Part shown: positions 1-64,000 of the stretch, one piece after another
How the letters are laid out: each line of letters starts with the position of its first letter
Numbering within the stretch: the stretch's first letter is position 1
Assembly: GCF_034043515.1 (NCBI RefSeq)
Contig: NZ_CP138214.1
Coordinates: forward strand, 1,860,001 to 1,924,000
Direction: 5' to 3'
Length of the DNA stretch: 64,000 nt
Origin: Pseudomonas sp. MUP55
GTDB lineage: Bacteria > Pseudomonadota > Gammaproteobacteria > Pseudomonadales > Pseudomonadaceae
Translations under genes and position numbers: made by a program
The notes under the pieces: generated by a model
What the model was told of the DNA's origin: nothing
Databases searched by the model: none
What the model saw: only the letters and a program-made list of their open reading frames with translations

Positions 1-823
1 TCTGGGGGTTGCGCAGCAAGCGCAGCTGCATCGATGGCAAGGGGGGCAAGCCTTCTTCGCTGCCGAGTACGCGCAGGTCTTGGGTCACCAGGCTTTCCAT
101 GCTGACCATCGCCGCCAAGCCGGCGCTGACCACCGCCAGGATCGCCGCGCCATTGGAGCTGTGGTAGGCCAGGCGATAATCGCGTCCGGCCGCGTCCAGT
201 GCGGCCCGGGCCCACTGGGTGTAAACGCAGTCACCATCGGACACCGCCAGCGGCAGGGCGTCGTGCTCCTCCACGCAGAAGCACGGTGACGCGGCCCACA
301 CCATGCGTTCGGTGCGCAAGAATTCACCCAGATCATTGCCGGGCTCGCGACTGATGACGGTCAATGCCAGGTCCCGTCGCTGCATCAGCACCGCTGACGA
401 CTCGCAGTGCAGCTCGATCTGGATCAGCGGGTACGCCTTGGAGAACTGCTTGAAAATGCCCGGCAGGAAGCGCATCACGTAATCGTCTGGGGTGCCGATG
501 CGCACCAACCCCACCATATGCGGCTCGCGCAGGGTGTTGAACACCTCGCTGTGCAATTTCAGGATGCGCCGTGCATAACCCAGCAACACCTGCCCCTCAG
601 GCGTCAGCCGCACCTGACGGCCGTCGCGCTCGAACAGCTTGCGCTGCAGCACGTCCTCTTCCAGGCGCTTCATCTGCATGCTCACCGCTGATTGGGTGCG
701 GTTGACCAGCTCTCCAGCCCGAGTAAAACCGCCCTGATCGGCGATGGCGACGAAGGTGCGCAGCACGTCGGTGTCGATGCTTGGATAACTGGCCAATTGA
801 TCAATTCCCGAGATGTGTTGCAT
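1..823 (-). CDS. LysR-family transcriptional regulator (3' part beyond the window)
   Basis: About 274 codons are visible and the C-terminus runs off the left edge. The N-terminus has a LysR winged helix-turn-helix at roughly residues 18-60, with the family pattern of an LRTF start, an FTRAGELVNRTQSAVSMQMK recognition region and RLEEDVLQRKLFER. The effector-binding domain follows from about residue 100. The ATG at 823 gives a normal LysR N-terminus, although no strong ribosome binding site precedes it. It is divergent from the DUF1127 gene at 894 across a 70-base spacer, so the regulator may control that gene and itself; this is inferred from position only. The ligand is unknown. Confidence 0.9.
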   Translation of the reverse strand, partial: MQHISGIDQLASYPSIDTDVLRTFVAIADQGGFTRAGELVNRTQSAVSMQMKRLEEDVLQRKLFERDGRQVRLTPEGQVLLGYARRILKLHSEVFNTLREPHMVGLVRIGTPDDYVMRFLPGIFKQFSKAYPLIQIELHCESSAVLMQRRDLALTVISREPGNDLGEFLRTERMVWAASPCFCVEEHDALPLAVSDGDCVYTQWARAALDAAGRDYRLAYHSSNGAAILAVVSAGLAAMVSMESLVTQDLRVLGSEEGLPPLPSMQLRLLRNPQ

Positions 824-893
824 AAGAAACATTCGTTGGATTGATCATAAGCCCCAGCACACACTGACGCCATCCCCACTGGAGGGCGAGAAG

Positions 894-1100
894 ATGAAAG
901 GTCAAACAGTTAGTGGTGTGCGGGCGAAGTCGTCGCCGTTCGGGCTGTTCCACATGATTTCACGTTGGCAGGCGTTGTACCGCGAACGCCAGATGCTGGC
1001 GAGCATGAGCGACGACGCGCTCAGGGATATCGGCTTGAACCGTATCGATGTGGAGCAGGAGATTCATCGGCATTTCTGGGAAGACCCGCTGCGAAAGTGA
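894..1100 (+). CDS. DUF1127 (YjiS-like) small protein
   Basis: This 68-residue basic protein carries the DUF1127 signature: a W-x-x-x-Y-R-E-R-Q-x-L-x-x-M-S-D core, then LRDIGLNR and a final E-I-H-R-x-F-W segment (residues about 24-64). I chose the ATG at 894 because GGAGGG lies seven bases upstream; upstream in-frame codons have no such site. Small DUF1127 proteins are abundant in proteobacteria, and some bind RNA and affect phosphate or carbon turnover in alphaproteobacteria; the role in Pseudomonas is unclear. It faces away from the LysR gene and may be its target. Confidence 0.82.
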   Translation: MKGQTVSGVRAKSSPFGLFHMISRWQALYRERQMLASMSDDALRDIGLNRIDVEQEIHRHFWEDPLRK

Positions 1101-1145
1101 CCTGGAATGCAGTAGGGTAGGGGGCGCGTATTCAAGGAGTGGTCC

Positions 1146-2375
1146 ATGCCTGCCGTCCTCGCCTTTTCCCTCAAGCAAGCACGATGCATGGCGCTGGCGG
1201 CCCAGGGTTTTTCCGGGCGCCAGCCGCCAGCGCAGATAAAAGCTGCGCACCTCAACCGTTTGATCGCGCGCCTCGGTGTGCTGCAGATCGATTCGGTCAA
1301 CGCCGTGGTGCGGTCCCATTACCTGCCGCTGTTCTCTCGGCTGGGCAATTACTCCCCGTTGATGCTCGAACAGGCCGCCTGGAGCCAGGGGCGGCGGCGT
1401 TCGCTGTTCGAATATTGGGGGCACGAAGCTTCGTTGCTGCCCATGGCGATGTATCCGCTGATGCGCTGGCGCATGGAGCGGGCCAAACAGGGGCAGGGGA
1501 TTTACGCGCAAATGGCGCGATTCGGGCGCGAGCAGCAGAGCACCGTGCAGCGTGTGCTGCGGGCCGTCCAGCAGCAAGGCCCTTTGGGCGCGGGCAGCTT
1601 GTCGACCCGCGAGGAGCGTGCCGGGCCCTGGTGGGATTGGAGTGACGAGAAACATGCGCTGGAGTGGCTGTTCGCGGCAGGGTTGGTCACCGTGGCGGGG
1701 CGACGTGGGTTTGAACGCCTCTATGATCTGCCTGAACGGGTGCTCCCTGGGGAGATCCTCCAAATCAATGTGGGCGAAGCCGACGCCCAGCGAGGCTTGT
1801 TGTTGCACAGCGCAACCGCATTGGGTGTGGCCACGGAAAAAGACCTGCGCGATTACTTTCGTCTCGAACCCGCCGACAGTCGCCTGCGCCTGGCCGAGCT
1901 GGTCGAAGATGGACAGCTGCTGAGCTGCCAAGTGCAAGGCTGGAACCAAGCAGCGTATTGCCTGCCGGAGCCCAAAGTGCCACGCAGCGTATCAGCCAGC
2001 GCTTTGCTGTCGCCATTTGATTCGTTGGTCTGGGAGCGGGCCCGTACCGAGCGCTTGTTCGATTTCCGTTACCGGCTGGAAATCTATACGCCACAGCACA
2101 AGCGGGTGTTCGGCTACTACGTGCTGCCGTTTTTGCACAACGAGCGGATCGCTGCGCGCGTTGATTTGCGCGCCGAGCGGGCCAACGGTTGCCTGGCGGT
2201 GCATGCGGTGCACGAGGAAGAACCCGGCCTGGACGAGCAGGGGATGGTGGCGTTGGCGCGCAGCCTGCGGCAGATGGCTGACTGGTTGGGGCTGCAGCGG
2301 GTGCTGCTCAATTGCCAGCGGCCGAGTGCTGCGCGGTTGAGGGTGGCAATGCTGGGTATGGATGTGGGCCTTTAG
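1146..2375 (+). CDS. ycaQ: YcaQ/AlkX-family crosslink-repair DNA glycosylase
   Basis: The 409-residue protein belongs to the winged-helix family that includes E. coli YcaQ (AlkX) and Streptomyces AlkZ. These glycosylases excise bulky alkylated bases and unhook interstrand crosslinks. The HLNRLIARLGVLQIDSVN segment near residues 36-53 contains the catalytic Q-hydrophobic-D triad (QID) of the AlkX branch rather than the QxQ of AlkZ. An HYLPLFSRLGNY stretch follows. AAGGAG sits just before the ATG. The gene ends directly against a REP pair. Family assignment is firm; the crosslink activity is by homology. Confidence 0.85.
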   Translation: MPAVLAFSLKQARCMALAAQGFSGRQPPAQIKAAHLNRLIARLGVLQIDSVNAVVRSHYLPLFSRLGNYSPLMLEQAAWSQGRRRSLFEYWGHEASLLPMAMYPLMRWRMERAKQGQGIYAQMARFGREQQSTVQRVLRAVQQQGPLGAGSLSTREERAGPWWDWSDEKHALEWLFAAGLVTVAGRRGFERLYDLPERVLPGEILQINVGEADAQRGLLLHSATALGVATEKDLRDYFRLEPADSRLRLAELVEDGQLLSCQVQGWNQAAYCLPEPKVPRSVSASALLSPFDSLVWERARTERLFDFRYRLEIYTPQHKRVFGYYVLPFLHNERIAARVDLRAERANGCLAVHAVHEEEPGLDEQGMVALARSLRQMADWLGLQRVLLNCQRPSAARLRVAMLGMDVGL

Positions 2376-2378
2376 GGC

Positions 2379-2449
2379 GCTATCGGGGGCAAGCCCCCTC
2401 CCACAAGGGCACGCATTTCACAGGTGGAGGGGGCTTGCCCCCCATGGCG
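2379..2449. repeat. REP pair (GGGGGCTTGCCCCC family)
   Basis: Two inverted REP palindromes, about 2379-2404 and 2423-2449, flank a short spacer and form a REPIN-like doublet. It sits between the convergent ends of ycaQ and the DAHP synthase gene, where it can act as an mRNA 3' stabiliser or terminator. Confidence 0.85.
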
Positions 2450-2470
2450 ACGGTCCAGGCAACGAAAGGC

Positions 2471-3817
2471 CTAGCGTTTGACCTGTTTCAGGGTCTCGGC
2501 AATCAGGAAGGCCAATTCCAGCGACTGATCGGCGTTCATCCGCGGGTCGCAGTGGGTGTGGTAGCGGTCCGACAACCCATCCTCGGTAATCGGTCGTGCG
2601 CCGCCGATGCATTCGGTGACGTTCTGCCCGGTCATCTCGATATGGATGCCGCCGGCATAGCTGCCTTCGGCCTGATGGACCTGGAAGAACTCCTTCACTT
2701 CGCCGAGGATCTGCGCGAAGTCGCGGGTCTTGTAGCCGCTGCTGGCCTTGATGGTGTTGCCATGCATCGGGTCAGAGCTCCACAGCACCTGCTTGCCTTC
2801 ACGCTGCACGGCGCGAATCAGGGCTGGCAGGTGGTCGCCGACCTTGGTGGCGCCCATGCGGGCGATCAGGTTCAAGCGGCCAGGGTCGTTGTCCGGGTTG
2901 AGGATGTCGATCAGGCGGATCAGGTCGTCCGGGTTCATGCTCGGGCCGACCTTGACACCGATCGGGTTGTTCACCCCGCGCAGGAACTCGACGTGGGCGC
3001 CATCCAGCTGGCGTGTACGGTCGCCAATCCAGAGCATATGGGCCGAGCAGTCGTAGTAGTCGTTGGTCAGGCTGTCACGACGCACGAAGGCTTCTTCATA
3101 GTTGAGCAGCAACGCTTCGTGAGCGGTGAAGAAGCTGGTCTCGCGCAGTTGCGGCGAATCGTCCATGCCGCAGGCGCGCATGAAGGCCAGGGTTTCGTCG
3201 ATGCGGTCGGCCAGTTGGCTGTACTTCTCGGCCAGCGCGGAGTTGGCAATAAAGTCCAGGTTCCACTTGTGCACCTGGTGCAGGTCAGCGAAGCCGCCCT
3301 GGGCAAAGGCACGCAGCAGGTTGAGGGTGGCGGTGGACTGGTGGTAGCTCTGCAGCAGGCGGTCCGGGTCCGGTACGCGGCTTTTTTCGTCGAAGCCGAT
3401 GCCATTGACGATGTCGCCGCGGTAGGCCGGCAGGGTGATGCCGTCGATGGTTTCATCGTTGGACGAACGCGGCTTGGCGAACTGGCCGGCCATGCGCCCG
3501 ACTTTCACCACCGGGCAGCCGGCGGCGAACGTCATGACGATCGCCATCTGCAGCAGCACTTTGAAGGTGTCGCGAATTTTCGCGGCGGAAAACTCGGCGA
3601 AGCTCTCGGCGCAGTCACCGCCTTGCAGCAGAAAGGCGCGACCCTGGGTCACTTCGGCAAACTGACGACGCAATTCGCGGGCTTCCCCGGCAAACACCAG
3701 CGGCGGGTAACTGGCCAGGCTTTGCTCCACTTGCAGCAGGTGCGCGGCATCCGGGTACCGGGGTTGTTGCTGGATCGGCAAGGCGCGCCAGCTGTCGGGG
3801 CTCCAGGGTTGGCTCAT
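2471..3817 (-). CDS. Class II 3-deoxy-7-phosphoheptulonate (DAHP) synthase
   Basis: This 448-residue enzyme condenses phosphoenolpyruvate and erythrose-4-phosphate in the first step of the shikimate pathway. It is the plant/mycobacterial-type (class II) form. The metal-site elements are visible in order: Cys in [11 protein letters not shown], His in SSDPMHGNT, Glu in [15 protein letters not shown] and Asp in [13 protein letters not shown]. Length and start ([14 protein letters not shown]) match other pseudomonad class II enzymes. Pseudomonads usually also carry class I isozymes, so this copy may serve primary metabolism or a phenazine-type product; no phenazine genes lie nearby. Confidence 0.95.
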
Positions 3818-3942
3818 CGTGCACTCGTTGGGTAGGTTGACGTTCGGGCGTCAATGTTAGCAGCAATTAGTGCGTGACCTGTTGCTGCCGCTTGGCCGAC
3901 AATCGCGCACTTTGCCCCGCAGCCAACCCGTTAGGAGTAGTG

Positions 3943-4698
3943 ATGAGCGAGGAGCGTGTCGAGCGCCTGCTGGCCGAAGTGCATGATGAGTTCGGCATGA
4001 TCCGCGTGCTGGAAGTGGCCGATTACCGTTTTCTCGAATTTGGCGATGCCATCGAGCAGAGTTGCGTGTTCACAGCCGACCCGAGCTGGCTGGAGTACGA
4101 CTACACCCGCGCCATGTTGATCGGGGCCTTGTGCCATGAGCAGCCGGAAAGTGCGCTGTTCCTCGGCCTGGGCGCCGGCACGCTGACCCAGGCGTGCCTC
4201 AAGTTCCTGGCGCTGGACGATGTCGAAGCCATCGAGCTGCGCCCCGACGTGCCGCGCCTGGCCATTGAATACCTGGGCCTGGACGATGATCCTCGCCTGT
4301 ATATCCGTATTGGCGATGCCCTGGAGTTGCTCGACAGCGCCGAATCGGCCGACCTGATCTTCGTCGACCTGTACACCGATGTGGGGCCAGGCGTCGGCCA
4401 TCTGGCCTGGACATTCCTCGAAAATTGCCAGAAAAAGCTCAATCCCGGCGGCTGGCTGGTGATCAACCAGTGGGCCACCGACGATGGCAAGCCGCTGGGC
4501 GCGGCCTTGTTGCGCGGGTTGTATCACCGGCATTACTGGGAACTGCCGGTGAAGGAGGGCAATGTGATCCTGCTGGTGCCCTCGGAGCTGGACCAGGAGT
4601 TGGACCTGGAGGCGCTGTCCGCGCGCGCCGAGGCCCTGGCGCCGCGACTGGGTTATTCGTTGCAGGCGTTGATCAAAGCGATTCGGCCGGCGACCTAG
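3943..4698 (+). CDS. Spermidine synthase-like / SAM-fold protein
   Basis: The 251-residue protein has the polyamine aminopropyltransferase Rossmann fold: a glycine-rich nucleotide loop FLGLGAGTLTQ near residues 68-78, an acidic AIELRPDV strand end, then DLIFVDLYTDVGPG and a GGWLVINQW strand. It is shorter than SpeE and lacks the N-terminal beta-barrel tetramerisation region, so it probably is not the main spermidine synthase. The ATG at 3943 was chosen because AGGAG lies six bases upstream. It stands alone, divergent from the DAHP synthase gene, with a REP pair downstream. The substrate is unknown. Confidence 0.8.
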   Translation: MSEERVERLLAEVHDEFGMIRVLEVADYRFLEFGDAIEQSCVFTADPSWLEYDYTRAMLIGALCHEQPESALFLGLGAGTLTQACLKFLALDDVEAIELRPDVPRLAIEYLGLDDDPRLYIRIGDALELLDSAESADLIFVDLYTDVGPGVGHLAWTFLENCQKKLNPGGWLVINQWATDDGKPLGAALLRGLYHRHYWELPVKEGNVILLVPSELDQELDLEALSARAEALAPRLGYSLQALIKAIRPAT

Positions 4699-4712
4699 GC
4701 GTCTGTTCCGGC

Positions 4713-4784
4713 GCTATCGGGGGCAAGCCCCTCCTACAGTTGAAAAATGCGTTCCAAGTGTGGGAGGGGGCTTGCCCCCGATGA
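4713..4784. repeat. REP pair (GGGGGCTTGCCCCC family)
   Basis: Inverted REP copies at about 4713-4737 and 4759-4784 lie between two convergent genes. The left copy has the CTCCTAC variant end. Confidence 0.85.
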
Positions 4785-4800
4785 GGCCGGCACTGCCCAC

Positions 4801-5592
4801 TCAAATACCCTTGAACACCCCCGGCCGCCTCTCGACCATCGCCCTCACGCCCTCCTTGGCGTCTTCGCTGTTGAGCAATTTGTCCACCAACGGCGGCAAT
4901 GCGGCGGCCGCCACAGTCTCGCCTTCCGTGCGGGCCAACCGCGCCGACATCAGCGTTGCCTGCACCCCAAGCGGCGCCTGGCGTGCGATGCGATTGGCCA
5001 GCTCGATGGCGCGCGGCAGCAGGTCTTCGCTGGCCATCACTTCCTGCACCAGGCCCAGGCGCAGGGCTTCATGGGCGTCGAACTCATCGCCGGTCAGCAA
5101 CCAGCGCATCGCATTGCCCCAGCCGGCGATCTGGTGAAAGCGTAATGTCGCGCCGCCAAACGGAAATATCCCACGCTGCACTTCCATCTGCGCAAAGCGG
5201 GTGTTGCTGGCACACAAGTTGATATCGGCCGCCAGCATCAGTTCGATGCCGATAGTCAAACAGTAGCCTTGGGCGGCAACGATCACCGGCTTATTCACTC
5301 GGGGGCCAGCGAACACACCCCAGGGATCGCAGCCTCCCAGGGGCGGTTGCCAGCCGCCGGCCATTACGCCGCTGACATTGGCCAGGTCGAGCCCGGCAGT
5401 AAAGTGGTCGCCATGGGCAAACACCACGGCAACCCGTGCCTCATTGTTTCGATCAAAATCACCATAGGCCATGCTCAACGCGCTGAGCAGGTCCAGGTCG
5501 AACGCGTTACGCTTCGCCACTCGGTCCAGCCCCAGTAGCAGGACATGGCCCTGGAGTTCACGCGTTACGCGGCTGGTGCTGGCTTGATTCAT
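4801..5592 (-). CDS. Crotonase / enoyl-CoA hydratase family protein
   Basis: The 263-residue protein is a single-domain crotonase. Both glutamates used by hydratases are kept: one in the TIGIELMLAADI helix and one in FAQMEVQRGIFPFGG. The oxyanion-hole region is HGDHFTAGLDL. It probably hydrates or isomerises an acyl-CoA in the cytoplasm, but no other beta-oxidation genes are next to it, so the physiological substrate cannot be read from context. The start MNQASTSRVTREL is the first ATG in frame. Confidence 0.88.
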   Translation of the reverse strand: MNQASTSRVTRELQGHVLLLGLDRVAKRNAFDLDLLSALSMAYGDFDRNNEARVAVVFAHGDHFTAGLDLANVSGVMAGGWQPPLGGCDPWGVFAGPRVNKPVIVAAQGYCLTIGIELMLAADINLCASNTRFAQMEVQRGIFPFGGATLRFHQIAGWGNAMRWLLTGDEFDAHEALRLGLVQEVMASEDLLPRAIELANRIARQAPLGVQATLMSARLARTEGETVAAAALPPLVDKLLNSEDAKEGVRAMVERRPGVFKGI

Positions 5593-6015
5593 CGGCTGTG
5601 CCCTCGGGCGCGGAATTGGGTTTCAGACCAAAGGGCCGGTCTGTACAGGTGAACCGTTTAAGCGTGATGCCCAGCAGGGCCGGGCCTTTGAAAAATAGAC
5701 CCTGGCGCACTTATCTGCAAAGACCGCAACGCAGCGCGGTTTATCAGGGCTTTCTGATAAAAAAAGCTCCCTTTTTCAGCTATTTCCGGTATAGTGCGCG
5801 CCGGCCTTTAACCGGGCCGCGTTTAGGTAGCGCAATTCCCCGAAGTCAGCTTCGGCTGCACGTCCGCACAGCGGACTCTCCCTTGACGAATCTTTTTCAT
5901 TCATTCGTTTTCGCAAATCCCCGCCGACAAAGCAGCCAGGGCGACTCTTGAGTCTCAACACGGCATGCGCAGCTTTGGAGCATGGGTCTTTGCGGATGCA
6001 CTTAGAGGCAGACCC
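5593..6015 (+). promoter_or_regulatory. Promoter and long structured leader of deaD
   Basis: This 423-base non-coding stretch holds a TATAGT -10-like box at 5790-5795, giving a predicted leader of about 215 nt. A chain of hairpins follows: 5801-5820, 5840-5855 (CCGAAG/CTTCGG), 5862-5876 (GTCCGC/GCGGAC) and 5886-5908 (ACGAAT/ATTCGT). A last hairpin pairs CATGGGTCT (5981-5989) with AGACCCATG (6010-6018), closing on the start codon with the AGAGG Shine-Dalgarno in its loop. Long leaders are usual for cold-shock deaD/csdA mRNAs. The regulation is inferred. Confidence 0.6.
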
Positions 6016-7689
6016 ATGACCCAGGAAACCGGCGGCTTCGCCGCTTTTAATCTTAATCCGAACATTCTCGCCGCCGTCATCGCGACTGGCTACGAAGAAC
6101 CTTCGGCTATTCAGCAGCAATCGATCCCGATCATCATGGCCGGCCAGGACATGATTGGCCAGGCGCAAACCGGTACCGGTAAAACCGCCGCGTTCGCCCT
6201 GCCTATCCTGCACTGCATCGATCCTGCCAAGCGCGAACCGCAAGCCCTGATCCTGGCGCCAACCCGTGAGTTGGCGCTACAAGTAGCAACCGCTTTCGAA
6301 ACCTACGCCAAGCAAATGCCAGGCGTAACCGTTGTGGCCGTTTACGGCGGCGCGCCTATGGGCCCACAACTGAAAGCCATCCGTAATGGCGCACAGATCG
6401 TTGTCGCCACCCCGGGCCGTCTGTGCGACCACCTGCGTCGTGACGAGAAAGTCCTGTCGACCGTGAACCACCTGGTTCTCGACGAAGCCGACGAAATGCT
6501 GAAACTGGGCTTCATGGACGACCTGGAAGTCATCTTCAAGGCGCTGCCACCGACCCGTCAGACCGTGCTGTTCTCGGCCACTCTGCCGCAGTCGATCCGT
6601 GCCATTGCCGAACGCCATCTGCGCGATCCGCAACACGTGAAGATCCAGACCAAGACCCAGACCGTCACCGCGATCGAACAGGCTCACCTGTTGGTTCACG
6701 CCGACCAGAAGACCTCGGCTGTATTGAGCCTGCTGGAAGTCGAAGACTTCGACGCCCTGATCATGTTCGTGCGTACCAAGCAAGCGACCCTGGACCTGGC
6801 CAGTGCCCTGGAAGCCAAAGGCTACAAGGCCGCCGCGCTGAACGGTGACATCGCCCAGAACCAGCGTGAGCGCGTAATCGACTCCCTCAAGGATGGCCGC
6901 CTGGACATCGTTGTGGCGACCGACGTTGCCGCTCGTGGTCTCGACGTTCCGCGTATCACCCACGTGTTCAACGTTGACATGCCTTACGATCCAGAGTCCT
7001 ACGTTCACCGTATCGGCCGTACCGGCCGTGCGGGTCGCGAAGGTCGTGCACTGTTGCTGGTGACTCCACGTGAGCGCCGCATGCTGCAGGTGATCGAGCG
7101 TGTAACCGGCCAGAAAGTCGCTGAAGTGCGTCTGCCGGATGCCCAGGCCGTTCTCGATGCTCGCATCAAGAAACTGACCAACAGCCTGGCGCCGCTGGTG
7201 GCTGACGCTGAATCGACCCACGGCGACCTGCTGGACCGCCTGACTGCCGATATCGGTTGCACCCCGCGTGCCCTGGCTGCAGCTTTGCTGCGCAAAGCCA
7301 CCAACGGTCAGGCCCTGACCCTGGCTGCGATCGAGAAAGAACGCCCACTGGTTCCGAACAACGCGCCACGCGGTGATCGTCCAGAGCGTACCGGCGACCG
7401 TCCAGACCGTGGTGATCGTGAGCGTCGTGCTCCGGTTCCATTGGCTGAAGGTCGTGCGCGTTGCCGCACCGCGCTGGGCGCGCGTGACGGTATCGCTGCC
7501 AAGAACCTGCTGGGCGCTATCCTCAACGAGGGTGGCCTGGCGCGTGAAGCCATCGGTCGTATCCAGGTACGTGACAGCTTCTCCCTGGTGGAGCTGCCGG
7601 AAGACGGTCTGGAAAAACTGCTGGCCAAGCTCAAAGACACACGCGTTGCCGGCAAGCAGTTGAAGCTGCGTCGCTACCGCGAAGATTGA
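6016..7689 (+). CDS. deaD: DEAD-box ATP-dependent RNA helicase DeaD/CsdA
   Basis: This 557-residue cold-shock RNA helicase helps ribosome assembly and mRNA turnover. Visible motifs in order are a Q motif (GYEEPSAIQQQSIP), Walker A AQTGTGKT (residues 50-57), PTREL, TPGR, DEAD (VLDEADEM), SAT, VATDVAARGLD and HRIGRTGR. A DbpA-type RNA-binding domain (AIGRIQVRDSFSLVEL) ends the protein after a charged DRPER-like linker near residue 460. It lacks the long basic tail of E. coli DeaD. I place the start at the ATG at 6016 (MTQETGGF), the usual pseudomonad N-terminus. An upstream in-frame ATG at 5965 exists but lies in the structured leader. Confidence 0.95.
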   Translation: MTQETGGFAAFNLNPNILAAVIATGYEEPSAIQQQSIPIIMAGQDMIGQAQTGTGKTAAFALPILHCIDPAKREPQALILAPTRELALQVATAFETYAKQMPGVTVVAVYGGAPMGPQLKAIRNGAQIVVATPGRLCDHLRRDEKVLSTVNHLVLDEADEMLKLGFMDDLEVIFKALPPTRQTVLFSATLPQSIRAIAERHLRDPQHVKIQTKTQTVTAIEQAHLLVHADQKTSAVLSLLEVEDFDALIMFVRTKQATLDLASALEAKGYKAAALNGDIAQNQRERVIDSLKDGRLDIVVATDVAARGLDVPRITHVFNVDMPYDPESYVHRIGRTGRAGREGRALLLVTPRERRMLQVIERVTGQKVAEVRLPDAQAVLDARIKKLTNSLAPLVADAESTHGDLLDRLTADIGCTPRALAAALLRKATNGQALTLAAIEKERPLVPNNAPRGDRPERTGDRPDRGDRERRAPVPLAEGRARCRTALGARDGIAAKNLLGAILNEGGLAREAIGRIQVRDSFSLVELPEDGLEKLLAKLKDTRVAGKQLKLRRYRED

Positions 7690-7718
7690 TCCGCCCTTCG
7701 GGCTGATTGATCGCACAT

Positions 7719-7751
7719 AAAAAATCCCCGACTGGTTCGGGGATTTTTTTT
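7719..7751 (+). terminator. Rho-independent terminator of deaD
   Basis: A perfect AATCCCCGA/TCGGGGATT-type stem is followed by eight T residues on the plus strand and preceded by an A run. It therefore also works for the convergent ygiD gene. Confidence 0.93.
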
Positions 7752-7779
7752 GCCTGGGATTTCAGGCTGTGCACCTGTG

Positions 7780-8547
7780 TTAGCCAAAGCGATAGATGTC
7801 CATGCCCAAGGCGCCGAGGGTGAAGCCCTGATGCGCCACGCTGAAATCACCGCCGGCACCTCGCGCAAAGTAAAGCGGCAACAAATGCTCGTCGCTGGGG
7901 TGGCTGCGCACGGCATGGGGCGCCAGGAGGCGATAGTCATGCAAGGCTGTTTCGTCACCGGCAGCGAGTTTTTCGACCACCCAGTCGCGAAAGGCTTGCG
8001 CCCATGGCGTGATGGTTCCCGGCCCGGCGCGCCAGTCCAGCTCACCGAGATTATGGGTGATGCTGCCGGAGCCGATCAGTAGCACACCTTGATCGCGCAG
8101 ACTGCAGAGGGCATGTCCAACCCGGGTTTGAAAAGCCGGGCCCATGCGGCTTGGCAGGGAGACTTGCACCACCGGAATATCCGCCGCCGGGTACATCAAC
8201 GATAGGGGCACCCAGGTGCCATGGTCGAAGGGCCGTTGGTTGTGGACCTGTGCAGTCAGGCCGTCGGCCTGCAATAACTCGGCAATTTCATTCGCCAGTC
8301 GTGGATCACCCGGCGCAGGGTATTGCACCGCAAACAGTTCGGGAGGGAAGCCGCCGAAGTCGTGCCAGGTTTCGGGCGCGGCGCTGCCACTGACCAGTAG
8401 CTCGTGGCTTTCCCAATGCGCCGATACCACCACAATCGCCTTGGGCCGTGGCAACGCGTCTGCCAGGGCCTGCAGCGCCGGGCCGCTGGCGCCGGGTTGC
8501 AGAGCCAGCATCGGGGAGCCATGGGAGATAAACAGGCTGGGCAACAT
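7780..8547 (-). CDS. ygiD: 4,5-DOPA-type extradiol dioxygenase (YgiD/DODA family)
   Basis: The 255-residue protein is a class III extradiol ring-cleavage dioxygenase, LigB superfamily. It begins with the family signature LFISHGSPM, followed by VVSAHWES, NQRPFDHGTWVPL and a late SHPSDEHLLPL, which supply the metal-binding histidines. E. coli YgiD cleaves L-DOPA in vitro; the natural substrate in pseudomonads is not established. It is divergent from tpm, with an AT-rich spacer of about 100 bases. Confidence 0.9.
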   Translation of the reverse strand: MLPSLFISHGSPMLALQPGASGPALQALADALPRPKAIVVVSAHWESHELLVSGSAAPETWHDFGGFPPELFAVQYPAPGDPRLANEIAELLQADGLTAQVHNQRPFDHGTWVPLSLMYPAADIPVVQVSLPSRMGPAFQTRVGHALCSLRDQGVLLIGSGSITHNLGELDWRAGPGTITPWAQAFRDWVVEKLAAGDETALHDYRLLAPHAVRSHPSDEHLLPLYFARGAGGDFSVAHQGFTLGALGMDIYRFG

Positions 8548-8650
8548 GAGAAGAGTCCTGAAGATTAATATCGGGCTATCTTCATTCAGATCATTAATCC
8601 AGATCTAATATAATATTTAGTGTCTTTTGATCGATTTTTCAGGGTGATGC

Positions 8651-9307
8651 ATGGACGCAAGAATTTGGCAGGAGCGCTGGGCAACCAATCAGATCGGTTT
8701 TCATCAGACCGACGTTAATCCTTACTTGCAGCGGCATTGGTCAACGTTGGCCCTGGTCAATGGTGCCAGGGTTTTCGTGCCTTTGTGCGGCAAGAGCCTG
8801 GACATGAAGTGGTTGGCGGATCGTGGGCATCGCGTGATGGGTGTGGAGGTGTCGGATAAAGCCGTTGAGGCATTCTTCAGCGAACAGGGGCTTGCGCCGC
8901 AGATCGATCAGAGAGGCGTGTTCAAGGTGTATCAGGCGGGCCTGATCGAAGTGTGGTGCGGTGACTTCTTCGCCCTTGACGCAAGTGCTGTGGCCGGTTG
9001 CACGGCGTTGTATGACCGTGCGGCACTGATCGCCTTGCCGCAGCCAATCCGCTCGCGATACACCGAGCATCTCGATACCCTGCTGACCCCTGCCTGTGAG
9101 GGGCTGTTGATCACTGTTGACTACGACCAGACGCAGAGGGCTGGCCCGCCCTTCGCTGTCCCGGATGAGGAAGTGCAGTCGCTGCTGGGCCCGCACTGGA
9201 ATGTGATCACGCTGCAAGAGCGGGACATTTTGAGTGAAAGCAGCAAATTCAGGGCCGATGGCGTTACTCGGCTTGATGAGCGTGTTTATCGGCTGACCAG
9301 GCGGTAA
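8651..9307 (+). CDS. tpm: Thiopurine S-methyltransferase
   Basis: This 218-residue SAM-dependent methyltransferase matches the bacterial TPMT family from its start (ARIWQERWATNQIGFHQ) through the SAM loop VFVPLCGKSLDMKWLADRGH and the GVEVSDKAVE acidic strand. Pseudomonad Tpm methylates thiopurines and also selenium and tellurium oxyanions, so it is often called a metalloid resistance gene. A Shine-Dalgarno-like AGGGTGATGC precedes the ATG. It is a single-gene unit closed by a terminator at 9318. Confidence 0.93.
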   Translation: MDARIWQERWATNQIGFHQTDVNPYLQRHWSTLALVNGARVFVPLCGKSLDMKWLADRGHRVMGVEVSDKAVEAFFSEQGLAPQIDQRGVFKVYQAGLIEVWCGDFFALDASAVAGCTALYDRAALIALPQPIRSRYTEHLDTLLTPACEGLLITVDYDQTQRAGPPFAVPDEEVQSLLGPHWNVITLQERDILSESSKFRADGVTRLDERVYRLTRR

Positions 9308-9317
9308 ATCACGCCCA

Positions 9318-9350
9318 CGAAAAAGGGGCGATTCAATCGCCCCTTTTTTG
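9318..9350. terminator. Bidirectional Rho-independent terminator
   Basis: An AAAAGGGGCGATT/AATCGCCCCTTTTTT hairpin lies between the convergent tpm and htpX genes. It has a T run on each strand, so it can stop both transcripts. Confidence 0.92.
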
Positions 9351-9363
9351 TATTGCCGGATTA

Positions 9364-10251
9364 TCAGCCGCGACGACGCAATGCGTCAATCCGCTCTTCC
9401 AGTGGCGGGTGGCTCATGAACAGGCGAGCCAGGCCCTGCTTGATGCCGCCATTGATACCGAAGGCGGTCAGGCTGTCGGGCATATGCACCGGCAGGCCTT
9501 GTTCGGAGCGCAAGCGTTGCAGCGCGCCAATCATTGCGCTGGTGCCCGCCAGGCGTGCGCCGGCTTCGTCTGCGCGGAACTCACGTTTACGCGAAAACCA
9601 CATCACGATGGCGCTTGCCAGGAAGCCCAGGACCAGCTCGGCGAAGATGGTTGCCACGAAGTAGGCGATGCCGCGGCCTTCTTCGTTCTTGAAGATCACC
9701 TTGTCGACGAAGTTGCCGATGATCCGTGCAAAGAACATCACGAAGGTGTTCACCACGCCCTGTACCAGCGCGAGGGTGACCATGTCGCCGTTGGCCACGT
9801 GGCCGATCTCGTGCGCCAGTACCGCTTTGACTTCGTCGGGCGAGAACCGCTCCAGAAGCCCTTGGCTGACCGCTACCAGCGCGTCGTTCTTGTTCCAGCC
9901 GGTGGCAAAGGCGTTGGCCTCATAAGCAGGGAAGATCCCCACTTCGGGCATTTTGATGCCTGCTTCTTGAGACAACTGTTCCACGGTTTGCATCAGCCAT
10001 TGCTCATGGCGAGTGCGTGGTTGAGTGATGATCTGGGTGCTGGTGCTCATTTTCGCCATCCACTTGGAGATGAACAGCGAGAACAACGAACCGGCAAAAC
10101 CAAAGACCGCACAGAAAATCAGCAGCTGATTGAGGTTCAGATCAACCCCGTTGGCCGCCATGAACCCGTCGAAGCCAAAGAGGCTCAGGGTGACGCTGGC
10201 AATCAGTACGACCGCCAGGTTAGTGGCCAAGAACAGCAGGATGCGCATCAT
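9364..10251 (-). CDS. htpX: Membrane zinc metalloprotease HtpX
   Basis: This 295-residue M48 protease handles misfolded inner-membrane proteins. Two N-terminal membrane helices (about residues 4-24 and 44-62) precede the zinc motif HEIGH (147-151) in [15 protein letters not shown] second pair of helices surrounds [10 protein letters not shown] and [10 protein letters not shown], and the third zinc ligand is in [13 protein letters not shown] strong TGAGGAGAAC Shine-Dalgarno precedes the first of two adjacent ATG codons. In enterobacteria htpX responds to envelope or heat stress; I could not identify a convincing heat-shock promoter here. Confidence 0.95.
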
Positions 10252-10554
10252 GGTTGTAGAGTTCTCCTCATGCTTAATATGTCGCTTACTGCGGGGTATA
10301 TAAGGTGCGGCATGGGGTGATTCAACCGAGCGACTATTTCAAACTGTGTCCTACAGCGAAAACGTAGCGCTTTGAAGGGATTTTCCCACAACAATTGCCT
10401 GTGTTACCTGGCCGTCAAGCATGTCGCACCCCCGCTAACATTGGGGTAGAGCGGCTGGCGCGGTGCCATCATCCCGTTCAGGGTGCCAGCGCCAGAGAAG
10501 TGTTGCCAGATAATCGCTGTACGACCCAATGAAGGTCGTACGGCAGCATTTCCC
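10252..10554. other. Intergenic region between alaA and htpX
   Basis: This spacer of about 300 bases holds the htpX promoter and Shine-Dalgarno on the minus strand. Two hairpins are visible: GTACGACC/GGTCGTAC at 10519-10541, just below the alaA stop, and an outer CTGGCGC/GCGCCAG pair at 10455-10495. Neither has a T run on the minus strand, so termination of alaA here is uncertain. I see no gene. Confidence 0.5.
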
Positions 10555-11766
10555 TTACTGGCGATAGGACTTCAGGAAGTTGCCGATGCGACCGATCGCC
10601 ATATCCAGTTCATCCACGCGCGGCAAGGTCACCACGCGGAAGTGATCCGGCCACGGCCAGTTGAACGCAGTGCCTTGCACCACCAGCAGTTTTTCCGACA
10701 GCAGCAGGTCGAGCACGAATTTTTCGTCGTTGAGGATCGGGCAGACTTTTGGGTCGATCCGCGGGAACGCGTACAACGCGCCCATGGGCTTTACGCAACT
10801 GACGCCCGGAATCGCATTGAGCAGCTCCCAGGTGCGGTTGCGTTGTTCCAGCAAGCGACCCTGTGGCAGCACCAGGTCGTTGATGCTCTGGTAGCCGCCA
10901 AGGGCGGTCTGGATCGCGTGCTGGCTCGGCACGTTGGCGCACAGGCGCATGTTGGCCAGCATGTCGATGCCTTCGATATAGCTCTGGGCGTTATGCTTGG
11001 GCCCGGAAATGGCGATCCAGCCGGAGCGGAACCCCGCAACGCGGTAGGACTTGGACAGGCCGTTGAAGGTCAGGCACAGCAGGTCTGGGGCCAGGGAGGC
11101 GGTGCACACGTGCACGGCGTCATCGTAGAGGATCTTGTCGTAGATCTCGTCGGAGAACACCACCAAGTTGTGTTGGCGCGCCAGTTCCAGCATGCCCAGC
11201 AGCACTTCCCGGGAGTACACGGCGCCGGTGGGGTTGTTCGGGTTGATGATCACCAGGGCCTTGGTGTTCGGGGTGATCTTGGCCTTGATATCGGCCAGGT
11301 CGGGGAACCAGTCGGCACCTTCGTCGCACAGGTAGTGCACCGGGTGGCCGCCAGCCAGGGTCACGGCGGCGGTCCACAGCGGGTAATCCGGTGCCGGCAC
11401 CAGCACTTCGTCGCCGTTGTTGAGCAAGGCCTGCAGCGACATCACAATCAGTTCAGACACGCCATTGCCCAGGTAGATGTCTTCAATACCGACACCTTCC
11501 ACCTGCTTCTGCTGGTAATACTGCATCACCGCCTTGCGTGCGCTGAACAGGCCTTTGGAGTCGCTGTAGCCTTGGGCGGTGGGCAGGTTGCGGATCACGT
11601 CCTGGAGGATTTCGTCCGGTGCTTCGAAACCAAAGGGCGCCGGGTTGCCGATGTTCAGCTTGAGGATGCGATGGCCTTCCTCTTCCAGGCGTTTGGCGTG
11701 CTTGAGCACCGGGCCGCGAATGTCGTAGCAGACGTTGGCGAGCTTGTTCGATTTGCTGACCTGCAT
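10555..11766 (-). CDS. alaA: Alanine aminotransferase (AlaA/YfbQ-like)
   Basis: The 403-residue fold-type I PLP aminotransferase is nearly the length of E. coli AlaA (405). It shows LNIGNPAPFGFEAP at the substrate-binding N-terminus, INPNNPTGAVYS, the FSDEIYDKILYD aspartate segment, and the Schiff-base lysine in FNGLSKSYRVAGFRSGW. It makes alanine from pyruvate and glutamate in the cytoplasm. It is divergent from msrB and transcribed toward htpX. The alaA assignment rests on family similarity and gene order; a broader aspartate-type specificity cannot be excluded. Confidence 0.9.
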   Translation of the reverse strand: MQVSKSNKLANVCYDIRGPVLKHAKRLEEEGHRILKLNIGNPAPFGFEAPDEILQDVIRNLPTAQGYSDSKGLFSARKAVMQYYQQKQVEGVGIEDIYLGNGVSELIVMSLQALLNNGDEVLVPAPDYPLWTAAVTLAGGHPVHYLCDEGADWFPDLADIKAKITPNTKALVIINPNNPTGAVYSREVLLGMLELARQHNLVVFSDEIYDKILYDDAVHVCTASLAPDLLCLTFNGLSKSYRVAGFRSGWIAISGPKHNAQSYIEGIDMLANMRLCANVPSQHAIQTALGGYQSINDLVLPQGRLLEQRNRTWELLNAIPGVSCVKPMGALYAFPRIDPKVCPILNDEKFVLDLLLSEKLLVVQGTAFNWPWPDHFRVVTLPRVDELDMAIGRIGNFLKSYRQ

Positions 11767-11969
11767 GGTGATGTGATCCCGAAAATGAACGATCCAGACG
11801 GTGCAAGCATTACCGTACGGTTGAATCCTGCGCGGCTAGCACCCATAAATACGTTTGAATGGTGATGGCGCGGGTGCCAGACTGGCGTTTTGAAGAGGCG
11901 CAATCATACGTGCCGCCTGATCCACGGAAAAGACACAGATCAGGGTTTTTCAGTTGCCGAGGTGTATCG

Positions 11970-12362
11970 ATGGACAAGTTGGAGAAAACGCTCGAAGAAT
12001 GGCGGGACATGCTCGATCCCGCGCAGTACCAGGTGTGCCGTCTCAAAGGTACCGAGCGGCCGTTCAGCGGCAAGTACAACGAGACCAGGACCGACGGCGT
12101 CTACCACTGCATTTGCTGCAATGAGCCGCTGTTCGATTCCGCCGCCAAGTTCGATTCCGGCTGCGGCTGGCCGAGCTTCTACGAGCCGATTGCCGATAGC
12201 GCGATGGTGGAGATTCGTGACGTCAGCCACGGCATGATTCGCACCGAAGTTACCTGCGCAAAATGCGACGCCCACCTGGGGCACGTGTTCCCGGACGGCC
12301 CGCCACCGACCGGCCTGCGCTACTGCATCAACTCGGTGTGCCTGGACCTGGTGCCACGCTGA
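11970..12362 (+). CDS. msrB: Peptide-methionine (R)-S-oxide reductase MsrB
   Basis: This 130-residue repair enzyme reduces methionine-R-sulfoxide in proteins. The structural zinc cysteines are C47/C50 (CICC) and C96/C99 (CAKC), and the catalytic cysteine is C119 in [11 protein letters not shown]. The [10 protein letters not shown] and [10 protein letters not shown] signatures are intact. I chose the ATG at 11970, which gives the family N-terminus [15 protein letters not shown]; a longer frame from 11859 is probably leader. The next gene downstream is glutathione peroxidase, which suggests a peroxide-repair context. Confidence 0.95.
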
Positions 12363-12386
12363 GTGCGCACCTTCTCGGTCAAAAAT

Positions 12387-12484
12387 GTGGGAGCGAGCTG
12401 GCTCGCGAAAAACACCTGGGCAACGCGTCCGTTCTGAATAAACGCGGTGCCCTAAGTTCTTTCGCGAGCAAGCTCGCTCCTACA
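12387..12484. repeat. REP pair (GAGCGAGCTTGCTCGC family)
   Basis: Inverted copies at 12387-12409 and 12461-12484 flank about 50 bases in the spacer between msrB and gpx. The left copy has GAGCTGGCTCGC, a one-base departure from the usual palindrome. Confidence 0.85.
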
Positions 12485-12619
12485 AAGAGCTGGCATGGAC
12501 GCTTACTCTCATCTACATGGGCCCTGGGTTGATCGCATGCCATCACTTTCATCAATTGAGTTGACGCAACTCAATGGCGAACTACCTTTCTGCTTCTTCC
12601 CTTAATCAGAGGCACTGAC

Positions 12620-13105
12620 ATGAGCGACAACTTGCTGAGCATCCCGTGCACCACCATCAAGGGTGAGCAAAAGACCTTGGCCGATTTCGCCGGCAAGGCC
12701 ATTCTGGTGGTCAACACCGCCAGCAAGTGTGGTTTCACCCCTCAGTACAAAGGCCTGGAGCAGCTCTGGCAGCAATACAAGGACCAGGGCCTGGTGGTGC
12801 TGGGCTTCCCGTGCAACCAGTTCGGCAAGCAGGAGCCGGGCAACGAAGGCGCAATCACCGAGTTTTGCGAGTTGAACTTCGGCGTCAGTTTCCCTTTGTT
12901 CAAAAAAATCGACGTCAATGGCAGCGATGCCCACCCGCTGTTCGTGCAACTGAAAAAACAGGCGCCAGGCCTGCTGGGCTCAAAGAACATCAAGTGGAAT
13001 TTCACCAAGTTCCTCATCGGGCGTGACGGCCGGCAGGTCAAGCGTTTTGCACCCACAACCAAGCCCCAGGACCTGAGCCAGGAGATCGAAGCGCTGCTCA
13101 AATGA
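12620..13105 (+). CDS. Glutathione peroxidase family protein
   Basis: This 161-residue thiol peroxidase has the peroxidatic cysteine C37 in VNTASKCGFTPQY, the second cysteine C65 in GFPCNQFG, and the Trp/Asn element in IKWNFTKFLIGRDG. It is the cysteine (not selenocysteine) bacterial form, which commonly uses thioredoxin rather than glutathione. In P. aeruginosa the equivalent gene also lies beside msrB and sagS. Its last 8 bases overlap the tail of the convergent sensor kinase gene. Confidence 0.92.
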   Translation: MSDNLLSIPCTTIKGEQKTLADFAGKAILVVNTASKCGFTPQYKGLEQLWQQYKDQGLVVLGFPCNQFGKQEPGNEGAITEFCELNFGVSFPLFKKIDVNGSDAHPLFVQLKKQAPGLLGSKNIKWNFTKFLIGRDGRQVKRFAPTTKPQDLSQEIEALLK

Positions 13106-15425
13106 GGCGTGTCGTCTCAGGCGCCCACAGGTCCAGCAGAGCCTTGAGTTCCTCACGGCGAAACGGCTTGGCCAGGTAATCGTTCATCCCCGCGGCACGG
13201 CAGCGCTCACGCTCTTCGGCCAGGGCGTTGGCGGTCAAGGCGACGATTGGCAGGTCCGGCCAACGGCCGCTCTGGCGAATCTGCCGGCTGGCCTCGTAGC
13301 CGTCCATCACAGGCATGTTGCAATCCATCAACACCAGATCGAAGCGTTGGTCCTCAAGCAACTTGAGGGCTTCGCCACCGTGGGCGGCCACGATGACCTC
13401 GCAGCCGAGCTTGCTGAGCATGCCCTTGGCCACTAGTTGATTGACCGGGTTGTCCTCCACCAGCAGGATGCGCGCACGATGGCTCAGAGGCGAGGCGTCG
13501 ATTTGCACCGGGTCCAGAATCGGTTGCGTGTCGCTGCGCAGGTTGCGCTGCAGGATCTGGTACAGCGCGTTACGACTCAACGGGCGGGCTTGTTGCTGCA
13601 GCGGCGCCAGCGCCGCAACTTCTTCGCTGGGCATGAAATTGCCATAGGCGGTCACGACCAGGATCGGCGCGGTAATGCCCGGCCTCAGGCGAAACAGGCA
13701 TTCCGGGCAGTCGGTGATCAACAGGTCGGGATGCTGCCCGCTCAGGTCGTCTTCCATCGAGTAGCAACGCGGCGCCAATCCCCAATGAGGGAGCAGGGTG
13801 GTGAGCAATTCGCCCAGGCCGCTGCTTTGGTTGGTAATGACGATCACGTCCCCCGTCAATGGTGCTTGGGGGATTGCCGGCAGGTGAACGGGCAACGGCA
13901 GGTCGGCGCAGAACTGGCTGCCGAAGCCGACCTCCGAACTGATGCTCAAGCGCCCGTGCATGGCTTCACACAGGTTATAAGTCAAGGCGAGCCCCAGGCC
14001 CGTGCCGCCAAATTGGCGCGTGATACCCGCACCGGCCTGGGTAAACGGCTGGAAAATCTTCACCTGGGCATCCTGGGCAATCCCGATACCGGTATCACAG
14101 ACCTCAATGCGTACTCCGTCGCCGTGGTGGCTCAGGCGCACGTCCACACGGCCGAAGCGGGTGAACTTCAAGGCATTGGACAGCAGGTTGCTGACGATTT
14201 GCCGCACCCGCGTCGGGTCGCCAATGACCTGGGCGGGAAACAGCGGATCGATCAGGCAGGTCAGTTCCACACTGGGCGCGGCGTTTTGCGACAACAGGTT
14301 GGCGGTGTCTTCCACCAGTGAACCGAGGTCGAACGGGATGCGCTCAAGCTCCAGCTGGCCTGCGTCGAACTTGGACAGGTCGAGGATATCGTTGAGCAAT
14401 TCCACCAGGACCTTGCCCGAATCATGGGCGATCGACAGTTGCTGGCGCTGCTCGGCGTTGAGCGGGCTGTCCAGCGAAAGGGCAATCATGCCCAGCAGGC
14501 CATTGAGTGGGGTGCGGATTTCATGGCTCATATTGGCCAGAAACGCCGCCCGAGCCTGAGCCATGCCCAGGGCGGTCAGTCTCGCGGCTTCCAGTTCATC
14601 ATTGAACTGGCTCAAGCGCTGGTTGCTGGTCTTGAGTTCGAGGGTGCGCGCTGAAACGATGTCTTCCAGTTGGCCGAGGTATTCGGTGAGGCGATCTTCG
14701 GCATGACGACGCTGCTGAATCTCGGTTTCCATGTTTTCGAATTGCTGGTTGGCAACGTCGACCAGTACGCCGATTTCGTCATGCTCATGCCCCGGCGGGC
14801 AGTCCAGGCGCGCCTGTTTGCGCGTGCTCAACGCTCGAATAATGCGCACCAGCGGCTGGGTGAGCATGACGTAGAACAAGCCCAGCAGGATCCCGGTCAG
14901 CAGCAGGCTGCGTACGAAACCGTTGAGCAGGGTGATCTCGGCGCGGCGCAGGAAGCGGCTGCCAAATGCGTAGGTGTCTACGTCCAGGCGCAGTACACCC
15001 AGGGATTCGTTGGGCATGTGGCTGAGGAACAACCGGTCTTCAAATTGGCGGTTGGCGCCAAACAGAAAGTCGCTGACTGGCCGGTAATGGCTTTCCTGGC
15101 GCGGTCGGTCGACGTCCGCCAGCACCATGCCGTTGTTGTCGACCAGCTGTGCATGGACGATGGCCGGGGAGTGTAGCAGGCCCAGGGTCAGTTCCTTGGC
15201 GAGCTCGGCATCGATGTTATAGGCGATGCGCGAGGCAGGGTTATGGCTGATTTCGATCAGCGAGCGTATTTCACGGTTGATGGATGCATCTTCACTGGCA
15301 TAATCGATGCCGATTTGGATAAAACTGAGCAAGGTTCCCAAGACGAAACCGACCAGCACAGTCAATCTGGCTTGTTTATAAGACAAGCGGTGGGCGAACT
15401 TGATATCCATCGAGTGTTGAACCAC
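13098..15425 (-). CDS. sagS: SagS-like hybrid sensor histidine kinase
   Basis: The 775-residue membrane kinase has a TM helix at about 22-42, a periplasmic sensor, a second TM near 178-195 and a HAMP-like linker. A HisKA domain follows with phosphoacceptor His about 301 (ANMSHEIRTPLN), then an ATPase domain (NALKF, DTGIGI, GGTGLGL) and a C-terminal receiver with Asp about 701 (LMDCNMPVMDGY). No HPt is present. P. aeruginosa SagS, in the same neighbourhood, signals through HptB and BfiS to switch motile and biofilm states. The start is a GTG at 15425 with GAAGGGAAA upstream; an ATG at 15410 is possible. Confidence 0.85.
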   Translation of the reverse strand: MVQHSMDIKFAHRLSYKQARLTVLVGFVLGTLLSFIQIGIDYASEDASINREIRSLIEISHNPASRIAYNIDAELAKELTLGLLHSPAIVHAQLVDNNGMVLADVDRPRQESHYRPVSDFLFGANRQFEDRLFLSHMPNESLGVLRLDVDTYAFGSRFLRRAEITLLNGFVRSLLLTGILLGLFYVMLTQPLVRIIRALSTRKQARLDCPPGHEHDEIGVLVDVANQQFENMETEIQQRRHAEDRLTEYLGQLEDIVSARTLELKTSNQRLSQFNDELEAARLTALGMAQARAAFLANMSHEIRTPLNGLLGMIALSLDSPLNAEQRQQLSIAHDSGKVLVELLNDILDLSKFDAGQLELERIPFDLGSLVEDTANLLSQNAAPSVELTCLIDPLFPAQVIGDPTRVRQIVSNLLSNALKFTRFGRVDVRLSHHGDGVRIEVCDTGIGIAQDAQVKIFQPFTQAGAGITRQFGGTGLGLALTYNLCEAMHGRLSISSEVGFGSQFCADLPLPVHLPAIPQAPLTGDVIVITNQSSGLGELLTTLLPHWGLAPRCYSMEDDLSGQHPDLLITDCPECLFRLRPGITAPILVVTAYGNFMPSEEVAALAPLQQQARPLSRNALYQILQRNLRSDTQPILDPVQIDASPLSHRARILLVEDNPVNQLVAKGMLSKLGCEVIVAAHGGEALKLLEDQRFDLVLMDCNMPVMDGYEASRQIRQSGRWPDLPIVALTANALAEERERCRAAGMNDYLAKPFRREELKALLDLWAPETTRLI

Positions 15426-15575
15426 TTACGTTTCCCTTCGCCCGGCAAGCATAGCTGAACATCCACCAGCGATGACGTGCCCGGCATGAATCGATTTTCT
15501 TGACGCAGCCTTGTGTGGTCTGCCACAGGGTTGCCAATACGCCATCTTTTACAAGAACTTGCCAGAGGAATAGCT

Positions 15576-16466
15576 GTGGATTCTCGATTGAATGCCTTTC
15601 TTGAGCGGGCCGACGCCGTGCTCGCACGCCTGGAACCGCTGTTACCCGCCCCACGCCAAGCCATCGACTGGAATCACTGCCTGGCCGCCCGCTGGCAGCG
15701 CGAAGGCCGCACCGGCTTCCTGTTGCCGCTGGAAGTCAGCCTGGACATGCGTCTGTCGGACCTGATCGGCGTAGACAAACAACGTGAACAATTGGCGCGT
15801 AACACTCAACAGTTTCTTGACGGCCTGCCTGCCAACCACGCGCTGCTGTGGGGTTCGCGTGGCACCGGAAAGTCCTCCATGGTACGCGCCTTGCTCGCCC
15901 AGCACGCCAACGCGGGCCTGCGATTGATCGAAATCGAGCGCGACCATCTGGCCGATCTGCCGCGTGTGGTCGAGCAACTGCTCAAGCTGCCGCAGCGTTT
16001 TATCCTGTTCTGCGATGACCTGTCGTTCGAGGCCGGTGAAGGCGACTACCGCGTGCTCAAGAGCGTACTGGATGGCTCGCTGGAGCAGGCGCCGGAAAAC
16101 GTGTTGCTCTACGCCACCTCCAACCGTCGCCACCTGGTGCCGGAAAACCAGAGTGACAACGACAATTGGAAACGCGTGGATGGCGAGCTGCACCCGAGCG
16201 AGGCGGTGGAGGACAAGATTGCCCTGTCCGACCGTTTTGGCTTGTGGCTGTCGTTTTATCCGTTCACCCAGGAACATTTCCTGAATGTGGTGGAGCACTG
16301 GATCGGGGAGTTGGCGGGCAAGTCCGGCCTGCAGTGGCAGCGCGATGAACGACTCGACATTCTCGCCGTGCGCTGGGCGACCGGACGCGGTAACCGTAAT
16401 GGCCGCTGCGCGTATCAATTCGCCCGCTACTGGGTAGGTCTCAAATTGCTGGAGCGTCAACCATGA
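15576..16466 (+). CDS. DUF815-family AAA-like ATPase
   Basis: The 296-residue P-loop protein has Walker A WGSRGTGKSSMVR, Walker B RFILFCDDLSFE, and a sensor segment LLYATSNRRHLVPE, all in the order of the DUF815 ATPases. The GTG at 15576 follows AGAGGA and is preferred over an upstream in-frame ATG at 15513. No biochemical role is established for the family. It overlaps the next gene by four bases (ATGA), so the ATPase and the methionine-sulfoxide reductase are translationally coupled. It is divergent from the SagS-like kinase. Confidence 0.85.
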   Translation: MDSRLNAFLERADAVLARLEPLLPAPRQAIDWNHCLAARWQREGRTGFLLPLEVSLDMRLSDLIGVDKQREQLARNTQQFLDGLPANHALLWGSRGTGKSSMVRALLAQHANAGLRLIEIERDHLADLPRVVEQLLKLPQRFILFCDDLSFEAGEGDYRVLKSVLDGSLEQAPENVLLYATSNRRHLVPENQSDNDNWKRVDGELHPSEAVEDKIALSDRFGLWLSFYPFTQEHFLNVVEHWIGELAGKSGLQWQRDERLDILAVRWATGRGNRNGRCAYQFARYWVGLKLLERQP

Positions 16467-16945
16467 TCGATTTGCAACAGGCCGGCACCGGCCTGGATGG
16501 CTATGCCCTGCTTTGCGCGCAACTGGAGTCGCTGCTGGCCGATGAGCGGGATTTCATCGCCAACAGCGCCCAATTCTCCGCATTCCTGTTCAATCAGCTG
16601 GACGACCTGAACTGGGCGGGTTTTTACCTCAATCGCAATGAGGAGCTGGTCCTTGGTCCGTTTCAAGGCCAGATCGCCTGTGTGCGGATCCCTTTCGGCC
16701 GTGGCGTGTGTGGCGCCGCCGCGGCGTCCCGGCAGACCCAGCGAGTGGAAGACGTGCATGCATTTGCCGGGCACATTGCCTGTGACAGCGCTTCGAACAG
16801 CGAACTGGTGGTACCGCTGGTCAAGAACGGCCAATTGATTGGCGTACTTGACCTCGACAGCCCGTCACTGGCGCGTTTTACGCCTCAGGACCAGGCAGGT
16901 ATCGAACAACTGGCGGCTATTTTCCTGCGCTTGACCGACTGCTGA
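16463..16945 (+). CDS. msrC: Free methionine-(R)-sulfoxide reductase (GAF domain)
   Basis: This 160-residue single GAF-domain protein matches the YebR/fRMsr family, which reduces free (not protein-bound) methionine-R-sulfoxide. The three characteristic cysteines are visible in QIACVRIPFGRGVCGAA and HIACDSASNSELVVPL. It begins inside the stop of the DUF815 gene, indicating a two-gene operon. With msrB and glutathione peroxidase a few kilobases away, the region has three genes for peroxide damage. Confidence 0.92.
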   Translation: MIDLQQAGTGLDGYALLCAQLESLLADERDFIANSAQFSAFLFNQLDDLNWAGFYLNRNEELVLGPFQGQIACVRIPFGRGVCGAAAASRQTQRVEDVHAFAGHIACDSASNSELVVPLVKNGQLIGVLDLDSPSLARFTPQDQAGIEQLAAIFLRLTDC

Positions 16946-16993
16946 GGGAACGAGGCGGGGGTGGGCCCTAATGCCAGTCAGTTAAGGCTTTTT

Positions 16994-17104
16994 GTAGGAG
17001 CGAGGCGGGCGGCTAGCCCTTGCTCGCGAAGAACTCAGGGCCACCGCGTTTATCCAGAATGAACGCGTTGCCTGGACGTTTTTCGCGAGCAAGCTTGCTC
17101 CTAC
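16994..17104. repeat. REP pair (GAGCGAGCTTGCTCGC family)
   Basis: Inverted copies at about 16994-17030 and 17080-17104 lie between convergent msrC and the large kinase gene. The left copy carries a small expansion (GAGGCGGGCGGCTAGCC) that weakens its palindrome. Confidence 0.8.
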
Positions 17105-17119
17105 AGCGAGCCCTGCCTC

Positions 17120-20100
17120 CTATTGGCTGTCCAGTTCATGCAGTTGCATCTGCAGTGCCCGCTCCAGCTCAAGCATGAGTTTTTCCAGGGATTTGATACC
17201 CGTCTCGATCACTCGCCGATCATCATTGCCGGAGCAGGCTTGCTCCAGTGCTTCGCACTGCCCGGCCAGGGCGTTGGCTTGAACGATCCGCGCGGCCCCC
17301 TTGATCTTGTGCGCCTGCTCGATGATTTCCGTGGGTGAAGCCTTGCGATCCAGCAGTTCGATGAGTGCCTGGCGATCATGAACGCTGCTGGTGAGCAGCT
17401 CTTCGAGCAAACGTCGACTCATTTGCCGATCGCCTCCCGTCAGCGCCTCCAGGCTTCCCAGGTCCAGCCGCTGGCTCGTGAGCTGAGGAATGATCTGTGC
17501 CAGTTGCCGCTCCAGCACGGTGAGACTGATCGGTTTGAACAGGCAGTCATCCATGCCGGCTTCCACACAGCGTTGTCTTTCCTCCGGTTGGGCATTGGCG
17601 GTAAACCCCAGCACCACGCAGGGCGTCAAGTGTTCGCGTTGCTCGTACTCGCGGATGGACCGGGTCAACTCATAGCCATTCATGATGGGCATGTTGCAGT
17701 CTGCGATCACCAGGTCGAACTGTTCCTGGCGCCAGGCCTGGAACCCGGCGGCGCCGTGCTCGGCGGCGGTGAATTGATGGCCCAGGTAGCCCAGTTGCTG
17801 GCACATCAGCAGGCGGTTCGCCGGATGATCGTCCACCACCAGCACATTGAGCACCGGGGTAGAGGCCGGCTTCGCAGGCGTTTGCTCACCCGCGGGCGCG
17901 ATCGGGTGCAGGCGCGGCATTCTGAGGTTGACGTGCACCTGCGTGCCGACCATGGGCACGCTGCTCAGACTCAACTGGCCACCCATCATTGCGCAGAGAC
18001 TGCGGCAGATCACCAGGCCCAGCCCGGCACCGCTTCTGGCCAGGTGCCCGGAATTGTCGGCCTGGGCGAACGGCTCGAACAGACGCAATTGGTCGTCCCG
18101 GTTGATACCGATGCCGGTATCTTCCACGACCAGCTTCACTTCGACCTGTTCCTGCGCCTGGCTCGGTTGCACCTGCACCTTGATCTTCACCTGCCCATGT
18201 TCGGTGAACTTGATGGCGTTGCTCACAAGATTGGACAGCACTTGCTTGAAGCGCAACGGGTCGATGAGCACATCGATGTCGCTCAGCTCGGGCTTGAACT
18301 CCAGTAGCAGGCTCAGGGTTTTCTGCCGGGCCAGACCATCGAAGACGCGCACCACCGACTCAATCACCTCTCGCAGATTGACGCGCTCCGGGGCCAGGCT
18401 GAGCCGGCCGGACTCAATGCGCGCGATGTCGAGAATGTCGCCTATCAGTTCCAGTAAGTCCTTGGCCGAGTTGTAGGCCACTTCGATTGCCGGACGGTCG
18501 AGGTGCCCCTGGTCGGCGCGCTTGAGGGTCAGTTCGAGCATGCCGATCACGGCGTTCATCGGGGTGCGGATTTCGTGGCTCATGGTGGCCAGGAACGTGC
18601 TTTTGGCGCGGTTGGCCTCGTCGGCACGCTCCTTGGCGGCGCGCAGCTCATCAAACAACTGGCGGCGTTCACTGATGTCGATCCAGCCGCCGATGATGCC
18701 CTGAACTTCGCCGGTGGAATCGCGGTAGGGCAGAATCCAGTGGTAGATCGTCAGTTTCCTTCCATGGATGTGCAGGGTGCGGTCGAGAATCAATGGATTG
18801 CCCTCAGCCACCACCCGCATGTAATCGGCATGGTACTGCGATGCCTCGGGTGCCAGGGCCATGCTCATCTGGGTCACGCTCTTGCCGATCACCTCCTCGC
18901 GCTTGACGTCGAAGGCCTGCAGGTAGCTGTCGTTGCAGGTTTGCAGCAGGCCATTACGGTCGCGTACGTAGATGGGGTGTGGCGTTTCGTTGACCAGCGC
19001 GCGCATGAATTCGAACTGATCGTTGAGGGCGCGCTCGGCCATTTTCCGGTGCCGGATCTGGCGGCGCATGTAGGCGTTCCAGGTCAGGGAAACCAGGAGC
19101 AACAGGCCGGTACCCATGACGATCCTGGCAATCAGCTGATTGTAGTTGCGCCAGTAACTGTCGGACTCGACCGTGTAGCCACGCCAGCGACTATTGATCA
19201 CACCCATTTCATCCGGGGCGATACTGAGCAGCGCTTTGTCGAGGATCGAGCTCAATTCGGTGGCATGGCGTGAGGTGGCCAGGGCGAACGTCGCCGGTGT
19301 TGTGCCGATGCTGGTAGTGATCTGCAGCTTGTCCTGGAAAACCTTCGAGGACAGGAAATAGTTGGCGATCAGCAATGTGTTCACAGCGCCATCCACGTGC
19401 CCTTGTGCAAGCAACTCGGACGACCTGAAGGCATCGCCGGTTTCCACCAGATCAATCCGGGGATAGTCCCTGCGCAGCGTATCGGCCAGCGGTGTGCCTC
19501 GGGTTACCGCCAGGCGCTTGCCCGTCATCTGCTCCAGGTTCAAGGGCGCTCCAGGCTCTTTGCGGGTCAAGAGTACGTAGGAATTTTCAAGGTAGGGACG
19601 GCTGAAATTGAGCTGCGCCTCCCGTTGGTTGCTCGGCACGATGGCGCCGATCATGTCGACCTTCTGCGTGGCGACCTGCTCGATCATCGCGTCCACTTCA
19701 CGCCCGCGCTGAACCGCGAAACGCAAGCCGGTCCGCAAGCGAATGAGCTCAAGAACGTCGGCGGTGATACCGCGAAAGTTGCCCTCCGCATCGAAGAAGG
19801 TGAGTGGCGCAAAGGTTTCATTCACGACGACTTTCACGACCGGGTGCGCCTTCAGCCAGCGTTCTTCGCGCGGGGTCAACTGCAGTTTCTTGTCGGTCAG
19901 CAGGATATCGCTGCCGGCGCTCCAGCGCTTGGCGATACTATCTCGTTCGTTGATCGGCACAGCCGCCAGAACCGTGTCGACAATGCTCAGGAGAATGAGG
20001 TTGTCGTGGCGCAGGGCAAAGCTGAAACCATAGGCTTCGTGCTTGCCGAAGTTGGCCATGCGAATGTTTTTGAGGTAGCCCTTGTTGATCATGAAATGGG

Positions 20101-20767
20101 TAGAAATCGTGTCGCCAAGAAAGACGTCCGCCTGATCGAATGCCACCGCATTCAGAGCATTCTGATAGGAGGGATAGGTGCGAATATCGGCCTTGGGATA
20201 CAGTTTTTCCACTTCATCGAGTGGCAAGTAATGATAGACGAGACTCAAGCGCAGCCCTTCCAGGCCATCGCTGAGGCTGCGGGTTTCCCCCTCGCGAGTG
20301 ACCAGTACCGGCTGGTCCACGGCGTAAGGTGCCGACAGGGTGAGATTGGGGTTCGCGGCCTCGAAGCCATTGGAGGAACCCAGCAAATCGATATCGCCGG
20401 CTTCAAGGGCTTGAATGGCGGATAACCGGGAGGGGTAGCGCAGGACCTTGACCGGTAGTGCAAGGGCCTTGGCCAGCAGGCCTGCGTAGTCTGCAGTAAG
20501 GCCTTCGTAATCGCGGCCACTGGAGGTGAGGTCGAACGGCGGGTAATCAGGCGCGGCAGTACCCAGTACCAGCTCGCGCTTGTGCTGCAGCCACTGGCGC
20601 TGGGTCCTGTCCAGTTGAGTGTCCAGTTGGACGATTCCCGCGCGACTCAATAAGGTGAGGTGTTGCGGGTCGGTGGAGGCGTCCGCAAGCACGGCAGTGC
20701 TGAAGTACAAACCGGCACTCAATATAATCAAATAGTCCTTGATACGGCTGGGCATCCGCTTTCTCAC
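17120..20767 (-). CDS. BvgS/RocS-type unorthodox sensor histidine kinase
   Basis: The 1215-residue protein has a signal segment, two periplasmic Venus-flytrap (SBP_bac_3) domains at about 60-290 and 305-545, a TM helix near 557-577 and a PAS domain near 600-720. It then has HisKA with His 731 (ATMSHEIRTPMN), an ATPase domain (DTGIGI, GAGLGL), a receiver with Asp 1023 (IADCNMPIMNGY) and a C-terminal HPt with His 1153 (EQAHKIKGAA). This is the full BvgS/EvgS/RocS architecture. Its start overlaps the response-regulator stop by four bases, so the two are coupled. The periplasmic ligand is unknown. Confidence 0.93.
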   Translation of the reverse strand: MRKRMPSRIKDYLIILSAGLYFSTAVLADASTDPQHLTLLSRAGIVQLDTQLDRTQRQWLQHKRELVLGTAAPDYPPFDLTSSGRDYEGLTADYAGLLAKALALPVKVLRYPSRLSAIQALEAGDIDLLGSSNGFEAANPNLTLSAPYAVDQPVLVTREGETRSLSDGLEGLRLSLVYHYLPLDEVEKLYPKADIRTYPSYQNALNAVAFDQADVFLGDTISTHFMINKGYLKNIRMANFGKHEAYGFSFALRHDNLILLSIVDTVLAAVPINERDSIAKRWSAGSDILLTDKKLQLTPREERWLKAHPVVKVVVNETFAPLTFFDAEGNFRGITADVLELIRLRTGLRFAVQRGREVDAMIEQVATQKVDMIGAIVPSNQREAQLNFSRPYLENSYVLLTRKEPGAPLNLEQMTGKRLAVTRGTPLADTLRRDYPRIDLVETGDAFRSSELLAQGHVDGAVNTLLIANYFLSSKVFQDKLQITTSIGTTPATFALATSRHATELSSILDKALLSIAPDEMGVINSRWRGYTVESDSYWRNYNQLIARIVMGTGLLLLVSLTWNAYMRRQIRHRKMAERALNDQFEFMRALVNETPHPIYVRDRNGLLQTCNDSYLQAFDVKREEVIGKSVTQMSMALAPEASQYHADYMRVVAEGNPLILDRTLHIHGRKLTIYHWILPYRDSTGEVQGIIGGWIDISERRQLFDELRAAKERADEANRAKSTFLATMSHEIRTPMNAVIGMLELTLKRADQGHLDRPAIEVAYNSAKDLLELIGDILDIARIESGRLSLAPERVNLREVIESVVRVFDGLARQKTLSLLLEFKPELSDIDVLIDPLRFKQVLSNLVSNAIKFTEHGQVKIKVQVQPSQAQEQVEVKLVVEDTGIGINRDDQLRLFEPFAQADNSGHLARSGAGLGLVICRSLCAMMGGQLSLSSVPMVGTQVHVNLRMPRLHPIAPAGEQTPAKPASTPVLNVLVVDDHPANRLLMCQQLGYLGHQFTAAEHGAAGFQAWRQEQFDLVIADCNMPIMNGYELTRSIREYEQREHLTPCVVLGFTANAQPEERQRCVEAGMDDCLFKPISLTVLERQLAQIIPQLTSQRLDLGSLEALTGGDRQMSRRLLEELLTSSVHDRQALIELLDRKASPTEIIEQAHKIKGAARIVQANALAGQCEALEQACSGNDDRRVIETGIKSLEKLMLELERALQMQLHELDSQ

Positions 20768-21390
20768 ACTAGCGCGTTTCGTTTTGCCATCTCGATGAGC
20801 TCGACTAAAGACTGGGCTTTTAGTTTCTGCATTAGTCGCTTTTTGTAAGTGCTGACTGTTTTGTTGCTCAAAAACATGCCCTTGGCTATTTCCTTGTTAG
20901 TTCGACCTTGTGCAAAAAGTTGCAGAACCATGAGTTCCCGGTCATTAACGGTTTTGAATAGCTCCAACTCCTGTGTGTCGCCACCTTCCAGCCCATTTGC
21001 ATTCAATGCCTGGCTGGGGAAGTAGTTGTAACCGGACAGTACCGCGCGAATAGCACTCAACAGTTCGCTCAGGTCCCCCTCCTTGCAGACGTAACCGTCG
21101 GCGCCCGAACGCATGCAGCGCGTGGCAAACAGCGTTGGACATTGGGCTGTGAGAACCAGGGTTTTCATCGACGTGCTCATGGCGTTGAATCGGCAGAGCA
21201 CTTCGAGGCCGTCAAGTTTAGGGATGCTGATATCGAGAATGACCAGGTCCGGCAGGCATTCGCGGACCATTTGTATGGCGTCGCACCCGTTATCCGTTTC
21301 GCCAACGACTTTGTAACCCTCATGTTCGAGTAACATTCGTATGGCAAGCCGTATAACGGGGTGGTCGTCGATAATAAAAACGGTGTTCAT
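20764..21390 (-). CDS. NarL/LuxR-type response regulator (BvgA/RocA-like)
   Basis: This 208-residue regulator has an N-terminal receiver (IIDDHPVIRLAIRMLL; phosphoacceptor Asp in LVILDISIPKLDGLEVL) and a C-terminal LuxR helix-turn-helix (NDRELMVLQLFAQGRTNKEI, then FLSNKTVSTYKKRLMQKL). I chose the ATG at 21390, giving MNTVFIIDDHP, over a longer frame to 21426. It is first in an operon with the BvgS-like kinase downstream (ATGA overlap) and is the obvious partner of that kinase. In P. aeruginosa, RocA1 controls fimbrial cup genes; no fimbrial genes lie in this window. Confidence 0.92.
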   Translation of the reverse strand: MNTVFIIDDHPVIRLAIRMLLEHEGYKVVGETDNGCDAIQMVRECLPDLVILDISIPKLDGLEVLCRFNAMSTSMKTLVLTAQCPTLFATRCMRSGADGYVCKEGDLSELLSAIRAVLSGYNYFPSQALNANGLEGGDTQELELFKTVNDRELMVLQLFAQGRTNKEIAKGMFLSNKTVSTYKKRLMQKLKAQSLVELIEMAKRNALV

Positions 21391-21654
21391 AATTACATTC
21401 CATGCCAGTGCAAATAAAGCGGTCACATTAGCTCAGAAGAACAGGCAGCAGCATGGAGCGTGGGGGGTGCAAGCACAAAACAGGATGTTTCCTACAATAA
21501 AAAAGGTAGAGGCCTACAAGCTGTTAGGTAATCGTGACACGGAGTATGAATGTTTTCGGTGCGGCTGGCGCAGTTAGCGGGCACAGGTGTTTTGCGACGG
21601 TTCTCAGGTTATTTTTCAACCGCCAGGGAGTTTAAAGTCCTACATTGGTAAGGC

Positions 21655-22041
21655 TTAAGTTGAGGGTATTAAACCTTCAAGTTCATCTTTGTTTAATGGT
21701 TTTGACAAACAGCCCAGTAGTGGAAGGTTTCGCTGCGCAGCTTCTGTGGTCAGTTTGAGTAATTCTGTCGTCGACAGGCCGCTCAACAGAATGGCGCTGA
21801 TGATGAACTGCCCACGGCTGGCGATTTCCACCAATTCAATGCCGGGCAGGTCAGGCAGGCACTGGTCGCATAACATCAAGTCAAAGGGGAATTGAGACTG
21901 GGTCATTGTGCGTATGGCCTGTTCGGCATTTTCGACGGGGGTGAGGTGGGGGAAGCCAAAGCTTCTGAGCAGGCATTGGGTGGCCAGGAGTTGAAAGGGA
22001 TGGTCCTCCACCAAAAGAATACGAAGGGGATGTCTGGGCAT
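21655..22041 (-). CDS. Stand-alone receiver-domain protein (RocR-REC-like)
   Basis: This protein of about 128 residues is a single receiver domain: RILLVEDHPFQLLATQCLL at the N-terminus, acceptor Asp in LMLCDQCLPDLPG, the Ser in ILLSGLS and the Lys in GCLSKPLNKDEL. It ends there, with no output domain. The sequence style resembles the receiver of RocR, a receiver-EAL protein encoded with RocS/RocA, but the EAL part is absent and I find no remnant downstream. The start is uncertain: ATG 22041 was chosen to begin just before the domain, and a TTG at 22062 is also open. It lies upstream of the two-component operon, same strand. Confidence 0.72.
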   Translation of the reverse strand: MPRHPLRILLVEDHPFQLLATQCLLRSFGFPHLTPVENAEQAIRTMTQSQFPFDLMLCDQCLPDLPGIELVEIASRGQFIISAILLSGLSTTELLKLTTEAAQRNLPLLGCLSKPLNKDELEGLIPST

Positions 22042-22207
22042 AGGGTGCACACAGTGATTCAAGCGTCGATGGGGCGTAGGAATTGCTCGGCTGGTCCGCG
22101 ATAGCGTGCGTGATTATTCCTTGGGGAGGTGTACGAATTCGATCAGGCTGCTCTGTTCCCATCGTAGGGCGATTCTTTCCAGGGAACAGAGCCCATTGAT
22201 CGGGTGG

Positions 22208-23539
22208 TTATTGAGGGCTGGAGCGCCCGGTCATCTCTCGTGCCATTTCGGTGGCGTAGCTGTCGGTCATGCCGGCGATGAAATCAATCATGCGCAGGAA
22301 CGAGGCGTGCAACGGCCAGGCGGGGTCTGGTGCGCTATTGCCCAGCAAGTCGAGAATACGGCGGTGCTTGAACGACGGCGTACGCCCGCCGTGTTGCTCC
22401 AGGGCCGCACCGCAAAAGGCGTTCAGCAGGATTTCCAGGGTGGTGTAGGCGCCGATTTCATGCAGGGTCTTGCGTTTGTCCTGGAAAATTTTCTTGCGCG
22501 CCATGTCCTTTGCATCCAGTACGCAACGCTTCGCCGGACCGTGCATGTGCTCTACCAGATCGCCAGGCAGGGTGCCCGCAAGCAGGGCGTCCTGCTGCTC
22601 GACAAATGCCTGCGCTGCTGCGTTGGTCAGGTGCTCGATGGCCTTGCCGCGCAGGATCGCCAGCTTGCGGCGACGGGAATCCGATGCGCCCAACTGTCGA
22701 TACGTCTGCGGCAGGTCATCACCCACCAGGCTGAGCAACAGTGACTCGACTTCGGCGTACTCCAGCAACTCCATCTCCAGGCCGTCTTCGAGGTCGATCA
22801 ACGCATAGCAGATGTCATCGGCCGCCTCCATCAAATACACCAACGGATGGCGGGCCCAGCGCTGCTCCTCCAGTTGCGGCAGGCCGAGTTTATGGGCGAT
22901 CTGTTCCAGAATCGGCAGTTCACTCTGGTAGCAGCCGAACTTGTGCTTCTTATAGCCCAACGAGTCCGCGTGGCGGGCCGTCCAGGGGTACTTGAGGTAG
23001 GTGCCCAGGGTGGCGTAGGTCAGCCGCGTGCCGCCGTCGAACTGATGATATTCCAGCTGGGTCAGCACCCGGAAACCCTGGGCATTGCCTTCGAAGTTGA
23101 GGAAGTCATTGCGCTCGGCGCTGCTCATATCATCCAGCCAGCCGCGCCCGGCGGCCTGCTGAAACCAGTGGCGAATGGCGTCTTCGCCGGAATGGCCGAA
23201 GGGCGGGTTGCCGATGTCGTGGGCCAGGCAAGCCGACTGCACCACCATGCCCAAGTCGCTGGGGTCGCACCAGTCGGGCAGGGCGCTGCGCAATGTTTCA
23301 CCGACGCGCATGCCAAGGGAGCGGCCCACACAGCTGACTTCCAGCGAGTGGGTCAAGCGTGTATGGATATGGTCATTGCTGGAAACGGGATGCACCTGGG
23401 TCTTGCGGCCCAGGCGACGGAAAGCGCCGGAGAAAATAATACGGTCATGGTCTTTGTGAAAAGGACTGCGGCCCAGTTCTTCAGGGCTGTGCAGGGGTTT
23501 GCCAAGACGTTCGCGGGTCAGCAGGGTAGGCCAATCCAA
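22208..23539 (-). CDS. dgt: Deoxyguanosinetriphosphate triphosphohydrolase
   Basis: This 443-residue HD-domain enzyme hydrolyses dGTP to deoxyguanosine and triphosphate. It shows [36 protein letters not shown] and the HD pair in [19 protein letters not shown]. Start choice: homologues begin (M)[18 protein letters not shown], which here starts with a TTG at 23539 preceded by GGAG. The frame stays open to 23863, but that extension is arginine/glutamine-rich and unlike a real N-terminus. Length then matches the family exactly. Confidence 0.92.
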
Positions 23540-23709
23540 GGCAGGTACTCTCCGTACGGTGAATGACACCAGCAGCTTCCCGTTTCCGCGCTGGCGGGGC
23601 AAGCGGAAATCTTCAGGTCGAGGGTGTCGATTGCAACTAACAGCAGGCGCTGACCGCCGTTGCAGAATTGTCCGGCGGTCAGGTCGTGGTATGGAGCTCG
23701 CAAGCGGGC

Positions 23710-24051
23710 TTACTTTCTGCGCGAAGCGCCTTGCATGGCCAGTTTGATCAGCGGGATCAACCCGGCCCCCAGCCGTACCAGGCGCGTCACGCTGCTGATA
23801 CTGCCGCCCTTGGCGCCCTTGCCGGTAAAGAACCCCATCAGTGTCACCGCCGCCACGCCCCACAACGGCGCGTGCTTGATGCCCAGGCTGTCCTGCCAGT
23901 TGTGACGCAGGTTGCGCACTCTGTGCAGCGGGCCCATCAGTTGCTGGGACTCATGCCGGATTTCCTGGCGGTGCATTTCCATGCGCAGGCGAATCAACGC
24001 TTTGCGCATTTCTCGACGGGAAGTGTTTTGCGGGATTTCAGGCAGGCTCAT
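23710..24051 (-). CDS. YqjK-like small membrane protein
   Basis: The 113-residue basic protein is rich in Arg and Gln in its first 60 residues ([20 protein letters not shown]) and has one hydrophobic stretch near 64-78 ([16 protein letters not shown]). It follows DUF883 and DUF1469 genes on the same strand and overlaps the upstream one by four bases, so it fits the third position (yqjK) of the enterobacterial yqjDEK set. Sequence similarity to YqjK is weak and the function is unknown. Confidence 0.72.
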
Positions 24052-24437
24052 GGCAGTAGGCGCTCCCGATCATTGGCCAATTCTTCGAGGGTGGCATGGA
24101 ACGGGGTGGACTCATCGAACACCGCCGCTTTCAAGCGCACCCCGCAGAAGGCTGCGGCCAGGCTGTAAAACACGCACAGGCTGATGATGCCGGTCAGGCG
24201 GTAGCCGGTGTCCCAGACCAGGATCATGACCAGCGTCGATAACCCCACCAACAGCAACAGGGCGAACACCAGTGCCAGGCCGGCAAACAGCAGCAGGCTG
24301 ACGGTACGTGCCTTCTGTTCCTGCAACTCGATGCCAAACAGTTCGACATGGCTGTGCAGCAAGCCGAGCACGGCAGCGCCCAGACGACGGGAGGTGGAAC
24401 CTGCGCCCTTTGACGAGCTGGTTTCGTCGATAGCCAT
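24048..24437 (-). CDS. Phage holin family / DUF1469 (YqjE-like) protein
   Basis: This 129-residue protein has two adjacent membrane helices (about 48-72 and 77-99, VSLLLFAGLALVFALLLLVG and MILVWDTGYRLTGIISLC) after an LGLLHSHVELFGIELQEQKA segment typical of the DUF1469/YqjE family. It sits between the DUF883 gene and the YqjK-like gene in a tight cluster. E. coli YqjD partners ribosomes with the membrane in stationary phase; YqjE is its uncharacterised neighbour. The holin name is only a family label. Confidence 0.83.
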   Translation of the reverse strand: MAIDETSSSKGAGSTSRRLGAAVLGLLHSHVELFGIELQEQKARTVSLLLFAGLALVFALLLLVGLSTLVMILVWDTGYRLTGIISLCVFYSLAAAFCGVRLKAAVFDESTPFHATLEELANDRERLLP

Positions 24438-24441
24438 GATA

Positions 24442-24756
24442 TTAGCGCCTGGTAGCCAGCAGACCGATCAAAAAGCCCACGCCGGCAGCGATGCCGACAG
24501 ACTGCCATGGGTTGGCTTGCACGTAATCTTCTGTGGCGGTAATGGCCGCCTGACTGCGCTCGCGCAGGGAGTCTTCGGTCAATTGCAGGGTCTCACGGGC
24601 CTTCAGCAGACTTTCATGGATCCTGGTGCGCAGCTCATCGGCCTGGTCGCCGGCCAGGATAGCGGTGTCGTCCAGCAGCCTTTCGGTATCGCTGACGAGG
24701 GCCTGAAAATCCGCCATCAGTATTTCTTGAGCAGTCTTTGCTGTTTTGCCGGCCAT
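24442..24756 (-). CDS. DUF883 (YqjD/ElaB-like) membrane-anchored protein
   Basis: The 104-residue protein has a long amphipathic helical region (AQEILMADFQALVSDTERLL, then RIHESLLKARETLQLTEDSL) and a C-terminal anchor (NPWQSVGIAAGVGFLIGLLATRR), the ElaB/YqjD/YgaM pattern. In E. coli such proteins tether ribosomes to the inner membrane in stationary phase. The ATG at 24756 (MAGKTAKTAQEI) has GGAG upstream and is preferred to a longer frame. It is first in the yqjDEK-like cluster. Confidence 0.88.
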   Translation of the reverse strand: MAGKTAKTAQEILMADFQALVSDTERLLDDTAILAGDQADELRTRIHESLLKARETLQLTEDSLRERSQAAITATEDYVQANPWQSVGIAAGVGFLIGLLATRR

Positions 24757-25101
24757 GGGTATCTCCGTGTGTGGCTGTTCGGTACGTGTGGTTTCGAGTC
24801 GCGGGCTTCGCCGAAGGTTCACTGCAATTGTCTGGTACAGCTTTTGCTTTGCCTTGGTGCGCAGGCCCCAAGGCCTGCGCTGAATCCGGGCGGTCGAGGT
24901 GCAAGCCTTGAAAAACCTTACCCTAATTAATTGAAACTCGCGCAAATACCCTAGCGGGAATCGCCGGTTGTGCTGATTGCTGCGCTAAAGCGGTTCACGC
25001 TCTCTTGAACAAGGGGCGAGCTTTGGTGCCAATTTAGTGCGAGCCGTCGCGGTGTGAACCGATTTGGTGCTGTTTGCCTTACTGCAGGCCTGCCAACCTC
25101 C
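24757..25101. other. Divergent intergenic region, yqjD-like / amt
   Basis: This 345-base spacer holds promoters in both directions. A strong hairpin GCGCAGGCC/GGCCTGCGC lies at 24859-24880, and an AT-rich tract (CCCTAATTAATTGAAAC) at 24918-24934 is the likeliest core promoter. I found no clear sigma-54 element for the ammonium transporter and no gene. Confidence 0.45.
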
Positions 25102-26310
25102 ATGGAAAATTTGCAAAGTGCTGTGGACACGCTTGTCCATAGTTCCAACACCCTGTTCATCCTGATTGGCGCGGTGATGGTTCTGGCCATGCATGCCGGT
25201 TTTGCCTTTCTGGAAGTCGGTACCGTGCGCCAGAAGAACCAGGTCAACGCGCTGTCGAAAATCCTCAGCGACTTTGCGATCTCCACCCTGGCTTATTTCT
25301 TTATAGGCTATTGGATTTCGTACGGGGTCAGCTTCCTGCAACCGGCGGCGGTGATCAGCGCCGATCATGGCTACGGCCTGGTGAAGTTTTTCTTCCTGTT
25401 GACCTTTGCCGCGGCGATCCCGGCGATCATTTCCGGGGGCATTGCCGAGCGCGCGAAATTTGCGCCGCAGTTGTGCGCGACGGCATTGATCGTGGCGTTC
25501 ATCTACCCGTTTTTCGAAGGCCTGGTGTGGAATGGCAACTTTGGTCTGCAAGCCTGGCTGCTCGTCACCTTTGGCGCCAGCTTCCACGACTTCGCCGGTT
25601 CCGTGGTGGTGCATGCCATGGGTGGCTGGCTGGCGTTGGCGGCGGTGCTGTTGCTCGGCCCGCGCAACGGACGTTACCGCGAAGGGCGCCTGGTGGCGTT
25701 TGCGCCCTCCAGCATTCCGTTTCTCGCGCTGGGTTCGTGGATTTTGATCGTGGGCTGGTTCGGGTTCAACGTGATGAGCGCGCAAACCCTCAATGGCGTC
25801 AGCGGCCTGGTGGCGGTCAACTCGTTGATGGCAATGGTCGGCGGCACGGTCGCCGCGCTGGTGATCGGCCGCAATGACCCCGGCTTTCTGCACAACGGCC
25901 CGCTGGCTGGGCTAGTGGCGATCTGCGCCGGTTCCGACCTGATGCATCCGGTGGGCGCGCTGGTCACCGGTGTGGTCGCGGGCGGCTTGTTTGTGTGGTG
26001 CTTCATGGCCGCCCAGGATCGCTGGAAGATCGATGACGTGCTGGGGGTGTGGCCGCTGCACGGCCTCTGTGGCGTATGGGGTGGCATTGCCTGCGGCATC
26101 TTCGGGCAGACGGCCCTGGGCGGGCTGGGCGGTGTCAGCCTGATCAGTCAGTTGATCGGCACCGCCCTCGGCGTCGCCGTGGCGCTGGTCGGTGGCTTGC
26201 TGGTGTACGGCGTGATCAAGCGCGTGTCCGGGCTGCGTCTGAGCCAGGAAGAGGAGTATTACGGGGCGGACCTGTCGATCCACAAGATCGGCGCGGTCAG
26301 TCAGGATTGA
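25102..26310 (+). CDS. Ammonium transporter (Amt family)
   Basis: This 402-residue membrane protein has about 11 helices and the Amt signatures MVLAMHAGFAFLEVG, GGIAERAKFAPQL, and the pore histidine region DFAGSVVVHAMGGWLAL, plus DDVLGVWPLHGLCGVWGGIA. It carries ammonium/ammonia across the inner membrane. I chose the ATG at 25102 (MENLQSAVDTLVHSS) as the family start, although its Shine-Dalgarno is weak. No glnK lies beside it, so this is probably a secondary Amt rather than the glnK-amtB pair. Confidence 0.93.
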   Translation: MENLQSAVDTLVHSSNTLFILIGAVMVLAMHAGFAFLEVGTVRQKNQVNALSKILSDFAISTLAYFFIGYWISYGVSFLQPAAVISADHGYGLVKFFFLLTFAAAIPAIISGGIAERAKFAPQLCATALIVAFIYPFFEGLVWNGNFGLQAWLLVTFGASFHDFAGSVVVHAMGGWLALAAVLLLGPRNGRYREGRLVAFAPSSIPFLALGSWILIVGWFGFNVMSAQTLNGVSGLVAVNSLMAMVGGTVAALVIGRNDPGFLHNGPLAGLVAICAGSDLMHPVGALVTGVVAGGLFVWCFMAAQDRWKIDDVLGVWPLHGLCGVWGGIACGIFGQTALGGLGGVSLISQLIGTALGVAVALVGGLLVYGVIKRVSGLRLSQEEEYYGADLSIHKIGAVSQD

Positions 26311-26377
26311 TCGGCGCGCCTGCCGGGCAATGTTGGGCTTAGAATAGTGGCGTGTTTTCCAATCGAGTTGATTTGCC

Positions 26378-26614
26378 ATGCTTCCTGAATGCCAGCTGTT
26401 CGGCACCCTGGGTTGCCATCTGTGTGAAATTGCCGAAGCCGAAATCATGCCGCTCGTCGAGCACGGGTTGCTCGTGGAGCTGGTGGATATCATCGACCCC
26501 GACGACCTGACCGAGGCCTACGGCCTGCGGATTCCGGTGCTCCGACGGGTAGACACGGGGGCTGAACTGGATTGGCCTTTCGACACTGAGCAAGTTGTTG
26601 CCTTTCTGCGCTGA
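26378..26614 (+). CDS. Glutaredoxin-like (DUF836) protein
   Basis: This 78-residue thioredoxin-fold protein has the redox pair C14/C17 in LFGTLGCHLCEIAE and the cis-proline region GLRIPVLRR. DUF836 glutaredoxin-like proteins are short and of unproven partner. It lies between amt and the LexA-boxed gene, all on the plus strand but with enough spacing for separate promoters. Confidence 0.85.
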   Translation: MLPECQLFGTLGCHLCEIAEAEIMPLVEHGLLVELVDIIDPDDLTEAYGLRIPVLRRVDTGAELDWPFDTEQVVAFLR

Positions 26615-26650
26615 CGTTTAGGCGATGGCGGGTTTCCGATTATTACGTTA

Positions 26651-26666
26651 CTGTATGTTTGTACAG
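26651..26666 (+). promoter_or_regulatory. LexA-like SOS box
   Basis: CTGTATGTTTGTACAG fits the CTG-N10-CAG LexA consensus, with extended CTGTA/TACAG arms. It ends 22 bases before the GTG of the next gene, a position where LexA would cover the promoter. Confidence 0.65.
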
Positions 26667-26688
26667 CGATTGAATAGAGGGAACGCCC

Positions 26689-27024
26689 GTGGTGAATGTC
26701 GAACAACTGAAAAGCAGCGTCAATCGCATGTCCGCCGACATCGTGCGCGATGCGGTGAACGAGCTGCGCCTCGATGGCCTGGTCACGGAAGGCAAGACGC
26801 CCTTCAACAAGGTGCATTTCAATACCTGCTTTGCCGAAATCGAGGCGCTGTTCCAGCGTGCCGGCTACCACAAGCAGCTGGATGTCGTGGGTTATCAGGG
26901 CTTGCTCTACGCACTGTACGACCCGGGACGCTGGGAGGCCGTGGACGTGCTGCGCTGGCTCAAGGAGTTTACCGAGGCGGCGAGCGCTTCGAAGGTTTTG
27001 CGCGCGCAATTGGCCAAGGCCTGA
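26689..27024 (+). CDS. Conserved hypothetical protein, probably SOS-regulated
   Basis: I do not recognise a domain in this 111-residue soluble, mostly helical protein (MVNVEQLKSSVNRMSADIVR at the start; FNTCFAEIEALFQRAGYHKQ in the middle). Start is GTG at 26689 after AGAGGGA. No signal peptide or membrane segment is seen. The LexA-like box at 26651 suggests DNA-damage induction; P. aeruginosa has several LexA-controlled genes of unknown function, so a checkpoint or repair accessory role is possible but unproven. Confidence 0.75.
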   Translation: MVNVEQLKSSVNRMSADIVRDAVNELRLDGLVTEGKTPFNKVHFNTCFAEIEALFQRAGYHKQLDVVGYQGLLYALYDPGRWEAVDVLRWLKEFTEAASASKVLRAQLAKA

Positions 27025-27097
27025 GAACTCTCCTAGGCTCAATCCCGCACCATGCGGGATAATGCCGGCCTGTTTATTCCAGGCATTGAGCATCGGC

Positions 27098-27988
27098 ATG
27101 TCCACTTCCGGTTTTTCCCCTTCGCAGCACCAAGCCAGTACCTTGTACCTGCCGCCTGGCCCCTGGTCGACGGTGCTCGATTGCCTTTGCGACCACTTCC
27201 CGGCGATCACCCGTGCGCAGTGGCTGGACCGCATTGCCCGTGGCCGGGTACTGGATATCAACGGTCATCCCATCAGCCTGGACCTGGCTTACAGGGAAGG
27301 TCTGTGCATCTATTACTTTCGCGAAGTGCCCAACGAGAAAGTGATCCCGGTACAGGAAACCATCCTGTACGCCGATGAACACCTGGTGGTGGCTGACAAA
27401 CCGCATTTCCTGCCGGTGACCCCCGCCGGCGAGTATGTGGAGCAAACGCTGTTGCGTCGTTTGATCCGGCGTCTGGACAATCCCGCCCTGGTGCCCTTGC
27501 ACCGCATTGATCGGCATACCGCGGGGCTGGTGCTGTTCTCGGCCAACCCCGACAGCCGCACGGCCTATCAGCAGCTGTTTCCCACGCGGCGCATTGATAA
27601 GATCTACGAAGCCATTGCCCCGGCCTTGCCTGGCCTGACCTTCCCGCGGGTGCACAAGAGCCGGCTGGTGGACGGTGAACCGTTCTTCCGTATGCAGGAA
27701 TCCCCGGGTGCCAGCAATACCGAAACGGCTGTTGAAGTGCGCGAGAAACACGGTGATCTATGGCGCTACGGCCTGTTTCCGGTGACCGGCAAGAAGCATC
27801 AATTGCGCGTGCACATGGCGGCGCTCGGGGCGAGTATCTGCAATGACCCGTTCTACCCCGACGTGATCAAGGACGCCCGGGACGATTACGCCAACCCGCT
27901 CAAGTTGCTGGCCCAGGGCGTGCGCTTTATCGACCCGGTCAGCGGCCAGGAACGCAGCTTTCGCAGTGAAATCACGCTGGACTGGTAA
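27098..27988 (+). CDS. RluA-family pseudouridine synthase
   Basis: This 296-residue RNA-modifying enzyme has the catalytic motif LHRIDRHTAGLVLFS with Asp 138, preceded by the VVADKPHFLPVTP substrate loop and followed by TGKKHQLRVHMAALG. An N-terminal S4-like region (WLDRIARGRVLDINGHPIS) is present. The exact uridine target (rRNA or tRNA) cannot be told from the sequence. The start at 27098 (MSTSGFSPSQHQ) was chosen because the frame upstream overlaps the preceding gene. Confidence 0.9.
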   Translation: MSTSGFSPSQHQASTLYLPPGPWSTVLDCLCDHFPAITRAQWLDRIARGRVLDINGHPISLDLAYREGLCIYYFREVPNEKVIPVQETILYADEHLVVADKPHFLPVTPAGEYVEQTLLRRLIRRLDNPALVPLHRIDRHTAGLVLFSANPDSRTAYQQLFPTRRIDKIYEAIAPALPGLTFPRVHKSRLVDGEPFFRMQESPGASNTETAVEVREKHGDLWRYGLFPVTGKKHQLRVHMAALGASICNDPFYPDVIKDARDDYANPLKLLAQGVRFIDPVSGQERSFRSEITLDW

Positions 27989-27995
27989 ACGCCGC

Positions 27996-28031
27996 AAACA
28001 ACAAGGCCCGCGTGAGGCGGGCCTTGTTGTG
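27996..28031. terminator. Bidirectional terminator hairpin
   Basis: ACAACAAGGCCCGC/GCGGGCCTTGTTGT is a perfect 14-bp stem with a GTGA loop between the convergent pseudouridine synthase and lipoprotein genes. It lacks a pure T run, but the stem is very strong. Confidence 0.8.
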
Positions 28032-28042
28032 CAAGCGGTGGC

Positions 28043-28264
28043 TTACAGGTCTTTAACGGTGCGAACCTGATCTTTGTTGATGCGGGTGTGCTTGCCGTCC
28101 AGCTGTTCGAATTCGTAGAAGCCTGAGTCTTCATCGTATTTCGGGGTGTCGACGGCCTGGATTTCGCGACCGTCATTCAGGGTGATCACTGTTGGCGAAG
28201 CGCAACCGGCGAGGGTGGCGAGGCCCAGTGCAAGCATGAGAGCGGCGATGGTCCGTTGAGTCAT
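28043..28264 (-). CDS. YgdI/YgdR-family small lipoprotein
   Basis: The 73-residue protein has a lipoprotein signal peptide ending in the lipobox LAGC (Cys about 21), then the YgdI/YgdR domain with PTVITLNDGREIQAVDTPKY and a terminal TRINKDQVRTVKDL. It is expected in the outer or inner membrane; no function is assigned to the family. The ATG at 28264 has GGAGAC upstream. Confidence 0.88.
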   Translation of the reverse strand: MTQRTIAALMLALGLATLAGCASPTVITLNDGREIQAVDTPKYDEDSGFYEFEQLDGKHTRINKDQVRTVKDL

Positions 28265-28343
28265 GGGTGTGTCTCCGAGAGAGTACTTTTGAAATGCTGA
28301 CCTTGTGACGTGTGCAACGCCGGCAAAGTTCCTGATGCAAGGC

Positions 28344-28946
28344 TCATTCTGACATGCCAGCCGGTGGGTGCAACAGTTCGGGGGTATTAAGATTGGCCAG
28401 GCGTGGGTCATCTTCAGGGCATTCCAGGCCCACGGCGCCATGCTGCAACAGGATTTTACGCGGGCTGCGTTCGCCTGCCTGCCAGGCCCGCTCCACCTGG
28501 TCTTTCAGCGCGGTGGGGATGATGCAGAGCAGCGGTTCCCAGAACTCGCCGTGGCGCACCATCACCGGAACCTGCAGATTGCGTTGCGCTATCGCACGCA
28601 AGTCGGCCACCAGTCGCGCATCTATCAGCGGCGCATCGCAGGGCAAAACCAGCAGATGCCCATGGCTCGCGGCGAACAGTCCTGCACGTATGCCGGCGAG
28701 TGGCCCGGGAAAGTCCGCGCTGTCATCGCTCACCAGTCGGTCGGCGTAGGCGGCATAGCGCGCATGGTTGCGATTGCACGAGATGATCAGGTCGTCCGTG
28801 AGCGGTCGCACTGATTGGTGCAGGTGCGCGATCAAGGGCTGACCGCGCCATTGCAGCAGGCCTTTGTCCTCGCCGCCCATGCGCTGGCCGCGGCCTCCGG
28901 CCAACAACAGAATCGAGCAAGGCAGGCGTGAAGATTCAACGGACAT
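28344..28946 (-). CDS. mobA: Molybdenum cofactor guanylyltransferase MobA
   Basis: This 200-residue nucleotidyltransferase attaches GMP to molybdopterin to give the MGD cofactor. The signature [20 protein letters not shown] (residues about 11-30) and the metal aspartate in [10 protein letters not shown] are present. The ATG at 28946 ([11 protein letters not shown]) is the natural start. It is divergent from moaB-moeA across 76 bases, so molybdenum cofactor genes are grouped here. Confidence 0.93.
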
Positions 28947-29022
28947 GGCGGTTTCGCTGCGGCAGGTAAACAGGGGCCTGTGATATAACACCGGGCTGTT
29001 CCTTCGACAACCGGACCGTGCC

Positions 29023-29562
29023 ATGAAAGCCAAGGCTGATGCGCCCTTCGTACCTCTGAATATCGCTGTACTGACCGTCAGCGACACCCGCACCCTGGAC
29101 ACCGACACCTCGGGCCAGGTCTTCGTCGATCGCCTGACCGCCGCCGGCCACACCTTGGCCGAACGTGTGCTGCTCAAGGATGACCTCTATAAAATTCGCG
29201 CCCAGGTGGCCCACTGGATCGCCGAGGACGTGGTGCAGGTCGTGCTGATCACAGGCGGCACCGGCTTCACCGGCCGCGACAGCACGCCCGAGGCCGTGAG
29301 CTGCCTGTTGGATAAACAGGTGGATGGTTTTGGCGAGCTGTTCCGCCAGATATCGGTCGCCGATATCGGCACATCCACCGTTCAGTCCCGCGCCCTGGCC
29401 GGGTTGGCCAATGGCACCCTGGTGTGCTGCCTGCCGGGCTCCACCAATGCCGTGCGCACCGGTTGGGACGGGATCCTTGCCGAGCAACTGGACAACCGTC
29501 ATCGGCCCTGCAACTTCGTACCCCACCTCAAGCAGGCCCAACCCTGTGAATCCCGTGGATAA
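29023..29562 (+). CDS. moaB: Molybdenum cofactor biosynthesis protein MoaB
   Basis: The 179-residue protein has the MoaB/MogA fold with [18 protein letters not shown] near the start, [19 protein letters not shown] in the middle and the [14 protein letters not shown] segment. MoaB/MogA enzymes adenylylate molybdopterin before metal insertion. It overlaps the start of moeA and is clearly co-transcribed with it. Confidence 0.92.
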
Positions 29563-30772
29563 GCCCGGCAAGACCGGCGCCTTGATGCCGGTGGAAGAGG
29601 CCTTGCAACGTTTGCTGGACATGGCCGGCGCCACGCCGATCCTTGAGCGCGAAGCGGTGAGCCTGGCCCAATGCGATGGCCGCGTATTGGCACAAGACCT
29701 GGTCTCCACCCTCGATCTGCCGCCCTGGCCCAACAGTGCCATGGACGGCTACGCCCTGCGCATGGCGGACTGGGCTGGCGAGCCTTTGCCGGTCAGCCAG
29801 CGCATTTTCGCCGGCAATGCGCCTGAGCCGTTGGCCCCTGGTACCTGCGCACGCATCTTTACCGGCGCGCCGGTACCCCAGGGTGCCGACTGCGTGCAAA
29901 TGCAGGAAAACGCGACCATTCACAGCGACGCACGCGTGAGTTTCAGCGAGCCGTTGCACGCGGGTCAGAACATCCGCCCTCAAGGCCAGGAAACCACGGT
30001 CGGCGAATTGGTGTTGCCCGCCGGTACGCGCCTGGGCCCGATCGAGTTGGGCCTGGCTGCTTCGCTGGGGCGTGATCGCCTGGACGTGGTGCGGCGTGTG
30101 CGGGTGGCCGTGCTGTCGACCGGCGATGAACTGATCGAACCCGGCTTGCCGCTGGGACCTGGGCAGATCTACAACAGCAACCGCCGTGTGCTGTGCAGCT
30201 GGCTGACGCGAATGGGCTGCGAGGTAATCGATGCTGGCATTCTGCCGGACGACCTTGAACAGACCCGCGCACGCTTGGCTGATCTCAATGGCGTCGACCT
30301 GATCCTGTCCACCGGTGGTGTGTCTGTAGGGGAGGCGGATTTTCTGGGTATTGCCCTACGTGAAGAGGGCGAGCTGGCGCTGTGGAAGCTGGCGATCAAG
30401 CCGGGCAAGCCGCTGACCTTCGGGCATTTTCGTGGCGTGCCGGTGATTGGCTTGCCTGGCAATCCTGCGTCCACCCTGGTGACCTTTGCCTTGTTGGCTC
30501 GGCCTTACCTGCTGCGCCGCCAAGGTGTGCAAGACGTTGCGCCGCTGCGTTTCAACGTGCCAGTGGGGTTTGTCTGGCCCAAGCCAGGAAACCGGCGCGA
30601 GTACCTGCGCGGGCGTATCGAGCAGGGCAAGGCGATCATCTACGGCAACCAGAGCTCCGGTGTATTGCGTAGCGCAGCGTGGGCGCAAGGGTTTGTGGAG
30701 GTGTTGGAAGGGACGACGCTGGTGCCTGGTGATCAGGTCAATTTCATCCCGCTGAGCGACATGCTGAACTGA
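29546..30772 (+). CDS. moeA: Molybdopterin molybdenumtransferase MoeA
   Basis: This 408-residue enzyme inserts molybdate into adenylylated molybdopterin. Motifs are PPWPNSAMDGYALR, RIFTGAPVPQGADCVQMQE, the VLSTGDELIEPG and ILSTGGVSVGEADF MoCF domain, and VIGLPGNPAST. I chose GTG 29546 because it gives the usual length and overlaps moaB by 17 bases; ATG 29585 (MPVEEALQRL) is an alternative. Confidence 0.9.
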   Translation: MNPVDKPGKTGALMPVEEALQRLLDMAGATPILEREAVSLAQCDGRVLAQDLVSTLDLPPWPNSAMDGYALRMADWAGEPLPVSQRIFAGNAPEPLAPGTCARIFTGAPVPQGADCVQMQENATIHSDARVSFSEPLHAGQNIRPQGQETTVGELVLPAGTRLGPIELGLAASLGRDRLDVVRRVRVAVLSTGDELIEPGLPLGPGQIYNSNRRVLCSWLTRMGCEVIDAGILPDDLEQTRARLADLNGVDLILSTGGVSVGEADFLGIALREEGELALWKLAIKPGKPLTFGHFRGVPVIGLPGNPASTLVTFALLARPYLLRRQGVQDVAPLRFNVPVGFVWPKPGNRREYLRGRIEQGKAIIYGNQSSGVLRSAAWAQGFVEVLEGTTLVPGDQVNFIPLSDMLN

Positions 30773-30871
30773 TCCCCTGGGGGCTTGCGCGTGAATGTTC
30801 AGTGTCGGCTGCTGGACATGTGACTGACACAGCGCATTGACGGACAAGCCCGCCCGACTCTGATTGAGGCC

Positions 30872-31201
30872 TCAGTAATCCTCGCCTTGATCTGTCACAT
30901 CCCGCTCGACCGGCCGCGCGTTCGGGTCATACCCCACCGGAAACTTGCCCTTCAATGTCCAGGCAAACGCGATGATTTCGGCAATGGTGCGGTACAACTC
31001 CTCGGGAATGCTGTCCCCCAGTTCCATGCGCGCCAGCAGCTTCACCAGCTCGGCGTTTTCATAGATGGGCACTTCATTTTCCCGGGCCAGCTTGAGGATC
31101 GCTTCAGCCAGGGCTTCATCGCCCTTGGCGGTCAGGGTCGGCGCTTGCTGGCCATCGTACTTGAGGGCGATCGCCTGGCGGGGGGTGTCAGGGTTCTTCA
31201 T
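30872..31201 (-). CDS. FlhB C-terminal-domain-like export switch protein
   Basis: The 109-residue protein resembles only the cytoplasmic C-terminal part of FlhB/YscU (QAIALKYDGQQAPTLTAKGD, then NEVPIYENAELVKLLARMEL). It lacks membrane helices and the NPTH autocleavage motif; the equivalent place reads DTPRQ. Such stand-alone FlhB-C proteins can support flagellar export in other bacteria. It overlaps the FliK-like gene by four bases, downstream of it. Confidence 0.85.
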   Translation of the reverse strand: MKNPDTPRQAIALKYDGQQAPTLTAKGDEALAEAILKLARENEVPIYENAELVKLLARMELGDSIPEELYRTIAEIIAFAWTLKGKFPVGYDPNARPVERDVTDQGEDY

Positions 31202-32775
31202 GCGGTTTCATCCACCCAGCGTTGTTCCAGTCCGGTTTTTGGCCCGCGAGGCGGGGTGCCGAGGTGGCAATCCAGGTCGCCGACATTGAGGCCCGAGGCC
31301 ACCAAGCGCTCGCGCAGGCTACCCAAGTGGTTTTCGATCAGGCTGGCGGTGAAAGCGCGGGTGGCCCACAGCTGGCTGGAGAGCTTGCCTTGCGTCAGCT
31401 GCGCCTGGACCTGCAAGGGTCCCAATGGCTCCATGTCGAAGGCCAGCTCGACGCGCCAGAGCATTTGCTTGGGGTCTTTACGTTCGTTGCGTTCGGGCTG
31501 CTCCTTATCGGAGGGTGGTTCTTCGCGCTGGAACTTCACCTGCAGCGGGACGATGTCCTGCAGGCTGCGCATGGGGATTTCCAGTTGCCAGGTGGTTTGC
31601 AGGCGGCCATCGGCGGTGGTGCCGGTCTGTTCCAGGCTCGACAGTTGGTGGCTCTGTAACCGGGAAATTGCCCCGGCGGCCAGGCGCAGCAGGTTTTCCA
31701 GGTCGCCTTCGCCTTCCAGTTTGGCCATCAGCCGCTCGGGCAACGGAAAACTGGCGGGCGCCTGACGCGCACCGACCTGGCCGAGCGTGCCCAGTGGGCT
31801 GCGTACAAAATTGGGCAATACCTGGGCCAGCGTATTGGCCGCGAGGATGGCATTCAGATTGGTGCTGGCGGGCAGGGCAGGCAATAAATCCGCGACCAGG
31901 CGCAACAGCGCGCCCTTCATGTCCAGCGGTGGTATTTGCGGGTTCTGTCCGACGAGTAATTTGGCTTCCAGGAAAGCCCCGCTGTTCTGCACCAGCTGCG
32001 CCAACACCTTGGGGTTGCTGACCTGCGCGAGGTCGGGCAAAGCCGCCAGTAAACGTTCGGCCGCCGCGCGCAGGTCGGCGGAGGTGCTGTCGCCGCGGGG
32101 CAGGTTTTGCAAGGAGGTAAACACCGCATCCAGCGAGCCTTGGCGACTCTGCTGGGTCGAGAGCTGCTGCGCGACCTCCAGTTGGTCCTTCAGCCCGCTC
32201 AACGGCACAAAACTCAGCGTCTGCGCGTCTTGCACCACCGCGCTGAGCAAGCTGCCGACCCTTAGTGGCTGAGGGCTTTCGACGGTGAGGGTGGTGCTGG
32301 CCATGGCGGTATTGAGCACGCTCACCAGCGAGCGGTAGACCGCCGGCTGCGCGGTGCCCTGGGGCAACATCTGGGTGGTCAGTACTTTGGCTTGCAGCAG
32401 CGTACCCACCGGCATCTGCGTGGTGTCGATGCGGGTAAGGGCGGCGATATTGGCACTCAACGCTTGCTGCAGCGAAAGGGTCAGGTTGCCCGCCGGCGTC
32501 TGGCCCACGGCCACGTTACTGCCCAGCGGCAATGGCTGGAGGCTGCTGGCTTGCACCAATGTCTGGCGACCGCCTTCGAGGGTCAACTTCAACAACAGTT
32601 GAAACGCGTCGCCGCCTTGTTTAAGCGCGATTACTTCGGCGTTTACGGTTTTTCCGGGCGCGATCAACCCGGTCTGCGGCTCCAGCAGCTTGAGCAGCTC
32701 TGCGGCTGCCGGCAGCGGGGCAGGGCCCGGGGTCGCGGCGGGGGGCAGGGAAGGTAGGTTGATCTCACCGGTCAT
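31198..32775 (-). CDS. FliK-like flagellar hook-length control protein
   Basis: This 525-residue protein is low-complexity, Leu/Gln/Ala-rich, for most of its length. Its C-terminus (residues about 410-500) resembles the FliK substrate-switch domain: WRVELAFDMEPLGPLQVQAQ, LSSQLWATRAFTASLIENHL and RLVASGLNVGDLDC. It is paired with the FlhB-C-like gene, its likely partner, but no other flagellar genes lie in the window, so it may be a second FliK. Start ATG 32775 (MTGEINLPSLPP). It is divergent from the ccm operon. Confidence 0.82.
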   Translation of the reverse strand: MTGEINLPSLPPAATPGPAPLPAAAELLKLLEPQTGLIAPGKTVNAEVIALKQGGDAFQLLLKLTLEGGRQTLVQASSLQPLPLGSNVAVGQTPAGNLTLSLQQALSANIAALTRIDTTQMPVGTLLQAKVLTTQMLPQGTAQPAVYRSLVSVLNTAMASTTLTVESPQPLRVGSLLSAVVQDAQTLSFVPLSGLKDQLEVAQQLSTQQSRQGSLDAVFTSLQNLPRGDSTSADLRAAAERLLAALPDLAQVSNPKVLAQLVQNSGAFLEAKLLVGQNPQIPPLDMKGALLRLVADLLPALPASTNLNAILAANTLAQVLPNFVRSPLGTLGQVGARQAPASFPLPERLMAKLEGEGDLENLLRLAAGAISRLQSHQLSSLEQTGTTADGRLQTTWQLEIPMRSLQDIVPLQVKFQREEPPSDKEQPERNERKDPKQMLWRVELAFDMEPLGPLQVQAQLTQGKLSSQLWATRAFTASLIENHLGSLRERLVASGLNVGDLDCHLGTPPRGPKTGLEQRWVDETA

Positions 32776-32975
32776 CGTGCACGTCGTCTCAGGGGAAATT
32801 GCCCTCTTTAGAGTAGGGCATCGCATGTATAATGCCGCCCGTCTGCAAAGAGAGCGCTAAAAACCTCACAACTATTTGATCCAGCTCTCTAAAATCGGTC
32901 GCCAAAGCCGTTATTGTGCATCTCACTGTAACGGCCGCTGCACCGCCGACTTGAACCGTAAAGGCCCGCGATCTC
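32776..32975 (+). promoter_or_regulatory. Promoter and leader of the ccm operon
   Basis: A TATAAT box at 32828-32833 with TCTTTA 17 bases upstream (32805-32810) is a good sigma-70 candidate. A leader of about 135 nt follows, with AGAGAGC (about 32849) able to pair with GCTCTCT (about 32885). The fliK-like gene starts at the left end. Confidence 0.5.
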
Positions 32976-33611
32976 TTGACCAGCCCTCTTCTTGAAGCCG
33001 TAGCGCTTGCCTGTGAACGCGACCTGCGCCTGCTGTTCGAACATCTCGAACTGCGCCTGGCGGGTGGCGACATGGTGCAAGTCAGCGGCCCCAACGGCAG
33101 TGGCAAGACCAGCCTGCTACGCTTGCTGGCCGGGCTGATGCAGCCGACGGCGGGCGAGGTTCGGCTTAACGGCAAGCCCCTGCATGAACAGCGCACCGAG
33201 TTGGCCCGCAACCTGATCTGGATCGGCCACGCCGCCGGGATCAAGGACGTACTCACCGCCGAAGAAAATCTCATCTGGCTCAGCGCCCTGCACCAGCCCG
33301 CTTCCCGCGACGCGATCTGGCAGGCCCTGGCCGCGGTCGGCCTCAAGGGTTTCGAAGACGTGTCCTGTCACACCCTGTCCGCCGGCCAGCAACGCCGCGT
33401 CGCGCTGGCGCGCCTGTATTTGCCCGGCCCGCCGCTGTGGATTCTCGACGAACCGTTCACCGCCCTCGACAAGCAAGGCGTGGCCCAATTGGAAGACCAT
33501 CTGGCCCGGCATTGTGAGCAGGGTGGCCTTGTGGTGCTCACCACCCACCACACCCTGACACGCAGGCCCGCCGGTTACCGTGAGCTGGATTTGGCGCGGT
33601 GGTCGGCATGA
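32976..33611 (+). CDS. ccmA: Heme exporter ATPase CcmA
   Basis: The 211-residue ABC ATPase of the CcmABCD complex has Walker [17 protein letters not shown], signature [14 protein letters not shown], Walker [12 protein letters not shown] and the HH loop TTHHTL. It powers release of holo-CcmE in cytochrome c maturation. It begins with TTG at 32976; no ATG fits. Its stop overlaps the ccmB start (ATGA). Confidence 0.93.
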
Positions 33612-34276
33612 ATGTGTTTGCCCTGTTGGTCGCCCGCGAAGCACGGTTGTTGTGCCGTCGCCCGGCCGAACTGGCCAACCCCCTGGTGTTCTTCGCCATC
33701 GTGATTGCCCTGTTCCCGTTGGCGGTCGGCCCCGAGACTAAACTGTTGCAAACCTTGTCCCCAGGACTGGTATGGGTCGCGGCGCTTTTGTCCGTGCTGC
33801 TCTCGCTGGACGGACTGTTTCGCAGTGATTTCGAAGACGGTTCCCTGGAACAATGGGTCCTTTCGTCGCACCCTCTGCCCCTTCTGGTACTGGCCAAGGT
33901 GCTGGCACACTGGACGTTTTCCGGCCTCGCGCTGGTCTTGCTTTCGCCGCTGCTGGCGCTGATGCTGGGTTTGCCGGTTGAATGCCTGCCGGTGTTGCTT
34001 GTGTCCTTGTTGCTCGGTACGCCGGTGCTCAGCCTGTTGGGGGCGGTGGGCGCAGCGTTGACCGTCGGTTTGAAGCGCGGTGGCCTGTTGTTGGCCCTGC
34101 TGATTCTGCCTTTGTACATCCCGGTTCTGATCCTCGGCAGCGGTGCTTTGCAGGCTGCGCTGATGGGCATGCCGGCGACTGGTTACCTCTTGTGGCTTGG
34201 CAGCCTGGCCGCCCTGGCGGTAACCCTGACACCCTTTGCCATAGCGGCCGGCCTGAAGATCAGCGTCGGCGAATAA
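33608..34276 (+). CDS. ccmB: Heme exporter membrane protein CcmB
   Basis: This 222-residue protein has six hydrophobic helices and the CcmB start [22 protein letters not shown]. It forms the channel-like partner of CcmA in the inner membrane. The ATG at 33608 overlaps the ccmA stop by four bases. An 8-bp perfect hairpin (34322-34343) lies in the 84-base gap to ccmC. Confidence 0.93.
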
Positions 34277-34321
34277 TGAGGTCTGGTCAGGCTTTACACG
34301 CTTGGCCAGTAAAGACCCTAC

Positions 34322-34343
34322 GCTGCTTGCCACGACAAGCAGC
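34322..34343 (+). other. Intercistronic hairpin ccmB-ccmC
   Basis: GCTGCTTG/CAAGCAGC form an 8-bp perfect stem with a CCACGA loop, 17 bases before the ccmC start. With no T run it is not a terminator, but it could mark an mRNA processing or stability point. Confidence 0.5.
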
Positions 34344-34360
34344 AACCGTGAGAAACAGCA

Positions 34361-35116
34361 ATGAACTGGACCTGGTTTCACAAGCTCGGCTCGCCCAAAT
34401 GGTTTTACGGCATCAGCGGCAAGCTGCTGCCGTGGTTGAGCGTCGCCGCCGTGTTGCTGATCGGCATCGGCCTGGTCTGGGGCCTGGCCTTCGCGCCGCC
34501 GGACTATCAGCAAGGCAACAGCTTTCGCATCATCTATATCCACGTGCCCGCCGCCATGCTGGCGCAGTCCTGCTACGTGATGCTGGCGGTGTGCGGCATC
34601 GTCGGGCTGGTCTGGAAGATGAAGCTGGCCGACGTCGCCCTGCAATGCGCCGCGCCAATTGGCGCGTGGATGACCGCGGTGGCGCTGGTCACCGGGGCGA
34701 TCTGGGGCAAACCCACCTGGGGTTCGTGGTGGGTGTGGGATGCGCGGCTCACGTCGATGTTGATTCTGCTGTTCCTGTACTTCGGCCTGATTGCCCTGGG
34801 CAACGCGATCAGCAACCGTGACAGCGCCGCCAAGGCCTGCGCGGTGCTGGCGATTGTCGGCGTGATCAACATCCCGATCATTAAGTACTCGGTGGAGTGG
34901 TGGAACACCCTGCATCAGGGCGCCACCTTCACCCTCACCGAAAAGCCGGCAATGCCCGTGGAAATGTGGGCACCGTTGCTGCTGATGGTACTGGGCTTCT
35001 ACTGCTTCTTCGGCGCGGTGCTGCTGCTGCGCATGCGCCTCGAAGTGCTCAAGCGCGAAGCCCGGGCCAGTTGGGTCAAGGCTGAAGTTCAAGCCAGCCT
35101 GGGAGCGCATGCATGA
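34361..35116 (+). CDS. ccmC: Heme transporter/handling protein CcmC
   Basis: This 251-residue six-helix protein has the tryptophan-rich heme-handling motif [13 protein letters not shown] between helices and flanking periplasmic histidines (YIHVPAAM and NTLHQG). It loads heme onto CcmE. The stop overlaps the ccmD start by four bases. Confidence 0.95.
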
Positions 35117-35289
35117 GTTTTGCTTCATTCAGCGATTTTCTCGCCATGGGCCATCATGGCCTGTATGTCTGGACCGCCTACGGCATTTGCCTGGCGGTGC
35201 TGGCCCTCAACGTCGCCGCGCCGCTGCTGGCGCGCAAGCGTTACCTGCAACAAGAGGCGCGTCGTCTGCGCCGGGAGACCGATCAGTGA
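35113..35289 (+). CDS. ccmD: Heme exporter small subunit CcmD
   Basis: This 58-residue protein has one membrane helix ([21 protein letters not shown]) followed by a basic, Arg-rich tail ([19 protein letters not shown]). This is the CcmD pattern and the expected place between ccmC and ccmE. Its ATG overlaps the ccmC stop and its TGA overlaps the GTG of ccmE, so both junctions are coupled. Confidence 0.92.
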
Positions 35290-35741
35290 ATCCGTTGCGC
35301 AGAAAGCGTCTGTTGATCATCCTTGCCATTCTGGTCGGCGTCGGTGTTGCCGTGGGTCTGGCCCTGAGTGCCCTGCAGCAGAACATCAACCTGTTCTACA
35401 CCCCGACCCAGATCGCCAATGGCGAAGCGCCTGTCGACACGCGGATTCGTGCCGGCGGCATGGTAGAGAAGGGCTCCTTGAAGCGTTCCGGCGATTCCCT
35501 CGATGTGACCTTCGTCGTCACCGATTTCAACAAGGCCGTGACCATCACCTACCGCGGCATCCTCCCGGACCTGTTCCGCGAAGGCCAGGGCATCGTCGCC
35601 CTGGGCAAACTCAACGCCAATGGCGTGGTGGTGGCCGATGAAGTGCTGGCCAAGCACGATGAAAAATACATGCCGCCGGAAGTTACCAAAGCGTTGAAAG
35701 ACAGCGTTCAATCAGCACCCGCACCCGCCAAGGAGGGTTGA
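35286..35741 (+). CDS. ccmE: Heme chaperone CcmE
   Basis: The 151-residue periplasmic chaperone is anchored by an N-terminal helix ([20 protein letters not shown]). It carries heme on the conserved histidine in [13 protein letters not shown], with the tyrosine three residues further on. It starts with GTG at 35286 (MNPLRRKRL), overlapping the ccmD stop. Confidence 0.95.
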
Positions 35742-35744
35742 TCG

Positions 35745-37730
35745 ATGTCATCCGCACTGTTTATTCCCGAACTGGGCCAGTTGGCGATGATCCTCGCGCT
35801 GTGCTTCGCCATCGTCCAGGCCGTGGTGCCGTTGCTCGGTGCCTGGCGCGGCGACCGCCTATGGATGAGCCTGGCGCAGCCGGCCGCCTGGGGCCAGTTC
35901 GCGTTCCTGCTGTTCGCATTCGGTTGTCTGACCTACGCCTTCATGACCGACGATTTTTCCGTCGCCTATGTGGCCAATAACTCCAACAGCGCGCTGCCCT
36001 GGTACTACAAATTCAGCGCCGTGTGGGGCGCCCACGAAGGGTCGTTGCTGCTGTGGGCACTGATCCTCGGGGGCTGGACTTTCGCCGTGTCGGTGTTCTC
36101 GCGCCAATTGCCGCAAGTCATGCTGGCGCGGGTGCTGGCGGTGATGGGCATGATCAGCATTGGGTTCCTGCTGTTCCTGATCATGACGTCCAACCCGTTC
36201 AGCCGCATCCTGCCGCAGGTTCCGGTGGACGGGCATGACCTCAACCCGCTGTTGCAAGACATCGGCCTGATCGTGCACCCGCCGATGCTTTACATGGGTT
36301 ATGTCGGCTTCTCCGTGGCCTTTGCCTTCGCCATCGCCGCGTTGCTCGGCGGGCGTCTCGATGCGGCCTGGGCGCGCTGGTCGCGGCCCTGGACCATCGT
36401 CGCCTGGGCCTTCCTGGGTATCGGCATTACGCTGGGCTCATGGTGGGCCTACTACGAACTCGGCTGGGGTGGCTGGTGGTTCTGGGACCCGGTGGAAAAC
36501 GCTTCCTTCATGCCCTGGCTGGTGGGCACCGCGCTGATTCACTCGCTGGCCGTCACCGAAAAACGTGGGGTGTTCAAGAGCTGGACCGTGTTGCTGGCCA
36601 TCGCGGCATTTTCCCTCAGCCTGCTCGGCACCTTCCTCGTGCGTTCGGGCGTACTGACGTCCGTGCATGCGTTTGCTTCGGACCCTGCGCGCGGCGTGTT
36701 CATCCTGATCTTCCTGCTGTTTGTGGTCGGTGGTTCGCTGACGCTGTTCGCCCTGCGCGCGCCGGTGGTCAAGAGCCAGGTGGGCTTCAACCTGTGGTCG
36801 CGGGAAACCCTGCTGCTGGGCAACAACCTGGTACTGGTGGTGGCGGCCTCGATGATCCTGCTCGGCACCCTGTACCCCTTGGTGCTGGATGCCTTGAGCG
36901 GTGCCAAGTTGTCCGTCGGCCCGCCGTACTTCAACGCCTTGTTCATTCCATTGATGGGCCTGTTGATGGTGGTGATGGCGGTTGGCGTGCTGGTGCGCTG
37001 GAAAGACACGCCGGTGAAATGGCTGGCCGGCATGCTGATGCCGGTGCTGCTGGGCAGTGTGGCCCTGGCCGTGATTGCAGGGGTTGCCTACGGCGACTTC
37101 AATTGGGCGGTGCTCGCCACGTTCCTGCTCGCTGCCTGGGTGTTGCTGGCCGGTGTTCGCGATATCGCCGACAAGACCCGTCACAAGGGCTTGCTCAAAG
37201 GCCTGCCGACCTTGACCCGCAGCTACTGGGGCATGCAGATCGCCCACATCGGCATCGCCGTGTGCGCCCTGGGCGTGGTGCTCTCCAGCCAGAACAGCGC
37301 CGAGCGCGACCTGCGCCTGGCTCCCGGCGAGTCCATGGACCTGGCCGGTTACCACTTCATCTTTGAAGGCGCCAGGCATTTCGAAGGGCCGAACTTCACG
37401 TCGGACAAAGGCACTGTGCGCGTCGTGCGCAACGGTAAGGAAATTGCCGTGCTGCACCCGGAAAAACGCCTGTACACGGTGCAAAGCTCAATGATGACCG
37501 AAGCCGGCATCGACGCGGGTTTCACCCGTGACTTGTATGTGGCCCTCGGCGAACCGCTGGGCGACGGTGCCTGGGCGGTGCGCGTGCATGTGAAGCCGTT
37601 CGTGCGCTGGATCTGGTTCGGCGGTTTGTTGACCGGCTTTGGTGGTTTGCTCGCTGCGCTGGACCGGCGCTACCGGGTCAAGGTCAAAAGCCGGGTGCGC
37701 GAAGCCCTCGGTATGGGAGCTGCGGTATGA
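35745..37730 (+). CDS. ccmF: Cytochrome c heme lyase subunit CcmF
   Basis: This 661-residue multi-helix protein attaches heme to apocytochrome c. The WWD-like motif is WGGWWFWDPVENASFMPW, near residue 240, with flanking SSN/GAHEGSLLLW and IVHPPMLYMGYVG periplasmic segments. It lies three bases after ccmE and overlaps ccmG by four. Confidence 0.96.
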   Translation: MSSALFIPELGQLAMILALCFAIVQAVVPLLGAWRGDRLWMSLAQPAAWGQFAFLLFAFGCLTYAFMTDDFSVAYVANNSNSALPWYYKFSAVWGAHEGSLLLWALILGGWTFAVSVFSRQLPQVMLARVLAVMGMISIGFLLFLIMTSNPFSRILPQVPVDGHDLNPLLQDIGLIVHPPMLYMGYVGFSVAFAFAIAALLGGRLDAAWARWSRPWTIVAWAFLGIGITLGSWWAYYELGWGGWWFWDPVENASFMPWLVGTALIHSLAVTEKRGVFKSWTVLLAIAAFSLSLLGTFLVRSGVLTSVHAFASDPARGVFILIFLLFVVGGSLTLFALRAPVVKSQVGFNLWSRETLLLGNNLVLVVAASMILLGTLYPLVLDALSGAKLSVGPPYFNALFIPLMGLLMVVMAVGVLVRWKDTPVKWLAGMLMPVLLGSVALAVIAGVAYGDFNWAVLATFLLAAWVLLAGVRDIADKTRHKGLLKGLPTLTRSYWGMQIAHIGIAVCALGVVLSSQNSAERDLRLAPGESMDLAGYHFIFEGARHFEGPNFTSDKGTVRVVRNGKEIAVLHPEKRLYTVQSSMMTEAGIDAGFTRDLYVALGEPLGDGAWAVRVHVKPFVRWIWFGGLLTGFGGLLAALDRRYRVKVKSRVREALGMGAAV

Positions 37731-38263
37731 AGCGTTGGTTGATGGTGTTGCCGCTGGCAGCGTTTTTGGTGGTGGCGGTGTTCCTCTATCGCGGCTTGTA
37801 CCTGGACCCGGCCGAGTTGCCGTCGGCCATGATCGGCAAGCCGTTCCCGGAGTTCACGCTGCCCAATGTGCAAGGCGACAAGCAACTGACCCGCGCCGAC
37901 CTGCTGGGCAAGCCGGCGCTGGTCAACGTGTGGGGCACCTGGTGCATCTCCTGCCGCGTCGAACATCCGGTGCTCAATAAACTGGCCGAGAAAGGCGTGG
38001 TGATCTACGGCATCAACTACAAGGACGACAATGCAGCGGCCTTGAAGTGGCTGGCCGAATTCCACAACCCGTACCAGTTGGATATCCGCGATGAAGGCGG
38101 CAACCTTGGCCTGAATCTGGGCGTGTACGGCGCCCCGGAAACCTTCTTCATTGATGCCAAGGGCGTGATCCGTGACAAGTACGTCGGCGTGATCGACGAA
38201 GTGGTGTGGCGCGAGCAATTGGCGGCCAAGTACCAGGCGCTGGTTGATGAGGCCAAACCATGA
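37727..38263 (+). CDS. ccmG: Thiol:disulfide interchange protein CcmG/DsbE
   Basis: The 178-residue periplasmic thioredoxin-fold protein is membrane-anchored (LMVLPLAAFLVVAVFLY) and has the active site WCISC in VNVWGTWCISCRVEHP. The acidic GVYGAPETFFID segment with cis-proline is typical. It keeps apocytochrome CXXCH cysteines reduced. Confidence 0.95.
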   Translation: MKRWLMVLPLAAFLVVAVFLYRGLYLDPAELPSAMIGKPFPEFTLPNVQGDKQLTRADLLGKPALVNVWGTWCISCRVEHPVLNKLAEKGVVIYGINYKDDNAAALKWLAEFHNPYQLDIRDEGGNLGLNLGVYGAPETFFIDAKGVIRDKYVGVIDEVVWREQLAAKYQALVDEAKP

Positions 38264-38733
38264 AGCGCCTGTTAGCAGCTGCGGTGCTGGCGCTGGGACT
38301 GGCCGGTGTGGCCCACGCCGCCATCGACACCTATGAATTTGCCAACGACACCGAGCGTGAGCGTTTTCGCGAGCTGACCAAGGAACTGCGCTGCCCCAAA
38401 TGCCAGAATCAGGACATCGCCGACTCCAACGCCCCCATCGCTGCCGACTTGCGCAAGGAAATCTTCCGCATGCTGGGGGAGGGCAAGGACAACCAGCAGA
38501 TCGTCGACTTCATGGTCGACCGCTACGGTGATTTCGTGCGCTACAAACCGGCGCTCACCGCCAAGACCGCGCTGCTCTGGTTCGGCCCTGCCGGGCTGTT
38601 GCTGACCGGGGTGGTGGTCATGGCCGTCATTGTGCGCCGTCGCCGTACCACGCCTGCCGATGGCAGCGACGCGCTGTCCCCCGAAGAGCGCAAACGCCTC
38701 GACCAATTGCTGGACACCAAGACTGATGATTGA
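38260..38733 (+). CDS. ccmH: Cytochrome c maturation protein CcmH (CcmL type)
   Basis: This 157-residue protein has a signal peptide, the [19 protein letters not shown] redox motif (CxxC) and one C-terminal membrane helix ([18 protein letters not shown]). It works with CcmG on apocytochrome disulfides. It overlaps ccmI by eight bases. Confidence 0.94.
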
Positions 38734-39910
38734 TTTCTGGCTCGCAGCCGGCCTGCTGCTGTTGATTGCCCTGAGTTTTCTGTTGATCCCTGTGCTGCGC
38801 GGTCGTCGTGCCCAACGCGAAGAGGATCGCACCGCGCTGAACGTGGCGCTGTATCAAGAGCGTGTCGCCGAACTGCAAGTGCAGCAGGACGAAGGCGTGT
38901 TGAATGCCGCGCAACTGGATACCGGTCGCGCCGAAGCGGCGCGTGAATTGCTGGCCGACACCGAAGGCGTGGAAAAACCACGCGAGTCACGCCTGGGCAA
39001 ACCGCTGCCGTTACTCGCGGCGGTGCTGGTGCCGGTGCTGGGGCTTGGCTTGTATCTGCATTTTGGCGCCAGCGACAAAGTCGAGTTGGCCCGTGAGTTC
39101 TCACAACCACCGGTGTCCATGGCCGACATGACCCAACGCCTGGAGCGCGCCGCCGCCGCGCAACCGGATTCGGCCGAAGGTCTGTACTTCCTGGGCCGCG
39201 CCTACATGGCCCAGGACCGTGCGGCCGATGCGGCTAAAATCTTCGAGCGCACCGTGGCCCTGGCCGGGCGCCAGCCCGAGCTGCTCGGGCAGTGGGCGCA
39301 GGCGCAGTATTTTGCCGACAACAAACAGTGGTCACCCAAGGTTCAGGCGCTGACCGACGAAGCCTTGAAGCTGGACCCCAAGGAAGTCACCAGCCTTGGC
39401 CTGTTGGGGATCGCCGCTTTTGAAGGTCAGCGCTATCAGGAGGCTATCGATTACTGGAATCGCCTGTTGGCGCAGCTGCCTCCCGAAGACAATTCGCGCA
39501 TTGCGCTGCAAGGCGGCATCGATCGCGCGGCGGAAAAACTCAGGGAGAGCGGCGGCGTTGTCGCGCAAAAGGCTGTGCTGAAAGTACGTGTGGACCTGTC
39601 CGCCGAAGTAAAGGCCAAGGCCCTGCCAGGCGACAGCGTGTTCATCTTTGCCCGCGCCGTCAGCGGCCCGCCTGCGCCGCTGGCGGCCAAGCGTGTGACC
39701 GTCGCCGAACTGCCGATCACGGTGGAACTCGGCGATGCCGACGCGATGATGCCGCAGTTGAAACTGTCCAACTTCCCTGAAGTCCAACTGGTTGCGCGCA
39801 TATCCCGGGCGGGTCTTCCGACCGCCGGTGAGTGGATCGGCCGCAGCCAACCCCTGGCCAGCAGCACCACGGCGCTGCAGCAACTGACTGTCGACAGTCC
39901 GGACAAGTAA
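38726..39910 (+). CDS. ccmI: Cytochrome c maturation protein CcmI (CycH)
   Basis: This 394-residue apocytochrome chaperone has two N-terminal helices (about 4-22 and 91-108) around a cytoplasmic coiled segment, then TPR repeats ([20 protein letters not shown] and so on) and a C-terminal beta-rich domain ([20 protein letters not shown]). ATG 38726 ([13 protein letters not shown]) lies inside the end of ccmH. Confidence 0.94.
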
Positions 39911-39924
39911 TTCGAGGAAACGCC

Positions 39925-40320
39925 ATGACCGCATTTGCACGTATGACCCTGCTCAGCCTGATCGTGGGCTTGAGTGCCTGTGCGGTCCATCGGCCACCGC
40001 CATCACCTACCGGGCCGACCATTCCACCGTCCGGCCCTTCGACCCAGCCAGCCACCAAACCGTCCGGCCCGGCCACCCCGGCGCCCAAACCACTGCCGAC
40101 CAAATCGCCGACCTTCGCCCCACCGCCCGGCGCCGCCAGCCACTGGGACGGCAAGATGCAGGTCTACGTGCTCGACGACCAGCCCGACACCTTCTATCGC
40201 CAGCGCACCTACTACCGTTGGAGCAATGGCTGGAGCCGCTCCATCAGCCCGAACGGGCCGTGGGAAGAGACCAACGTGCAAGGCGTCCCGCCGGGGTTGA
40301 GCAAGCAGTACGCGCAATGA
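39925..40320 (+). CDS. Proline-rich hypothetical lipoprotein
   Basis: The 131-residue protein has a signal peptide with lipobox LSAC (Cys about 19), a linker of Pro/Ser/Thr repeats over residues 24-70, and a small C-terminal domain rich in Tyr and Trp (YRQRTYYRWSNGWSRSISPN). It follows ccmI by 14 bases and is probably the last gene of the operon before the terminator. I do not recognise a function; a wall- or membrane-associated lipoprotein is likely. Confidence 0.78.
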   Translation: MTAFARMTLLSLIVGLSACAVHRPPPSPTGPTIPPSGPSTQPATKPSGPATPAPKPLPTKSPTFAPPPGAASHWDGKMQVYVLDDQPDTFYRQRTYYRWSNGWSRSISPNGPWEETNVQGVPPGLSKQYAQ

Positions 40321-40350
40321 AAAAAGGCGACCTTCGGGTCGCCTTTTTCA
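40319..40350 (+). terminator. Rho-independent terminator of the ccm operon
   Basis: AAAAAGGCGACC/GGTCGCCTTTTT with a TTCG loop directly follows the lipoprotein stop. It is a strong stem with a T run. Confidence 0.92.
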
Positions 40351-40389
40351 TGACAGCCAATGCGTACTTGCAAGCGCTGGGGTTCAAAT

Positions 40390-40474
40390 GTGGGAGGGGC
40401 TTGACCCCGATAGCGGTATGTCAGCTAGACATTAATCGACTGGAACACCGCCATCGGGGGCAAGCCCCTCCCAC
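40390..40474. repeat. REP pair (GGGGGCTTGCCCCC family)
   Basis: Inverted copies at about 40390-40415 and 40448-40474 sit in the 285-base gap between the lipoprotein and phnN. Apart from the terminator at its left end, the rest of this gap holds only the phnN leader. Confidence 0.82.
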
Positions 40475-40605
40475 AGGTGACCACCGCGCTCTCAGGCCAC
40501 AGGTCAGTGCAGTGATCGAGCGCTTGCCTGACTGACGCGCGCTCGCTGGATATACTCTTGTGTACCAAGCCAACCAGTGCGCAAACAAACAAAGAGGGTG
40601 TTGTG

Positions 40606-41172
40606 ATGGCAGGCAGGTTGATTTATCTCATCGGGCCATCGGGTTCGGGCAAGGACAGCCTGCTGGACGCCGCGCGCCCGCGGCTGGCCGAGCGCGGTTG
40701 CCGCATTGTGCGCCGGGTCATTACCCGCTCTGCGGAATCGGTGGGCGAAGCGGCGGTGGGCGTGAGCCCGGAGCAGTTTGCGGCGATGCAGGCGCAAGGC
40801 GCGTTTGCGCTCAGTTGGCAGGCCAATGGGCTGAGCTATGGCATCCCCGCGCAGGTCGATGAGTGGCTGGCGGTGGGGGAGGACGTGCTGGTCAACGGCT
40901 CGCGCGCGCACCTGGCGCAAACCCGCGAGCGGTACCCGACGCTGCTGGTCCTGTTACTGACGGTTGATCAACCTGTATTGCGCCAGCGTCTGCTCGCGCG
41001 CGGACGGGAGCCATTGGCGGATATTGAAGAACGCCTGGCACGCAACGTGCGGTTCACCGAGGAATTGATCACCGCCAATGGCGAAGGGTTATTCGTGCTG
41101 GATAATTCAGGCCCGCTGGAACACACGGTCGAGCGTTTGCTGTGCTGCCTGGACCAGGCGCGCCTGGTCTGA
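40606..41172 (+). CDS. phnN: Ribose 1,5-bisphosphate phosphokinase PhnN
   Basis: This 188-residue P-loop kinase resembles guanylate kinase, with Walker A LIYLIGPSGSGKDSLLDAA near the start and VLVNGSRAHLAQTRERYP. PhnN makes PRPP from ribose 1,5-bisphosphate in phosphonate breakdown. No C-P lyase genes are nearby, so it stands alone here. Start ATG 40606 after AAAGAGGG; GTG 40603 is an alternative. The closeness to guanylate kinases lowers certainty slightly. Confidence 0.85.
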   Translation: MAGRLIYLIGPSGSGKDSLLDAARPRLAERGCRIVRRVITRSAESVGEAAVGVSPEQFAAMQAQGAFALSWQANGLSYGIPAQVDEWLAVGEDVLVNGSRAHLAQTRERYPTLLVLLLTVDQPVLRQRLLARGREPLADIEERLARNVRFTEELITANGEGLFVLDNSGPLEHTVERLLCCLDQARLV

Positions 41173-41274
41173 GCCCTAGCGACTTCGACACTTTGCACGC
41201 CGCACCGCCAGGCGCGCCTCCATTTTTTGCACATCCGGTAAAACAACCGTCAGTCAACCCCGCTCACTTTGTGC

Positions 41275-41303
41275 TTGAGTAAAGATAACTCTAGGGTTAT
41301 TTT
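41275..41303 (+). promoter_or_regulatory. hicAB promoter with operator-like palindrome
   Basis: A -35-like TTGAGT (41275-41280) and a -10-like TATTTT (41298-41303) are 17 bases apart. Between them is ATAACTCTAGGGTTAT (41285-41300), a palindrome with one mismatched pair and a CTAG centre, well placed for HicB autorepression. Confidence 0.5.
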
Positions 41304-41329
41304 TATTCAGCCAAGCCAAGGAGGCAGGG

Positions 41330-41518
41330 GTGCAGAGCAGGCTATTGATCAAGGAGCTGCAAGAGGCGGGTTGGGTGCTGGATCGGGTCACTGGCAGTCA
41401 TCATATTTTTACCCACCGCTATAACCCGTACACGATCCCGGTGCCTCATCCGAAGAAGGATCTTCCTCTGGGCACCGTCAGAAGCATCAGGAAACGCGCC
41501 GGGCTGTTTCAGTTTTAA
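41330..41518 (+). CDS. hicA: HicA-family mRNA interferase toxin
   Basis: The 62-residue double-stranded-RNA-binding-fold protein carries the HicA active-site histidine in TGSHHIFTH, and the typical ending VPHPKKDLPLGTVRSIRKRA. It starts with GTG at 41330 after a perfect AAGGAGG. HicA toxins cleave mRNA on ribosomes. The antitoxin gene follows by 11 bases; toxin-first order is normal for hicAB. Confidence 0.93.
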   Translation: MQSRLLIKELQEAGWVLDRVTGSHHIFTHRYNPYTIPVPHPKKDLPLGTVRSIRKRAGLFQF

Positions 41519-41529
41519 GGAGAGCATTC

Positions 41530-41934
41530 ATGCAATACCCAATCTGTATCGAATGGGGCGATGACTTTACCGCCACCGGTATCCAGATCCCCGATATTCC
41601 AGGCGCGGTCACCGCCGGGGACAGTTTTGAAGAGGCCTACAACGCCGCCGTGGAGATCGCGCATATTCTGCTGCAGGAAATCGCCGGGGAGGGTGGTCAG
41701 ATTCCAATGCCAACGTCGGTTGCCAATCATCACACTCACGAAGACTACGCCGCAATGGGCTGGGGCATGCTGGAGTTGGACATCTCGCCTTATCTGGGCA
41801 AGACCGAAAAGGTCAACGTGACCTTGCCCGGCTATGTCATCCAGCGTATCGACCGTTATGTGCGCGAGCACAATGTGAAAAGCCGCTCGTCATTTCTGGC
41901 CGATGCGGCTTTGGAGAAGTTGGTGCGCTCCTAA
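41530..41934 (+). CDS. hicB: HicB-family antitoxin
   Basis: This 134-residue protein has a degenerate RNase H-fold N-terminal domain (CIEWGDDFTATGIQIPDIPG, then SFEEAYNAAVEIAHILLQEI) and a C-terminal ribbon-helix-helix DNA-binding domain (VTLPGYVIQRIDRYVREHNV, then SSFLADAALEKL). It neutralises HicA and should repress the operon. A good AAGGAGAG precedes the ATG. Its stop overlaps the tail of the convergent MFS gene. Confidence 0.93.
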   Translation: MQYPICIEWGDDFTATGIQIPDIPGAVTAGDSFEEAYNAAVEIAHILLQEIAGEGGQIPMPTSVANHHTHEDYAAMGWGMLELDISPYLGKTEKVNVTLPGYVIQRIDRYVREHNVKSRSSFLADAALEKLVRS

Positions 41935-43127
41935 GCGGTGGCAACCGCTCCCTGGCGCGACGCACTCAGGAAGCGCAACAGCGCCACCAGCGGGAACGCA
42001 CTGCCCACCAGCATCACGCCCAGCCAGCCGCCGTGTTCATACACGCTGCTGGCAATCGCCGAGCCGAAGGCGCCGCCGATGAAGATGCTGGTCATGTACA
42101 GCGCATTCAGGCGGCTGCGGCTGTGGGCGTCGAGGGCGTAGATGGCACGCTGGCCCAGCACCATGTTCATCTGCACGCAGAAGTCCAGCACCACGCCGGT
42201 CACCGCCAGGCCGATCACGCTGTACAGCGGGTGCACGAAGGCAGGCAGGAAGCTCAACGCAGCGAAGAGCATCGCCAGCAGCGAGGCGCGGTGGGTGTGG
42301 CCGGCATCGGCCAGGCGCCCGGCGATGGGCGCAGCGATGGCGCCCAGGGCGCCGACCAGGGCGAACAGCGCGATTTCGCTCTGGGTCAGGCCGTGATTGC
42401 GTGCCAGCTCCAGTGGGGCTGCGGTCCAGAACAGACTGAACGTGGCGAACATGCAACCCTGATAGAACGCGCGCTGGCGCAGAACCGGCTGGCGACGCAA
42501 CAGCGTGCCCAGCGAGCCCAGCAATTGGCCGTAGCTGGCGCTGTGGTCGGGCTGGCGCTTGGGTATGGTCAGCATCAATACCACACTGATAAACGCCATC
42601 AACGCTGCGGCGGCCATGAACATGGCACGCCAGCCAAAGTGGTCCGCCACCACGCTGGACACCGGCCGCGCCAGCAGGATGCCCAGCAACAAGCCGCCCA
42701 TGATGCTGCCGACCACTCGACCACGGGATTCGGCCGGCGCCAGGTGCGCAGCCAACGGGATGAGAATCTGCACCGACACCGAGCTGAAGCCGATCAGCAA
42801 GGACACCAGCAAAAACAGGTTGGGCTGCTCGGTGAACGCTGCGCCCAGCAGGCTGGCGATGGCCACCAGGGTGGTGAAGATCATCAACCTGCGGTTTTCC
42901 AGCAGGTCCCCCAGCGGCACCAGGAAGAACAGGCCCAGGGCATAGCCGATCTGCGTCAGCGACACAATCAGGCTGGCCATGGCCGGCGTGAGGCCGATGT
43001 CCGGGGCGATCAGTTCGATGATCGGCTGCGCGTAGTAGATGTTGGCGACGATGGCGCCGCAGCAAAACGCAAACAGCATGACCATGCCTCGGGTCATGGT
43101 GCCTGTAGCCTGGGAGGTAGCGTTCAT
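41931..43127 (-). CDS. MFS transporter (drug/sugar efflux type)
   Basis: This 398-residue protein has 12 predicted helices. The A-like motif appears as GYALGLFFLVPLGDLLENRR, and an internal repeat lies around GALGAIAAPIAGRLADAGHT. It begins MNATSQATGTMTRGMVMLF at ATG 43127. It is probably a drug or metabolite exporter; the substrate is not predictable. Its 3' end overlaps hicB by four bases, tail to tail. Confidence 0.88.
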   Translation of the reverse strand: MNATSQATGTMTRGMVMLFAFCCGAIVANIYYAQPIIELIAPDIGLTPAMASLIVSLTQIGYALGLFFLVPLGDLLENRRLMIFTTLVAIASLLGAAFTEQPNLFLLVSLLIGFSSVSVQILIPLAAHLAPAESRGRVVGSIMGGLLLGILLARPVSSVVADHFGWRAMFMAAAALMAFISVVLMLTIPKRQPDHSASYGQLLGSLGTLLRRQPVLRQRAFYQGCMFATFSLFWTAAPLELARNHGLTQSEIALFALVGALGAIAAPIAGRLADAGHTHRASLLAMLFAALSFLPAFVHPLYSVIGLAVTGVVLDFCVQMNMVLGQRAIYALDAHSRSRLNALYMTSIFIGGAFGSAIASSVYEHGGWLGVMLVGSAFPLVALLRFLSASRQGAVATA

Positions 43128-43276
43128 GGTGTTCTCATAAAAGCGAAGGAAGATGGCGTGAGAGGGTAAAGACAAGGCTCGATGCTGGGTAGGCCGCTTG
43201 TGGTGATAATGGACATGCCGCGAAATAATGACTTTACCCAAAACCAATGTGGGAGCAACCGTCTTGATGACCCTAA

Positions 43277-43414
43277 GATCGTTCCCACGCGCTCCCGCGT
43301 GGGAATGTAGCCCGTGACGCTCTGCGTCACCTGTGCGCAATTGCCGAAACTTGCAGCGGTGGCGGAACGCGGAGCGTCCCAAGCGGCATTCCCACGCAGA
43401 GCGTGGGAACGATC
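43277..43414. repeat. 138-bp inverted-repeat element (MITE-like)
   Basis: The ends are inverted: GATCGTTCCCACG at 43277 and CGTGGGAACGATC at 43414. Inside are two outer hairpins (TTCCCACGC/GCGTGGGAA near 43282-43304; TTCCCACGC/GCGTGGGAA near 43389-43409) and inner GTGACGC/GCGTCAC and GGAACGC/GCGTCCC pairs. This style of TTCCCACGC palindrome recurs across fluorescent pseudomonads. It may be a non-autonomous mobile or REP-like element. Confidence 0.7.
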
Positions 43415-43417
43415 AAT

Positions 43418-43505
43418 GTGGGAGGGGGCTTGCTCTCGATAGCGGTGTATCAGTCAATACCTGTGCTGACTGACCCACCGCTATCGGGAGCAAGCCCCCT
43501 CCCAC
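43418..43505. repeat. REP pair (GGGGGCTTGCTCCC variant)
   Basis: Inverted copies at 43418-43447 and 43476-43505 directly abut the 138-bp palindrome and lie downstream of sbp. The two arms share an extended CACCGCTATCGGGAGC end. Confidence 0.85.
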
Positions 43506-43521
43506 AGTATTGAGGAAATGC

Positions 43522-44526
43522 TTACTGGCCGGAGTAGATCTGGTCGAACACCCCACCATCGTTGAAGTGGGTTTTCTGCACCGTGCGCCAGTCACCAAAG
43601 GTCTTCTCCACCGACAGGAAGTCGACTTTCGGGAAACGGTCGGTGTATTTGGCCAAGACCTTCGGGTCACGCGGGCGCAGGTAGTTGTTGGCGGCGATTT
43701 CCTGGCCTTCCGGCGACCACAGGTACTTCAGGTAGTCTTCAGCAGCCACGCGGGTGCCTTTCTTCTCGACCACTTTGTCCACCACCGACACCGGCGGCTC
43801 GGCTTCGGCGGAAACGCTTGGGTAGATCACCTCAAACTGATCACGGCCGAATTCACGGGCGATCATTTCCGCTTCGTTTTCAAAGGTCACCAGCACGTCG
43901 CCGATCTGGTTGGTCATGAAGGTGGTGGTGGCGGCGCGGCCACCGGTGTCGAGTACCGGCGCTTGTTTGAACAATTTGCCTACAAAGGTCTTGGCTTTTT
44001 CTTCATCGCCACCGTTCTTCAGCACATAGCCCCAGGCCGACAGGTAGGTGTAGCGACCGTTACCCGAGGTCTTCGGGTTCGGCACGATCACCTGTACGCC
44101 GTCCTTGAGCAGGTCCGGCCAGTCTTTCAGGGCTTTCGGGTTGCCCTTGCGCACGATAAACACGGTGGCCGAGGTGAACGGTGCGCTGTTGTTGGGCAGG
44201 CGCGTGACCCAGTTGTCCGGTACCAGCTTGCCGTTGTCGGCCAGGGCGTTGATATCGGTGGCCATGTTCATGGTGATCACGTCCGCGGGCAGGCCGTCGA
44301 TCACCGAGCGCGCCTGTTTGCTGGAGCCACCGAAGGACATCTGCAGGGTCAGCTTGTCATTCGGGTGCTCGGCGTCCCAATGTTTCTGGAAGGCGGCGTT
44401 GTAGTCCTTGTAGAAATCACGCATCACGTCGTAGGAGACGTTGAGCAGAGTGACCGGTGCAGCCTGGACGGCGCCGGCCAGGGCCAGGCCGGCGGCCAGA
44501 AGAGACGCGCTGAGGATGTTTTTCAC
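43522..44526 (-). CDS. sbp: Sulfate-binding periplasmic protein Sbp
   Basis: The 334-residue protein has a signal peptide cleaved near GAVQA|APVT and the sulfate/thiosulfate-binding family signatures LLNVSYDVMRDFYKDYNAAF, SFGGSSKQARSVIDGLPADV, NPKTSGNGRY and NNYLRPRDP. It delivers sulfate to an ABC permease; cysTWA genes are not in this window, so this is a detached binding protein. Expression is expected under sulfate starvation. Confidence 0.94.
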   Translation of the reverse strand: MKNILSASLLAAGLALAGAVQAAPVTLLNVSYDVMRDFYKDYNAAFQKHWDAEHPNDKLTLQMSFGGSSKQARSVIDGLPADVITMNMATDINALADNGKLVPDNWVTRLPNNSAPFTSATVFIVRKGNPKALKDWPDLLKDGVQVIVPNPKTSGNGRYTYLSAWGYVLKNGGDEEKAKTFVGKLFKQAPVLDTGGRAATTTFMTNQIGDVLVTFENEAEMIAREFGRDQFEVIYPSVSAEAEPPVSVVDKVVEKKGTRVAAEDYLKYLWSPEGQEIAANNYLRPRDPKVLAKYTDRFPKVDFLSVEKTFGDWRTVQKTHFNDGGVFDQIYSGQ

Positions 44527-44622
44527 TGCTCATTCCTTGTTGTTCGAGAGAAGGGGGGAGGCACAATGCCAGCGACTATAGCCGGGGCCACATAGTCGCT
44601 TAAAGATTAAAAAGAACTTTGC

Positions 44623-45447
44623 TTATTCCACTTTCTTAAACAGGTTGCTGCCACAGCGCGAGCAGAATGCGGCATGCGGCTCGTGGCTGTTTTTCTGGCA
44701 CCCCGGACAGTCGGTCTGCAGCTGTTCACCGCGCATGGCGCTCGCCAGCTCGGCAGTGAAGATCCCGGTAGGCACCGCAATGATCGAGTAACCAGTGATC
44801 ATCACCAGCGAGGAAATCACCTGGCCCAACGGTGTCTTCGGCACGATGTCGCCAAAGCCCACGGTAGTGAGCGTCACGATCGCCCAATAGATGCCCTTTG
44901 GAATGCTGGTAAAGCCGTGTTCCGGGCCTTCGATCACGTACATCAGGGTACCGAACACCGTCACCAGGGTGCACACGCTCACCAGGAACACCACGATCTT
45001 CTGCTTGCTGCCGCGCAACGCCGCCATCAGGTAGTTAGCCTGCTTGAGGTAGGGGCTGAGCTTGAGCACGCGGAAGATCCGCAGCATGCGGATGATGCGG
45101 ATGATCAGCAGGTACTGCGCGTCGCTGTAATACAGCGCGAGGATGCCGGGGACGATGGCGAGCAGATCCACCAGGCCATAAAAGCTGAAGGCATAGCGCA
45201 ACGGTTTGGGCGAACAGTAAAGCCGCAGGCCGTACTCGATCAGGAAGATGAGGGTGAAACCCCACTCGATATACGCCAGTACGTTGGCGTAGTTCTGGTG
45301 GATCTGGTCGATGCTGTCGAGCATCACGATGACCAGGCTGGCGAGGATGATCAGCAGCAGGATGCCGTCAAAACGCCGCCCGGCGACGGTGTCGCTTTGA
45401 AAAACCATGACGTAGAGCCGCTGGCGCCAGTCGTTGTTGCTGTCCAT
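44623..45447 (-). CDS. Voltage-gated potassium channel family protein
   Basis: The 274-residue protein has six helices, an S4-like segment with repeated basic residues (LLIIRIIRMLRIFRVLKLS) and the K+ selectivity filter TLTTVGFGD. The last 35 residues form a zinc-ribbon-like tail (CPGCQKN and CSRCGSNL, four cysteines). A longer frame exists upstream, but ATG 45447 (MDSNNDWRQRLYVMVFQSD) is the family-like start. Function as a regulated K+ channel is inferred from the filter. Confidence 0.9.
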   Translation of the reverse strand: MDSNNDWRQRLYVMVFQSDTVAGRRFDGILLLIILASLVIVMLDSIDQIHQNYANVLAYIEWGFTLIFLIEYGLRLYCSPKPLRYAFSFYGLVDLLAIVPGILALYYSDAQYLLIIRIIRMLRIFRVLKLSPYLKQANYLMAALRGSKQKIVVFLVSVCTLVTVFGTLMYVIEGPEHGFTSIPKGIYWAIVTLTTVGFGDIVPKTPLGQVISSLVMITGYSIIAVPTGIFTAELASAMRGEQLQTDCPGCQKNSHEPHAAFCSRCGSNLFKKVE

Positions 45448-45478
45448 AAGTGCTGCCCGAAGTGAATATCGGCAAAGC

Positions 45479-46354
45479 CTAGGGGGATTCGAACGGGCTG
45501 TCCATGCGCGGTGTGCGCAGCATTCGCTGGCTGGCGCGCACCAGCCAGCAGGCGAGAATGAACGGCGCGGTGAGCGCCGGCAAATGCAGCGCGGCGAAGC
45601 CCGGTGTGAGCAGAATGGCCAGCACGATGCCAATCAGCGGCAACCAGGGGCGGCCGCGAGACTGGCTCAGCGCCAGGGCGGCGAGCGCCGGGTTGTAACT
45701 GTGCAGGCCCAGCAGGGCACCGCTGGTTTCGCCCAGCAGCACGGCGACCAGGATGCCGGCGATGGCGCCGGTCAGTGCCCACGCCGCGGCGCGGCGGTCA
45801 GCCAGCAGCAGGCCGAACGCAATCAAGGCCCCGGCCAGCGGCTGGTCCAGCAGCATGACTTGCGCCAGCCCGGTGAATGGGGCACCGAGCAGCGCCAGCG
45901 TATCGGGCTCACTCAGGGCGAGGGTGCCTGGCGCGATGTTGCCCAGCAGCAACCAGCCCAGGCCGACAAAGGGCGCAGTGTAGGCGGGTAGATTCTCGGG
46001 GCGGGAGGCATGCTTGAACCACTGGCGTACCAGCATCGCGCTCAGGCCGCCACACGCCAGGATCAGCGGCGGTACCAGCGCCGACCAGGCAAAGTGCTGG
46101 CTGATCAACAGGCCCAGCAACACGCCGTTGTAGCTATATAAACCCGCCTGCCGTTCCGTCTTGGGATAACCCCGGCGCTGGGCCGTGAGCAAACCCGCGA
46201 CGCCGCCCAGCAAGGCGCCGCCGAGCAACGCCGGGGCGCCGATCAGGATCGCCAGCAGGCACAGCAGGCCGCACAGTGGATGGCGCTGCAGGAAAATCTG
46301 GCTGAAGCCGTTAAGCAGGGCTTCGGCCCAGTCGGGGCAGGTGGGGTTGTGCAT
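45479..46354 (-). CDS. Urea transporter (UT family)
   Basis: This 291-residue integral membrane protein has about ten helices in two repeats, with family motifs NGFSQIFLQ, GLYSYNGVLLGLLI and the second-half LHSYNPALAALAL. UT proteins are channel-like and pass urea. The ATG at 46354 (MHNPTCPDW) has GGAGC upstream. No urease genes are in the window. Confidence 0.87.
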   Translation of the reverse strand: MHNPTCPDWAEALLNGFSQIFLQRHPLCGLLCLLAILIGAPALLGGALLGGVAGLLTAQRRGYPKTERQAGLYSYNGVLLGLLISQHFAWSALVPPLILACGGLSAMLVRQWFKHASRPENLPAYTAPFVGLGWLLLGNIAPGTLALSEPDTLALLGAPFTGLAQVMLLDQPLAGALIAFGLLLADRRAAAWALTGAIAGILVAVLLGETSGALLGLHSYNPALAALALSQSRGRPWLPLIGIVLAILLTPGFAALHLPALTAPFILACWLVRASQRMLRTPRMDSPFESP

Positions 46355-46365
46355 GGCAGCTCCCT

Positions 46366-46463
46366 GTAGGAGCGAGCTTGCTCGCGAAAAAACCAAGGGC
46401 GCCGCGTGCATTCAGGATGCCTGCGTCATCGTTGACGTTTTTCGCGAGCAAGCTCGCTCCTAC
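46366..46463. repeat. REP pair (GAGCGAGCTTGCTCGC family)
   Basis: Inverted copies at 46366-46387 and 46441-46463. The right copy includes the TAG stop codon of pyk at 46460-46462, so the repeat overlaps the end of the coding sequence. Confidence 0.85.
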
Positions 46464-47875
46464 AGTAGGGTTTCGATACGCAGCGAATTGGTAGACCCCA
46501 ACTGCCCGAACGGCACCCCCGCGGTAATCACCAAGGTATCCCCGCGTTGCGCCATGCCTTGGGCCTGGGCGATCTCCAGCGCGGTGGAACACACCTCATC
46601 CACCTGGCGCAACCGATCGTTGACCACCGAGTGCACCCCCCACGCCACGCTCAAACGCCGCGCCGTGGACAGGTTCGGCGTGAGGTTGAGGATCGGCGCC
46701 ACCGGCCGCTCCCTGGCCGCGCGCAGGCTGGAAGCGCCCGACTCGCTGTAGTTCACCAGCACCGCCACCGGCAGGATGCTGCTGATACGCCGGATCGCAC
46801 AGCTGATGGCGTCCGACACCGTGGCATCGGCCCTGGGCCGGCTGACGTCCAACTGAGCCTGGTAATCCGGGCCGTTTTCCACCTGGCGGATAATCTTGCT
46901 CATCATCTGTACGGCTTCCAGCGGGTAGTCGCCGGATGCGGTTTCCGCCGACAGCATCACCGCGTCCGCGCCTTCGGCCACCGCATTGGCCACGTCGGTG
47001 ACTTCGGCGCGGGTCGGTGCCGGGGAGAAGCGCATGGATTCGAGCATCTGTGTCGCCACCACCACCGGCTTACCCAGTTGGCGGCAGGTTTTGATGATGT
47101 CTTTCTGGATTTGCGGCACGCTTTCGGCCGGCACTTCCACGCCCAGATCGCCGCGGGCGACCATGATCGCATCGCTCAATTCGGCGATCTCCCGCAGCCG
47201 CTGCACCGCTGAGGGCTTCTCGATCTTGGCCATCAGGAACGCCCGGTCGCCGATCAGCGCGCGGGCTTCGCGAATGTCTTCCGGGCGCTGCACGAACGAC
47301 AGCGCCACCCAGTCCACGCCCAGCTCCAGGCCGAACGCCAGGTCGCGACGGTCCTTGGCGGTGAGGGGGCTGAGTTCCAGCAGCGCCTGCGGCACGTTCA
47401 CGCCTTTGCGATCAGACAGCTCGCCGCCATTGAGCACCGTGGTGTCGATGGCGTCGGCGTGTTTGGTGAGCACGCGCAGGCGCAGCTTGCCGTCGTCCAG
47501 CAACAGGTCCATGCCCGGTTGCAGTGCCGCGATGATTTCCGGGTGGGGCAGGTTGACCCGACGTTGATCGCCCGGCGTTTCATCCAGGTCCAGGCGTAAC
47601 GCCTGGCCGCGCACCAGTTGCACCTTGCCTTCGGCAAAACGCCCCACCCGCAGCTTGGGCCCTTGCAGGTCCATGAGGATGCCCAGCGGGTAGTTCAATT
47701 GGCGCTCTACCTGGCGAATCCACTGATAGCGTTGCGCGTGATCGGCATGGTCGCCGTGGCTGAAGTTCAGCCGGAAGATATTCACCCCGGCTTCCACCAG
47801 TTCGCGGATGTCATCGATCCCATCGGTGGCCGGGCCCAGGGTGGCGAGGATTTTGACCTTCTTGTCAGGCGTCAT
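46460..47875 (-). CDS. pykF: Pyruvate kinase
   Basis: This 471-residue enzyme turns phosphoenolpyruvate and ADP into pyruvate and ATP. Motifs include KILATLGPATDG, NIFRLNFSHGDHADH, LMAKIEKPSAVQRL and the MVARGDLGVEVP signature. ATG 47875 is the start. It is last in the gcl-hyi-glxR-ttuD-pyk unit and overlaps ttuD by 11 bases, so this isozyme serves the glyoxylate-to-pyruvate route. Confidence 0.94.
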   Translation of the reverse strand: MTPDKKVKILATLGPATDGIDDIRELVEAGVNIFRLNFSHGDHADHAQRYQWIRQVERQLNYPLGILMDLQGPKLRVGRFAEGKVQLVRGQALRLDLDETPGDQRRVNLPHPEIIAALQPGMDLLLDDGKLRLRVLTKHADAIDTTVLNGGELSDRKGVNVPQALLELSPLTAKDRRDLAFGLELGVDWVALSFVQRPEDIREARALIGDRAFLMAKIEKPSAVQRLREIAELSDAIMVARGDLGVEVPAESVPQIQKDIIKTCRQLGKPVVVATQMLESMRFSPAPTRAEVTDVANAVAEGADAVMLSAETASGDYPLEAVQMMSKIIRQVENGPDYQAQLDVSRPRADATVSDAISCAIRRISSILPVAVLVNYSESGASSLRAARERPVAPILNLTPNLSTARRLSVAWGVHSVVNDRLRQVDEVCSTALEIAQAQGMAQRGDTLVITAGVPFGQLGSTNSLRIETLL

Positions 47876-49145
47876 GTTTGGCAGTCTCAAGGATCAGGAT
47901 GGCGCGGAAGTCGTTGACGTTAGTGCGGGTCGGCTCGGTGACGATCAAGTCGCCCAGGGCGGCGAAATAGCCGTAGCCGTTGTTGTTATCCAGCTCGTCG
48001 CTGGCGCTCAGGCCCAGGGCTTCGGCGCGGCGGTAGCTGCAGGGGGTCATGATTGCGCCGGCGTTATCTTCTGAACCGTCGATGCCGTCGGTGTCGCCGG
48101 CCAGGGCGTAGACGCCGGGCAGGCCCTTGAGGCTGTCGGTGAGGCTGAGCAGAAACTCTGCGTTGCGCCCGCCACGGCCATTGCCGCGAACGGTGACGGT
48201 GGTTTCGCCGCCGGAGAGGATCACGCACGGCGCCGCCAACGGCTGGCCGTGCTGCACGATTTGCCGGGCGATGCCGGCGTGCACCTTGGCCACGTCGCGT
48301 GCTTCACCTTCGAGGTCGCCGAGGATCAGCGGGCTGAAGCCGGCCTGGCGTACTTTCACTGCGACCGCTTCCAGCGATTGCTGCGGCCGGGCGATCAATT
48401 GGAAATGGCTGCGGGCAAGCAACGGGTCGCCGGGCTTGACGGTCTCCGACGCGGGGTCCTGCAACCAGTTACGCACCGAGGCGGGAACGTCGATGCTGTA
48501 GCGCTTGAGAATCGCCAGGGCCTGTTGCGAGGTGCTGGGGTCGCCCACCGTGGGGCCGGACGCGATCACCGTCGCCTGGTCGCCCGGCACATCGGAAATC
48601 GCGTAGGTGTAGACCGTAGCGGGCCACGCGGCCTTGGCCAATCGCCCGCCCTTGATCGCCGAGAGGTGCTTGCGCACGCAATTCATCTCGGCAATGGTCG
48701 CGCCGGACTTGAGCAGGGCTTTGTTGATGCTTTGCTTGTCGGCCAGGGTAATGCCTTCGGCGGGCAGGGCGAGCAATGCCGAGCCGCCGCCGGAGAGCAG
48801 GAAAATCACGCGGTCGTCATCGTTCAGATGGCTGATCAGTTCCAGCACGCGTTTGGCCACGGCGAGGCCGGCAGCGTCGGGCACGGGGTGCGCGGCCTCG
48901 ACCACTTCGATTTTCTTGCACGGCGCACCGTGGCCGTAGCGGGTGACGACCAGGCCGGACACCTCGCCCTGCCAGCAGTTCTCCACCACCAGCGCCATGG
49001 CGGCGGCGGCCTTGCCGGCGCCGATCACGATCACGCGGCCACTGCGGTCGGCGGGCAGGTGAGGTTCCAGCACTTGTCGGGGATGGGCGGCGTCGATGGC
49101 CGTGGCGAACAGCTCGCGAAGCAGGTGTTGCGGATCGACCGACAT
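47865..49145 (-). CDS. ttuD: Glycerate kinase, type 2 (MOFRL/TtuD family)
   Basis: The 426-residue protein has the glycerate-kinase-2 N-terminal domain (VIVIGAGKAAAAMALVVENC, then FLLSGGGSALLALPAEGITL) and the MOFRL C-terminal domain (RNAEFLLSLTDSL, ALAGDTDGIDGSEDNAGAI). Older names call it hydroxypyruvate reductase; the family phosphorylates D-glycerate to 2-phosphoglycerate. It feeds the adjacent pyruvate kinase route. Confidence 0.9.
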   Translation of the reverse strand: MSVDPQHLLRELFATAIDAAHPRQVLEPHLPADRSGRVIVIGAGKAAAAMALVVENCWQGEVSGLVVTRYGHGAPCKKIEVVEAAHPVPDAAGLAVAKRVLELISHLNDDDRVIFLLSGGGSALLALPAEGITLADKQSINKALLKSGATIAEMNCVRKHLSAIKGGRLAKAAWPATVYTYAISDVPGDQATVIASGPTVGDPSTSQQALAILKRYSIDVPASVRNWLQDPASETVKPGDPLLARSHFQLIARPQQSLEAVAVKVRQAGFSPLILGDLEGEARDVAKVHAGIARQIVQHGQPLAAPCVILSGGETTVTVRGNGRGGRNAEFLLSLTDSLKGLPGVYALAGDTDGIDGSEDNAGAIMTPCSYRRAEALGLSASDELDNNNGYGYFAALGDLIVTEPTRTNVNDFRAILILETAKHDA

Positions 49146-49212
49146 AAGCGGGCTCCCGGGGGATTCTTGTTATTAGGGCTGCAGCAATTTCAGACTTGAA
49201 TTCGGGCTGAAT

Positions 49213-49299
49213 GTGGGAGGGGGCTTGCCCCCGATGACGGTGTGTCAGGTGTAGATGATGTGACTGAAACACTGCTATCGGGGGCAAGCCCCCTCCCAC
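49213..49299. repeat. REP pair (GGGGGCTTGCCCCC family)
   Basis: Inverted copies at 49213-49238 and 49274-49299 lie between glxR and ttuD, inside the gcl operon. They could cause partial termination or mRNA stabilisation there. Confidence 0.87.
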
Positions 49300-49322
49300 A
49301 CTGATTTGCATTTCATTGCGGC

Positions 49323-50213
49323 TTATTTATCGCGAATCGAAAAATTCGCCATATGTTCCAACCCCTTGATCAGCGCCGAGTGGTCCCAGTTACCGCCGCC
49401 AATCGCCGCGCAGGTGCTGAACACCTGTTGTGTACCGGCGGTGTTGGGCAGGTTGATCCCCAACTCCTTGGCACCGGCCAGCGCCAGGTTGAGGTCCTTC
49501 TGGTGCAGGTTGATGCGAAAGCCTGGGTCGAAGGTGCCCTTGATCATGCGTTCGCCGTGCACTTCCAGGATCTTCGAGGAGGCAAAGCCGCCCATCAGCG
49601 CTTCACGCACTTTCGCCGGGTCGGCGCCGTTCTTGGAGGCGAACAGCAACGCTTCGGCCACCGCCTGGATATTGAGCGCCACGATGATCTGGTTGGCGAC
49701 CTTGGCGGTCTGGCCATCACCGTTACCGCCGACCAGGGTGATGTTCTTGCCCATCGCCTGGAACAGCGGCAGCGCGCGTTCGAAGGTTTGCTGCTCGCCG
49801 CCGACCATGATGCTCAAGGTGCCGGCCTTGGCGCCGACTTCACCACCGGACACTGGCGCATCCAGGTACTGCGCGCCGGTCGCGTTGATTTTTGCCGCGA
49901 ACGCCTTGGTGGCGGTGGGGGAGATCGAACTCATGTCGATCACCACCTTGTTGGGCGACAGACCGGCGGCCACGCCGTCGGCGCGCAGCAGCACGTCTTC
50001 GACCTGCGGGGTATCGGGCACCATCACGATGATGAACTCGGCTTCCTGCGCGACTTGCTGCGGGTTGGCCAGGGCCACGGCGCCGGCGCTGATCAGTTCA
50101 GCCGGGGCCTTGCCATGATGTTCGGAGAGGAACAGTTGATGACCTGCTTTCTGCAGGTTGGCGGCCATGGGTTGGCCCATGATGCCGGTGCCGATAAATC
50201 CGATTTTAGCCAT
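49323..50213 (-). CDS. glxR: Tartronate semialdehyde reductase (2-hydroxy-3-oxopropionate reductase)
   Basis: This 296-residue beta-hydroxyacid dehydrogenase reduces tartronate semialdehyde to glycerate with NAD(P)H. It has the Rossmann loop IGFIGTGIMGQPMAANL, the substrate loop DAPVSGGEVGAKAG and the catalytic lysine in GQTAKVANQ. ATG 50213 (MAKIGF) is the start. Confidence 0.94.
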   Translation of the reverse strand: MAKIGFIGTGIMGQPMAANLQKAGHQLFLSEHHGKAPAELISAGAVALANPQQVAQEAEFIIVMVPDTPQVEDVLLRADGVAAGLSPNKVVIDMSSISPTATKAFAAKINATGAQYLDAPVSGGEVGAKAGTLSIMVGGEQQTFERALPLFQAMGKNITLVGGNGDGQTAKVANQIIVALNIQAVAEALLFASKNGADPAKVREALMGGFASSKILEVHGERMIKGTFDPGFRINLHQKDLNLALAGAKELGINLPNTAGTQQVFSTCAAIGGGNWDHSALIKGLEHMANFSIRDK

Positions 50214-50280
50214 GAAGAAATCCTCTTTTTTATTCGATAGGCAGGCTGGGTGAGGTCTGCCAAACACAGCGGGCCCAAAT

Positions 50281-50383
50281 GTGGGAGGGGCGGTGCGACG
50301 ACTCGACTTGCTCCCGATAGCAATGTTTCATTCGAAACGTGTGTCGACTGATGAACCGCTATCGGGAGCAAGCCCCCTCCCAC
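50281..50383. repeat. REP pair with a 16-base insertion in one arm
   Basis: The right arm is a normal copy (50357-50383). In the left arm (50281 on) GTGGGAGGGG is separated from CTTGCTCCCGAT by CGGTGCGACGACTCGA. The pair lies between hyi and glxR. Confidence 0.8.
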
Positions 50384-50404
50384 TTTTGTTTGGTGTTGTG
50401 TCTG

Positions 50405-51187
50405 TTAAATGGCGTTGTGGCTTTTGAGCCAGCCAAGACCGGCTTCGGTGGTGGTCAACGGCTTGTATTCACAGCCCACCCAGCCGGCGTAGCCGATACG
50501 GTCCAGATGCTCGAACAGGAAGCGGTAGTTGATCTCACCGGTGCCCGGTTCGTTGCGCCCTGGGTTGTCGGCCAGCTGGATGTGGTTGATCTCGCCCAGG
50601 TGCGTGGCCATGGTGCGGGCCAGGTCGCCCTCCATGATTTGCATGTGATAGATGTCGTATTGCAGGAACAGGTTGTCACTGCCCACCTGCTCGCGAATCG
50701 ACAGGGCCTGCGCGGTGTTGTTGAGGTAGAAACCCGGAATGTCGCGGGTATTGATCATCTCCATCACCAGCTTGATGCCCGCGGCCTGCAACTTCTCGGC
50801 GGCGTACTTGAGGTTGGCGACGAAGGTCTTTTCCACGGTTTCGTCATCCACGCCCTGCGGCCGGATGCCCGCCAGGCAGTTGACCTGGGTATTGCCCAGC
50901 ACCTGGGCGTAGGCGATGGCCAGCTTGACCCCGGCGCGGAATTCCTCGACCCGGTCGGGGTGGCAGGCCAGGCCGCGTTCGCCTTTGGCCCAGTCACCGG
51001 CCGGCAGGTTGAACAGCACCTGGGTCAGGCCGTTGGCGTCGAGCTGCGCCTTGATCTCGGCGGAGCTGAACTCATACGGGAACAGATATTCCACACCCTG
51101 AAAGCCCGCGTCGGCGGCCGCTTTGAAGCGGGCAAGGAAATCCTGTTCGGTAAACAGCATGGACAGGTTGGCGGCAAAGCGCGGCAT
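50405..51187 (-). CDS. hyi: Hydroxypyruvate isomerase
   Basis: This 260-residue TIM-barrel enzyme interconverts hydroxypyruvate and tartronate semialdehyde. It shows RFAANLSMLFTEQDFLARF at the N-terminus, the metal-site glutamate in KLVMEMINTRDIPGFY and LQYDIYHMQIMEGD, and a final GCEYKP. ATG 51187 gives MPRFAANL. It lies 10 bases after gcl and is co-transcribed. Confidence 0.94.
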   Translation of the reverse strand: MPRFAANLSMLFTEQDFLARFKAAADAGFQGVEYLFPYEFSSAEIKAQLDANGLTQVLFNLPAGDWAKGERGLACHPDRVEEFRAGVKLAIAYAQVLGNTQVNCLAGIRPQGVDDETVEKTFVANLKYAAEKLQAAGIKLVMEMINTRDIPGFYLNNTAQALSIREQVGSDNLFLQYDIYHMQIMEGDLARTMATHLGEINHIQLADNPGRNEPGTGEINYRFLFEHLDRIGYAGWVGCEYKPLTTTEAGLGWLKSHNAI

Positions 51188-51197
51188 AGGGTTCTCC

Positions 51198-52973
<1,776 letters not shown>

Positions 52974-53229
52974 GGTTTTGGTGCCTCTTGCGTTTTGTAA
53001 TTGTATACAAGTGGTGTCTGGACAAAGTGTATTCACGGCGAGCAACGCAGGTCAATGCATTTTATAAACTGGCCTTTGCGTTCGTCGGAACGGCTTTTTT
53101 CGACGTATGGAAGGTTTGTCTGGAAATATTGTATACAAAAACAAATGTCATTGTGTTCTATTTGTTTGATCGAGCATCTGAACAAACAGACCTCCACCGC
53201 ATTCCCAATAACAAAAGAAGGACGGCACC
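52974..53229. promoter_or_regulatory. Divergent gcl/glcG promoter with two TTGTATACAA operators
   Basis: The 256-base region has perfect 10-bp palindromes TTGTATACAA at 53001-53010 (next to gcl) and 53129-53138 (toward glcG), 128 bases apart. This is the type bound by GntR-family repressors. The second site is within ATATTGTATACAAAAAC. Confidence 0.7.
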
Positions 53230-53670
53230 ATGAGCGCTTTAACCTTGAAACTCGCCACCCAACTGGCCGGCCAGGCCCTCGTCGCAGGGCGTACTATTTC
53301 GGCCGCGCCGCTGACCATTGCGGTACTCGACAGCGGCGGCCACCTGGTGACCCTGCAACGCGAAGACGGCGCGAGCCTGTTGCGCCCGCAGATTGCCATC
53401 GGCAAGGCCTGGGGTGCGATTGCCCTGGGCAAGGGCTCGCGCCTGCTGGCGCTGGACGCGCAGCAGCGGCCGGCATTTATCGCAGCGCTGAACAGCCTGG
53501 GGCAGGGCAGTGTGGTGCCCGCTCCGGGCGGCGTGTTGATTCGGAATCAGGATGGTGTGGTGCTGGGGGCGATCGGGATCAGCGGGGATACGTCGGATAT
53601 TGACGAGCAGTGCGCGATCACGGCGATCGAGGGGGTGGGGTTGATGGCGGATGCGGGGGTGTCAGCTTAA
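53230..53670 (+). CDS. glcG: GlcG/HbpS (DUF336) family protein
   Basis: This 146-residue protein matches the GlcG/HbpS family: ALTIAVLDSGGHLVTLQRED-like strand, KAWGAIALG, and a C-terminal IGISGDTSDIDEQCAITAIE. Such genes often accompany glycolate or glyoxylate pathways, but their biochemical role is uncertain (heme or small-molecule binding has been described for HbpS). It is divergent from gcl and probably shares the operators. Confidence 0.85.
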   Translation: MSALTLKLATQLAGQALVAGRTISAAPLTIAVLDSGGHLVTLQREDGASLLRPQIAIGKAWGAIALGKGSRLLALDAQQRPAFIAALNSLGQGSVVPAPGGVLIRNQDGVVLGAIGISGDTSDIDEQCAITAIEGVGLMADAGVSA

Positions 53671-53693
53671 GTATTGAGTGGCTGTAGGGCCTC

Positions 53694-53783
53694 ATCGGGG
53701 GCAAGCCCCCTCCCACACTTGATCGGGGTTACACATTTCTATTTGAGAATACAGTCAAATGTGGGAGGGGGCTTGCTCCCGAT
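53694..53783. repeat. REP pair (GGGGGCTTGCCCCC family)
   Basis: Inverted copies at 53694-53715 and 53761-53783 fill the gap between convergent glcG and the TetR gene. The right copy has the GCTCCC variant. Confidence 0.85.
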
Positions 53784-53804
53784 CAGCCCAGGCACTGCGG
53801 TGCA

Positions 53805-54410
53805 TCAGTCCGGCTCACAGCCCTTGAGCACCAACCGGATAATGGTCTGAGCGGCCGCCTCATAGTCCGCTTCATCCAGCTTGGCCTTGCCGGTCACTGC
53901 TGAAATCTGCCAGTCAAAATCCGCGTAGGTCTGGGTGGCGGCCCAGATGCTGAACATCAGGTGGTTAGGGTCGATCGCCGCGATCAGGCCACGGTCGACC
54001 CAGTTCTGGATGCAGTCGATATTGTGCTTGGCCTGGGCATTGAGCTGTTCGACCTGTTCGGCGCTCAGGTGCGGGGCGCCGTGCATGATTTCGCTGGCGA
54101 ACACTTTGGAGGCAAACGGCAGGTCCCGGGAGATGCGGATTTTCGAGCGGATGTAGTTGCTCAGGACTTCCTTGGGCTCGCCTTCGGGGTTGAACGGCGT
54201 GGAAGCGGCGAGGATCGGCTCGATGATGCTTTCGAGCACTTCGCGATAGAGGTTGTCCTTGGACTTGAAGTAGTAATAGACGTTGGGCTTGGGCAGCCCC
54301 GCCTTGGCGGCGATGTCGCTGGTTTTGGTCGCGGCGAAGCCCTTGTCGGCAAACTCCTCGCTCGCCGCCCGCAGGATTTTTTCTTTGTTGCGCTCGCGAA
54401 TGGTGCTCAT
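53805..54410 (-). CDS. TetR-family regulator (RutR-like)
   Basis: This 201-residue repressor has an N-terminal helix-turn-helix (FADKGFAATKTSDIAAKAGL, then PKPNVYYYFKSKDNLYREVL) and a RutR/YcdC-like ligand domain (SNYIRSKIRISRDLPFASKV, then EIMHGAPHLSAEQVEQL). Pyrimidine-type or other small metabolites are ligands for relatives. The ATG at 54410 (MSTIRERNKEKIL) was chosen over a longer frame. The same kind of gene lies beyond the gcl operon in P. aeruginosa. Confidence 0.9.
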   Translation of the reverse strand: MSTIRERNKEKILRAASEEFADKGFAATKTSDIAAKAGLPKPNVYYYFKSKDNLYREVLESIIEPILAASTPFNPEGEPKEVLSNYIRSKIRISRDLPFASKVFASEIMHGAPHLSAEQVEQLNAQAKHNIDCIQNWVDRGLIAAIDPNHLMFSIWAATQTYADFDWQISAVTGKAKLDEADYEAAAQTIIRLVLKGCEPD

Positions 54411-54553
54411 AAACCAGGAACTTCCTTGCCATGACAGGCGGTTGCGCATGGTAGCACCGGCTATCCGCGGGCCTCAACAACGCGCATTGCCACGCTTTCC
54501 CTGGGCGGCGTTTGCCTTTACCGTAGCGGATCTTTCGCAGTGGGCACTGGCCG

Positions 54554-55570
54554 ATGGACTCCTCTGAAAAAAACGTGATTACGTCCCTGGATGTGGCCCG
54601 GCATGCCGGCGTTTCGCGTTCGGCGGTGTCGCGCACGTTTACCGCCGGCGCCAGTGTGGCCCCGGCGACGCGGGAGAAGGTGCTGGCTTCGGCCAAGGCT
54701 CTGGGCTATCAGGTCAACATGATTGCCCGCACCATGAACAAAGGCAGCAGCAACTTCGTCGGCGTGGTCACCGCCGGTTTCGACAGTGCCTTTCGCGCCA
54801 GCCTCTTGAGCCCCATCGCCCACAGCCTGAGCCGTCGTGGCTTGATGCCGTTGCTGATGAATGCCGACGACCCGGCGCAGCTTGAGCAGTCGTTGCATGC
54901 ACTGCTCAGCTACCAGATTGCCGGGGTGATCCTCACCTCGGCCTCGCCGCCGTTGTCGGTGGTCCAGCACTACCTGGACCGACAGATCCCGGTGGCGATG
55001 ATCAACCGCGGCCATGAGCTGCCCGGGGCCGAAGTGGTGGGCAGCGATAACCGCGCCGGCGGGCGCATGGCCGCCGAAGCCTTGCTCAGGGGCGGGGCGC
55101 GTCGCCTGGCGTTCATCGGTCAGGGCGAGCACAACTTCAGCAGCCGCGAACGTTGGCTGGGGTTCTCCGAGTGCCTGGCCGAGGGCGGCGTCGAGGCGCA
55201 GACGGTGTTCAATGAAACCCCCGGTTATCAGGGCGGCATGCAAGCCTTGTTGGCACTGTTCAGCCAGGGGGATGGGCCGGATGGAATTTTCTGCGCCACC
55301 GATATGCTGGCGCTCGGGGCCATGGATGCGCTGCGCTATACGTTGCACCGCCAGGTGCCGCAACAGGTGCAGGTGATTGGTTTTGACGATATTGCCCAGG
55401 CCGCGCAGCTGGCTTATGACCTGACCACCGTGCGTCAGGACAGCGTGCAACTGGCGCAACGCGCGGTCAGCGCCATTGTTTCGCGAGGCGAGAATTTCAT
55501 GCGCGTCAAAGAGTTCGAGCCGGTGCCCGTCACCTTGATCGAGCGTGGCACCACGAAGTTTCAGAAATAA
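54554..55570 (+). CDS. LacI-family transcriptional regulator
   Basis: The 338-residue regulator has a LacI helix-turn-helix (SLDVARHAGVSRSAVSRTFT at about residues 11-30) and a periplasmic-binding-like effector domain ending in VQVIGFDDIAQAAQLAYDLT. LacI regulators usually sense sugars or sugar phosphates. It precedes the phosphatase/transport cluster on the same strand, and a perfect 20-bp palindrome lies between it and the next gene, so it probably represses that cluster. The effector is unknown. Confidence 0.92.
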   Translation: MDSSEKNVITSLDVARHAGVSRSAVSRTFTAGASVAPATREKVLASAKALGYQVNMIARTMNKGSSNFVGVVTAGFDSAFRASLLSPIAHSLSRRGLMPLLMNADDPAQLEQSLHALLSYQIAGVILTSASPPLSVVQHYLDRQIPVAMINRGHELPGAEVVGSDNRAGGRMAAEALLRGGARRLAFIGQGEHNFSSRERWLGFSECLAEGGVEAQTVFNETPGYQGGMQALLALFSQGDGPDGIFCATDMLALGAMDALRYTLHRQVPQQVQVIGFDDIAQAAQLAYDLTTVRQDSVQLAQRAVSAIVSRGENFMRVKEFEPVPVTLIERGTTKFQK

Positions 55571-55677
55571 AATTTCAATATTGTATTGAAGTGAAAATTT
55601 ATTTCGTGTTGTATGGGTGGCAGTGGTGAGTGGCTGACTTCTGCAAAAGGGCAGGCCTTCACTTTTTTTTCCCAGTT

Positions 55678-55697
55678 GATTGCACACGTGTGCAATC
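55678..55697 (+). promoter_or_regulatory. 20-bp perfect palindrome, probable LacI-type operator
   Basis: GATTGCACACGTGTGCAATC is a perfect 20-bp inverted repeat with a central CG, the usual symmetry of LacI-family operators. It lies 19 bases upstream of the IMPase gene and downstream of the regulator gene. Confidence 0.75.
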
Positions 55698-55716
55698 TGC
55701 GTTGAAGGTAGGCTTT

Positions 55717-56541
55717 ATGACTCAAGCACAGACGTTACCGGACCTGGACCACCTGGCAGCGCGTTACGCATTGGTGCGTCAGGTCGCGATGGAGGCCGCG
55801 CAGCGTGGCATGACGTATTACCAGCAGCGCGAGCAACTGAACGTCGAGCACAAGGATTCGGTGCCCCAGGACGTGGTCAGCATCGCCGACCGCGAGCTGG
55901 AGGCGTTTATCAAGGCGCGCCTGGCCGAGCAGTTTCCCGAGGATGGCTTTGTAGGGGAGGAGGGCGGTGCCGCCGGCTTGCAGGCACGGTGTGTATGGGT
56001 CGTGGACCCCATCGACGGCACCAGTTGCTTCGTCAATGGCTTGCACACCTGGTGTGTGTCCATCGGTTTGCTGGTGGACGGCCAACCCTGGCTCGGTGCC
56101 GTGGCAGACGCCAATCACAACGAGCTGTTCCATGCCTGCCGCGGCCTGGGCGCCTTTGTGAACGACACGCCAATCCGGGTCAGCCCGGCTGCGGATATTC
56201 GCTACGGCGTGACCGGTGTCGGCACCTCCCATCGGCGCGGCAAGGAGCATTTCATCCCGTTCCTGAGTGGCTTGCTGGAGGGCGGCGGCATGTTTATCCG
56301 TAACGGCTCCGGCGCGTTGATGATCGCCTACGTCGCGGCCGGCCGTCTGGTGGGCTACTACGAAACCCACATCAATAGCTGGGATTGTGCGGCGGGCCTG
56401 GTGCTGGTCAGTGAAGCCGGCGGCCGTTGCAGTGATTTCCTGCGCGGCGATGGCTTGCTCGGCGGCAACCCGTTGCTGGTGGCAAGCCCCCAGGTGTACC
56501 CGCAACTGGCCGAATTGATCGGCCCGTCACTGGAGGCCTGA
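55717..56541 (+). CDS. Inositol monophosphatase family protein
   Basis: The 274-residue Mg-dependent phosphatase has the three metal-site motifs: GEEGG (residues 80-84), DPIDGT (97-102) and WDCAAGLVLVSEAGG. No signal peptide is seen, so it is cytoplasmic. Family members cleave inositol phosphates, sugar phosphates, histidinol phosphate or PAP. It begins at ATG 55717, just after the LacI operator, and opens the cluster. Its companions are an organophosphate transporter and two periplasmic acid phosphatases. Confidence 0.88.
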   Translation: MTQAQTLPDLDHLAARYALVRQVAMEAAQRGMTYYQQREQLNVEHKDSVPQDVVSIADRELEAFIKARLAEQFPEDGFVGEEGGAAGLQARCVWVVDPIDGTSCFVNGLHTWCVSIGLLVDGQPWLGAVADANHNELFHACRGLGAFVNDTPIRVSPAADIRYGVTGVGTSHRRGKEHFIPFLSGLLEGGGMFIRNGSGALMIAYVAAGRLVGYYETHINSWDCAAGLVLVSEAGGRCSDFLRGDGLLGGNPLLVASPQVYPQLAELIGPSLEA

Positions 56542-56603
56542 GCCCGTTTCACGATCCCGTGTTTCAACGTACAGCGAATAATAACAATAGGAGACTGTCC
56601 GCC

Positions 56604-57974
56604 ATGAAATCCCTGCTGTCCTTGTTCCACGCCGCGCCCGCGCGGCCCCTGGTGGCCGACCCCGATGGGCGACGTTTTCGCCGGGTGCGCTGGCTGACCT
56701 TTTTATCCATGTCCTTGAGCTACGCGCTGTTCTACGTATGCCGGTTGTCTTTCAATGTGGCCAAGCCGGCGCTGGTGAGCCAGAACCTGCTCAGCCCTAC
56801 GCAACTGGGCATGATCGGTTCGGCGTTGTTCTTTACCTATGCGGTGGGCAAGCTGGTCAACGGCTTCCTGGCCGACCATGCCAATGTCCGGCGCTTCATG
56901 ATGCTCGGGTTGTTGATCAGTGCGGTGGTCAACGCGTGCATGGGCCTGACCACCAACGCGGTCATTCTCACCCTGGCCTGGGGCTTGAATGGTTGGGCCC
57001 AATCCATGGGCGTGGGGCCGTGCGTGGTGTCGTTGTCGCGCTGGTATGCCGACAAGGAACGCGGCACCTTCTATGGCTTCTGGTCGATTGCCCACAGTCT
57101 GGGCGAGGCGCTGACCTACATCGCCGTCGCCGCCGTGATCGTGACCTGGGGCTGGCAATACGGCTACTTCCTGGCGACCGCCATGGGCGTGCTTGGCATG
57201 TTGCTGATCTACCTGTTCATGGCTGACTCGCCGCAGAGCGCGGGCTTTGCCGAAGTGGACGGCGGCCGCGAGGAAGTGCTGCTCAAGACCGTCGGCAAGT
57301 GGGGCGCGCAACTGGCACTCCTTAAAAACCCGGCGCTGTGGCTGCTGGCCCTGGCTTCATGCCTGATGTACATCGGCCGGTATGCGGTGATTTCCTGGGG
57401 GGTGTTCTTCCTGGAAAACGCCAAGGGCTACAACACGCTGTCGGCCTCGGCGCTGATCTCCATCACCGGTGTGTTCGGCATCGTCGGCACGGGCCTGAGC
57501 GGGCTGATTTCCGACCGCTTCTTCAGCGGCCGGCGCCATGGCCTGGCGATCCTGTTTGGTTTGATGAACAGCGCATCGTTGGGAATGTTCCTGTTCCTGC
57601 CCGGTGGCCACTACTGGCTGGACGCGGCGGCGATGATGCTGTTCGGCCTGTCCATGGGCGCGCTGCTGTGTTTCCTCGGTGGCCTGATGGCCGTGGACAT
57701 TGCCGCTAAAAGTGCAGCCGGTGCGGCGCTGGGCATGATCGGCATTGCCAGCTACGCCGGGGCGGCGGCGGGCGAGATCCTCACCGGAGTGCTGATCGAA
57801 CACGGCACGACCCTGGCCCAGGACGGCAGCAAGCTGTACGACTTTCATACCCTGTCGCTGTTCTGGCTGGGCGCCTCATTGATTTCAGTGCTGATGACCG
57901 CGTTGTTTTCCGGGCAGGTTCACCGCCGTAAGCGAAAACAACGGCCTCTGGTCGATACGCCGTTAACGAACTGA
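56604..57974 (+). CDS. OPA-type organophosphate:phosphate MFS transporter
   Basis: The 456-residue transporter has 12 helices and the organophosphate:phosphate antiporter signature SRWYADKERGTFYGFWSIAH. N-terminal FLSMSLSYALFYVCRLSFNV and GKLVNGFLADHANVRR fit the GlpT/UhpT/PgtP group. It should import a phosphorylated metabolite in exchange for phosphate across the inner membrane. Start ATG 56604; 62 bases follow the phosphatase gene. Its exact substrate (hexose phosphate, phosphoglycerate, glycerol phosphate or inositol phosphate) cannot be told. Confidence 0.9.
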   Translation: MKSLLSLFHAAPARPLVADPDGRRFRRVRWLTFLSMSLSYALFYVCRLSFNVAKPALVSQNLLSPTQLGMIGSALFFTYAVGKLVNGFLADHANVRRFMMLGLLISAVVNACMGLTTNAVILTLAWGLNGWAQSMGVGPCVVSLSRWYADKERGTFYGFWSIAHSLGEALTYIAVAAVIVTWGWQYGYFLATAMGVLGMLLIYLFMADSPQSAGFAEVDGGREEVLLKTVGKWGAQLALLKNPALWLLALASCLMYIGRYAVISWGVFFLENAKGYNTLSASALISITGVFGIVGTGLSGLISDRFFSGRRHGLAILFGLMNSASLGMFLFLPGGHYWLDAAAMMLFGLSMGALLCFLGGLMAVDIAAKSAAGAALGMIGIASYAGAAAGEILTGVLIEHGTTLAQDGSKLYDFHTLSLFWLGASLISVLMTALFSGQVHRRKRKQRPLVDTPLTN

Positions 57975-58076
57975 TCACCCTTGGGTTTCAACCGTTCCGA
58001 GTCATCGGAAGCGGTACCGCTGCGCGCGTAAAACAGCAAAGTTGTCGTCATCCACAATAAAAATAACAGGTGAAAT

Positions 58077-58796
58077 ATGAAGAAGTTGAGCGCTGGACAT
58101 CGTGGGAAAGTATTAAGGCGATACTCGTTTATCGGCCTGGTGGTTGCCTCCACCACCACCCAGGCGCTGGAGCTGGATTACCAGCACCAGTACTCCGAAG
58201 TGGAGCGTGAGCATAAAGACAAAGTGATGCTGACCCAGGCCCTGGACAATGGCCTGGCCTTTTCCTTCGAAGCCGTGATGGCCACTGCGCCTGACAGCGA
58301 TGGCGGACCCGGCAAGGCGTTTTCCCGCCTGACCAAGGACGAACTCAAGGCCAAGGTCAAGTACAGCCACAAGCTGGGCGCCCAGTGGAAACTCAAGCCC
58401 AAGTTCACCTACGCCGACGGCAAGGATAAGAAATCCTATAAGCCGTCGCTGAAAGTGTCTTATGCCCTCACCGATAAATTTTCGATTACGCCGGGCTATT
58501 ACCACAAGCTCACGCGGTATGACGAAACCGGCAAGGCCGACAAGCACGACGACGCGGTCGAGTTGGGCGCCAAGTACAAGTTCGGCCTGTTATCGGTTGG
58601 GGTCGGGCGCAAGCAGATTTACAGCAACCAGATTGTCTTCGACGGCACGCGCAAGAACTACAGCAACAAGCTGTTGTTGGAATACAAACTGACCAAACGC
58701 TTGACGCCCTACCTGGAAGTGGCCGACGTGTATGTCGACAAAGACACTGACCAGCGCCAGGCCCGCTATCGCGTGGGCTTCTCCTACGAATTCTGA
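58077..58796 (+). CDS. KdgM-family outer-membrane porin
   Basis: This 239-residue protein has a signal sequence (YSFIGLVVASTTTQA) and alternating beta strands ending in the outer-membrane FSYEF terminus. The overall pattern (LELDYQHQYSEVEREHKDKV; YSHKLGAQWKLKPKFTYADG) matches the KdgM family of small 12-strand porins for anionic oligosaccharides. The barrel interior is rich in Lys and Arg, which would suit a negatively charged solute. It lies between the transporter and the phosphatases in one unit. Confidence 0.85.
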   Translation: MKKLSAGHRGKVLRRYSFIGLVVASTTTQALELDYQHQYSEVEREHKDKVMLTQALDNGLAFSFEAVMATAPDSDGGPGKAFSRLTKDELKAKVKYSHKLGAQWKLKPKFTYADGKDKKSYKPSLKVSYALTDKFSITPGYYHKLTRYDETGKADKHDDAVELGAKYKFGLLSVGVGRKQIYSNQIVFDGTRKNYSNKLLLEYKLTKRLTPYLEVADVYVDKDTDQRQARYRVGFSYEF

Positions 58797-58812
58797 TGAA
58801 AGGAACCCGAGC

Positions 58813-60090
58813 ATGACCCTACTCAATCGTACGGGCCTGGCGTTGGCCATGTTGACGCTATGCACCGGCCTGCAGGCTGGCGAAACCAACCATTACGTGC
58901 TGGAAAAAGCCGTGCAGGTCAGCCGCCATGGCGTGCGCTCGCCCACCGATACCGACAAGCTGGTCAAGGCCACCGGTCGCGCCTGGACGCCATGGCTGGT
59001 GCAGGACGGCGAGCTGACCGGCCACGGCTACCTGGCGGCCAGTTACATGGGCGCCTGGCAGGCCGCGTATTACCGCAATGCCGGCCTGCTGGCCAGCGGC
59101 TGTGCGCAGCCGGGCAGCCTGGTCGCCGTGGCCAGCCCCAAGCAGCGCACGCGCTCCACCGCCGCCGCGCTGCTGGACGGCATGTTTCCCGGCTGCGGTG
59201 AAAAGGCCTTGGCCCGCAGCAAGCCGGACCCGCTGTTCCAGACCGATGAAATGCCGTTTGCCAAGGTCGACCCGGCCATCGCCAAGGCGCAGATCCTGCA
59301 AGCTCTGGGTGGCGACCTGCACGCCGCCCAGGAGCGTCTGCGCCCGGATCTGGAGCGCCTGAAAAACGCGGTGTGCGAAGCCGGCAAGGCCTGTCCGTTC
59401 TTCGACACGCCGTGGGTGTTGAAGGAGGGCGATGGTGGGCGTTTCAAGATCAAGGGCCTGGACAAGGCGTCGTCGATGGCCGAAACCATTCGCCTGCAAT
59501 ACAGCGAGGGCATGCCCCTGGCCGATGTCGCCTTCGGCCATGCGCGGGACGCCGCACAGGTCTCGGCCCTGGGGCGCCTGCACCGGGCCAAATATGACTT
59601 CGTCAACGACACGCCGCACATCGCCAGCCGTGGCGGCTCGCAGTTGATGAACCAGATCGTGCTGGCCCTGGAGCAGGGTACGCCCTGGGAGAAAAACGAT
59701 CCGTTGGGCAACCCGCCGCCGGCGCGCCTGTTGATGCTGGTGGCCCATGACACCAATATCTCGCACTTGCGCACCATGCTCGGGTTTACCTGGCAGTTGG
59801 GTGAATACCAGCCGGGTAATATCCCGCCCACCGGCACCCTGGCGTTCGAGCGCTACCGTGACACCGAGACCGGCGAGCGCTTTATCCGCACGCGCTTTAT
59901 CACCCAGGGCATGGACCAGATACGCGCCTTGCAACGTCTGGATACTGAGCATCCGCCGTTGCAGGTCGACTTCGATCAACCCGGCTGCCAGCACACCCCC
60001 GTTGGCACGCTGTGCCCCATGGCGCAGTTCGTCGAGCGCACCGGCCGTGCCATCGACCGCACGGCGCTGACGGCTTACCGCTACCCTTGA
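58813..60090 (+). CDS. Periplasmic histidine acid phosphatase (copy 1)
   Basis: The 425-residue enzyme has a signal peptide (LALAMLTLCTGLQA|GET), the RHGVRSPT catalytic motif with nucleophile His 39, and the proton-donor HDTN in [10 protein letters not shown]. It belongs to histidine phosphatase branch 2, with glucose-1-phosphatase, AppA phytase and acid phosphatases. ATG 58813 follows AAAGGAAC. It is closely similar along its whole length to the next gene, so they are tandem paralogues. Confidence 0.92.
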   Translation: MTLLNRTGLALAMLTLCTGLQAGETNHYVLEKAVQVSRHGVRSPTDTDKLVKATGRAWTPWLVQDGELTGHGYLAASYMGAWQAAYYRNAGLLASGCAQPGSLVAVASPKQRTRSTAAALLDGMFPGCGEKALARSKPDPLFQTDEMPFAKVDPAIAKAQILQALGGDLHAAQERLRPDLERLKNAVCEAGKACPFFDTPWVLKEGDGGRFKIKGLDKASSMAETIRLQYSEGMPLADVAFGHARDAAQVSALGRLHRAKYDFVNDTPHIASRGGSQLMNQIVLALEQGTPWEKNDPLGNPPPARLLMLVAHDTNISHLRTMLGFTWQLGEYQPGNIPPTGTLAFERYRDTETGERFIRTRFITQGMDQIRALQRLDTEHPPLQVDFDQPGCQHTPVGTLCPMAQFVERTGRAIDRTALTAYRYP

Positions 60091-60098
60091 CCCGGCGC

Positions 60099-60128
60099 GG
60101 CCATCCCCGCTCGCGGGCGGGAATGGCC
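60099..60128 (+). other. Hairpin between the two phosphatase genes
   Basis: GGCCATCCCCGC and GCGGGAATGGCC form a 12-bp stem with one mismatch and a small loop in the 66-base gap. No T run follows, so it may attenuate or stabilise rather than terminate. Confidence 0.55.
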
Positions 60129-60156
60129 CGGCGTAGACCCGACACAGGACACCGTT

Positions 60157-61443
60157 ATGTTCGCTTGTTTCATACGCTTCACCCCGTTGCTGCTGGCCAG
60201 CCTGGTTTCGCTGCAGGCCCACGCCGAACCCGTCGACGGCTTTGTGCTGGACAAGGTGGTGCAGGTCAGCCGCCACGGCGTGCGCCCACCCACCGACAGT
60301 GCGAAACTGGCCAAGGTTACCGGGCGCGCACTGCCCGGTTGGTCGGTGCCGGATGGACACCTGACCGGCCACGGTTACGCCGCAGCGGTGGAGATGGGCC
60401 GTTACCGCGGCCAGGTCTTGCGCGCCGCCGGCCTGCTGTCCAGCGGCTGTCCGGCGCCTGGCCAAGTGTATGTGCGCGCCAGCCCTCTGCAGCGCACCCA
60501 GGCCACGGCTTCGGCGCTGCTCGATGGCCTGTTCCCTGGTTGTGGGTTGCAACCGAGCGTGGTGCACGGCGACCAGGATGCGCTGTTCCAGGCCGACAAA
60601 ATGCCCTTCGCCCGTCTGGACCTTCAGCGCGCCGAAGACAGCGTGCTGGCGCGCATGGGCGGCAGCGTGGCCGGCGCTCAAGCCCGCTACCACGATGCAC
60701 AGCAGCAATTGCGCAAGGTGATCTGCACCGCCTCCAACCCGTGCGCCTACGTCGACGAGCCCTGGCAATTGATCCAGGACGAAGACGGTCGCCTGGCGAT
60801 CAAGGGCTTGAACACCCAGGCCAACCTCGGCGAGACCTTCCGCCTGGAGTACAGCGAAGGCTTGCCGCTGGACCAGGTCGCCTTCGGCGCCGCGCGCAGT
60901 GCGCAGCAAGTCTCCCAACTGACCACGCTGACCAAGGCCAAGTACGACTTCATCAACGACAACCTCTACATCGCCAGCCGTGGCGGTTCGCAGCTGATGA
61001 ACCAGATTTCCCTGGCGCTCAAACAAGGCACGCCCCAGGCCATTGATGACCCGCTGGGCATGCCGCCTGACGCGCGCTTCACCTTGCTGGTGGCGCATGA
61101 CACCAACATTTCCTACCTGCGCACGCTGCTGGGTTTTCGCTGGACCCTGGGTGATTACCTGGAGGGCAATATCCCGCCGGTGGGCAGCCTGCAATTGGAG
61201 CGCTACAAGCAGGTCGCAACCGGCCGCTACTTCCTGCGCGTGGCGTTCGAGGCGCAGTCCCTGGAGCAGATTCGCCAGTTGACGCCGCTGACCACGGCCC
61301 AACCGCCGCTGCACGCCGATATGGCCGGGGCTGAGGGCTGCGTCCACACCTCAGTGGGTGTGCTGTGCCCCTTGGCCAGTGCTTTGCAACGGCTGGACCG
61401 AAACATCGATCGCAGCGCGCTGACGCCGTACCACTATCCATAA
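60157..61443 (+). CDS. Periplasmic histidine acid phosphatase (copy 2)
   Basis: The 428-residue second copy has a signal peptide ([16 protein letters not shown]), RHGVRPPT with His 40, and HDTN in [10 protein letters not shown]. It shares long blocks with copy 1 (QVSRHGVR, DGx[32 protein letters not shown] ending). The copies differ in the middle, which suggests different positional or substrate preference. It closes the cluster. Confidence 0.92.
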
Positions 61444-61489
61444 CGGCGCCAGCCTCCTATCCTCGGCGAAACTTTTCGAGGAATGGCAC

Positions 61490-62404
61490 ATGGCAGGAAG
61501 CAGCTTACTGGTACTGATCGACGACATCGCGGCCGTCCTGGATGACGTCGCGCTGATGACCAAGGTGGCCGCCAAGAAGACCGCCGGCGTGCTCGGCGAT
61601 GACTTGGCCCTCAACGCCCAGCAGGTTTCCGGTGTGCGCGCCGAGCGGGAGATCCCGGTGGTGTGGGCGGTCGCCAAGGGCTCGTTTCTCAACAAGCTGA
61701 TCCTGGTGCCGGCGGCCTTGCTGATCAGCGCGTTTGCGCCGTGGGCGGTCACCCCGTTGCTGATGCTGGGCGGTGCCTACCTGTGTTTCGAAGGTTTCGA
61801 AAAACTCGCCCACAAGTATTTGCACAGCAAGGCTGACGATCAGGCTGAACATGCGCAGTTGACCGAAGCGGTGGCCGACCCGGCGACAGACCTGGTGGCC
61901 TTCGAAAAGGACAAGATCAAAGGCGCGGTCCGTACCGATTTCATCCTCTCGGCCGAGATCATCGCGATCACTCTGGGCACCGTGGCGGATGCACCCTTGA
62001 TGCAGCAGGTGATTGTGCTGTCGGGTATTGCGATTGTGATGACCATCGGTGTCTATGGCCTGGTGGCCGGCATCGTCAAACTGGATGACCTGGGCCTGTG
62101 GCTGACGCAGAAGCCCGGCCAGGCGGCGCGCAGCATCGGCGGCGCGATTTTGCGCGCGGCGCCGTACATGATGAAGAGCCTGTCGGTGATCGGCACGGCG
62201 GCGATGTTTCTGGTCGGCGGCGGCATTCTGACCCACGGCGTGCCGGTGGTGCATCACTGGATCGAAAGCGTCAGCCAGAGTGTGGGTGGGCTGGCGTGGT
62301 TGATGCCAACGCTGCTGAACGCGGTGGCGGGGATAATTGCCGGCGCTGTTGTGCTGGCGGTGGTCAGCTTGGTCGGCAAAGGTTGGAAAGCGCTCAGGGC
62401 ATAA
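61490..62404 (+). CDS. DUF808 (YedI-like) membrane protein
   Basis: The 304-residue protein has the DUF808 start [20 protein letters not shown], then [20 protein letters not shown]. Several hydrophobic helices follow (for example [20 protein letters not shown] and [20 protein letters not shown]). The family function is unknown. It lies 46 bases after the phosphatases on the same strand and may be read through, but an independent role is more likely. A terminator follows. Confidence 0.87.
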
Positions 62405-62413
62405 ACCGGCACC

Positions 62414-62450
62414 CATAAAAAAGGCCATTCGATTGAATGGCCTTTTTTTC
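62414..62450. terminator. Bidirectional Rho-independent terminator
   Basis: AAAAAAGGCCATTC/GAATGGCCTTTTTTT hairpin with T runs in both directions lies between convergent DUF808 and mlaA. Confidence 0.93.
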
Positions 62451-62459
62451 GCCTTTTAA

Positions 62460-63248
62460 TTACTCGGCGATCTGCAACTTGCGCGATTCGGTGTAGATAT
62501 AGCGCACCTTTTCATACTCGAACGGCGAGTTCATCTGGCCGTAGCGGAAGCTGGTCTGGTAGCGCTTGTCCACCGCGCGCAGGGCCCAGACTTCCGGGTG
62601 GTTGGAGCTGACTTCGGACACGTTGAGGAAGTTGATCTGCGACTCGGCGGTGTAGTCCACCAGCAAGCCGCCGGTGTCGCGCACGTTCGACGGGCCAAAG
62701 ATCGGCAGCACCAGGTAGGCGCCGCCCGGCACGCCGTAGAAGCCCAGGGTCTGGCCGAAGTCTTCGCTCTGGCGCGGCAGGCCCATGGCGGTGGCCGGGT
62801 CCCACAGGCCGGCGATGCCGATGGTGGTGTTGACCAGCAAGCGTCCGGTGGTCTCCAGGGAACGATGGCCCTTGAGTTGCAGCAGGCTGTTCAACAGGTT
62901 GGGCACGTCGCCCAGGTTGTTGAAGAAGTTGCTCACGCCGGTGCGCAGGAAGCTCGGTGTGACGTAGCGGTAACCGTCCACCACGGGCAGGAACACCCAT
63001 TGGTCGAAGCGATAGTTGAAGTGGTACACGCGGCGGTTCCACGACTCCAGTGGGTCGTAGACGTTGAGCGCGGTCAGCGATGAGCGCTCGAATTCACGCT
63101 GGTCCAGGCCTGCGTTGAATTTGAGTTTGGTCAACGGCTCCTTGAAACCGTCGGCATCGACCTTGACCGGTTCATGGGCCTTGCTGTTGTCGGCATTGGC
63201 CACGCCAGCGCACATCAGTGCGGCAAGCAGCAGAAGATATTTAGCCAC
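62460..63248 (-). CDS. mlaA: MlaA/VacJ-family outer-membrane lipid asymmetry protein
   Basis: The 262-residue protein matches MlaA: YDPLESWNRRVYHFNYRFDQ, NFFNNLGDVPNLLNSLLQLK, RLLVNTTIGIAGLWDPATAM and GQTLGFYGVPGGAYLVLP. MlaA removes misplaced phospholipid from the outer leaflet. It starts with GTG at 63248, inside the tail of the upstream hydrolase gene. The N-terminal Cys 13 is preceded by LM rather than a small residue, so a classic lipobox is not evident; ANA|D looks like a signal peptidase I site. Confidence 0.92.
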   Translation of the reverse strand: MAKYLLLLAALMCAGVANADNSKAHEPVKVDADGFKEPLTKLKFNAGLDQREFERSSLTALNVYDPLESWNRRVYHFNYRFDQWVFLPVVDGYRYVTPSFLRTGVSNFFNNLGDVPNLLNSLLQLKGHRSLETTGRLLVNTTIGIAGLWDPATAMGLPRQSEDFGQTLGFYGVPGGAYLVLPIFGPSNVRDTGGLLVDYTAESQINFLNVSEVSSNHPEVWALRAVDKRYQTSFRYGQMNSPFEYEKVRYIYTESRKLQIAE

Positions 63249-64000
63249 GGAAGAACTCCAGCATGGCGTCGGCGTTGACGCGGTAATTGAGGTTGCCGCA
63301 GTGGCCGCCCAGCGGGTAGACGGTCAAGCGATCGCCGAAGGTTTTACGCAGGAAACCCAGGTCGCCCGGGCCCAGGATCACGTCGTCGGCGTTATGCATC
63401 ACGGCGATCTTCGGGCTGGCGTGCAGGTAATCCTTGAGTGCATACAGGCTTACCTGGTCCACCAGTTGCAGCAGGCTGCCACCGTCGGAACGGGCGCGCC
63501 ACATCGGGATCACCTGTTCGGTGAGGTAGCAGTCGAAGTCACATTGCAGGGCACGCTTGAGGAACGGCGTGAGGCTGGTGCCTTCGGTGATCGGGTATTT
63601 GGGCGGAATGATCAGGCCACGGCGGTTGATCAGGTCCGAGGTAAAGGCGATGTCGGCGGCGGAGAAGCGGAACGAGGTGCCGATCAGCATGGCCATCTGT
63701 TCGTTGGTCAGGTGCTGTTTGGATTGCTGGAAGTCGTAGAGCAGGGCGTCATTGAGGTCAATGTAGCCCTTTTGCTGGAAATAGCGGGTCAGCTTGCTCA
63801 ACACCAGCTCATAAAAGGTGGTAGTGTTGTTGATGCCCTTGACCTCGGTCTGTACCAGCTTGTCGAGGTTGGTGATCGAGGTGTAGAGGTTGACCGGCGG
63901 GTTGAGCAGCAGCACTTTCTTGAAGTTGAAGCTGCGACGGGTTTCGTCGAGCTTGCTGACAAACGCCGCATCCAGGGCGCCCAGGCTGTAGCCGGTGAGG
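63241..64000 (-). CDS. Alpha/beta hydrolase, N-terminal part beyond the window
   Basis: About 253 codons are visible; the start is past position 64000. The nucleophile elbow GYSLGA lies near the right edge (about 63978), and the C-terminus has the acid/histidine pair HNADDVILGPGD and PLGGHCGNLNYR. This is a cytoplasmic or periplasmic hydrolase of unknown substrate. Its stop overlaps the mlaA GTG by eight bases, so the two are translationally coupled, hinting at a lipid-related role. Confidence 0.85.
   Translation of the reverse strand, partial: LTGYSLGALDAAFVSKLDETRRSFNFKKVLLLNPPVNLYTSITNLDKLVQTEVKGINNTTTFYELVLSKLTRYFQQKGYIDLNDALLYDFQQSKQHLTNEQMAMLIGTSFRFSAADIAFTSDLINRRGLIIPPKYPITEGTSLTPFLKRALQCDFDCYLTEQVIPMWRARSDGGSLLQLVDQVSLYALKDYLHASPKIAVMHNADDVILGPGDLGFLRKTFGDRLTVYPLGGHCGNLNYRVNADAMLEFFRG

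What the first reader, a model, noticed from the sequence alone, without database searches (positions are those of the whole stretch)
54554..61443. LacI-controlled organophosphate uptake and dephosphorylation locus
One strand carries, in order, a LacI regulator, an inositol-monophosphatase-family enzyme, an OPA-type phosphate-ester antiporter, a KdgM-like anion porin and two periplasmic histidine acid phosphatases. The parts form a complete route: outer-membrane entry, periplasmic trimming of phosphate groups, inner-membrane import of a mono-phosphorylated product, and final cytoplasmic dephosphorylation. Phytate (to inositol phosphate) or an extracellular sugar phosphate are the best candidate substrates. 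The part families are established; the combined pathway is my inference, and I do not know it as a described system. LacI rather than Pho control suggests use as a carbon source.
Basis: partly seen in the sequence, partly recalled or inferred. Interest (0 to 1): 0.78.

Follow-up and report, generated by a model that had tools for sequence, protein, structure and literature searches.

The report
Phytate-to-inositol uptake and catabolism operon
Some Pseudomonas carry a self-contained gene set that appears to strip phosphates from the plant storage compound phytate outside the cell, bring the last phosphorylated inositol inside and finish it there as food, and the same set surrounds a well-known Klebsiella phytase.

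Summary
In detail: LacI, IMPase, OPA transporter, KdgM porin and two histidine acid phosphatases lie in that order on one strand. The unit is not accidental. In a sample of the genus the OPA ortholog occurs in 7 of 199 genomes; 6 of these 7 carry all six genes in the same order. A 16-bp palindrome, TTGCACACGTGTGCAA, stands before the IMPase gene in all 9 distinct loci aligned and is unique in this genome at up to 2 mismatches. Klebsiella has the same LacI-IMPase-OPA-phosphatase order and (exact or 1 mismatch) palindrome; its phosphatase is PhyK, a solved 3-phytase. In another genome of the class a related OPA-IMPase pair sits inside an iolDEBA inositol-catabolism cluster. All 7 OPA-positive genomes have iolE, against 92 of 199 overall. 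Best reading: a LacI-controlled phytate carbon pathway in which periplasmic phytases leave inositol monophosphate, OPA exchanges it for phosphate, and the IMPase frees inositol for iol catabolism. Substrate, transport and induction are inferred. Ten searches of an open-access library listed no paper whose title or abstract start describes the route.

The parts
54554..55570 (+). LacI-family regulator, probable local repressor of the operon
   Evidence: PF00356/PF13377/PF00532; ortholog heads the 8 distinct complete loci (this one included), L029 and the three Klebsiella loci
55586..55614 (+). conserved block TTGAAG-N17-TTGTAT, possible promoter (by eye only)
   Evidence: largely conserved in the 9-locus alignment; the promoter scan did not flag it and found 1 site in the region against 1.5 in shuffles
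55678..55697 (.). palindrome GATTGCACACGTGTGCAATC; core TTGCACACGTGTGCAA 55680-55695, probable LacI operator
   Evidence: exact core in 9 of 9 distinct loci aligned; exact in K. aerogenes L042, 1 mismatch in K. pneumoniae L040; single site in own genome at up to 2 mismatches; exact match in 1 of 369 genomes of a class sample, the own one
55717..56541 (+). inositol-monophosphatase-family enzyme
   Evidence: PF00459 191.8 bits; motifs GEE, DPIDGT, WD; E216 and D223 invariant in the 5 sequences of alignment A1
56604..57974 (+). OPA-family antiporter, proposed inositol monophosphate:phosphate exchange
   Evidence: TIGR00881/UhpC/GlpT models best; closest solved chain GlpT 1pw4, with R47, K83, H164 and R259 aligned to the same residues of GlpT (their roles in GlpT are recalled)
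58077..58796 (+). KdgM-type outer-membrane anion porin
   Evidence: PF06178 112 bits; solved KdgM 4fqe E 1.4e-18; N-terminal signal-like segment by eye
58813..60090 (+). HAP1, probably periplasmic histidine acid phosphatase of PhyK/AppA type
   Evidence: PF00328; best solved match Klebsiella 3-phytase 2wnh E 4.1e-105; RHGVRSP and HDTN; signal-like N-terminus by eye
60157..61443 (+). HAP2, second probably periplasmic histidine acid phosphatase
   Evidence: PF00328; RHGVRPP and HDTN; 54% identical to HAP1; in a clade separate from HAP1; signal-like N-terminus by eye

Best explanation
A LacI-controlled operon for using phytate (and lower inositol phosphates) as a carbon source. The KdgM porin admits the anionic substrate; HAP1 and HAP2 remove phosphates in the periplasm until a monophosphate, probably Ins(2)P, is left. 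The OPA protein imports that monophosphate in exchange for inorganic phosphate. The cytoplasmic IMPase then releases myo-inositol for the iol pathway plus one phosphate, which re-supplies the antiporter, so the net gain inside is inositol. LacI represses from the palindrome 21 bp upstream of the IMPase start codon until an inducer (inositol or an inositol phosphate) appears. Shown here: gene families, catalytic motifs, gene order, operator conservation, linkage to PhyK and to iol genes in relatives. Inferred: substrate, product isomer, transport direction, repression and inducer.
For: All six genes conserved in order in 8 distinct genomes of the genus including this one. LacI-IMPase-OPA-phosphatase in K. 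pneumoniae and K. aerogenes, the K. pneumoniae phosphatase being PhyK (2wnh, E 2.2e-263). Operator-like palindrome shared by Pseudomonas and Klebsiella. In G210 (another family of the class) iolD, iolE and iolB, over their NCBIfam equivalog cut-offs, and iolA, over the MMSDH subfamily cut-off, run straight into OPA (41% identical) and IMPase (35%) on the same strand, followed by a PhoD-like phosphatase. iolE in 7 of 7 OPA-positive versus 92 of 199 genomes, Fisher p 0.004, not corrected for relatedness. Own genome has iolC-aldolase fusion, iolE, iolB, iolD and iolG, all over cut-off. G140, which lacks HAP and KdgM matches, has an OprD-family porin in their place and a beta-propeller phytase elsewhere. 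Klebsiella isolates were obtained on phytate as sole carbon and phosphorus source, and one, CP-84, carries a PhyK-type phytase (PMC11219571, abstract and passages).
Against: No function was measured. PMC12838507 (passage) says PhyK is assumed to dephosphorylate phytate completely, which would make monophosphate import unnecessary; that PhyK stops at Ins(2)P is my recollection of Sajidan et al. 2004, which is not held. Mammalian IMPases are recalled to act poorly on Ins(2)P. Histidine acid phosphatases can act on other phosphate esters. The phosphatase also occurs without the unit: 7 sampled genomes have a clear HAP match but no OPA match. The iolE association rests on about four lineages. The IMPase has a stand-alone ortholog (67-71% identical) in six further genomes without LacI or OPA beside it, so its family says little about substrate. 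The OPA protein scores below the cut-offs of all OPA models listed. The G210 pair has neither the LacI nor the operator.
Confidence: 0.75

Rival explanations
1. Sugar-phosphate scavenging: the phosphatases act like Agp on glucose-1-phosphate, OPA imports hexose or glycerol phosphates, and the IMPase is a general sugar phosphatase.
For: NF007553 (glucose-1-phosphatase/inositol phosphatase) also matches HAP1 and HAP2 at 150 and 166 bits; OPA relatives with known substrates carry glycerol-3-phosphate, hexose-6-phosphate or phosphoglycerate (model names).
Against: The AppA phytase model scores higher for both (239, 216 bits); PhyK occupies the position in Klebsiella; a related pair lies inside an iol cluster; imported hexose phosphates would enter metabolism directly and need no cytoplasmic phosphatase (inference).
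Confidence: 0.15
2. Phosphate-acquisition locus: the phosphatases supply phosphate, the rest is auxiliary, and carbon use is incidental.
For: Phytases are mostly discussed as phosphorus suppliers; this genome also has a beta-propeller phytase domain ORF.
Against: LacI-type regulator with its own conserved palindrome (Pho boxes were not searched); an OPA antiporter exchanges phosphate for phosphate ester and gives no net phosphate (family knowledge); association with iolE.
Confidence: 0.07
3. The OPA protein is a UhpC-like sensor, not a transporter.
For: Some sources name close homologs 'sugar phosphate sensor protein UhpC' or UhpC-like.
Against: No UhpA/UhpB-type partner among the genes of the unit; the unit has its own LacI; the PgtP and UhpC models score alike and GlpT little lower (226, 226, 196 bits).
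Confidence: 0.03

Closest known systems
Klebsiella PhyK 3-phytase locus (K. pneumoniae, K. aerogenes)
   Same: LacI-IMPase-OPA-histidine acid phosphatase in the same order, palindrome exact or 1 mismatch
   Different: One phosphatase instead of a tandem, no porin annotated between OPA and phosphatase; phosphatase only 41-45% identical
E. coli AppA phytase and Agp glucose-1-phosphatase
   Same: Same enzyme superfamily
   Different: agp constitutive, appA in appCBA induced by phosphate starvation and stationary phase (PMC4642748 passage); no OPA or IMPase partner there as far as I recall
GlpT/UhpT/PgtP organophosphate:phosphate antiporters
   Same: OPA family, four GlpT residues conserved
   Different: Below all their cut-offs; gene paired with a phosphatase gene
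iol myo-inositol catabolic clusters
   Same: A related OPA-IMPase pair is embedded in one in G210
   Different: In this genome the iol operon is unlinked, at C1:2.58-2.60 Mb
KdgM/NanC small anion porins
   Same: PF06178; KdgM 4fqe
   Different: Matches of 60% identity or more found only in the six sampled genomes with the full unit, of 39 with any match

Membership tests
Histidine acid phytase (PhyK/AppA type) | PF00328 with RHGxRxP and HD motifs | tested here: met
Histidine acid phytase (PhyK/AppA type) | NCBIfam AppA equivalog cut-off | tested here: not met
   239 and 216 bits against 585; so not called AppA orthologs
Histidine acid phytase (PhyK/AppA type) | Phytate hydrolysis | not testable with these tools
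   no assay
OPA antiporter | Sequence family and conserved substrate-site residues of GlpT | tested here: met
   R47, K83, H164, R259 aligned and invariant in the 4 sequences of A2; residue roles recalled
OPA antiporter | Organophosphate:phosphate exchange | not testable with these tools
   no assay
GlpT, UhpT or PgtP as named equivalogs | NCBIfam cut-offs | tested here: not met
Inositol monophosphatase family | PF00459 with metal-binding motifs | tested here: met
Inositol-1-monophosphatase SuhB equivalog | NF008027 cut-off 332 bits | tested here: not met
   126.8 bits
KdgM porin family | PF06178 | tested here: met
   112 bits, cut-off 22
LacI-type local regulator | LacI HTH and conserved palindrome next to the controlled gene | tested here: met
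LacI-type local regulator | Binding and inducer release | not testable with these tools
   no assay
Klebsiella phyK locus | LacI-IMPase-OPA-phosphatase order and shared palindrome | tested here: met

The most novel reading that the evidence does not exclude
This is a mobile phytate-to-inositol carbon module, shared by Pseudomonas and Klebsiella, built round a previously unrecognised inositol-monophosphate:phosphate antiporter. The periplasmic phytases stop at the hard-to-remove last phosphate, and the cell imports that dead-end product and finishes it inside, the released phosphate driving further exchange.
Probability: 0.6. Interest if true: 0.72.

Novelty: new variant of a known kind. Interest (0 to 1): 0.62.

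Why it matters
Phytate is a main organic phosphorus store of plants, yet bacterial phytases are treated mostly as lone phosphorus-releasing enzymes. A regulated operon that carries the last step inside the cell would explain what happens to the monophosphate left by such phytases and how bacteria eat phytate as carbon. It would also give a function to a transporter branch with many homologs (3040 of the 7997 candidates scored at E <= 1e-100; those named among the 120 listed are mostly just 'MFS transporter' or UhpC-like), and put the much-studied PhyK into a pathway. Because the operator and the partner genes are defined, it can be tested directly.

Tried and rejected
Beta-propeller phytase as the partner enzyme: present in 56 of 199 genomes, in 5 of the 7 OPA-positive (p 0.02, uncorrected), so an accessory at most. 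IMPase-OPA 'fusion' proteins P0077/P0078: not counted as real fusions because, by eye, the linker looks like translated intergenic Klebsiella sequence. OPA in a 369-genome class sample: only G210 besides the own genome; at most 4 candidates per genome were scored, so absences there are weak. The exact operator pattern in the same sample gave only the own genome. Of the 8 plasmid-collection records with an OPA match, 4 were opened; the Vibrio one has no such neighbours, and the two Proteus and two Plesiomonas ones (36% identity) were not opened. Promoter and terminator scan: no more promoter sites than shuffles, terminators 8 against 6.9. PHROGs for the porin: nothing. Literature searches for a described operon (three of them empty) showed no title or abstract start that describes it; only open-access papers are held.
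Full report
1. What is there. The six genes stand in order on the + strand: LacI 54554-55570, IMPase 55717-56541, OPA transporter 56604-57974, KdgM porin 58077-58796, HAP1 58813-60090, HAP2 60157-61443. Pfam and NCBIfam confirm each family. The OPA and IMPase proteins score below the cut-offs of the NCBIfam models listed for them, so none of those names (GlpT, UhpT, PgtP, SuhB, HisN) should be transferred. HAP1 and HAP2 carry RHGxRxP and HDTN; the IMPase carries GEE, DPIDGT and WD. HAP1's best solved relative is the Klebsiella 3-phytase 2wnh (E 4.1e-105), ahead of AppA and Agp chains. The OPA protein aligns to GlpT with R47, K83, H164 and R259 on the same residues of GlpT, which I recall as R45, K80, H165 and R269 of its substrate path (alignment; numbers and roles recalled). 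The window lies in a 5.95-Mb single-contig genome with two PF00328 genes, these ones.

2. The unit is conserved. The same 199 genomes of the genus were searched with each of four proteins. HAP1: 15 with a match at E <= 1e-3, two of them marginal at about 9e-4. OPA: 7 at E <= 1e-60, at most 8 candidates per genome being scored. KdgM: 39 at E <= 1e-3, but only 6 at 60% identity or more, the rest at most 34%. IMPase: 13 at E <= 1e-40. The 7 OPA genomes are G000, G059, G071, G106, G132, G140 and G196; six hold all six genes in the same order. G140 keeps LacI-IMPase-OPA and has an OprD-family porin next, with no HAP or KdgM match. L005, cut by its contig end, shows KdgM-HAP1-HAP2. In L004 the OPA match falls in two frames. 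Seven sampled genomes have a clear HAP match without an OPA match: G076 (at a contig start), G116 and G198 with a close one, G051, G086, G094 and G095 with a more distant one.

3. The site is not fixed. By nucleotide comparison of 3-kb flanks (matches over 200 bases at E <= 1e-10), left flanks match only within L003/L004 and within L006/L007/L013, right flanks only between L007 and L013; L011 and L029 match none (L010 was not in that comparison but shares the window's left neighbours). So the unit occupies about four different places, as expected of horizontal spread, though loss, rearrangement and divergence are not excluded. In a tree of 25 phosphatase rows HAP1 and HAP2 form separate clades of 9 rows each (99/98 and 99/99 support); G071 HAP2 falls outside both on a long branch with unsure place. 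The duplication therefore probably predates the spread within the genus.

4. A shared operator. A perfect 20-bp palindrome lies at 55678-55697, its core TTGCACACGTGTGCAA 21 bp before the IMPase start codon. The core is identical in all 9 distinct loci aligned (the 8 complete ones and L029) although the sequence around it has diverged. Two P. lundensis loci, P. paraversuta and G132 have a copy upstream of KdgM (exact in L005 and L013, one mismatch in L006/L012 and L007/L014); the window, L003, L004, L010 and L011 have none there at up to 3 mismatches. K. aerogenes has the exact core and K. pneumoniae L040 one mismatch, both before the IMPase gene. In this genome it occurs once at up to 2 mismatches. 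In a 369-genome sample of the class only the own genome has it exactly. That pattern fits a dedicated local regulator.

5. Klebsiella and PhyK. Plasmid-collection records give K. pneumoniae (L040, L041) and K. aerogenes (L042) with LacI (51-53% identical), IMPase (60%), OPA (54-55%) and a phosphatase (41-45%) in the same order. In L042 the OPA gene is annotated in three pieces and the IMPase match falls in two. The K. pneumoniae phosphatase is practically 2wnh, that is PhyK (E 2.2e-263). A fourth opened record, Vibrio fluvialis (37% OPA), has no such neighbours; four more records were not opened. PMC11219571 (abstract and passages read) reports Klebsiella isolates obtained on phytate as sole carbon and phosphorus source, one with a PhyK-type phytase. 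PMC9430895 (passages read) reports at least 97% iol-positive genomes for K. pneumoniae.

6. Link to inositol catabolism. In G210, a genome of another family of the class, iolD, iolE and iolB (over their NCBIfam equivalog cut-offs) and iolA (over the MMSDH subfamily cut-off), then an OPA protein (41% identical), an IMPase (35%) and a PhoD-like phosphatase, run on one strand. No operator copy at up to 3 mismatches and no LacI match is there. Among the 199 genomes 92 have iolE over its cut-off, and all 7 OPA genomes are among them; Fisher p is 0.004, not corrected for relatedness and resting on about four lineages. The genome of the window has an unlinked iol locus with iolC-aldolase fusion, iolE, iolB, iolD and iolG over cut-off, and downstream a protein resembling ABC sugar-binding proteins (below their cut-offs); iolA was not found in that stretch by tblastn.

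7. How it most likely works. Porin entry, periplasmic removal of phosphates, OPA exchange of inositol monophosphate for phosphate, cytoplasmic release of inositol and one phosphate, iol catabolism. The phosphate freed by the IMPase equals the phosphate the antiporter must give out, so the cycle yields net inositol; this stoichiometry is inference from the family mechanism. That PhyK ends at Ins(2)P is recalled from Sajidan et al. 2004 (seen only as a reference in PMC1654170; paper not held). Against this, PMC12838507 says PhyK is assumed to dephosphorylate phytate completely (passage), and mammalian IMPases are recalled to be poor on Ins(2)P. If PhyK-type enzymes do go to completion, OPA and IMPase would have little to do; their regular company in the unit argues otherwise.

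8. Is it known? Every part family is known and PhyK has been studied as an enzyme. Ten searches of the open-access library showed no title or abstract start describing this operon; the papers opened were read only as abstracts or passages. Subscription papers are not held, so an earlier description cannot be excluded. I rate it a new variant of a known kind: a catabolic operon of ordinary parts, with a transporter function that appears undescribed.

Noticed in passing
L022 about 7447-9865 (G051): A broken histidine acid phosphatase in several frames with a LacI HTH-like stretch and near-operators (2 and 3 mismatches) upstream; possibly a decayed relative of the unit. The genome has 9% estimated contamination.
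   Followed up: no
L030-L035: An IMPase ortholog (67-71% identical) stands without LacI or OPA of the unit in six other genomes of the sample; in at least three of them it lies beside a conserved gene that looks like a TSUP-type permease (by eye). Its substrate there is unknown.
   Followed up: partly
G000:C1:2447052-2448548 (outside the window): Beta-propeller phytase domains in one long open frame (624 aa); 56 of 199 genomes of the genus sample have the family.
   Followed up: partly
window 49323-53670: Left neighbours look like a glyoxylate carboligase / hydroxypyruvate isomerase / tartronate semialdehyde reductase set plus a GlcG-like gene, then a TetR-like gene 53805-54449 on the - strand (all by eye); not part of the unit.
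   Followed up: no
L004 5807-7148: The OPA match in Pseudomonas sp. ATCC PTA-122608 falls in two frames: a broken gene or a draft-assembly error.
   Followed up: no
P0077, P0078: 755-aa proteins joining IMPase and OPA; by eye the linker looks like translated intergenic sequence, so probably not true fusions.
   Followed up: partly
L041 (CP125156.1): A 5.37-Mb record labelled K. pneumoniae 'plasmid unnamed2' carries the unit; its size suggests a chromosome filed as a plasmid.
   Followed up: no
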